Part shown: one piece after another, positions 1-31,333 of the stretch
Layout: each line of letters opens with the position of its first letter
How positions within the stretch are numbered: position 1 is the first letter of the stretch
DNA from: a virus
Virus record (IMG/VR): IMGVR_UViG_3300021364_000106
Span: 1 to 31,333 of that record
Strand: one strand, 5' to 3'
Length of the DNA: 31,333 bases
The notes under the pieces: model-generated
Databases searched by the model: none
Told to the model about the DNA's origin: nothing
Seen by the model: the letters and a program-made list of their open reading frames with translations, nothing else
Position numbers and translations under genes: made by a program

Positions 1-988
1 CATCTTGGTTATCAACTGCCCACTTGGTAAACGCACCACTACTGGCAAGCTCATCGTTCTTGCGAGTAGCATACGAGATACATAGGACAGAGAACTCTTT
101 AGGCATACGACCAACGTAGGTAATTACTCGGTCGAAGTTAGCTAGCGTAGCTTTGTGAGCAAGAGTGCCACACAATGCATACAATGTAGCAGGGTCATCT
201 GGTACATTAGCTTGGCTAGGATTCATCAGTATGCTGTCTGGGTTAGGTAGCTTACGATGTATCTTGAGGAAGCCAACGAACTCAGCAGATGCACCTTCAC
301 CGACTGCACCCTTGAAGCATTCATACTCTGCATCAGCAGGTACAATACCAATCACATCAGACACACCCTCAACCCATGAACGTGGTGTCGGATTGATATC
401 ACGCTGTGGATCAAAGTCATGTAACAGATTAGGTCTGAACCGAATGAACGAGATTAGTTCTGGCTTGACATCATTCTCGATTGCCCAACTAGTCCAGTCA
501 TCAAGGTGTGTCTCAAGCTCAATGACAGTCTCACGATTACGCAAGTGAGATAGGATTCTGTTAGCACCTGCTCTGTCTGACTGTCTGTTACCAGTAGATA
601 TACAGTGCCAACCCTTCTTCAGTGGTACACCATGCAATGTCCTAGCTTGCAGTATGTTAGCCAGTACCTTCTGAATATCAGCAGGTGCTTGGTTTCTGTC
701 ATCGAAGCAGAGTATACCCTCGTCTGGTATATCTATCCTACCCTCAGCAGGATACCATTCTGGTAGCTTGTAACCGAATGACTTACCATCTGTTGCCATG
801 TCTGGTACACCGAAGTCTTCTACCAACATGGTAGGTGTATGCTTCTCGATGTATCCAACCCCAAGTTTCTTAGCAACTTGTTGAGCGATGGTAGTCTTAC
901 CTCCCCCAGGCATACCCTCAATACAGATAGGTCGCTTGGATTTAAATAACTCAATAAGAGTTTCGTTTAGTAGTGTAGCTCGCATCAT
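1..988 (-). CDS. MoxR/CobS-like AAA+ ATPase, C-terminus beyond window
   Basis: The minus-strand frame is open from ATG 988 to the window edge (329 codons, no stop seen). It has AAA+ signatures in order: Walker A GMPGGGKT (residues 25-32), a Walker B-like ILCFDD (92-97), sensor-1 STGN (131-134), and an Arg-rich LSHLRNR stretch shortly after. MoxR/CobS-type AAA ATPases are known to remodel protein complexes, often with a VWA partner. The target here is unknown, and the partner could lie off the left edge. Start 988 follows GGAAGGGAG at good spacing; 985 is a second in-frame ATG. The start overlaps the stop of the preceding 62-aa gene (ATGA), implying coupled translation. Oddity: the Walker B second acid is Asp, where most MoxR-like proteins have Glu. 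Family assignment is fairly sure; role is not. Confidence 0.85.
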   Translation of the reverse strand, partial: MMRATLLNETLIELFKSKRPICIEGMPGGGKTTIAQQVAKKLGVGYIEKHTPTMLVEDFGVPDMATDGKSFGYKLPEWYPAEGRIDIPDEGILCFDDRNQAPADIQKVLANILQARTLHGVPLKKGWHCISTGNRQSDRAGANRILSHLRNRETVIELETHLDDWTSWAIENDVKPELISFIRFRPNLLHDFDPQRDINPTPRSWVEGVSDVIGIVPADAEYECFKGAVGEGASAEFVGFLKIHRKLPNPDSILMNPSQANVPDDPATLYALCGTLAHKATLANFDRVITYVGRMPKEFSVLCISYATRKNDELASSGAFTKWAVDNQD

Positions 989-1173
989 ATTCTCCCTTCC
1001 AAAGTTCTAAATTTGCGATGGTCAATGCCATAAGAGACGACTTGATTGCCCTCCCTATTCTGTTTGGCAACTGATTTGTTGTTGTAATAGATGACGTTGC
1101 CCTTCTCATCTCTTACTGGTTTTCCACCTTGTCCATGCCGTAACATGAACAGCTTCAAGTTCCTTGTAGCCAT
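985..1173 (-). CDS. Small basic hypothetical protein (62 aa)
   Basis: A 62-residue protein beginning MATRNLKLFML, preceded by a clear AAGGAG Shine-Dalgarno. An upstream in-frame start at 1230 would run further into the preceding gene and lacks as good a ribosome site, so 1173 is preferred. The protein is rich in Lys, Arg and Asn, with no membrane segment and no cysteine. I do not recognise a domain. It overlaps the end of the preceding membrane-protein gene by 19 bases and the start of the AAA ATPase by 4, so it belongs to a tightly coupled leftward operon. Confidence 0.7.
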   Translation of the reverse strand: MATRNLKLFMLRHGQGGKPVRDEKGNVIYYNNKSVAKQNREGNQVVSYGIDHRKFRTLEGRI

Positions 1174-1346
1174 ATCTTTACTCCTTCCCATATAGCTGTT
1201 GGTGTTAAGCACGAATGCTCGTATGTCCACAGTGATTCATCCCATGTCTCACAACCTAGGATAAAGTTGACACCAGTGAACGCTATGAGGAAAGCCATCA
1301 TCGAAATGATGACCACCCCCAGTATTACCTCAGTCAGTTTGCTCAT
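1155..1346 (-). CDS. Small single-pass membrane protein (63 aa)
   Basis: This 63-residue protein has one strongly hydrophobic segment at about residues 6-31 (from VILGVVIIS through ILGC), followed by a polar, Trp-containing tail. It starts at ATG 1346, which overlaps the TGA of the 33-aa gene upstream (ATGA). A TTG 15 bases further up also opens the frame, but the ATG fits the coupled arrangement better. The ribosome site is weak (GGTTGGGG), which fits re-initiation after the upstream gene. Function unknown. Confidence 0.6.
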   Translation of the reverse strand: MSKLTEVILGVVIISMMAFLIAFTGVNFILGCETWDESLWTYEHSCLTPTAIWEGVKIWLQGT

Positions 1347-1444
1347 TGGAACAAACCCCAACCGAAGTAACTGTCAGCTAGCATCAAGCATACACTTGAC
1401 ACTACGCCGTACAGTATCCATGAAAGCATGACGGATAGTTTCAT
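1343..1444 (-). CDS. Very small membrane peptide (33 aa)
   Basis: A 33-residue ORF beginning MKLSVMLSWILYG, hydrophobic over most of residues 3-23 and ending in YFGWGLFQ. Support comes from context: its ATG overlaps the TGA of the zinc-ribbon gene (ATGA), its TGA overlaps the ATG of the next membrane-protein gene (ATGA), and an AAGGGGGG Shine-Dalgarno lies just upstream. It exactly fills an otherwise empty gap in the operon. No family recognised; with the next gene it makes two consecutive small membrane proteins. Confidence 0.6.
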   Translation of the reverse strand: MKLSVMLSWILYGVVSSVCLMLADSYFGWGLFQ

Positions 1445-1638
1445 TTTACTAACCCCCCCTTACTGTTGATACCAATCAAATCAGCACGATTAGTGACAAC
1501 CATGTAATTAGATTTATGCATAGGAACTATACAATGTCTCACCTTACTGGCTTGTCTATCACCACATGATAAGCAGGTGTTATACCCTGCTTCATACCTC
1601 AGTACTGGTACTTGATTGACACAATAAACACATCTCAT
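1441..1638 (-). CDS. Small zinc-ribbon-like protein (65 aa)
   Basis: Two CxxC knuckles (C3/C6 and C22/C25) separated by 15 residues form a four-Cys zinc-ribbon pattern, followed by a basic stretch containing MHKSNYMVV. Start 1638 follows TTGGAGG at good spacing. A longer frame to 1698 adds 20 residues without a comparable ribosome site and would abut the previous gene. Small Cys4 proteins in phages are often nucleic-acid binding or bind host proteins; here the role is inference only. The last codons overlap the start of the 33-aa gene. Confidence 0.75.
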   Translation of the reverse strand: MRCVYCVNQVPVLRYEAGYNTCLSCGDRQASKVRHCIVPMHKSNYMVVTNRADLIGINSKGGLVK

Positions 1639-1697
1639 ATAAAGACCTCCAATAGAAACAGCAGGGTGCATTACACACCCTGCCATAGTTGTTAACA

Positions 1698-2078
1698 TTA
1701 CAGAGTAAGACCAACTGTAGCCTTGTCTTTTACCTTAGGCTTTGTAATCATCAACTGTGTACCAAACTTGTTGGTCTTAAAAGCCATGGTATACTCAGTG
1801 AAATCAAAGCCTGCTAGCTCCTCGACTGTAAAGCGAGAGCCTTTACGACCTAGCTTATCTGATAAGTCTGGTATATAAGCATCAACTTTACAGTTGTTAC
1901 CAAACTCTTTTGCTTTACCAACCATGAATTTGAAACAGTCAATAGCAGTACTGTTATCAAACAGATTAGGTGACTCAGCATTGTAACGAGGGTCTGTATC
2001 ATCGACCACCATAATGCTCCATGCATTAGGCATTCTGTATAGACCAACTTTACCAGTGTATAATTTTGAAAAACTCAT
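1698..2078 (-). CDS. Hypothetical phage protein (126 aa)
   Basis: A soluble 126-residue protein with no membrane segment or recognisable motif. It is the first gene of the second leftward unit, just downstream of the AT-rich region, with GGAAGGA before ATG 2078. Being first in the operon it is likely well expressed, but its sequence gives no functional clue. The C-terminus is Lys-rich. It could be a DNA-metabolism accessory protein, judging only from the adjoining repeat region and AAA ATPase; that is weak inference. Confidence 0.75.
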   Translation of the reverse strand: MSFSKLYTGKVGLYRMPNAWSIMVVDDTDPRYNAESPNLFDNSTAIDCFKFMVGKAKEFGNNCKVDAYIPDLSDKLGRKGSRFTVEELAGFDFTEYTMAFKTNKFGTQLMITKPKVKDKATVGLTL

Positions 2079-2182
2079 GATATATTCCTTCCGTTAATAG
2101 TTGAGTTATTAACTTCAGTAAGAACAACCTCGCCGAAGTGTCCCCTAACTTGACACACTCGAACTCGAAAATCAAATTTGCT

Positions 2183-2206
2183 CGCCTATGATATATGGTA
2201 TAGGCG
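2183..2206. repeat. Inverted repeat with ATATATGG loop
   Basis: A perfect 7-bp stem (CGCCTAT with ATAGGCG) encloses a 10-base loop, gATATATGGt. It lies about 105 bases upstream of the 2078 gene on its transcribed side, so it would be in the leader if transcription starts further right. The loop core is shared with the hairpin at 2428-2445 although the stems differ. Confidence 0.6.
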
Positions 2207-2427
2207 ATTATGTATTGCCTAAATGTATCGTCATTATGTTATATAATACAACAACTTATAGTACAACAATCTATTTAATCTATTAATCTAGTATGTAATG
2301 TTACAACGGCAAACCTATATCATCGTATAAATAACGTAATCTATAGGTGGTATGTGTAAAATACATAGATTATTTAGATTATTTAGATTAAAACTTGACG
2401 TTATATGGTGCTAACCCCTTGATAAAC

Positions 2428-2445
2428 CTGACATATATGGGTCAG
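2428..2445. repeat. Inverted repeat with ATATATGG loop (second copy)
   Basis: A 5-bp stem (CTGAC with GTCAG) surrounds the 8-base loop ATATATGG, the same loop core as at 2183-2206 with an unrelated stem. It lies 7 bases before the larger palindrome at 2453. Confidence 0.5.
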
Positions 2446-2452
2446 ATGTGTA

Positions 2453-2481
2453 AACTTTTGTGATATATATCATAACAAGTT
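2453..2481. promoter_or_regulatory. Long palindrome resembling a CRP/FNR-family operator
   Basis: A 29-base inverted repeat with AACTT/AAGTT ends, one G-T pair and one bulge, centred on GATATATATC. The core reads TGTGA-N6-TCATA (2459-2474), one base off the classical CRP consensus TGTGA-N6-TCACA. It could be a protein-binding operator, a transcript hairpin or part of an origin. No promoter could be tied to it with confidence. Confidence 0.45.
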
Positions 2482-2580
2482 GTGTAAAGTTGTGTATAGA
2501 TTGTATAGATTAGCCAGTAACCCCCCTCAAAATGCCTCAGTTATAGCGATAACCCCCCGAGCTATGGTATATTTATATAT

Positions 2581-2610
2581 AAAATAAAAAAGAAAGGGGC
2601 CGAAGCCCCA
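2581..2610 (-). terminator. Rho-independent terminator of the rightmost leftward operon
   Basis: Read on the minus strand, GGGGC-TTCG-GCCCC (2609-2596) is followed by TTTCTTTTTT. A G/C stem capped by a UUCG tetraloop plus a U-tract is a textbook intrinsic terminator. It begins 5 bases after the stop of the 65-aa gene at 2615. Confidence 0.9.
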
Positions 2611-2614
2611 ATCT

Positions 2615-2812
2615 CTAATATCTTCTAGCTAAGTTTAGGAATACTGTGCCTAGTATCAGGCCGCAGATACTACCAAACATTACAATTACCATGAACATGG
2701 TAGAGTTTGCGTTCTCCATACATGCTCCATCGCAATCACCTGCTGCGCCAGCGGCGGAAAGTATACTTAACACTATCAATATACTTCCAAATATGTTACA
2801 AAACATTCTCAT
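2615..2812 (-). CDS. Small membrane protein with signal-like N-terminus (65 aa)
   Basis: There are two hydrophobic segments, about residues 6-24 (IFGSILIVLSILSAAGAAG) and 39-60, with a short acidic loop containing two cysteines (CDGAC) between them. The N-terminal segment ending AAGAAG resembles a cleavable signal peptide, so the protein may be one-pass after processing or two-pass if uncleaved. Start 2812 follows AAGGAG; an upstream in-frame start at 2854 lacks such a site. It is the last gene of its operon, directly before a terminator. It could be an inner-membrane host-takeover or superinfection-exclusion protein, or holin-like; the sequence does not decide. Confidence 0.7.
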   Translation of the reverse strand: MRMFCNIFGSILIVLSILSAAGAAGDCDGACMENANSTMFMVIVMFGSICGLILGTVFLNLARRY

Positions 2813-2836
2813 GATAATCTCCTTTCTATGAGAAGC

Positions 2837-2864
2837 GAGTGTCCCAGCCCACACTGGGACACTC
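2837..2864 (-). other. Intercistronic hairpin (11-bp stem)
   Basis: A perfect 11-bp inverted repeat (GAGTGTCCCAG with CTGGGACACTC) with a 6-base loop lies between the 61-aa and 65-aa genes. No U-tract follows on either strand, so it is more likely an RNA-processing or mRNA-stabilising hairpin, or a leaky attenuator, than a full terminator. Confidence 0.7.
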
Positions 2865-2873
2865 TAGGTTGGA

Positions 2874-3059
2874 TTATGCGTATCGTGACTGGTCGATGAC
2901 TTTCGCTTGAACACCAATCTTCTTGATACATCTCATAGCCTGAGCTGTAGCTTGTTTCTTGGCATCCTTACCTCTGTAGTTAATATCTACATAGGTAGTG
3001 AATCCATCTGCGGTCAGACGACACACAAACTTGGTTACAGTAAATTTACATTTCTGCAT
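2874..3059 (-). CDS. Small basic hypothetical protein (61 aa)
   Basis: A 61-residue basic protein with AAGGAG upstream of ATG 3059. The pattern of alternating strands (MQKCKFTVTKFVCRL, then FTTYVDINYRG) followed by a helix of Lys/Ala (KDAKKQATAQAMRCIKK) suggests a small beta-beta-alpha fold, which can occur in RNA- or DNA-binding proteins. That is a guess from secondary structure only. It sits between two strong intercistronic hairpins in a leftward operon. Confidence 0.7.
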   Translation of the reverse strand: MQKCKFTVTKFVCRLTADGFTTYVDINYRGKDAKKQATAQAMRCIKKIGVQAKVIDQSRYA

Positions 3060-3077
3060 ATTAGTCTCCTTGAGTTT

Positions 3078-3099
3078 GTGGGGAGCCGAAGCTCCCCAC
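3078..3099 (-). other. Intercistronic UUCG hairpin
   Basis: On the minus strand GTGGGGAGC-TTCG-GCTCCCCAC forms a 9-bp stem closed by a UUCG tetraloop, between the 167-aa and 61-aa genes. It is followed by AAACTCAAGGAG (the next ribosome site) rather than a U-tract. It therefore probably stabilises or delimits the upstream message while allowing read-through. Confidence 0.75.
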
Positions 3100-3106
3100 G
3101 GTTGCG

Positions 3107-3610
3107 TTACATCATGTCAGTGAATAGATTCACACTAGATGATTTCTTCACTGGCTTGAACTTGGTCTCCACTCTGCTATCGTGTATGCCTAGCTTAGGC
3201 GCTACGAAAGGCTTGAAGTTGACCGTGGTACGCACCTCAAGGTGCTTGCCGATCTTCTTGACAACGTCTCTGAGCATCTGCAGTGTCATGACCTCAAGAG
3301 GTTTGATGACTCTGACTATGACGCCTCCCTTGTATTCATACTCGGCGTCCAGCTTGGTAGCTAAGCCTCCAGCTGTGCAGAAGAATGAATAGTTGTTCAG
3401 CTTCATGTCTCCACTGAACTTCTCGTTCTTGACGAAGTAGTCAAGAATTTGAGCACCGTTTTGACCATCAATGCCAGTGGCACCTTTGACAAGCTGAGTA
3501 ACATTAGGCACATATTCATGTACCTTGTTACCTTTCTTATCAATGTCCACAAGACGCTTGAACGAAGATTGACGAGCTGTAACCAGCCCAATAAAAGTTG
3601 TATCACTCAT
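3107..3610 (-). CDS. Hypothetical phage protein, first gene of leftward operon (167 aa)
   Basis: A soluble 167-residue protein beginning MSDTTFIGL, with a near-perfect AAGGAGGT before ATG 3610; a longer frame to 3646 has no such site. It is Lys-rich with no membrane segment and no motif I can assign. A sigma70-like promoter lies about 100 bases upstream, so it is probably expressed early and strongly. A small DNA-binding or recombination-accessory role would fit first position next to a control region, but nothing in the sequence proves it. Confidence 0.8.
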   Translation of the reverse strand: MSDTTFIGLVTARQSSFKRLVDIDKKGNKVHEYVPNVTQLVKGATGIDGQNGAQILDYFVKNEKFSGDMKLNNYSFFCTAGGLATKLDAEYEYKGGVIVRVIKPLEVMTLQMLRDVVKKIGKHLEVRTTVNFKPFVAPKLGIHDSRVETKFKPVKKSSSVNLFTDMM

Positions 3611-3711
3611 GAGTGACCTCCTTAGATTGAACCACACCGTTCCCACGCTCGGCGTGGTAGTGTTAACGATACGGGCAATCGTGGGATTGTGTGCCCCGTT
3701 TCGATGATGTA

Positions 3712-3740
3712 ACTATGGCATAGGTGTACACTAATGTCAA
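3712..3740 (-). promoter_or_regulatory. Sigma70-like promoter for leftward operon
   Basis: On the minus strand a perfect -35 TTGACA (3740-3735) is followed after 17 bases by CATAGT (3717-3712), four of six matches to TATAAT. The spacer contains the 8-bp palindrome GTGTACAC (3724-3731), a possible operator. It would drive the gene starting at 3610 with a leader of about 95 bases. Confidence 0.6.
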
Positions 3741-3780
3741 CTTTGCTCGGTATCCTATGCTGGAAGCCAAGTCAAAAAAC

Positions 3781-3811
3781 GGTATATGGCGTGTCCGACA
3801 CACTATATGAC
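3781..3811. promoter_or_regulatory. Long imperfect palindrome between divergent promoters
   Basis: Two 15-base arms surround a single central C (3796). The inner arms GTGTC/GACAC pair perfectly; the whole dyad has two mismatches and two G-T pairs. It sits in the divergent intergenic region, about 40 bases upstream of the leftward -35. That is a natural place for a regulator that switches between the two directions. I see nothing else in 3611-3956 beyond the two promoters and this dyad. Confidence 0.5.
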
Positions 3812-3920
3812 ATGGGGCGTATGGGGGGGTACATGGATTGGCAATGACAACCGTTATATATATAGGTAAGCCTCATACAACACGAGCCATTTTTTAGAAG
3901 GTGTAAAGTTACAAAGTTTC

Positions 3921-3949
3921 TTGACAGGATTGTACATTACACATAGGAT
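3921..3949 (+). promoter_or_regulatory. Sigma70-like promoter for packaging genes
   Basis: A perfect TTGACA (3921-3926), a 17-base spacer, then TAGGAT (3944-3949; four of six to TATAAT). The expected start of transcription, about 7 bases downstream, falls at or next to the ATG at 3957, so the message could be leaderless or nearly so. Confidence 0.5.
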
Positions 3950-3956
3950 CAACCAT

Positions 3957-4466
3957 ATGGATACGTTACCGCTTAAACATACTAAGTGGTCGAACCGATT
4001 AGCTTTCGATATAGCGCTTATGCTAGAAGGCAGTGGCGAGACCTTGGACGAACTGAAAGAACGACACTCGGTTAGTGCCGATGATGTGCTGGTGTTCAAT
4101 AAAGATCCTGTGTTTCTCAAACAGGTCAACTCTTATAGGGATGACATTAAAGAGAAAGGCATGACGTTCAAGCTCAAGGCCAGGGCACAGGCGGAAGAAC
4201 TATTGACAACTAGTTGGACGTTAATCCATTCTCCAGAAGTATCGCCCGCAGTTAAGGCTGACTTGATAAAGTCAACTGTTAAGTGGGGCGGATTGGAACC
4301 AAAGAATGATACAGCTATAGAGGGGCAAGGTGGCGGAGTTAAAATTACGATTAACCTCGGAGGTCAAGAGCACATCGCAACAACCACGATTGATCAAGAA
4401 CCTGAGAGAGAAGTTCTCTCAGACCTACGAGAAGATGCCGATGGCGACATTCAAGACGTTGGATGA
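3957..4466 (+). CDS. terS: Probable terminase small subunit (169 aa)
   Basis: A 169-residue protein directly before the large terminase, the usual place of the small subunit, which recognises phage DNA and regulates packaging. The N-terminal half is helical (about residues 12-65, including TLDELKERHSVSADDVLVF), consistent with a helix-turn-helix DNA-binding region. A central Lys/Ala helix follows, and the C-terminus has strand-like VKITINLGG and then acidic residues. A TTG at 3921 also opens this frame but forms the -35 box, so ATG 3957 is preferred although its ribosome site is weak. The call rests on position, size and helix layout rather than a diagnostic motif. Confidence 0.65.
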   Translation: MDTLPLKHTKWSNRLAFDIALMLEGSGETLDELKERHSVSADDVLVFNKDPVFLKQVNSYRDDIKEKGMTFKLKARAQAEELLTTSWTLIHSPEVSPAVKADLIKSTVKWGGLEPKNDTAIEGQGGGVKITINLGGQEHIATTTIDQEPEREVLSDLREDADGDIQDVG

Positions 4467-4581
4467 GTGTGAAGTAGTAGCACAGTTGCTTGAGGTAGAA
4501 GGCATTGGGTTTAGGCAAAAGGTGTTGCGTAATCGCACAACCACCAAACCATATGCCATAATTTTATATGGTGAGTTATGA
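4435..4581 (+). CDS. Small ORF overlapping terminase genes (48 aa)
   Basis: A 48-residue frame beginning MPMATFKTLDECEVV, overlapping the end of the small terminase by 32 bases and ending with TTATGA, whose ATG starts TerL. AGAAG lies just before the start. The tight fit between two genes argues it is translated. It has a plausible small alpha/beta composition (LLEVEGIGFRQKVL, then KPYAIILYG) but no family I recognise. Confidence 0.5.
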   Translation: MPMATFKTLDECEVVAQLLEVEGIGFRQKVLRNRTTTKPYAIILYGEL

Positions 4582-5957
4582 ACATAGACTTTACACCATC
4601 AAAGACTTGTACGGAGTTTATGAACTCTGATGCAAAGATGCGTGTACTTATGGGGCCAGTCGGGTCAGGTAAGTCAGTGGCGAGCTGTTTTGAAATTGTC
4701 CGCAGGGCATCACAGCAGCAGCCTGGGCAGGATGGGGTGAGGCGTTCCCGTGCTGCGGTTGTTCGTGAGACTGTTCGTCAGTTGACTGATACGACCATTA
4801 AAACGTTTCTCGACTGGTTCCCACCAGGGGTATGCGGCAACTTCATGCGTACCACTAAAACCTATTTCTTTAAAGTTGGTGATGTCGAGTGCGAGATTAT
4901 GTTTCGTGCACTCGATGACGCAGACGATGTGGCAAACCTAAACTCACTTGAGCTGACCTTTGCGTGGTTCAATGAGTGCAGAGATATTAACCCAGAGATC
5001 GTGGACGCCATGTCCAAACGTATTGGTAGATACCCATCCGCTAAGGATGGAGGGCCCTCATGGTTTGGTATGTGGGGTGACACGAACCCCCCGACTATGG
5101 ATACATGGTGGTATTTTCAGATGGAGAAGCTAGACCCGAAGGATGGGGTCAGTGACAATGATAATGGTTGGGATGTGTTCAAGCAACCCTCAGGCAGAAG
5201 TGCTCTCGCAGAAAATGTGGAGAATCTACCAGATGGATATTATGACACCCAAGGCCGTTCAGAAGATTATGTCCGAGTCTTCATTGACGGTGAGTACGGA
5301 CTCAGCTCAGCAGGACAACCAGTGTATAAATACTTCAGGCCAGACTACCATATGGCAACGTCTACGCTCACTCCTATTACTAACGGTGTGCGTTCTGTTA
5401 TTGTCGGTATGGATTTAGGCTTGACACCTGCTGCTGTTTTCGGGCAGTTAGATCCCCGTGGGCGAGCGCTGATATTCGATGAGGCGGTCTCCTTTGACAT
5501 GGGTATCCAGCGTTTCGTCCGCACGATTATACGTCCACTCTTATATGAACGGTTTTCAAGTTGTCCAGTTACAATCGTAGTTGATCCTGCTGGTACGCAG
5601 AGAGCACAGACTGATGAGCGTTCTGCTGTCGATATAATAAAAGCAGAAGGCTTCAAAGTATTTCCTGCAAAAACTAACAGTGTGTCAGCTAGGCTGTCAG
5701 CTGTCGATGACTTTCTTATGCGGCAGGCAGACGGAGACTCAGCTTTCTTAGTTGATCCACGTTGTACACACCTTAAGTCAGCTATGATGGGTGGATACAG
5801 ATTCCACCATAAAAATGGTAACATAGAAAAAAATAAACACTCACATGTAGCTGAAGCTTTACAATACTTAATGTTGCATATACATTCTATAGGTGAAGGT
5901 TCATTGACGCCCCAAGCTCGTGAGATACGTAAAGTAGCTGCTGTGGGGTGGACATGA
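4578..5957 (+). CDS. terL: Terminase large subunit (459 aa)
   Basis: The packaging motor pumps DNA into the prohead and cuts it. Walker A GPVGSGKS is at residues 26-33, and a Walker B-type stretch LTFAWFNE ends in catalytic Glu at 133. The C-terminal RNase H-like nuclease shows GMDLG (Asp279), VVDPAG (Asp336) and a late HSHVAEALQY motif (421-430). Length is normal for podoviral TerL. Its ATG overlaps the previous stop (ATGA). The Walker B Asp is replaced by Asn, as I recall from other podoviral terminases with AWFNE-type motifs. A strong terminator follows, separating the packaging genes from the head genes. Confidence 0.95.
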   Translation: MNIDFTPSKTCTEFMNSDAKMRVLMGPVGSGKSVASCFEIVRRASQQQPGQDGVRRSRAAVVRETVRQLTDTTIKTFLDWFPPGVCGNFMRTTKTYFFKVGDVECEIMFRALDDADDVANLNSLELTFAWFNECRDINPEIVDAMSKRIGRYPSAKDGGPSWFGMWGDTNPPTMDTWWYFQMEKLDPKDGVSDNDNGWDVFKQPSGRSALAENVENLPDGYYDTQGRSEDYVRVFIDGEYGLSSAGQPVYKYFRPDYHMATSTLTPITNGVRSVIVGMDLGLTPAAVFGQLDPRGRALIFDEAVSFDMGIQRFVRTIIRPLLYERFSSCPVTIVVDPAGTQRAQTDERSAVDIIKAEGFKVFPAKTNSVSARLSAVDDFLMRQADGDSAFLVDPRCTHLKSAMMGGYRFHHKNGNIEKNKHSHVAEALQYLMLHIHSIGEGSLTPQAREIRKVAAVGWT

Positions 5958-6018
5958 CCTTATTCATGGTAACCTCCCTGGGTTGGAATGTTACTCCACT
6001 GGCAGACCTCCCAACTTA

Positions 6019-6063
6019 GCCCCGTCAAGTTTTCTCCTTTCCGCTTGACGGGGCAATTTTTTT
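6019..6063 (+). terminator. Strong rho-independent terminator after terL
   Basis: A perfect 11-bp stem (GCCCCGTCAAG with CTTGACGGGGC), a 14-base pyrimidine-rich loop, then AATTTTTTT. It lies about 60 bases after the terL stop. TATAAC at 6072-6077 could be a -10 for the head operon, but no -35 at correct spacing is evident. Confidence 0.92.
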
Positions 6064-6102
6064 AGGTAAACTATAACAAGTTGTCAGTTAATGGAGGTGA
6101 CT

Positions 6103-6351
6103 ATGGGTTCATGCGGAGGCGGTAAACCTTACATGCGTAGATCAGACAATCCCAAAATGGACGGGAATGCTGGTGATTTGCGTAGACCATATATTACAGG
6201 CGGGCTAGTAGGCCCTGCTATGCAGTACAGTGATGATATGGATAAGCGTAAGAAAAAACGTGATGATGAGGATGAAGACGAAGAAGAGAGAATGGCAAAA
6301 GCTAAGAAATCTCGTAAGAAAGGTTCAGGATACGGAACAGGGATGGCATAA
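6103..6351 (+). CDS. Small Gly/Lys/Asp-rich protein upstream of portal (82 aa)
   Basis: It starts MGSCGGGKPYMRR, has a Gly/Pro middle (GGLVGPAMQY), and ends in alternating charged blocks (KRKKKR, DDEDEDEEE, KKSRKK). ATG 6103 follows ATGGAGGTGACT, an excellent ribosome site; an ATG 12 bases earlier is part of that site. The low-complexity composition suggests a disordered protein that contacts nucleic acid or the portal. Its TAA overlaps the portal ATG (TAATG), so the two are probably made together. Function unknown. Confidence 0.8.
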   Translation: MGSCGGGKPYMRRSDNPKMDGNAGDLRRPYITGGLVGPAMQYSDDMDKRKKKRDDEDEDEEERMAKAKKSRKKGSGYGTGMA

Positions 6352-8411
6352 TGGTTGGACTTAGGATGTTACGTGTTGTTGGTAATGCTGAGCTTGTAGC
6401 GGAAGAAAAAGCCGCAGCAAGAAAAGAATTACAAGATAGACAAAACGAACCTTACATACTGGGCTTACACTCGTATATAAAAGAGTGTTGGCATGCAGCT
6501 AAAGAGGCTAAAGATCCTATTGAAGATATTATGCTCAAAGCGTTGCGGCAACGTAACGGTGAGTATGAACCTGACAAACTAGCAGCTATCCAATCTCAAG
6601 GTGGCTCAGAAATTTACATGATGTTAACTGAAGTCAAGTGTCGAGGCGCTGAGTCTTGGCTACGTGACATACTGTTAGATTCAGGTACACCCCCGTGGGA
6701 TTTAGAACCTACACCTATTCCAGAACTTACACCTGTGCAGCAAGCTGAGATACAAGAAGCATTTGCTGAATCTGTTGTTGATATGATTAAGCAGATGGGG
6801 CAAGCACCTACTAACGCTCAGTTAGCTGAACTTAAAGAAATGGTAACGCAAGACTTCCGATTCGGTATGCTACAAGGAGCACGTAATCGGGCAGATAAGA
6901 TGAAGATTACAATTAATGATCAGTTTGCTCATGGTGGTTGGTCTGAGTCATTTAATGAGTTTATTACTGATCTTGTTACTTATCCATGTGCTTTTCTTAA
7001 AGGGCCTGTTATTCGTAGACAAAGACGTATTAAATACGATCAAGCGTCTGAAGTTACTACAGTTGCTGCTGATGAGGTTATAGCACCAGAGTTTGAACGA
7101 GTAGACCCGTTTGATATTTATCCAGAGCCAGGGATTTCACATATAAATGATGGCTATCTTTTTGAACACCACAAGCTCAGCAGATCTGATCTTTCCGATC
7201 TTATTGGTTTGCCTGGGTATGATGACGATGCTATTCGTGAGTTGCTAGACCTAGGTGTAAATGACTATGGCAGCTGGATAACAGAAGATTTTGAATACAC
7301 AAAAGATGAAGAAGAACGTAAATTTAGCACTCATAGGCGGCCTACAAGTACGTATGATGCCTTAGAGTTTTGGGGCAAAGTTAGCGGAAAAATGCTCGTT
7401 GAGTGGGGTATGGACGAAGAAATGATTCCAGACCAAGCCAAAGAGTATGACGCAAACGTGTGGGTGATAGGTAATTACGTGCTTAAAGCAGTGTTAAACT
7501 ATGACCCGTTAGGAGAAAAACCATATGCTAAAACATCGTTTATTAAAGCCCCTGGAGCGTTTTGGGGTAAAGGTATACCAGAAATTATTGAAGATGTGCA
7601 GAATGTTTGTAACGCAGCTACTAGAGCGCTTGTTAATAACATGGGCATATCTAGTGGGCCTCAAGTCGAAGTTAATCTCGAAAGGATCCCACCAAACGAA
7701 GACATCACGCAGCTCCACCCGTGGAAAATCTGGCAGGTAACAAACGATCCTCTCGGTTCTAATTCCCCTGCCGTCAGGTTTACGCAGCCTGAAGATAACG
7801 CTAATACTCTAGCGGCTATCTATGATAAGTTTGCTAAGCTGGCAGATGACCATAGTGGCATTCCTTCCTATGTCACTGGAGACTTGAATGTTCAGGGTGC
7901 AGGTAGAACTGCCTCTGGACTTTCAATGTTAATGGGGTCAGCAGGTAAAGGTATCCGTCAAGTTGTTATGCATATTGACAATGATATTATTAAACCAGTT
8001 ATCCACAGGATCTTCTTATACAACATGCGTTATAACGAAGATGAAAGTATCAAAGGTGATCTAGCTATTGTGCCTAAAGGTGCAGTTAACCTAGCTGTTA
8101 AAGAGACTGTCAATATTAGACGTATTGAGTTTCTTAATGCTACGGGTAATGAAATTGATTCCCAGATTCTTGGTAAAGAGGGTAGAGCTGCTATCCTTAG
8201 GGAAGTTGCTAAGGGACTTCAGATGCCAGTTGATGACATCATACCATCGAAAGAAAAAGAAGCATTTCAGGCTAGGTTACTAAAAGCACAGCAGGAAATG
8301 GCTAAAGCAGAACAGCCACAGCAAGGACAAGTAACTGACCCCGCTGGTAATCCAGCAGGTGGCATGGCTGCAAACACAGTTCAGAACAGGTCTACAGGTG
8401 CTAGCCAATGA
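6351..8411 (+). CDS. Portal protein, P22-like (686 aa)
   Basis: The portal is the dodecameric ring at the capsid vertex that docks the terminase and then the tail. At 686 residues it has P22-class length. Features include an acidic clip region around ERVDPFDIYPEPG, a stretch around AFWGKGIPEIIEDVQNVCNA followed by NNMGISSGPQVEV, and GRTASGLSMLMGSAGKGIRQ, all typical of this portal group. The C-terminus is Gln/Pro/Gly-rich. Position between terminase and scaffold supports the call. The start ATG overlaps the preceding stop. Confidence 0.93.
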   Translation: MVGLRMLRVVGNAELVAEEKAAARKELQDRQNEPYILGLHSYIKECWHAAKEAKDPIEDIMLKALRQRNGEYEPDKLAAIQSQGGSEIYMMLTEVKCRGAESWLRDILLDSGTPPWDLEPTPIPELTPVQQAEIQEAFAESVVDMIKQMGQAPTNAQLAELKEMVTQDFRFGMLQGARNRADKMKITINDQFAHGGWSESFNEFITDLVTYPCAFLKGPVIRRQRRIKYDQASEVTTVAADEVIAPEFERVDPFDIYPEPGISHINDGYLFEHHKLSRSDLSDLIGLPGYDDDAIRELLDLGVNDYGSWITEDFEYTKDEEERKFSTHRRPTSTYDALEFWGKVSGKMLVEWGMDEEMIPDQAKEYDANVWVIGNYVLKAVLNYDPLGEKPYAKTSFIKAPGAFWGKGIPEIIEDVQNVCNAATRALVNNMGISSGPQVEVNLERIPPNEDITQLHPWKIWQVTNDPLGSNSPAVRFTQPEDNANTLAAIYDKFAKLADDHSGIPSYVTGDLNVQGAGRTASGLSMLMGSAGKGIRQVVMHIDNDIIKPVIHRIFLYNMRYNEDESIKGDLAIVPKGAVNLAVKETVNIRRIEFLNATGNEIDSQILGKEGRAAILREVAKGLQMPVDDIIPSKEKEAFQARLLKAQQEMAKAEQPQQGQVTDPAGNPAGGMAANTVQNRSTGASQ

Positions 8412-8623
8412 TTAGACCTGACGCAAAAACATTACAAAGTCTGGCAGCTGTAGCTAAACAGTTTCCAGAAGTTTTAGAATTTATTGACACTTGGAGGTTG
8501 CATGAATTAGAAACCTTACCTAGTGTTATAAATAACGTGACACTTCAACAGGGGCGGTGTCAAGTTCTTGGTGAAATAACCAAGTTAATTAAGGATGCCC
8601 CTTCAACAGCGGCAAAGGTTTAG
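8408..8623 (+). CDS. Hypothetical protein between portal and scaffold (71 aa)
   Basis: A small, mostly helical, soluble protein. Its ATG overlaps the portal stop (ATGA). The sequence (AKTLQSLAAVAKQFPEVLEF, then LPSVINNVTLQQGRC) suggests two or three helices. Position suggests a head-assembly accessory role, but no family is recognised. Confidence 0.75.
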   Translation: MIRPDAKTLQSLAAVAKQFPEVLEFIDTWRLHELETLPSVINNVTLQQGRCQVLGEITKLIKDAPSTAAKV

Positions 8624-8664
8624 TATGACCAGCCGACTAACACGCACACCGTAAGGAGCGAGAA

Positions 8665-9666
8665 ATGGCAATACCAAAGCAAGTTCAGAAACAGTCTGAG
8701 GCAGTACAAGAATTGTATAAAGAGTTAAATGAAGAAGAAGTGAATGAGAATCAGGAGGCCCCTCAACAAGAGGTGGAAGCCCCTGAGACCGTTCCCGCTG
8801 CCGACAGTGTAGAAGAAGTTGCAGTCGAGTCCTCTGGAGAGCACTCAGGGGGCAACCAAGAGAAAGATGCTAACTGGCAACAGAAGTATAAGACTCTTCA
8901 AGGAATGTATAACGCAGAAGTTCCTCAGCTAAAACAACAGGTGCAGGAACAGAATGCTAAGATAAACCAGTTTGAGCAGTTGATTGCTACTATTAACCAA
9001 CAGCAGCAACAGCCTCAAGCTCCACAGCAACCCGCTAGTTTACTATCGGAAAAAGATGTTGAGGAGTATGGTGAATCTATAGACATTATGCGTAAAGTTA
9101 CCAAAGAAGAGACGGGTAATCTACTTGGAGAGGTTGCCTCTCTAAAACAACAGATTGCTCAAATGGCACAGAATACTGTTCCGCAAGTACAACAACTAGC
9201 TAATCAAGTTGGAAGTACCCAAGAGCAACTGTTCTGGTCAAAGCTAGCTTCTATTGTTCCTAATTGGCAAGAGATTAACGAGAATGCAGATTTTCAAACG
9301 TGGTTGTTAGAAACTGACCCACTATCGGGGCAGCCAAGACAAGCATATTTGGAAGACGCTCAGCAACGTTATGATGTCGATAGAATAGCAAACATCTTTT
9401 CTACTTGGTCTGGCTTAAATGGTGCAGGATCTGCTCAACAGGTAAAGTCCACAAATCAAAACGAGCTACAACAGCAAGTTGCTCCTAAAAAGAGCAGAAG
9501 CGCTGGAGCAGCACCTTCTAGTAATAAAGCAGCATCGTATACTACAGCTGACATAGCTGCATTTTATGATGATGTACGAAAAGGTAAGTTCAAAGGTCGG
9601 GATGATGAGAGGGCTAAAATTGAACGTGACATCTTTGCTGCTCAGGCAGAGGGTCGCATAACTTAA
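8665..9666 (+). CDS. Scaffold protein (333 aa)
   Basis: Acidic and Gln-rich, with long coiled-coil stretches (about residues 65-115 and 140-190) and a small basic C-terminal helix (FYDDVRKGKFKGRDDERAKIE), as expected for scaffolds that bind coat protein through a short C-terminal motif. It lies directly before the major capsid gene with a good AAGGAG. Scaffolds are poorly conserved, so the call rests on composition and position. No protease motif is visible, suggesting the scaffold leaves without being cut. Confidence 0.85.
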   Translation: MAIPKQVQKQSEAVQELYKELNEEEVNENQEAPQQEVEAPETVPAADSVEEVAVESSGEHSGGNQEKDANWQQKYKTLQGMYNAEVPQLKQQVQEQNAKINQFEQLIATINQQQQQPQAPQQPASLLSEKDVEEYGESIDIMRKVTKEETGNLLGEVASLKQQIAQMAQNTVPQVQQLANQVGSTQEQLFWSKLASIVPNWQEINENADFQTWLLETDPLSGQPRQAYLEDAQQRYDVDRIANIFSTWSGLNGAGSAQQVKSTNQNELQQQVAPKKSRSAGAAPSSNKAASYTTADIAAFYDDVRKGKFKGRDDERAKIERDIFAAQAEGRIT

Positions 9667-9686
9667 ATATGTGTTAGGAGGCCAAA

Positions 9687-10592
9687 ATGGCATACGCAAC
9701 ATCCCCTGGGCATCCGCAGTATACTGGGAATTTTATTCCTGAGATCTGGTCGGGAAAGCTCATTGAGAATTTCTACGATGCAACAGTGCTCGCAGCAATC
9801 TCTAACACCAACTACGAAGGTGAGATTCGTAGCATGGGTGATACGGTTAACATCCGTACTACCCCTGAGATCAACATCCAAACCTATGTTAAGGGTCAGA
9901 CTCTTAATGTAGAGCAGCCTGATAAGCCAAAGCTACAGCTGCTTATTGACAAAGGTGAGTACTTTGCATGTATCGAAGACGATGTAGACGAAGTACAAGC
10001 TGACATCAATATGATGGATCAGTGGTCAAAAGACGCTTCAGAAAGAATGAAAATCAAAATTGACCAGCGTGTCTTGACTGATATTCTTCCTGATGTATCT
10101 GCACAAAACAAAGGTGCAACAGCTGGACGAATTTCTGGCGACATTGACCTTGGTGCAGCAGGTAACCCAGAAGCAATTACATCTACTAATGTTATTAGTA
10201 AGATTATTGATATGGGTACTGTGCTTGACGAAGCTAACTGTCCTGAAGGAGATCGCTTCCTAGTGATTCCTGCTAAGATGGCTGGTATGATCAAGCAGTC
10301 TGATCTGAAAGATGCGTCTATCACTGGAGACGGTAATACACCTCTCCGTAACGGACGTTTGGGTATGATTGACAGGTTTACTGTTTATGTAAGCCACAAT
10401 CTTTATAAGAACGGTGCTGAGTTCAGCGTTATCGGTGGGCACAATATGGGCTTCACATTTGCATCTCAGATGACAAATATGGAAACCATCCGTTCTGAAA
10501 CAACCTTTGGTAACATCATCCGTGGTCTTCAAGTTTACGGCTATAAAGTCGTTAAGCCTGAAGCTCTTGCCACGATGGTTGTTACTCTTTAA
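9687..10592 (+). CDS. Major capsid protein, HK97-fold (301 aa)
   Basis: The shell subunit. The start MAYATSPGHPQYTGNFIPEI leads into WSGKLIENFYDATVLAAISN, then GDTVNIRTTPEI, an arrangement typical of podoviral coat proteins. The C-terminal region has GLQVYGYKVVKPEALA, the usual final strand region of this group. A strong AGGAGG ribosome site fits very high expression. Length is short for a P22 coat but normal for this group. It is flanked by scaffold and a probable decoration protein. Confidence 0.95.
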   Translation: MAYATSPGHPQYTGNFIPEIWSGKLIENFYDATVLAAISNTNYEGEIRSMGDTVNIRTTPEINIQTYVKGQTLNVEQPDKPKLQLLIDKGEYFACIEDDVDEVQADINMMDQWSKDASERMKIKIDQRVLTDILPDVSAQNKGATAGRISGDIDLGAAGNPEAITSTNVISKIIDMGTVLDEANCPEGDRFLVIPAKMAGMIKQSDLKDASITGDGNTPLRNGRLGMIDRFTVYVSHNLYKNGAEFSVIGGHNMGFTFASQMTNMETIRSETTFGNIIRGLQVYGYKVVKPEALATMVVTL

Positions 10593-10604
10593 TAGGAGGA
10601 TCAG

Positions 10605-11069
10605 ATGGCTACATATACAGACTCACACGGCTTTAACAAAGGCAGTGCAGGTCATTCGGCTAAGGGACTTATTCGAATGACTATGGAAGAAGTGACTCTT
10701 GATTTTGCTAAGATTACTACAGCTCGTTCCACAGCAGGTGCTACAGCTCTTGCTGCTGGTGACATCATTGAAGTGATCTCACTTCCAGCAAACTCATATG
10801 TCATGGCTGTAGGCGCAGTTGTTGAAACTGTGCAAGGTGCAGCGTCAACTTTCCACATTGGAGATGGCACAGACGCTGATGGCTACGTTGTTAGCGGTAA
10901 TGCTAACTCACTTGGGGGTTATGCTTCCAACGGTGCGTTATTGATCGCTAACAATGCTGGTAAGTATTACACTGACGCAGATACGATTGATATTACAATC
11001 GGTGCTTCAGGTGCTAATCCTACAGCAGCCAAAATCAAAGTTTGGGCAATCGTTGCAGATTGTTCATAA
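10605..11069 (+). CDS. Probable head decoration or accessory structural protein (154 aa)
   Basis: An Ala/Thr/Gly-rich, beta-strand-dominated protein placed 12 bases after the coat gene with its own AGGAGG. The repeated short strands (ITTARSTAGATALAAGDIIE, STFHIGDGTDADGY) suggest a beta-sandwich or jelly-roll. Decoration proteins commonly sit here, and a transcription terminator follows, also common after the coat cluster. It could be another minor structural protein. Confidence 0.6.
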   Translation: MATYTDSHGFNKGSAGHSAKGLIRMTMEEVTLDFAKITTARSTAGATALAAGDIIEVISLPANSYVMAVGAVVETVQGAASTFHIGDGTDADGYVVSGNANSLGGYASNGALLIANNAGKYYTDADTIDITIGASGANPTAAKIKVWAIVADCS

Positions 11070-11071
11070 TT

Positions 11072-11120
11072 GAGTGGGGGGCGGGTTAGGTTTCGCACTG
11101 CGATGCCCCCCTCTTGTTTT
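11072..11120 (+). terminator. Probable rho-independent terminator after the capsid cluster
   Basis: GGGGGGC (11076-11082) pairs with GCCCCCC (11105-11111) around a 22-base loop, extended by a few more pairs beyond one T-T mismatch, and is followed by TCTTGTTTT. The long loop and imperfect U-tract suggest partial termination, which would lower expression of the tail genes relative to the coat. Confidence 0.7.
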
Positions 11121-11130
11121 GAGGTAAGCT

Positions 11131-11376
11131 ATGGCAAAAATTGATAAGTCAAAGATGGCATGTAACAAACCTAAGCGTCAGGTATCTGGCGGCAAGAAGT
11201 TTGTTGTTAAAGCATGTCAGGGTGGCAAAGAAAAGATTATTCGCTTTGGCGATGCCAATATGAAAATTAAAAAGAACCAGCCAGGTCGCAGAAAAAACTT
11301 TCGTGCTAGACATGGTTGTGACAGCAGGCCACCATCTAAGATGACAGCTAGATATTGGTCGTGCAAGAAATGGTAA
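11131..11376 (+). CDS. Small Lys/Arg-rich protein with conserved RYWSCKKW end (81 aa)
   Basis: A highly basic 81-residue protein. A central RFGDANMKIKKNQPGRRKNF is followed by RARHGCD and an aromatic RYWSCKKW terminus. From memory, similar motif strings occur in small proteins of many aquatic phages and in some large eukaryotic viruses, with no assigned function that I can state. Three cysteines, a strong positive charge and position just after the capsid genes suggest a virion-associated nucleic-acid-binding protein; that is inference. It is preceded by GAGGT and followed within 4 bases by another tiny basic gene. Confidence 0.8.
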   Translation: MAKIDKSKMACNKPKRQVSGGKKFVVKACQGGKEKIIRFGDANMKIKKNQPGRRKNFRARHGCDSRPPSKMTARYWSCKKW

Positions 11377-11379
11377 GTT

Positions 11380-11535
11380 ATGGGTAAGAAAGACGCATGT
11401 TATCACAAGGTGAAGAGCCGCTACAAAGTTTGGCCTTCAGCATATGCATCAGGAGCCTTGGCTAAATGTAGAAAAGTAGGCGCTTCTAATTGGGGCAACT
11501 CTAAAGTTAGAAAAACCACCAGAAAGAAAAAATGA
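11380..11535 (+). CDS. Tiny basic protein with YKVWPSAYASGAL motif (51 aa)
   Basis: A 51-residue ORF: MGKKDACYHKVKSRYKVWPS, then AYASGALAKCRKVGASNWG and a tail of Lys/Arg. The YKVWPSAYASGALxxCRKVGxxNWG string is one I recall as widely conserved in small phage and large-virus proteins, which strongly supports a real gene despite its size. Two cysteines (7 and 30) flank the motif. It sits 3 bases after the previous gene and 1 base before the next, so the three tiny genes form a unit. Function unknown; likely virion- or DNA-associated. Confidence 0.85.
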   Translation: MGKKDACYHKVKSRYKVWPSAYASGALAKCRKVGASNWGNSKVRKTTRKKK

Positions 11536-11536
11536 T

Positions 11537-11812
11537 ATGGCGGTTAGAAAAACACAGAAGGGAGCTGACTTAAAACGATGGTTCAAGGAAAAATGGGTTG
11601 ACGTTCGTACGGGGAAGCCGTGTGGCCGTAGCGGTAAAGAAAAACGGGGTACTCCATATTGTCGCCCCTCTAGACGAGTTAGCTCTAAGACGCCTAAAAC
11701 AGCCAGTGAACTTAGTGTATCCGAAAAGAAAAGCAGGATCGCACAGAAAAAACGACTTGGACAACCAGCAGGAAAGCCAAGGCGAGTTAAATCAGTAAGG
11801 AGAAAAAAATGA
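11537..11812 (+). CDS. DUF5872-like basic protein (91 aa)
   Basis: Contains DLKRWFKEKWVDVRTGKPCG, then RSGKEKRGTPYCRPSRRVSS and KTPKTASELSVSEKK, followed by a Lys/Arg-rich tail. This motif order matches what I know as the DUF5872-type small proteins of phages and giant viruses; the exact Pfam name should be checked. Net charge is very high. The last base pairs overlap the next start (ATGA). Third of three adjacent basic Cys-containing small proteins. Confidence 0.82.
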   Translation: MAVRKTQKGADLKRWFKEKWVDVRTGKPCGRSGKEKRGTPYCRPSRRVSSKTPKTASELSVSEKKSRIAQKKRLGQPAGKPRRVKSVRRKK

Positions 11813-12126
11813 GTGGAAGATGGTTAAAAAATATACAGGATGGCGAAATATATGGATGGAATGAAATCCTAGCTGCTAATCCTTTAACTAAAGAAGTTAC
11901 TGAGGAAGAAGCATTTCCAGAAAAATTTATAACTAAAAAACAAAAAGGGCGTAAAGCTAAGGTAAACATGGAAACAGAAGTTGTAGATGATACACCTAAA
12001 GTTTCTGAAGAGCTTGAAGAAGAGGCTACAAAAGGTTTGACCAGAGCTAGAAACGATAAAGGACATTATATAGCTGATGACCCTGACACGCCTGAAAATG
12101 AGGCTTGGGTAGATGATTCTAAATGA
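11809..12126 (+). CDS. Hypothetical acidic phage protein, WLKN..IYGWNEIL type (105 aa)
   Basis: The N-terminus, MSGRWLKNIQDGEIYGWNEI, and then LAANPLTKEVTEEEAFPEKF form a pattern I associate with conserved small phage proteins near head-completion genes. The C-terminal half is acidic and probably disordered. AAGGAG precedes ATG 11809, which overlaps the previous stop; the end overlaps the adaptor gene by 14 bases. Its acidity contrasts with the three basic proteins just upstream, so it might bind them; that is speculative. Confidence 0.75.
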   Translation: MSGRWLKNIQDGEIYGWNEILAANPLTKEVTEEEAFPEKFITKKQKGRKAKVNMETEVVDDTPKVSEELEEEATKGLTRARNDKGHYIADDPDTPENEAWVDDSK

Positions 12127-12760
12127 TGTTATAGCAGAAGTCCGAGATCTAATACAGGACACAGATTCTAACGGGTATCGCTACAGCGATGCTGTGTTGT
12201 TGAAGTTTGCAAATCAGGTGCTGAGAAGAACAGCTATATTTAGACCTGATCTGTTTTCTTTGCAGGCAGATCTTACATGTACTGCTGGTACAGTGGTACA
12301 GTCAGCTCCTGCCGATTCTATTAGATTAATGGAAGTTTACTATAACACTAGTGGCAACGGTATTATAGAAACCACAAGAGAGGTTTTAGATCAGGCATAT
12401 CCTAGTTGGATGACTGACAATGCTGGAGCTACAATTAATTGGATTAGAAATATACGTAATCCAAACAAGTTTTTTATTTATCCTAAAGCTCCTGCTGCTC
12501 ATCAGATAGTTATTGAGTACGCACAGACTCCACCTATTTATACAGGTACTCAGACAGTAGCGTTGCTACCTGATGCATACTTTCCTGCTATTGTAGATGG
12601 TACAGTGTTTCTAGCGGAGTCTATAGATAATGAGCATGTTAACTCAAATAGAGCTGCACTTTTCCAGCAGTCCTTCTCGCAAGCACTTGGTATCTCATCT
12701 CAGACTAGACAGATTACCGATACAGAGGGTGGTGGAATACCTGAAGAGGAGGTTGTCTAA
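12113..12760 (+). CDS. Head-tail adaptor protein, DUF6682-like (215 aa)
   Basis: The N-terminal helical part (VIAEVRDLIQDTDSNGYRYS, then DAVLLKFANQVLRRTAIFRPDL) is typical of adaptors that extend the portal ring. A beta region with NKFFIYPKAPA and a C-terminal helix bundle (LLPDAYFPAIVDGTVFLAES) follow. It lies after the head genes and before another adaptor-like gene. ATG 12113 is the only in-frame start that preserves this N-terminus and overlaps the upstream gene by 14 bases. Confidence 0.78.
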   Translation: MILNDVIAEVRDLIQDTDSNGYRYSDAVLLKFANQVLRRTAIFRPDLFSLQADLTCTAGTVVQSAPADSIRLMEVYYNTSGNGIIETTREVLDQAYPSWMTDNAGATINWIRNIRNPNKFFIYPKAPAAHQIVIEYAQTPPIYTGTQTVALLPDAYFPAIVDGTVFLAESIDNEHVNSNRAALFQQSFSQALGISSQTRQITDTEGGGIPEEEVV

Positions 12761-13413
12761 TGCCAAGGAGATTCGACAGTTTAGTACCCAGACTTTCACC
12801 AAGTGTCCCAGGTTGTCCTCAGCCTGTTATAGAACAGTATGTTCGAGATGCTGCTATAGAAGCATGTGAAAAAACTCTGGCTTACAGACATATACAGACC
12901 AAAATACCGTTGACGACAGGGGTGTATGATTATCCCTATGACCCCCCGACTAACACTGAGGTTCATGCATTTTTGAGTGCTTCTATTGATGGCACTCACA
13001 TGACAGCATTACCACTAGAAGAATTTCAAGATAGATTCCCTAAGTGGCCTGACTTTGTAGCGGCTGATTACGGGATTCCAAGATACATCTCACAACTTGA
13101 TGCTGATACATTTATTGTAACGCCAACGCCTGCTAACGCTAAAACATATGAGTTACGTATGGTTATTGCAGTCAAGCCTTTGCGTACTGCATATGAAATG
13201 GACACTACAGCATTTGATGAATTAGAAAATATTATAATGCACGGAGCACTTCAAAACTTATTGGTCTTACCTGAACGTACATGGTCAGACAGAGAGTTAG
13301 CTGCTTATCACGCTAAACAGTTTTTGTATAAAACAGCAGAGCGTAGAGCTAGAGCTAATCTTGGTGCGGCTAGAAACTCGCTGCGTGTTAAACCAGTAGC
13401 TTTTGGATGTTGA
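12760..13413 (+). CDS. Second adaptor / tail-tubular-A-like protein (217 aa)
   Basis: The same overall layout as the preceding protein: an N-terminal helix (PVIEQYVRDAAIEACEKTLA), a beta domain with DADTFIVTPTPA, then a C-terminal helical end (AAYHAKQFLYKTAERRARAN). Adaptor rings of this fold (T7 gp11-like) join portal and nozzle. Two tandem adaptor-like genes suggest one portal-proximal and one tail-proximal ring, or an old duplication. AGGAGG precedes TAATG, where start and previous stop overlap. Confidence 0.7.
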   Translation: MPRRFDSLVPRLSPSVPGCPQPVIEQYVRDAAIEACEKTLAYRHIQTKIPLTTGVYDYPYDPPTNTEVHAFLSASIDGTHMTALPLEEFQDRFPKWPDFVAADYGIPRYISQLDADTFIVTPTPANAKTYELRMVIAVKPLRTAYEMDTTAFDELENIIMHGALQNLLVLPERTWSDRELAAYHAKQFLYKTAERRARANLGAARNSLRVKPVAFGC

Positions 13414-13421
13414 GGTGATGT

Positions 13422-13754
13422 ATGGCTGATGTAATTAGATTAGTAAAAGGTAACTCAAAACCTGATATTATACTTACCTTAACAGATGATTCTACGGGTG
13501 GCGCTATTGATCTTAGCGCTGGTACTACTTCTGTTACTGTAAAGTTTCGTAAACAAAATACAACTACTGTGTTATCTACAATTAACTGTTCAAAAGTTAG
13601 TGGTGGGGCTACAGGACAAGTACAGTTTGATTTTACTGGCGGTGTTCTTAACGTAGACCCTGGAATGTATGAAGGTGAAGTAACGATTAGTTTCGCTGGT
13701 AGTCTTCAGACTGTTTACGATGTAATTAAATTTAGAGTACGGGACGACTTCTAA
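13422..13754 (+). CDS. BppU-N-like beta-sandwich structural protein (110 aa)
   Basis: The protein alternates short strands, with the pattern DIILTLTDDSTGGAIDLSAG, then VTVKFRKQNT and PGMYEGEVTISF. This is typical of the immunoglobulin-like N-terminal domain of phage baseplate upper proteins and many fibre-attachment proteins. At 110 residues it is essentially that one domain. Position before the first fibre suggests a connector or attachment subunit. A GAGGTGAT site precedes ATG 13422, and the stop overlaps the next start (TAATG). Confidence 0.7.
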   Translation: MADVIRLVKGNSKPDIILTLTDDSTGGAIDLSAGTTSVTVKFRKQNTTTVLSTINCSKVSGGATGQVQFDFTGGVLNVDPGMYEGEVTISFAGSLQTVYDVIKFRVRDDF

Positions 13755-15622
13755 TGCCCAACATACGTCTTAAAGCCGCTACTCAAGGTGGTCTGGCTTT
13801 GGATGTATCCGCCAGAACTACTTCTAGTAGTCATTCAAATACTGGTATTTCACTTGTAGTAGAACCTCAAGATAGTGAAATATTTCTAGCTGCTGATCCA
13901 GTTGTAACTGAAGTTATATACAGAGCTTCTGCTCGTGCGTTACAGCATGAGATATTTATGACGTATGAAGCTATACCAGTTGTCAACTTACCAGCAGAAA
14001 CTATAGTTACCTCAGATTCTATTGGGCCGTTTATTATAGGATTTAATCCTAGCGAAACGCCTACTGTCACAGATCTTCCTGCATTTACTATAGGTTTTAA
14101 CTCTTTAGCTGACTCAGCTACTGTTACAGATCTTCCTGCGTTTGAGTTAGGACGGCCTTTATCTGATAACTTTTCTACGTCTGACTCTATAGGGCCATTT
14201 ACAGTAGGACTTAACCCTAGCGACAGCATTAATACGTCTGATTCTATTGGGCCGTTTACAGTAGGTTTTAATTCTAGCGATACACCTGTTGTTACTGATG
14301 ACCCTACGTTTAGTGTAGGACTTAATTCTTTATCTGACTCAGCTACTATATCTGATTCCATAGGGCCGTTTATTGTAGGTTTTAACCTAAGTGATACGGC
14401 TACTATGTCAGATCTATTTGAACCTACTATGTTGTTCAATAGGACATTTGCTGACAGTGCTGCAGCTACTGAAGCTGACGCAAAGACAACCACCAAGGTG
14501 TTGCCTTTAGATAAAGAGGACGAAGTAACACTTACATATACACAGGCATATGTTTCTGGTGGCGCACAGATTGTATTTAACAATAATGCTGTAGTGCCAG
14601 GTAGAAATCAGAACTGTGCGTGGGCAGCAGATATACAGCTTAAATCATCTTATTCAGGCGCTGAGTGTATATGGGATGTAGGCGGATCTTTTCACGGAGC
14701 TTACCTAGGTATAACTAGCACAGGAAAATTACGATTCAGAGGTGGGGATGGTAGAACTCAATTTCAAACTACATCTACAAATGGGTTTGTAGTTGAGATA
14801 GATATAGCTGACTACCCACAGTTCTTTGATAACCAAACGCATACCTTGGCTTGGGATATATCCATGACGGATAAACGAGGTAGGTTATGGATTGATAATC
14901 AGCTTGTCATGGAAGAATCTTGTTCTGGTGCTTTAGGTGCTAACGGAGCTGGTTTTTGGGCTGGAGGTACTGAAAGCGGATTTGGTGTTGGTAAAGGAGG
15001 TAGTGTAGCTGGTGGTCAAGATAATATAAACCAGACTCTAAATCCTTACACAGGTACTATAACGGGTAATTTACGATTCTATCAAAACCAACTTTACACA
15101 GATGTAATAGGAGATTTTGCAACTGCGTCTGATGCTGCACCTGTACATACAATAGGCAAGAATCCGTCTGATAGTGTGTCAGCTTCTGATGCACCAGCAC
15201 TTAGTGTAACTACAGGGTTTGCTGACAGTATTAGTTTAGGCGATGTTTTTTCTCCACAGGTAGCATACAACAGGTCGTTTGCAGATATTGTAACGTTATC
15301 TGATGCATCGCCTACCTTTACAGCTACCAAACCGATTGACACTAACACATCTACTGCTCAAGTAGATCCAGACCCAGTGGTTATGCTGGATGCACCAGCT
15401 ATGACTTTTACTAGAGCACCGTTTACAGACAGTGTGTCAGTTTCTCAAAATATAGTTTTACAGCCTGTTAAAAGCGTGGTAGATTCAATTAGTGCATCTG
15501 ACAACACGTATGAGATAGGTGCATCTTTTGAAGGTGATGGAGGTTTGTTCAATAGCGCCACACTTATTGGCTCATCTCCACCATTTAATGAGGAGTTTGT
15601 TTTGCAGACTTTTAGTAACTAG
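13754..15622 (+). CDS. Repeat-rich fibre/appendage protein with LamG-like domain (622 aa)
   Basis: Residues 1-80 form an N-terminal region. Residues 85-235 are an array of roughly 18-20-residue repeats of the type SDSIGPFTVGFNPSD. Residues about 255-450 read as a concanavalin/LamG-like beta-sandwich (AYLGITSTGKLRFRGGDG, THTLAWDISMTDKRGRLWID). Residues about 455-585 return to degenerate SD-type repeats. The domain could bind carbohydrate, giving a host-recognition role on an extended repeat shaft. No signal peptide or membrane segment. It opens the host-recognition block and overlaps the previous gene by one base. Exact virion position is inferred. Confidence 0.75.
   Translation: MPNIRLKAATQGGLALDVSARTTSSSHSNTGISLVVEPQDSEIFLAADPVVTEVIYRASARALQHEIFMTYEAIPVVNLPAETIVTSDSIGPFIIGFNPSETPTVTDLPAFTIGFNSLADSATVTDLPAFELGRPLSDNFSTSDSIGPFTVGLNPSDSINTSDSIGPFTVGFNSSDTPVVTDDPTFSVGLNSLSDSATISDSIGPFIVGFNLSDTATMSDLFEPTMLFNRTFADSAAATEADAKTTTKVLPLDKEDEVTLTYTQAYVSGGAQIVFNNNAVVPGRNQNCAWAADIQLKSSYSGAECIWDVGGSFHGAYLGITSTGKLRFRGGDGRTQFQTTSTNGFVVEIDIADYPQFFDNQTHTLAWDISMTDKRGRLWIDNQLVMEESCSGALGANGAGFWAGGTESGFGVGKGGSVAGGQDNINQTLNPYTGTITGNLRFYQNQLYTDVIGDFATASDAAPVHTIGKNPSDSVSASDAPALSVTTGFADSISLGDVFSPQVAYNRSFADIVTLSDASPTFTATKPIDTNTSTAQVDPDPVVMLDAPAMTFTRAPFTDSVSVSQNIVLQPVKSVVDSISASDNTYEIGASFEGDGGLFNSATLIGSSPPFNEEFVLQTFSN
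14006..14458 (+). repeat. Tandem coding repeats in the fibre gene
   Basis: Several units encode variants of SDSIGPFTVGFNPSD. The nucleotide string TCTATTGGGCCGTTTA or close variants recurs near 14028, 14188, 14242 and 14362. Units alternate between an SIGPF and a DLPAF form. Degenerate units of the same type reappear at about 15116-15508, after the LamG-like domain. Confidence 0.8.
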
Positions 15623-15630
15623 GAGGTAAT

Positions 15631-16071
15631 ATGTTTAAAGATGAAATCACGGTAACAGGTAAACTGAACGTTATACTTGTTGACCAAATGGGGCTTGTCA
15701 AAGAAGAACACGAATTTGACAACCTAGTAGTAACTGCAGGTAAAGGTTACATAGCGTCACGTATGAAAGATGCTACAGCCACAGCTATGTCACACATGTC
15801 AATCGGTACAGGAACTACCGCAGCTGCTGCAAGCCAAACAGCACTAGTTACAGAAGCAAACAGGCAAGCACTTACTAGCACTAACGTGTCAGGTGCTGCT
15901 GTTACTTATTCAGCTACATTTGGAGCAGGTAACGGGACAGGTGCTATTACAGAAGCTGGATTGTTTAATGCTAGCAGTGGCGGAACTATGCTTTGTCGTA
16001 CAGTGTTCAGCGTAATTAACAAAGGTGCAGCAGATACACTAACAGTTTCATGGACAGTAACGGTATCGTAG
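15631..16071 (+). CDS. Conserved tail-fibre-associated structural protein (146 aa)
   Basis: Matches a common phage layout: an N-terminal strand region KLNVILVDQMGLVKEEHEFD, then NLVVTAGKGYIASRMKDATA, MSHMSIGTG and a beta C-terminus. Homologous small proteins occur near fibres in many podo- and myoviruses and are generally counted as virion proteins. AGGAGG precedes ATG 15631, and the next gene starts on the base after its stop. Likely a fibre base or collar component; function not proven. Confidence 0.7.
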   Translation: MFKDEITVTGKLNVILVDQMGLVKEEHEFDNLVVTAGKGYIASRMKDATATAMSHMSIGTGTTAAAASQTALVTEANRQALTSTNVSGAAVTYSATFGAGNGTGAITEAGLFNASSGGTMLCRTVFSVINKGAADTLTVSWTVTVS

Positions 16072-18288
16072 ATGACAAACTATTCAGAGGTAAAGGTAGC
16101 CAATAGTGCTAAAGGTACTTTAGCAGGGGGCATCTCTGCTAATCAGGGCACTTTATCTTTGTTAGGTGGTGAAGGCGCAAAATTTCCTACATTAAATACA
16201 GGTGAATATTTTTATATAACTGTTACCTCCGCAGCACTTGCTACTAATACGGAGATTATGCGTGTCACTAGTAGATCTGCCGATACACTTACTATTAAAC
16301 AAGCAGATGGATCTGCCAGAAATCTTAACAATACATTCTCAGCTGGCGATTCTGTAGAAGTACGAACTACAGCTAATGCTATTAACGATCTGTTTGATTT
16401 AGAAAACATATTACCTGACACACCTGCACAGCCAGATAAGTTTGGTTTTCGTGTAGGGGGCACTGTAGATAGGTATATAGGCCCAAATGGTGTGCTTTCA
16501 GCAGCTACAGAAGACGAAGATAGAAAGTTTGCGATCAAATCCGATGGAACAAACGCCACCTACGAAGCTCTCAACCCTGCTGATATATCTGACGATAATA
16601 ATACTTCTACTGGCTTTGTCAGTATTCCTGTAAGGGCGCATCCTTATATACCTCATGTACGTGGCAATGAGATGTATAAGATAGATAATTTATTTTGGAA
16701 CGGTGGCGCTGTTGTACCTATTGCTACTGGAACTTATACTGAGAAAAATTTATCTACTAACGCTAACTTATATCAGATGAATGAAGACCATAACGTACCT
16801 ATACAAGAAGGTTCGTTGGTTCATTTAAATAATATAGTTAAAGTTGACGAACATGGACAAGGATCTGGCGTTGACCAAGATAGTTACCATATATCTACTT
16901 ATGGTGTGCATTTTACAGCATATACCACTACAAATGCTGTTAACTCAAATATCATATCTTTTAACGCTATAAAATTTGAATATAACACTTATATAGGAGC
17001 TTTTCTTAGCTATAGCCCAAGAGATGCAGCTTATGGGCCTGAAAGTGGTAATAGAATTATTGGTAGTATAGACGTTTTTTATAACAATATTAATTGGCAA
17101 GAAAGAAGATTTATAGGCTCTTATCTATATCCTCCTGCTATAAATGCTGGACTTACTAATGTTCCTCCTGGGACATATATTGTCCAAGCAACACGAGATA
17201 CATCAACAACAGGCGTCAACACTACAATTACTGTTACCCTAAATCAAAACGTAACTGTTCCTGCTGCTACTAGAATACAGTTTTATAGAAATAGATTCCT
17301 TCAGTTGGGCAAACACTACAGTGCTTCTCGCCAAGATACGGTGTATTACAAGCGTGAAAACACAGCGCCAGCATCACGATCACTAAACAGTGATACAGTA
17401 CCAAATGTAAAAGAAGATGCATACATGCCTGTCCCAGGACAGATTGCTAATGTGTACGTTGGTACATTTGGTAATCCAGGTACAGGACAAAACACATCTA
17501 CTCAGTACTATTTTGATCACGGAACAAATGAAATTGGAGCTGCTGGAAATGGTGCTGTTCAAATGTCTAACAATGAGCATTTTGGAGTAACTGTCAAACC
17601 AATAAGTAAAGACTCTGTGTTTACTATTAAACTTTACTCAGGGATGTATACAGATAGCGGGTACGCAGCTTTAGCGTTTTATTGTGATTATATTGATGAA
17701 GATCCACAACCATATAACACAAGAATTTATAAAAATCCTAACGACAACACTGCAGCTAAAGCAGTGTTTTTAATAGGTCGGCATATGCACTTAGATAGAT
17801 TTAGACAGCCTGAGTTTAATCTTAATTTTGTAAGAAATAACCAAGATGATGGGCAGGCATACTCGTTTGGTAATGGATTAATAACTGCTGGCACATGGCC
17901 TGATGTTAACACTGGTACGGTAATATCCCCACAAGCAAACACCCATAATGCTACTAGTATTGATTACGTTACTCACAACGATGCTGATAATGTTGGCGGT
18001 GCTTCAGATGACAATCAGTATCTTGCTGGAGTGTGGCATAACGGTGCTAATCGACATGCAGGTATAACAGGAATTAATTATTTTAGACCTGGGGTAACTA
18101 GTAAAGTAAGGTTTAGGATACAGTTCTATAGGGAAGATAATTCTGGTACAACGTATTTAAATAACCAGGGTGGTGCAACAGCATGTATGGTTGTAGAGGA
18201 GTATGTGCAGCCCTTTGGGTCGTTTGGATTTGATATACCAGGCGGACTTGACACTACCGCACATTGGAATGGGAATATAGTAAGATGA
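16072..18288 (+). CDS. Tail fibre 1 with shared N-terminal domain (738 aa)
   Basis: Residues 1-110 are a domain shared with the next two genes: KGTLAGGISANQGTLSLLGG, EIMRVTSRSADTLTIKQADG, then SAGDSVEVRTTANAINDL. The rest is beta-rich. A C-terminal module has KPISKDSVFTIKLYSGMYTD, and then FRIQFYREDNSGTTYLNN near the end. Both are echoed in the next protein, so this is probably a receptor-binding head. There is no ribosome site of note; translation probably couples to the stop immediately before it. Likely a trimeric fibre that contacts the host surface. Confidence 0.75.
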   Translation: MTNYSEVKVANSAKGTLAGGISANQGTLSLLGGEGAKFPTLNTGEYFYITVTSAALATNTEIMRVTSRSADTLTIKQADGSARNLNNTFSAGDSVEVRTTANAINDLFDLENILPDTPAQPDKFGFRVGGTVDRYIGPNGVLSAATEDEDRKFAIKSDGTNATYEALNPADISDDNNTSTGFVSIPVRAHPYIPHVRGNEMYKIDNLFWNGGAVVPIATGTYTEKNLSTNANLYQMNEDHNVPIQEGSLVHLNNIVKVDEHGQGSGVDQDSYHISTYGVHFTAYTTTNAVNSNIISFNAIKFEYNTYIGAFLSYSPRDAAYGPESGNRIIGSIDVFYNNINWQERRFIGSYLYPPAINAGLTNVPPGTYIVQATRDTSTTGVNTTITVTLNQNVTVPAATRIQFYRNRFLQLGKHYSASRQDTVYYKRENTAPASRSLNSDTVPNVKEDAYMPVPGQIANVYVGTFGNPGTGQNTSTQYYFDHGTNEIGAAGNGAVQMSNNEHFGVTVKPISKDSVFTIKLYSGMYTDSGYAALAFYCDYIDEDPQPYNTRIYKNPNDNTAAKAVFLIGRHMHLDRFRQPEFNLNFVRNNQDDGQAYSFGNGLITAGTWPDVNTGTVISPQANTHNATSIDYVTHNDADNVGGASDDNQYLAGVWHNGANRHAGITGINYFRPGVTSKVRFRIQFYREDNSGTTYLNNQGGATACMVVEEYVQPFGSFGFDIPGGLDTTAHWNGNIVR

Positions 18289-19469
18289 CAAATTACCATG
18301 ATATAAAATTTGCAAACAATGCTTATGGTACGTTGTCGCAAGCATACGCTACCACAGCAACATCTATTGTTTTAACTACAGGACATGGAGCACGATTTCC
18401 TGCATTAACAGGTAGCCAGTATTTTTTTGCTACATTATTGGACACATCTAATAATTTAGAAATAATAAAAGTTACTGCTAGAACTAGCGATACGTTGACA
18501 GTTGTTAGAGCACAGGAAGGAACTACAGCTAGAGCCTTTAATACTAACGATAGAATTGAGTTACGAGTCACAGCTGGAGGGCTTGCTGTACTAGGTGATT
18601 TAGATGAGATATTGCCAGATCAATCGGCAGCTAATGGTCAGGTACTAACAAGTTCAAGTGGCACTGCAGGATTTGCATCTTTAGACATTACTGACTTTAG
18701 TAGTGTTAACAACACAAATACAGGATTTTTTAGTCTACCAAGAGGTACTACGGCACAGCGTCCTGCGTCTAGTAATGCAGGATATTTACGATATAACACC
18801 GATCATTACGGTGGTGCTAGACCAGAATACTATGCACAAAATGGTCAATGGCTTCCATTAAATTCACCCATATTAAACAAGTATGTAATATGTGCTACAG
18901 CAGCAGCATCAGGAGATCCATCTCAAAATGAAGGTAGATTTCCTACTGCAGGAGGGGCTTGGACTACCGCAGGGTTTGTTGCAAATAAATTTGAGTTAAC
19001 GCCTGTAAATAACGGAACACACAACATACTGTCAGTTATTCTTAAACCAATGTCTGTTAACAGTGTATTTCTTATAGAAGTGTCGGGGTCTTTTTATAAA
19101 AACAGTAGTAGTTCGTATGGTCATGCCACAATAGGAAGAACTACAGCTACTACTGCAGCAGGTACTACAGCTGCAGCTAGCACATTAAATGTTGGTCATC
19201 TCAGACGAGGCGGAGATGGTACAAGTAATGATGAAGATGATGGTTTAGCTGTATGGAATCAGGCAGCTCATTATCACTGTGGCGGATTTGCTGTTTACGA
19301 TACACCTAACACAACAGATTTTGTAAGGTATTGTATACACTTTACTGCTAGCAATAACTCTTATGTGTATTTTCCTGCTCAGGGTATAGGCACTATGACT
19401 GTAACAGAGTTAGATGGTACAGGCACAACTAAAGTGGCTACTGATGCCCCATTGGAGGTAAATAGCTAA
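18285..19469 (+). CDS. Tail fibre 2, paralogue of fibre 1 (394 aa)
   Basis: Residues 1-110 repeat the shared domain (TSIVLTTGHGARFPALTG, LEIIKVTARTSDTLTVVRAQ, then RIELRVTAG). A linker with ANGQVLTSSSGTAGFASLD follows, then a C-terminal module LKPMSVNSVFLIEVSGSFYK ending in beta strands. It is about half the length of fibre 1, lacking the long middle. Start 18285 gives ATGA overlap with the fibre 1 stop; a longer frame to 18264 would overlap further and has no site. Confidence 0.75.
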   Translation: MTNYHDIKFANNAYGTLSQAYATTATSIVLTTGHGARFPALTGSQYFFATLLDTSNNLEIIKVTARTSDTLTVVRAQEGTTARAFNTNDRIELRVTAGGLAVLGDLDEILPDQSAANGQVLTSSSGTAGFASLDITDFSSVNNTNTGFFSLPRGTTAQRPASSNAGYLRYNTDHYGGARPEYYAQNGQWLPLNSPILNKYVICATAAASGDPSQNEGRFPTAGGAWTTAGFVANKFELTPVNNGTHNILSVILKPMSVNSVFLIEVSGSFYKNSSSSYGHATIGRTTATTAAGTTAAASTLNVGHLRRGGDGTSNDEDDGLAVWNQAAHYHCGGFAVYDTPNTTDFVRYCIHFTASNNSYVYFPAQGIGTMTVTELDGTGTTKVATDAPLEVNS

Positions 19470-19975
19470 TGGTTGCTGTAGCTTCAAATAATTCTAAAAG
19501 CCAAATAACAGGGGCTATAAACACCACTGATACTACAGTAAGTGTGACTAGTGGTGAAGGCGCATTGTTTCCTAATGTGTCAAGTTCAGGAACTAATTAT
19601 TTTTACGCAACACTTATTGATACGTCAGGTAACAACGAAATAGTTAAGTGTACTAACAGATCTACAGATACATTAACTATAGTTAGAGCACAGGACGGTA
19701 CTACAGCTAGGTCATTTAGTGCAGGTGACAGAATAGAGATGAGAGTTGTAGCTGCACTTGTAAATGATTTGTTTACACAAGCATCAGGTGGTGGCGGACA
19801 ACGCACGGAGTGGTATGGGTTTTATATAAACGGAGATGATTTGAATATTGATTACACAGCTTCTGGCAGTACAGATAATTATGTAGATTCAGATTATCCA
19901 GTTACTAAATTTGTTCCATCTGATATACAGATAAGTATAAATGCTAGTGGACATCTAATATTAACAACGAGTTAG
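19469..19975 (+). CDS. Short fibre-like protein with shared N-terminal domain (168 aa)
   Basis: Residues 1-105 are the third copy of the shared domain (TTVSVTSGEGALFPNVSS, NEIVKCTNRSTDTLTIVRAQ, then GDRIEMRVVAALVNDL). Only about 60 residues follow, a beta-rich tail (LNIDYTASGSTDNYVDSDY). It may be a fibre adaptor, a reduced fibre, or the N-terminal anchoring part that works with the next gene. The start overlaps the previous stop (TAATG). It is unusually short for a fibre, but the sequence shows no frameshift. Confidence 0.7.
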   Translation: MVAVASNNSKSQITGAINTTDTTVSVTSGEGALFPNVSSSGTNYFYATLIDTSGNNEIVKCTNRSTDTLTIVRAQDGTTARSFSAGDRIEMRVVAALVNDLFTQASGGGGQRTEWYGFYINGDDLNIDYTASGSTDNYVDSDYPVTKFVPSDIQISINASGHLILTTS

Positions 19976-19984
19976 GGTGAAGTT

Positions 19985-22000
19985 ATGGCAACAATAGACG
20001 TAGGAAAAATTAAGTTTACTTGGAGGGGTGCTTTTTCCACAAGTAACACTTACGAAAAAGATGATGTTGTCAGCTACGCAAGTTCTTCTTGGGTTTACGT
20101 AAACGCTACAAATAAAACAGGCTCTGCAGCAGGAGCACCATCTGGTTCTAATAGTAGCCATTGGGATATCATGGCTTCAGGATCTAATCCTTTAACTACC
20201 CAAGGTGATTTACTTACACATAACGGCACTAATACTGTTAGACTGGCTAGAGGTAATGCTGGGCAAGTTCTTACAGTAAGTGGCAATGATGTTGTATTTG
20301 GTAACGTACAACAAACTAATGTTCAGTCTGATAAATTTCTACTACCTAACTATGATCAAGTTGTAGCTCATAACGCTAGTACTACATACGGAGCTTCTGG
20401 TTCTAGAGCATGGCTAGCAGATTACGCTAATAACTGGATACCTGAGTGCGGGATACCTAATCCTGCTATGGGGCCTGTTATGTTTCCAAACAATAACCAT
20501 TATGGGCCGTATAGAAAAACACTGTATCTAAACCAAAACCACGAGCTTGTTGGGTGGGGTACTGACGATTATCAGTATTTAGGTTATAGTACTGGTAACA
20601 AACACAAAGGTGGTACATCTGGCGCACATTTATTTGAGTACGGTGGTTTGGCTGATGGTGAGTATTTTGTAAGATTGTGGGCTACTGGTGGTACTATTGC
20701 TCTGCTTACAAACCTAGGTTCTTTGTTTACAGGTGGTTATAACGGCTACGGACAAATAGGTACAGGAAATACAACTAACTATTATGGGATTGTTAAAGTT
20801 CCATGCTTTGGGCCAGGGAAAACACATAATGGTCTAGGCACACGAGTCGCTGGCTTTCATATGGCTGATGGTGGTGACGGTTATCGTAACTACACTAGAA
20901 TGTTTGCTATTGATGAAAACCTCAGACTATTTGCTTGGGGGTACGGTGCTAGTAGTGCGTTAGGTACAGGCAGCACTAGTAATCAATCACGCCCACAGCT
21001 TATTGATCAAGTCGATAATGTTATGATGGTGCATGGTGGTTATGTATCTGCTGCGTGTGTAGACACAGATAGAAAACTGTATTTTACAGGGACTAACGCA
21101 CATGGGCATTTTGGTGATGGATCTACAACAGCTAGATCAGTGTTCACACAAACCACAGCAGCGTCTAATGTTTACCAGATTAACATTATTACAAATTCTT
21201 ATTACACATCTTCTTGGACATATGATGGTACTAGCCATTATCTAAACACAAGTGGTGAGCTGTATGGTGCTGGAGAGAATGGCTATGGGCAAGTGGGCGA
21301 TGGCACTACTTCAGATAAATCTGGGTTTACCAGAGCTGGTTCTGCTTTAACTTTTGCTAGCTTCTATTATACAGGTAATTCTAGAGACCTTAGTTGTGCT
21401 GCTATAGCAGGAACTCCAGGGGGTATGCTTACCTCTGGTGCTCAAGTTTATACGTGGGGTTACAATGGTACAGGTGCTGCAGGTAATGGAAGCACAAGTA
21501 CTGTAAGTTCTCCTTCTGGCCCTGGTACAGCTACACTTTATACTAACACATGTACATCTACTGATTGCGAAGCTGCTCCTACTTCTACAGAAGTTGCGTT
21601 TCCGCAGACTAATATCATAGAGATATGGCCTGCTAGAGGTATCAATGGACAAAGTACACACCAATGGTATATGCGTGATGGTACGGGCAAGATATGGAAG
21701 TTTGGTTATAACTCAGCCACTGACTACTACAGATCTAGTTCAGGTAACACCACCTTAAATAAACCTCGTTTAGATGTAGGCCCGTGGAATACTACAGAGA
21801 GTTTTTCAGCCGATCATTTCTGGGCAGGACAGGTTTCACGTAAAGTTATTGCATTCCAAGGCATGGGCTATTCGTATAATAGCAACGGAAGTCAATATGC
21901 ATATATGTCTGATGGTACAATCTTTGGCCTTGGGTATAACGGTGTAGGGCAGCTAGACGAAGGCGATACGTTTATTGGTGGCTGGACGCAGATTAATTAG
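19985..22000 (+). CDS. Tail fibre with RCC1-type beta-propeller (671 aa)
   Basis: Residues about 8-62 resemble a small carbohydrate-binding-type module (YEKDDVVSYASSSWVYVNAT, then GSNSSHWDIM). Residues 68-107 form a common fibre linker (TTQGDLLTHNGTNTVRLARG, then GQVLTVSGN). The remainder carries about eight RCC1-like signatures, for example GYNGYGQIGTG (251-261), WGYGASSALGTG (318-329), GENGYGQVGDGTT (430-442) and WGYNGTGAAGNG (491-502). RCC1 repeats fold into a seven-bladed propeller that presents loops for binding, so this is a strong candidate host-binding domain. Receptor unknown. Confidence 0.8.
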   Translation: MATIDVGKIKFTWRGAFSTSNTYEKDDVVSYASSSWVYVNATNKTGSAAGAPSGSNSSHWDIMASGSNPLTTQGDLLTHNGTNTVRLARGNAGQVLTVSGNDVVFGNVQQTNVQSDKFLLPNYDQVVAHNASTTYGASGSRAWLADYANNWIPECGIPNPAMGPVMFPNNNHYGPYRKTLYLNQNHELVGWGTDDYQYLGYSTGNKHKGGTSGAHLFEYGGLADGEYFVRLWATGGTIALLTNLGSLFTGGYNGYGQIGTGNTTNYYGIVKVPCFGPGKTHNGLGTRVAGFHMADGGDGYRNYTRMFAIDENLRLFAWGYGASSALGTGSTSNQSRPQLIDQVDNVMMVHGGYVSAACVDTDRKLYFTGTNAHGHFGDGSTTARSVFTQTTAASNVYQINIITNSYYTSSWTYDGTSHYLNTSGELYGAGENGYGQVGDGTTSDKSGFTRAGSALTFASFYYTGNSRDLSCAAIAGTPGGMLTSGAQVYTWGYNGTGAAGNGSTSTVSSPSGPGTATLYTNTCTSTDCEAAPTSTEVAFPQTNIIEIWPARGINGQSTHQWYMRDGTGKIWKFGYNSATDYYRSSSGNTTLNKPRLDVGPWNTTESFSADHFWAGQVSRKVIAFQGMGYSYNSNGSQYAYMSDGTIFGLGYNGVGQLDEGDTFIGGWTQIN

Positions 22001-22008
22001 GAGGTTTT

Positions 22009-22383
22009 ATGGCACAAAAATTATATAAATGGACAGGCGATATTACCGACCCAGAATCTTGGGATAGTGCTTTACCACCTCCTGAATGGTATGGCACAGA
22101 TGATAATGGTGTGTCTTATGCTCTTTTAGATACAGCTTTTGCTGCTGATTGTACTGCTACTGATTTGGCTGTTACCACAGCTACAACAGCTAAAGATTGG
22201 GTAAAACAAAACTCAAGACAAGCGAAGCAAATAAATAAAGAATGCCAAGAAGAAATACGTTTAGCTTACAGTTTAACTGATGAGCTGAAAGCGCATAGGA
22301 CAAATGACACAGATGTACTGAACGCTATAGGTACTATTGTTGCAACTCATCAAGCGAGAAAGAATGCATTAGTAGGTGATTAA
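22009..22383 (+). CDS. Hypothetical protein after the fibres (124 aa)
   Basis: It begins MAQKLYKWTGDITDPESWDS with a Trp/Pro-rich first third, and the second half is helical (KDWVKQNSRQAKQINKECQE, and so on). It follows the propeller fibre with AGGAGG at good spacing. Genes here sometimes encode fibre assembly chaperones, so that is a possibility, but no chaperone motif is visible. Its stop overlaps the next start (TAATG). Confidence 0.65.
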   Translation: MAQKLYKWTGDITDPESWDSALPPPEWYGTDDNGVSYALLDTAFAADCTATDLAVTTATTAKDWVKQNSRQAKQINKECQEEIRLAYSLTDELKAHRTNDTDVLNAIGTIVATHQARKNALVGD

Positions 22384-22565
22384 TGGCTAGGGTGAGTGAG
22401 GTGGAAAAAGATTTAGCAACGCATGAAGCAGTATGTGCTGAGCGTTATGAAATGATTTTATTCAGAATCAACCGACTAGAACGTATTCTGGTTGCTTGTG
22501 CAGGGATTTTGATCGTGGGGTCAGGATCAGTATTAACAGCCGTACTTTTCAGATTAGGAGGATAA
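22383..22565 (+). CDS. XhlA-like small membrane protein (60 aa)
   Basis: Residues 1-34 form an amphipathic, coiled-coil-type helix (EVEKDLATHEAVCAERYEMI, then LFRINRLERI). Residues 35-56 are one hydrophobic segment (LVACAGILIVGSGSVLTAVL). This matches the layout of XhlA-type proteins, which help holins in cell lysis. Its place just before the lysis genes supports that. It could alternatively be a spanin-like or other membrane peptide. Confidence 0.6.
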   Translation: MARVSEVEKDLATHEAVCAERYEMILFRINRLERILVACAGILIVGSGSVLTAVLFRLGG

Positions 22566-22566
22566 T

Positions 22567-22683
22567 ATGGCATATAAAACTAAAGCAAAAGCTGGCAAGG
22601 CTACATTTAAAACCTGCGCTGGCTGTAAAACGAAGGCACTTTGCAAAGCAAAAAAGAAGTGTCTGAAGAAAGGCAAAAAGTAA
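22567..22683 (+). CDS. Tiny Lys/Cys-rich protein (38 aa)
   Basis: A 38-residue ORF, almost half Lys, with four cysteines in the order CAGC-x5-C-x5-C (17, 20, 26, 32). TTAGGAGGATAAT gives an excellent ribosome site. The Cys spacing could bind one zinc or form disulphides. It resembles in composition the small basic proteins at 11131-11812 but shares no clear motif. It fills the gap between two genes with its own site, so it is probably translated. Confidence 0.65.
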   Translation: MAYKTKAKAGKATFKTCAGCKTKALCKAKKKCLKKGKK

Positions 22684-22701
22684 TTAAATGAGGGTTGTGA
22701 C

Positions 22702-23172
22702 ATGGTTGTAGCAGAAACGCTTGCTGGCATAGCCCTCGTTAAATCTGCTGTAGAGGGAATAAAAAGTACTATCGCTACGGCAAACGATATAGGAGATATA
22801 GCAGGGCATGTAGATAAATTATTGCAAGGCCGAGATCAAGCTAATAAAGCTAAGCGTGAAGCTAGTACAGATCCTTTCAGTATTAAAAATATTGCAGAGG
22901 AAACTATAAACGCAAAGCTGGCTGAAGAACACCTTGATGAAATGCGCCAGTTAATAGACGCAAGATTTGGGTGGGGAACTTGGCAAGGCATAATAGCAGA
23001 AAGGGCTAGAAGAATACATGAGGCTAAAGAAGCGGAGAAAGCACTGAGACGTAAGAAGATGAAAGAGCATGATGAAATGGTAGAGACTGTCACTATTGGT
23101 GGCACTGTGATCATTGGTATTGTTGCTGTACTTGTTGCGGTGTATTTCTTCTTTAGGAGTATGTTTAGATGA
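22702..23172 (+). CDS. Helical protein with C-terminal membrane anchor (156 aa)
   Basis: The N-terminus, MVVAETLAGIALVKSAVEGI, begins a family I recall from marine phages. The middle is a long charged helix (about residues 75-126), and the end is a single membrane span (about 131-152, TIGGTVIIGIVAVLVAVYFF) with a short basic tail. This tail-anchored topology in the lysis cluster is consistent with a spanin-like or lysis-regulating role, but no spanin signature is visible. The last bases overlap the next start. Confidence 0.7.
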   Translation: MVVAETLAGIALVKSAVEGIKSTIATANDIGDIAGHVDKLLQGRDQANKAKREASTDPFSIKNIAEETINAKLAEEHLDEMRQLIDARFGWGTWQGIIAERARRIHEAKEAEKALRRKKMKEHDEMVETVTIGGTVIIGIVAVLVAVYFFFRSMFR

Positions 23173-23483
23173 CACAAAAGAAATTACAAAAAGAATCTAA
23201 GTATGCTGAGTATGATGAAGATGGTGATGGTATCGTGAGTGATGAGGAGTTATCTCACGTAAAAGCTATCAAAGAAACTGAGACAGCATTACGAAAGAAC
23301 TTAGCGCAACTGCGTATGGCAAGGTTTACACTTATTGCTATGGGCGTATTTACTGCAGCCATGTTTTTCGTACCTTTGGAGAGAGTAGAAGCTCTCGCAG
23401 ATATTAGTAACCTTTTCTATATATCAGGCGCTGGTATCGTAGGCGCATATATGGGAACTACAGCATGGATGGCTAGAAAATGA
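23169..23483 (+). CDS. EF-hand-containing membrane protein in lysis cluster (104 aa)
   Basis: Residues 16-27 (DEDGDGIVSDEE) fit a canonical 12-residue EF-hand calcium loop, with acids at 1, 3, 5 and 12 and Gly at 6. It is followed by a charged helix and two hydrophobic segments (about residues 50-68 and 80-98). Two membrane spans and a position next to the holin suggest a holin or anti-holin whose soluble part could sense calcium; that is inference. Only one EF-hand is present, where soluble EF-hand proteins usually pair them. ATGA overlaps both neighbours. Confidence 0.75.
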   Translation: MTQKKLQKESKYAEYDEDGDGIVSDEELSHVKAIKETETALRKNLAQLRMARFTLIAMGVFTAAMFFVPLERVEALADISNLFYISGAGIVGAYMGTTAWMARK

Positions 23484-23857
23484 TACAAGCATTGATTGGC
23501 CCAGTTACAGGGCTATTAGACAAATTCATACCTGACGCAGATCAGAAAGCTAAGTTGGCACACGACATAGCTACTATGTCAGAGAAACACGCTCAAGAAT
23601 TAGCACTTGCCCAAATAGAAGTTTTGAAGGCAGACGCCCAGGGAAATTGGTTTCAATCATCTTGGCGGCCCTTGATTGGCTGGATCTCAGGTCTCAGCCT
23701 TGGAATAAATTACATGGTAGCCCCGATCTGTGCAGGGTTTGGGATAACAATACCACAAGCAGATATGTCTGTGATGATGCCCTTAATGTTCGGCATGCTT
23801 GGAATCGGGGGGATGAGGTCATACGACAAAATGAAAAGGACGGATAGTAAAAAATGA
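23480..23857 (+). CDS. Holin, 3-TM GTA-holin-like (125 aa)
   Basis: The N-terminal amphipathic helix (VTGLLDKFIPDADQKAKLAH) leads to NWFQSSWRPLIGWISGLSLG, then NYMVAPICAGFG, and finally MMPLMFGMLGIGGMRSYDKM. The WRPLIGW string and the terminal GMLGIGGMRSYDK match the 3-TM holin group also seen in gene transfer agents. It forms the membrane lesion that frees the endolysin. It sits two genes before the M15 endolysin. Start ATG overlaps the preceding TGA. Confidence 0.85.
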   Translation: MIQALIGPVTGLLDKFIPDADQKAKLAHDIATMSEKHAQELALAQIEVLKADAQGNWFQSSWRPLIGWISGLSLGINYMVAPICAGFGITIPQADMSVMMPLMFGMLGIGGMRSYDKMKRTDSKK

Positions 23858-24039
23858 ATACTAAAGAAAGACAAAACGAAATAAGTAGTCTGTATCAGCA
23901 AGCTATGAAAGCTTGGGTCAGTGGCAATAGACTATCAAAAAATAAACAGATTCATATGATGCGCTGGAGACTGCGTAATGATTCTAAAGTAAAGAATCAA
24001 CAAATGAATAGTGATTCACAATTTAAGGATACCCAATGA
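23854..24039 (+). CDS. Hypothetical protein between holin and endolysin (61 aa)
   Basis: A small, very polar, Gln/Asn/Lys-rich protein (MNTKERQNEISSLYQQAMKA, then MRWRLRNDSK). Both ends overlap neighbours by ATGA, so it is co-translated with holin and endolysin. No membrane segment or signal is seen. It could be a lysis regulator by position alone. Confidence 0.65.
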   Translation: MNTKERQNEISSLYQQAMKAWVSGNRLSKNKQIHMMRWRLRNDSKVKNQQMNSDSQFKDTQ

Positions 24040-24488
24040 GTTTTGTATTATCAGAGAGAAGTCTTAGTAGGCTAGAAGGTGTAAACGATAGGCTAAGTAA
24101 AGTTGTTCAGTCAGCTATTGATTACACAAAAGTTGACTTTGGCGTCACCTGTGGACTTAGAACTGTAGAAGAACAGAAAGAGTTAGTAGAATCAGGTGCA
24201 TCACAAACAATGAACAGCAAGCATCTTGATGGTAATGCTGTAGATCTTGTTGCATACATAGGCCCCAAAATAAGTTGGGAGTTGAATGTTTACGATGACG
24301 TTGCCGAAGCTATCAAAACAGCAGCTATGGAACATGATCTGTCAATACGTTGGGGTGCAGCATGGCATGTCGAAGACATAAGAGAATGGCACGGAACTAT
24401 GGAAGAGCTTATGCTTGCGTATATTGATTTGCGTAGGCGACAAGGTAAGCGTCCATTTATAGATGCCCCACATTTTGAGGTGACATAA
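24036..24488 (+). CDS. Endolysin, M15-type D-Ala-D-Ala carboxypeptidase/L-Ala-D-Glu peptidase (150 aa)
   Basis: It cuts peptidoglycan peptide bridges. The zinc-peptidase signature SKHLDGNAVDLV (61-72) supplies ligands His63 and Asp70, and FIDAPHFEV (141-149) supplies Asp143 and third ligand His146. CGLRTVEEQKEL (39-50) is also typical of VanY/M15 endolysins. There is no signal peptide, so release depends on the holin. Normal single-domain length, no separate wall-binding domain. Confidence 0.92.
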   Translation: MSFVLSERSLSRLEGVNDRLSKVVQSAIDYTKVDFGVTCGLRTVEEQKELVESGASQTMNSKHLDGNAVDLVAYIGPKISWELNVYDDVAEAIKTAAMEHDLSIRWGAAWHVEDIREWHGTMEELMLAYIDLRRRQGKRPFIDAPHFEVT

Positions 24489-26878
24489 TGGCGTCAGTTA
24501 AGTTATTAAAATTCCTGGGTGAAGCACCACGTATTACTACAGAGTTGTTACCAGATGGTGCAGCACAGATAGCGTATAATGCTAAGCTGTATTCAGGAGA
24601 TTTAATACCTTATCGAAAGCCTGTGTTTGATAGGAACATAGGACGTACAGGCACTGTAAAAACAATATACCCACTTACTAGTCCAACAGGCACAGTCAAC
24701 TGGCTAGCATGGAATACTAGTGTTGATATTGTTAAAGCATCACAAGGCGATGCGTTTGAAGAGGATGAACAAAGATTTTATTACTCAGGTGATGGCCCAC
24801 CTAAAGTATCGACTTATGACTTAGCTACTTCTGGATCTGGCCCGTATCCTGCTGCAGGAGGTTTTTATCAGCTTGGACTCCCTTTACCAGACGTTAAACC
24901 TACTACGTCAGTAACAGCCTTTACTGCTTTGGATTCAGTATCGTTTTCTAGAGACTCAGCTAATCAGGCAACGATTGTAACAAATGGTAATCATAATATT
25001 AAAACGGGTAATATCATAACCGTTCGTGATTTTACAGGTACTACTCCAGAAACATTTAATGCTACAAACGTTACTGCTACAGTGCTTAGTGATACTAGTA
25101 TTCAGTATTTTAATACAGGTGATAATACTGCAACGACAGCTGACACAAATGGTAAAGTTGATCTTGCTGGTACTACACAAGCTCGTAATTACATATATAG
25201 CTGGATCACACCTTGGGATGAAGAATCAATTCCTTCCGCACCTTCAGAGACAGATTTTTTAAAAGAAGGCCAAGTTGTAACTCTTACTAACTTACCTACA
25301 GCTCCACCTACTGAACCTACATATAATTTTATACGTGGGATTAGATTGTATCGTACAATACCTACAGCATCAGGAACAGCTTACTATAAACTTACTGACG
25401 CTTGGTATCCTGTAGCAGTAGCTACAGTAGCTAGAGCAACTAACGTAGCAACAGTTGAGTTTGCTGATTATCATAACTTAGCTGTGGGTGACAGATTTAA
25501 AATTTCTGGTTGTACAGACACATCATTTAATGTGACAGACGGCATAGTTGTTTCTGTTACTGGTAACAAAACTATTACTTATGCAAGCTCTGGAGCAGAC
25601 AAGAACACTACAGCAGATACTACTGGTAAAAAATACCACGATGTAGCTGAGACTCCTGATGATAGCGCTAGGTATTTTGGTGATCCTGTACTTACTAACC
25701 CATATCATTTTGTAGATGATTTTCTATTTAGTAACCTTACTACAATATTAGGTAGTGCTGATAACGATGCACCTCCTGAAAATCTGCAAGGTTTAGCTCT
25801 TGCTGCCAACGGTATATTTGTAGGTTTCTTTGGAAACCAGATATGTTTTTCCCTACCTTATCAGCCTTATGCATGGCCTATTAAATTTAGGCTAACCACC
25901 GAATATAACATTGTTGCTTTAGGTGTATCGTCTGGTTTTATCGTAGCTTTGACAGAAGAGAATGCGTACCAAGTCACAGGTAGTACACCACAAAACATGG
26001 ACATTGCTAAGATAGATGTACCCTATCCATGCTTATCTAAAGATTCAGTAGTAAACATGGGATTTGGTATAATGTTTGCCACATATGGTGGCATGGCTGT
26101 GTACACTCCAGCTACAGGTGTAGATCTTATTACTAAATTTGTTCATGACTGGGATACGTGGAATGCCACGGTTGATCCTAGAACTGTTGTAGGAGCTTAC
26201 TACAATGGTAAGTATTTTGGATCTCATTCATCTGGTTCGTTTATATTTGAACAAGATCAACGGATTGGTGGGTATTTTGTATCTGTAGATTACACGTTCA
26301 CTGCAGCTTACGCAGATCCTGATACTAACAATTTTTATTTTGTATCTGGACAGCAGGGTGATTTGTTTGAGTGGGATAAAGGCACGGAACCACTTGCTCC
26401 ACTAGAGTGGAAGTCAAAAACAATTACAACAAAAGATTATCTTAATCTTGGGGCTGCTAGAGTTATTGCTGATTACGCAACACCAGACTCTCAGACTAAT
26501 GCTTTAATTGCTGCAAACGCATTAGTTCCTACAAATAACGCTACTGTGTGGGCAAACAATGCAGAAATAGGAACTATTAATGGGCCTACTGCAAACGCTA
26601 ATAATAGTACTATAACAGAACTTGGTACATTAAACTCAGCTCCTATACATGAAGATAACTTGACATCATATTTACAAGATGTCCCAGGTGCATTGCCTGT
26701 TACATTTAGATTCTGGGTTAACAAAGTGTTAGTTTACGAGAACACAATATCATCTGACAACATATTTAGATTGCCTACAGGTTACAGAAGTGATACATTT
26801 GAAGTGGGAGTGGCTGGCTCTGCTAGGATAAGAAGTATACACTTAGGTGAGACGCCATTCGGATTGAGGGCATCATAA
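24488..26878 (+). CDS. Probable tail nozzle / tail tubular B-like protein (796 aa)
   Basis: A large, strand-rich protein without membrane segments. Its C-terminal half has recurring short blade-like strands (FVGFFGNQICFSLPYQPYAW, GFIVALTEENAYQVTGSTPQ, GGMAVYTPATGVDLI, YFVSGQQGDLFEWDKG). This is compatible with the beta-propeller of podoviral nozzles such as T7 gp12. Residues 151-223 and 311-381 are two copies of an Ig-like insert. The nozzle joins the adaptor ring to the tail tip. It lies far from the adaptor genes, after lysis. TAATG start with GAGGTGAC upstream. Confidence 0.65.
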   Translation: MASVKLLKFLGEAPRITTELLPDGAAQIAYNAKLYSGDLIPYRKPVFDRNIGRTGTVKTIYPLTSPTGTVNWLAWNTSVDIVKASQGDAFEEDEQRFYYSGDGPPKVSTYDLATSGSGPYPAAGGFYQLGLPLPDVKPTTSVTAFTALDSVSFSRDSANQATIVTNGNHNIKTGNIITVRDFTGTTPETFNATNVTATVLSDTSIQYFNTGDNTATTADTNGKVDLAGTTQARNYIYSWITPWDEESIPSAPSETDFLKEGQVVTLTNLPTAPPTEPTYNFIRGIRLYRTIPTASGTAYYKLTDAWYPVAVATVARATNVATVEFADYHNLAVGDRFKISGCTDTSFNVTDGIVVSVTGNKTITYASSGADKNTTADTTGKKYHDVAETPDDSARYFGDPVLTNPYHFVDDFLFSNLTTILGSADNDAPPENLQGLALAANGIFVGFFGNQICFSLPYQPYAWPIKFRLTTEYNIVALGVSSGFIVALTEENAYQVTGSTPQNMDIAKIDVPYPCLSKDSVVNMGFGIMFATYGGMAVYTPATGVDLITKFVHDWDTWNATVDPRTVVGAYYNGKYFGSHSSGSFIFEQDQRIGGYFVSVDYTFTAAYADPDTNNFYFVSGQQGDLFEWDKGTEPLAPLEWKSKTITTKDYLNLGAARVIADYATPDSQTNALIAANALVPTNNATVWANNAEIGTINGPTANANNSTITELGTLNSAPIHEDNLTSYLQDVPGALPVTFRFWVNKVLVYENTISSDNIFRLPTGYRSDTFEVGVAGSARIRSIHLGETPFGLRAS
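24938..25630 (+). repeat. Duplicated Ig-like module within the nozzle gene
   Basis: The module encoded at about 24938-25156 and that at 25418-25630 share the order N-x-A-T-(I/V), NHN(I/L)-x-x-G-(N/D), FN-(A/V)-T and TADT-x-GK. This is the common phage strand pattern of small beta-sandwich inserts. The copies are diverged, so the duplication is old. Confidence 0.65.
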
Positions 26879-27237
26879 TGGCAACAAGATACGCAGCAAT
26901 ACCAGCAATACCGCAAGGGAACCTTACAGGGGCATCTACTATAGTGTTGATAACAGCACTAAAAGAAAACGTAGAGCTACTTACAGGTACTCGTGGGGAA
27001 GATGATTTAGCTAGTAAAGCTGTGGCTATAGATCAAATTAAGCAAACTGCACTTGGCAGACAAGATGCTGTAGCAGTAAATGCAAAAGGGTTAGGCGTTA
27101 CCATATCTGGTACAAACGTCCCAAATTATGATGATTATGTAAAGTTAGTTAACGATGTGCAAACATTGATGAATGATTTGTTTGCAACTAGAGAGGCAAT
27201 AGATACATTACTAGCACAATTAAAAGGACAGGCTTAG
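26878..27237 (+). CDS. Conserved structural protein, helical (119 aa)
   Basis: It begins ATRYAAIPAIPQGNLTGAST, then IVLITALKENVELLTGTRGE, a pattern I associate with virion proteins next to nozzle genes in aquatic podoviruses. The C-terminal half forms a helix (DDYVKLVNDVQTLMNDLFAT). It could be a fibre attachment or tail-needle subunit. The start overlaps the nozzle stop (TAATG). Confidence 0.65.
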   Translation: MATRYAAIPAIPQGNLTGASTIVLITALKENVELLTGTRGEDDLASKAVAIDQIKQTALGRQDAVAVNAKGLGVTISGTNVPNYDDYVKLVNDVQTLMNDLFATREAIDTLLAQLKGQA

Positions 27238-27246
27238 GAGGTAAAT

Positions 27247-28248
27247 ATGGTAGGTCTAAGAAAACGGCTTAGTCGCAGGCGAAGACAGCAAAGAGCTCAG
27301 CGCCAATCAGGACTATCGCCTAGTAGCTTTAATACACAGAGTACAACTCCTGGGGGTACTAAAGTTAATCAAGGTCGTGGGGGTACACTGACAGCAGCTC
27401 CTGCTAGTTTGCAAGCACCAACGGGTACTACGGCAGCTACTGCTAAAATTGCAGCCCCAGCTGCACAAGGCAGACCTTTAGGTGCACAAGCGCCAAATCT
27501 TGGCCCCTCTCTTGATGTACCACCAGCGTTACAAACTCTTATTAAAGGTGGTAACCTGCCTATGATTAACATGGCAGCTGTTAATAGACCTATCCCTACA
27601 GGTACAGGCACTTCTAATAGAAATGTTCCAGCTTTAGATTATCGTTTTCAGCCTTACGCTTTTGAAGAAGGTGGCATGGTTGGCCCTGGAGGTATGCCAG
27701 TACAACAAGGTATGGCGCAGCCTATGAATAAAGCACCTTTAACTCCTGAGCAAATGGATGGAGAGATGGCACGTACTGTCCAGAACAATCCACAAGCCAT
27801 CCAGCGTTTAGCTGCTGAGTTACAAAATGCTATTCAAACTGGTGAGCTTCAAGCAGATCAAGTAAACATGGGGCTACAGTTAGCACAGTCTGCTGTACAA
27901 GATCCTAGTCTTTACCCACAGCTACGTGAGTTTGCTCTTAACAATGGTTTGGCAGAACAAGATGATCTGCCTATGGAGTACGATGAAGGACTTGCGTTTA
28001 TAATTATACTTGCGTGTAAACTTGCATTAGGTATGCCAGTCCCTGGAATGGGGCAACCTATGGAGCAAGGTATGCCTAGTATGAGAGCTGGTGGGGCGTT
28101 ACCAAAAGAAAGCCCTAACCCAGGTGGTGGTATTCCTATCATGGCCCACGAAGGTGAGTACGTGATACCTAAAGAAGTTGTGGCAAGAAAAGGCACAGAA
28201 TTTTTTGACAAACTAATACAGGCAAACAATGGTTCAAAAGTCAGCTAA
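27247..28248 (+). CDS. Pro/Gly/Gln-rich virion protein with HEGEYVIPKEVV end (333 aa)
   Basis: The N-terminus is very basic (KRLSRRRRQQRAQR), then come long Ala/Pro/Thr/Gly-rich disordered stretches, a helical part around residues 165-235, and the C-terminal motif PIMAHEGEYVIPKEVVARKG, which recurs in phage internal or tail-associated proteins. Strong AGGAGG upstream. With the next three genes it forms the probable ejection-protein group. The basic N-terminus may contact packaged DNA; exact role unknown. Confidence 0.65.
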   Translation: MVGLRKRLSRRRRQQRAQRQSGLSPSSFNTQSTTPGGTKVNQGRGGTLTAAPASLQAPTGTTAATAKIAAPAAQGRPLGAQAPNLGPSLDVPPALQTLIKGGNLPMINMAAVNRPIPTGTGTSNRNVPALDYRFQPYAFEEGGMVGPGGMPVQQGMAQPMNKAPLTPEQMDGEMARTVQNNPQAIQRLAAELQNAIQTGELQADQVNMGLQLAQSAVQDPSLYPQLREFALNNGLAEQDDLPMEYDEGLAFIIILACKLALGMPVPGMGQPMEQGMPSMRAGGALPKESPNPGGGIPIMAHEGEYVIPKEVVARKGTEFFDKLIQANNGSKVS

Positions 28249-28729
28249 CGTAGTAGAGTTTCCAGCAAACTCATTTGACCCTTTGCTTCTTAGTACTAAG
28301 GAGCATTTCGATAAGTATTGGGCGTATGCAGAACCGCATATTAAAAAGTGTCTTGATGAAACAACACATGGTGAAATAGAGACCCATCATATATATGAGC
28401 GAGGATTGGCTGCACAGAATTATATTATAGTGGTTAAATCAGATGCAGGGCCAGAGCCAGAAGTAAAACTAGTTTTAGTGTTTGAACCACGTATATATCC
28501 TAATCTACCTGCTCTTAATTTGTTAGCCATAGGTGGTTCTGATTTAAAGTCTTTGTCAGATAAATACTGGGAAAAACTTTTAGGTTGGGCTTATATGAAT
28601 GGTGTTAGAGCTATAGAAGGTTTAGTTGGTAATCCAGCTATGGAACGTGTCATAAAACGATTAGGGTTTAAACCAGTATACACTCAAATGAGATTAGATT
28701 TAACGGAGGCTCCAGATGAAACAAATTGA
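28229..28729 (+). CDS. GNAT-fold-like protein among internal virion genes (166 aa)
   Basis: A 166-residue alpha/beta protein whose end, GVRAIEGLVGNPAMERVIKR, then LGFKPVYTQMRLDL, resembles the last part of GNAT acetyltransferases (helix, then GF-strand). The central strand VKLVLVFEPRIYP fits the core sheet. The usual acetyl-CoA loop (Q/RxxGxG/A) is not evident, so it may be non-enzymatic. T7-group phages carry a GNAT-like gp13 in a similar position, which is my main comparison. It overlaps the genes on both sides. Confidence 0.6.
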   Translation: MVQKSANVVEFPANSFDPLLLSTKEHFDKYWAYAEPHIKKCLDETTHGEIETHHIYERGLAAQNYIIVVKSDAGPEPEVKLVLVFEPRIYPNLPALNLLAIGGSDLKSLSDKYWEKLLGWAYMNGVRAIEGLVGNPAMERVIKRLGFKPVYTQMRLDLTEAPDETN

Positions 28730-30104
28730 TTATGTAACAAATACGGGGCTGACCCCGATAAATTTAGAACCATACACTGAACACGGTGGTGGCGGAGGGT
28801 TTAAAAAGATTGTAGCCGTTGCAGCTGCAGTTGCTATACCTTTTGCAGCACCTACGATTGCTGGAGCTATTGGTCTATCTGGGGCTATTGGGTCAGTCAT
28901 GGCTTCAGGTTTGGTAGGTGCAGGACTAGGAGCAGTAGCTGGACAGATTACTGGGCAAGGTGCAACTAGAGGTGCACTCCTCGGTGCTTTATCAGGTGGT
29001 GCTGCAGGTTACTTTAATCCAGGAACAAATCCTGCAACAGGTCAGAACTATCAAACGTTCTCTGGTACTCAATTTAGACCAGACGCTTACAATGCAGCAG
29101 TAGATGCTCAGAATGCTGCAAATCTAGCAGATATGGAAAGTATAGTAACTGCTGATGCAGGCATGACTAACATAGACACAACGCCTACGTTTACTGAAGG
29201 TGGTTCTACAGCTACTACACTAAATACACAGCCAGTTGCTGTAGAGGGTGGAACAGCACAGATTGTTCAGCCTGATGGTGGCGTTACACAATTTGGGCCT
29301 GGTGCTCAAAATACTGGGTCAGCTACAGGCCTACAAACCATGAACGCAGACGCAAGTGCTGCTGGCTTAAATACTGGTAGTACAGCAGCTGGTGGAACTA
29401 CTGGTGGAAGTGTATACGATGTTAAGCTAACAGGTGACAGGTTTGCTGACTTTAAGAATATAATGACAGGTAGATTCACTGATCCTAGAGCGTTAGCTGA
29501 TCTTTCCATTCAAGCTGGTATTAACGTGCTTGGCGCTACACTGCTGAAGCCAGAGTTGTCCGATGAAGAACAAGAACTAATAAACTTGCAAAAGCAACAG
29601 CTAGAAGAGTTAAAAGCAAAAGATGAGAAAGCTTATAATTTTGCTATGAAGCAAGCACAGGCGTTTCTTGATAAAGCTGAAAACTTTGATGTTCAGCAGT
29701 ATGCTAGACAAACATACGGTAGAACACTGAACAGGTTGGCACAAGCTAAACGAGAAGCACTACGTAAAATTAACCCTAACAGAGCTGGACTAAGAGCTGC
29801 AGAAGCAAGACGTTTTGATCTTGGTATAGGTTCGCAAGGTGGTACTGCTTATGATAGGGGTATGATTACAGGGCTAAAACAACAAGGCGATTACTATAAT
29901 AAAGCAGCTAGCACATTCCCAAGTGGTGGTGGTAACTATAGTGCAGCTTTAACAGGGCTAGAACAAACATATGCTAACTTAGCAAAGAAAAAATCAGATG
30001 CTCAAAAAGGTATAAATCAAATGTTTGGCCCACTACTAGTTGATGGTGGCGATGGTAATGAGGATTATCAATCATTTAAGCTAGTTCCAAGCAGTATTTC
30101 ATAG
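28716..30104 (+). CDS. Internal virion / DNA-ejection protein with hydrophobic Gly-Ala segment (462 aa)
   Basis: Residues about 30-110 are rich in Gly and Ala and hydrophobic (VAVAAAVAIPFAAPTIAGAI, GLVGAGLGAVAGQ, GALLGALSGGAAGY), a membrane-active type typical of proteins ejected from the virion. A Thr/Gly-rich linker follows (about 120-235). The C-terminal 200 residues are helical and Gln/Lys-rich (ELINLQKQQLEELKAKDEKA). By analogy with T7 gp14/P22 ejection proteins it would enter the host envelope during infection. Good GGAGG before ATG 28716, overlapping the previous gene by 14 bases. Confidence 0.75.
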   Translation: MKQIDYVTNTGLTPINLEPYTEHGGGGGFKKIVAVAAAVAIPFAAPTIAGAIGLSGAIGSVMASGLVGAGLGAVAGQITGQGATRGALLGALSGGAAGYFNPGTNPATGQNYQTFSGTQFRPDAYNAAVDAQNAANLADMESIVTADAGMTNIDTTPTFTEGGSTATTLNTQPVAVEGGTAQIVQPDGGVTQFGPGAQNTGSATGLQTMNADASAAGLNTGSTAAGGTTGGSVYDVKLTGDRFADFKNIMTGRFTDPRALADLSIQAGINVLGATLLKPELSDEEQELINLQKQQLEELKAKDEKAYNFAMKQAQAFLDKAENFDVQQYARQTYGRTLNRLAQAKREALRKINPNRAGLRAAEARRFDLGIGSQGGTAYDRGMITGLKQQGDYYNKAASTFPSGGGNYSAALTGLEQTYANLAKKKSDAQKGINQMFGPLLVDGGDGNEDYQSFKLVPSSIS

Positions 30105-30112
30105 GTGTACAC

Positions 30113-31333
30113 ATGGCTTTACTAGATTTCTTACGATCAACAGTACCTGTAGACGCTAACGCCCAAAGCGGTTTTACTCAAGGTGCTGAAGATTATATGA
30201 GGCGCAGGAGAGCTGGCCTAGAAAATCAACGCCTAACACGGGAAGAAAATTTCCGTAAGATGGAAATGAATAGACCTCCTGCTCAGTTTAACGCAGAAGA
30301 GTTAGCAGGGCAGATAAATACTGGTCTTCGAAATATACCTGCAGAAGTTGTCCGTGAACAAGAAGGGGCAGGTGGTGTTGATGCTAACGAAGAGTTTCCA
30401 GGTGGTGTAGTAACCACGCCTAAACCTGCAACAGAAATTCCACCTGCTCTAACAAACGAAACTCCTTTTCCAGGTCAGATTACTTTTCCTGAGTATGAGC
30501 AACCTGATCTTTCAGGTTTGTTTCCAGAAGGCACTACACAAAAAACTGATGCACAAGCTGAAGAAAAAGAAGCATTGCATGTACAAGGTATGCCTTGGAA
30601 AGTAGTACCTAAAGGTAATGGACAGGTACTAGTACATAATGGTGTTGAGTATAATATCAAAGATGTTATGGGCGATGGTACTAGTTTTCAAATCGTAGAT
30701 AGATTTGGCAGACCTAACTTTCCTTTAACAGATGCATTCACTAAAGGTCGTGCTCAAGGAATCGTAAATACAGAGATAAACGTAGGAGATGTGGATACAA
30801 ATGTAGCTACACCTCAAGCACCTACTCAAAACAAATTTATAGATAGCGCAGTCGCATCTGTAAAAAACAACAAATTTAGAAGTCTACAATCACAGTTAAC
30901 TGTTGAGCAAGCTAGGTTGATTGGCATACCTGAGGGTGAAGCTCTCGCATTGCTAGCTATAGAATCTAACTTTGGTAATATACCATTTACAGGTCGTAAA
31001 GCTAAAGGTGCTTTGCAGATAGAAGCTCCTGCATTTACAGATGTAAAACAATTTTACGCTGGTAAAATGCCAGCGGGTGCAAATCCAGGGGAATGGGCAA
31101 GGCTAAAGAATATTGCTGCTGGTTTACCAAAGAATTTTTCTGGATTGTCTGATAATAGAGATCAGATTACAGCTGCCCTACTATATTTAAAACTAATTAA
31201 ATACAAAGGTGTAGACCCTAAGTTTCAAGGGGCTGCATATAACGATGGTTATAGTAAATTTATAGGTATTAACTCTCTACAAGATGTAAAGAAGTTTGCT
31301 AAAAACCACGACTATAATTCAGTAAACACATAC
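30113..31333 (+). CDS. Internal virion lytic transglycosylase, C-terminus beyond window
   Basis: The frame stays open for 407 codons from ATG 30113 to the window edge. The first 240 residues are charged or low-complexity. Residues about 270-390 are a lysozyme-like transglycosylase domain: LALLAIESNFGN with catalytic Glu284, then AKGALQIEAPAF (297-308) and GAAYNDGY (373-380). Such domains in virion proteins (as in T7 gp16) locally open peptidoglycan for DNA entry, distinct from the lysis endolysin. AGGTG lies upstream. Total length unknown; T7-type relatives can exceed 1000 residues. Confidence 0.85.
   Translation, partial: MALLDFLRSTVPVDANAQSGFTQGAEDYMRRRRAGLENQRLTREENFRKMEMNRPPAQFNAEELAGQINTGLRNIPAEVVREQEGAGGVDANEEFPGGVVTTPKPATEIPPALTNETPFPGQITFPEYEQPDLSGLFPEGTTQKTDAQAEEKEALHVQGMPWKVVPKGNGQVLVHNGVEYNIKDVMGDGTSFQIVDRFGRPNFPLTDAFTKGRAQGIVNTEINVGDVDTNVATPQAPTQNKFIDSAVASVKNNKFRSLQSQLTVEQARLIGIPEGEALALLAIESNFGNIPFTGRKAKGALQIEAPAFTDVKQFYAGKMPAGANPGEWARLKNIAAGLPKNFSGLSDNRDQITAALLYLKLIKYKGVDPKFQGAAYNDGYSKFIGINSLQDVKKFAKNHDYNSVNTY

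Follow-up and report, generated by a model that had tools for sequence, protein, structure and literature searches.

A gene for a two-span membrane protein in the lysis region

The sequence analyzed here, referred to below as the window, is the whole 31,333-nucleotide stretch of IMG/VR virus record IMGVR_UViG_3300021364_000106. It contains an ORF encoding a small membrane protein with an N-terminal EF-hand-type loop (the EF protein). The features of this region are as follows.

22383..22565, + strand: 60-aa single-span protein, present in the same block in some relatives
22702..23172, + strand: single-span protein (TM1up family), the commonest syntenic partner of the EF-loop family
23169..23483, + strand: EF-loop two-span membrane protein (ATG start, 104 aa), with at least 581 IMG/VR relatives
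23214..23249, + strand: EF loop DEDGDGIVSDEE, residues 16-27 (D16-E27), with near-invariant ligand positions and a profile match to calmodulin EF-hands
23250..23318, + strand: exiting helix, residues 28-50, predicted to be continuous with span 1 (AlphaFold2 helix 25-67)
23319..23369, + strand: predicted membrane span 1, residues about 51-67 (hydropathy and AlphaFold2 model)
23406..23468, + strand: predicted membrane span 2, residues about 80-100 (small-xxx-small positions and AlphaFold2 model)
23480..23857, + strand: GTA-type 3TM holin (PF11351, E 9.5e-17; phrog_3427, PHROG category lysis/holin, E 1.3e-29)
24036..24488, + strand: M15-type endolysin (phrog_465, E 6.4e-50; PF13539, E 2.1e-5)

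The EF ORF shares 4 bp with each of its neighbours (22702-23172 upstream and 23480-23857 downstream). It is followed by the GTA_holin_3TM gene, a 61-aa ORF and the M15 endolysin gene, and the two listed proteins upstream each have one predicted C-terminal span. An earlier note on this DNA had placed the ORF in a lysis cluster beside the holin, and this placement was confirmed by the GTA-type 3TM holin directly downstream and the M15 endolysin further on. The PF11351 match belongs to the neighbour at 23480-23857; the EF protein itself has no match to this Pfam model. In addition, a 38-aa Lys/Cys-rich small ORF, MAYKTKAKAGKATFKTCAGCKTKALCKAKKKCLKKGKK, is located at 22567-22683, where it separates two membrane-protein genes.

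Conservation of the EF loop

When all six frames of the window were scanned with a relaxed EF-loop pattern, DEDGDGIVSDEE was the sole match. Among shuffled versions of the EF protein, only 0.012% contained the relaxed pattern and 0.001% the strict one; the loop is not due to chance. As in EF-hand and calmodulin loops, it comprises 12 residues with D, D/N and D/N ligands, a glycine, a hydrophobic residue at position 8, mostly S/T at position 9 and E at position 12. A total of 199 distinct proteins of the family were compared. Loss of the acids at positions 1, 3, 5 and 12 in homologues, which the earlier note had named as refuting its reading, was not observed; these acids were retained almost without exception (D1 in 198, D/N3 in 199, D5 in 199 and E12 in 198 of the 199), as were G4 (195/199), G6 (197/199) and V/I8 (199/199), and positions 2 (2.75 bits) and 10 (1.94 bits) are variable. 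The codons for the D, G and E residues of the loop interchange synonymously across relatives. Moreover, the ligand pattern was found in all of 31 additional sequences, mostly from the CRP-345 branch with D-x-N-x-N-G loops. This pattern of conservation indicates that strong purifying selection acts on the loop in podovirus-like, roseophage and T4-like phages alike.

A profile built from 37 members matched calmodulin EF-hands with E values of about 7e-11 to 1e-9, the best-scoring relatives of known structure; on the basis of this profile similarity the family loop is related to calmodulin EF loops. Singly, 32 of the 37 members matched the EF-hand_5 Pfam model at E values up to 0.1, and such single-protein matches fall under the curated cut-off of Pfam. 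A Foldseek search of the modelled EF protein against PDB and BFVD gave nothing significant; all 15 weak matches in PDB were EF-hand proteins or complexes containing one.

Some of the searches for relatives used loop peptides, and one used span 2 only. The new loci gained by the span-2-only pattern also carry the loop, and loop conservation as an artefact of the search pattern was therefore rejected. Because matches were retained in order of their similarity to the query, very divergent loop-less relatives could have escaped. Among the members found, the canonical loop has been lost only in Stenotrophomonas phage DLP_6 (locus L085, 3971-4417), in which the two spans are kept; the loop is thus dispensable at least once.

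Predicted helices, membrane spans and topology

The AlphaFold2 model, of moderate confidence (pLDDT 72, pTM 0.38), consists of the loop, a helix of residues 25-67 and a second helix of residues 70-103. The earlier note had described two membrane segments after the loop. The first of them is clear by hydropathy; the second is glycine-rich and lies under the hydropathy threshold in the window protein, where it is supported by the modelled helix. Span 2 passes this threshold in CRP-9, CRP-345, HTVC008M and locus L025, and its small-xxx-small positions are widely conserved (92/96 in 195 and 89/93 in 178 of the 199 proteins). Q47 and M50 in the exiting helix are near-invariant. Q47 is spaced 20 residues from the end of the loop in the window and CRP-1 types, 22 in the Melnitz type and 11 in phiM12. 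Compared with the window protein, the phiM12 protein has 57 residues ahead of the loop and nine fewer between loop and Q47.

The description of the motif as a textbook EF-hand applies to the 12-residue loop, not to a complete helix-loop-helix. In the model, any entering helix of the window protein covers at most residues 13-15. In 49 CRP-1-type proteins, the loop starts after just 4-6 residues, too few for an entering helix, and hence a classical entering helix cannot be general in the family. Unlike typical EF-hands, the family has a single loop that merges directly into a membrane span; the window protein has just one such loop and thus no EF-hand pair within its chain.

The net charge of the C-terminal tail is +2.4 and that of the turn between the spans is -1.1. 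The basic tail is thus predicted to lie inside; with two spans, this charge bias places the N-terminus, and with it the loop, in the cytoplasm as well (N-in and C-in). A loop so oriented would not face seawater and would meet calcium upon a membrane leak.

These properties bear on whether the loop senses calcium at all. The bound metal may purely stabilize a protein that acts in the membrane late in infection, in lysis or otherwise, with calcium being no signal. Dx[DN]xDG motifs occur in at least 12 families, and a lone, unpaired loop often serves a structural purpose among them (PMC3123361); the CRP-1-type members lacking an entering helix are consistent with such a role. On the other hand, the near-absolute conservation of the loop, despite very different gene contexts and sequences, and its predicted location in the cytoplasm, with its low resting calcium, are more in keeping with sensing than with a structural role. 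On balance, we consider a purely structural metal somewhat unlikely.

A family of proteins annotated as hypothetical

The family is carried by many marine phages: at least 581 IMG/VR relatives were obtained from one scan, and later scans added Melnitz-like, CRP-1-like and CRP-345-like branches. Relatives in named phages include those of Roseobacter phages CRP-1, CRP-9, CRP-207, CRP-345 and CRP-810, Limnohabitans phage DC31, Pelagibacter phage HTVC008M, Methylophilales phage Melnitz, Sinorhizobium phage phiM12 and its kin, and DLP_6. Every member found in a named phage is annotated as hypothetical. In PHROGs the family corresponds to phrog_27150 (unknown function), which derives from T4-like Sinorhizobium phages and matches the proteins of the window (E 3e-8), CRP-9 (E 5e-11) and phiM12 (E 2e-96). 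The EF-loop protein is not described in the open literature that we searched on EF-hands with holins, pelagiphages and marine phage endolysins; a paper on related roseophages names the holin and endolysin, and calcium and transmembrane go unmentioned in it.

An 80%-identical copy is present in a phage block of a SAR116 single-cell genome, where it directly follows a lysozyme-like gene; its occurrence there suggests that the host range is alphaproteobacterial and includes SAR116. This block (CACBIM010000001.1, 241518-253829) borders bacterial genes on a contig with bacterial nuo and transporter genes, and is likely a prophage; no tRNA was found within the interval. A Maricaulis metagenome-assembled genome, IN14, has three family members on contigs C6, C30 and C90. 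One Maricaulis locus (L436) contains EF, GTA-type holin and M15 genes and another (L437) contains TM1up, EF, 3TM protein and M15 genes.

Gene context across relatives

Among 286 loci, 152 have a lysis gene (3TM holin, M15, GH108 or spanin) no more than 3.5 kb away from the EF gene, 53 show a T4-like context and 81 have neither a lysis gene nor a T4-like block. Inspection of some of these 81 loci revealed an adjacent T4-lysozyme-like or 3TM-holin-like gene in four loci (L037, L092, L110 and L025). The recurrent gene orders are TM1up-EF-GTAholin, TM1up-EF-M15-spanin, EF-GTAholin-M15 and gp26-gp51-EF-TMP. Many EF cassettes include a member of the 22702-23172 family, which also occurs apart from the EF gene (for example, in HMO-2011 and CRP-4). 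In CRP-1, the EF gene is directly 5' of the endolysin gene, and in CRP-345 the EF, spanin and endolysin genes are consecutive. Linkage of the family to lysis genes is real and is repeated in unrelated cassettes, in most although not all relatives.

Exclusive linkage to lysis was rejected. In the T4-like phages HTVC008M, Melnitz, phiM12 and DLP_6, the EF gene lies between gp51 and a tape-measure-like gene, and no stand-alone lysis gene adjoining it was found. Downstream of it in DLP_6 is a gene annotated "lysozyme, large", which on visual inspection resembles a tape measure with a GH108-type domain fused to it. In other inspected loci of the 81 (L063, L095, L104 and L106), the EF gene is located between terminase and portal genes and lysis genes are absent nearby. 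Given the T4-like and terminase-portal placements, lysis may not be the only or common role of the family. In T4-like phages without an EF gene (cyanophage S-ShM2 and Moby), gp51 or its position abuts the next large gene. Caulobacter phage Cr30 encodes an 82-aa loop-less two-span protein in the gp51-to-tape-measure slot (L380, 3372-3620), whose top PHROG match is a membrane protein (E 0.044); its being a counterpart of the EF protein in this slot is only suggestive.

Such placements would be expected of a late membrane protein that serves superinfection exclusion or another envelope role, possibly as a sensor of calcium entry, and is linked to lysis genes merely by the packing of late operons. 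The window, CRP-207 and CRP-810 each encode, besides the EF protein, a 3TM holin or other 3TM protein, which points in the same direction. Against this, the EF gene is repeatedly found, in cassettes unrelated to each other, next to genes for M15 and GH108/lysozyme-like enzymes, 3TM holins and spanins, and in CRP-1 the EF protein is the sole multi-span protein apart from the spanin among the smaller and unassigned annotated genes and the late region. We regard this reading, in which the protein does not act in lysis, as decidedly unlikely.

The relationship to 3TM proteins differs among phages. CRP-2 gave no EF match and has a 147-aa 3TM protein of a type found in pelagiphages and annotated there beside M15 peptidases. 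The idea that the EF protein and 3TM proteins exclude each other was rejected, as both are present in CRP-207 and in the window; the EF protein is hence not the only candidate holin in every phage. CRP-345 additionally has a 56-aa two-span early gene. Where both proteins occur, the EF protein might act as an antiholin-type partner that restrains the 3TM holin until calcium or depolarization frees it. The window EF gene precedes and overlaps the GTA holin gene, and the TM1up-EF-GTAholin order recurs, as such a partnership would predict; yet T4-like phages, TM1up-EF-M15-spanin cassettes and CRP-1 have the EF gene and no known 3TM holin (the PF11351 search for 3TM holins matched no control either, so this absence is weak evidence). 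An antiholin role seems very doubtful to us.

Comparison with known holins

The predicted layout of the EF protein, with two spans (the second weak by hydropathy in the window protein) and an N-in/C-in topology, would resemble that of class II holins such as the S pinholin of phage 21. Small residues in span 2 are a further similarity, as is, in some relatives and not in others, the position of its gene beside an endolysin gene. Span 2 of the S21 pinholin contains a glycine zipper (PMC9025707), which the small-residue pattern of the EF protein recalls by resemblance. Unlike class II holins, the EF protein starts with a module of about 50 residues that contains the loop. Comparison of the family with known holin families gave only a sub-threshold match to Phage_holin_3_6 (E 0.024). 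Remote homology to the two-span phrog_10198 of CRP-6 and HMO-2011 was rejected (hhalign probability 0.3%).

A possible calcium-responsive step in lysis

We tentatively propose that the EF protein is a late holin-like or holin-partner inner-membrane protein with a calcium-sensing N-terminus, which may well be the case although we stop short of calling it probable. Where there is no other candidate, as in CRP-1, it would be the holin-type protein, and beside a 3TM holin, as in the window, it would be a second holin or a holin partner. In the predicted arrangement, the N-terminus, with its single EF loop of the Dx[DN]xDG type, lies in the cytoplasm, and a helix extends from this loop into span 1; the chain would then turn briefly in the periplasm, cross the membrane again as span 2, which resembles a glycine zipper, and end in a basic tail inside the cell. 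Calcium binding, membrane permeabilization and the coupling of both are inferred. Occupation of the loop by calcium (or Mg/Ca exchange there) would order and cap the helix that enters span 1, and the ordered helix would alter assembly of the membrane part.

Seawater contains about 10 mM calcium and cytoplasmic calcium is low, so that a first leak, by letting in outside calcium, would load the loop. The loaded loop might then make pore opening self-reinforcing, lock it, or do no more than stabilize the protein. In Pseudomonas aeruginosa, cytoplasmic calcium is described as micromolar and periplasmic calcium as tracking or exceeding that outside (PMC9132961). The broader proposition is that the family constitutes a widespread class of holins or holin partners in which cytoplasmic calcium gates or times action via the EF loop, and in which lysis would be driven, or locked, by the first entry of calcium from seawater. 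We regard this proposition as unlikely at present. The interpretation in the earlier note is supported in part, by the conservation of the loop acids and the linkage to lysis genes; the calcium control of lysis timing that it suggested is hypothetical.

In cultured phages, lysis timing has been attributed to holin accumulation and membrane potential. If the proposal is true, an ion-sensing module on a membrane protein encoded beside the lysis genes would represent a new control input on lysis, in a family that spans pelagiphage HTVC008M and phages linked to SAR116 and Roseobacter. Isolates carrying the gene already exist (CRP-1, CRP-9, CRP-345 and HTVC008M), and the proposal offers a candidate function for a family whose members in named phages are all annotated as hypothetical.
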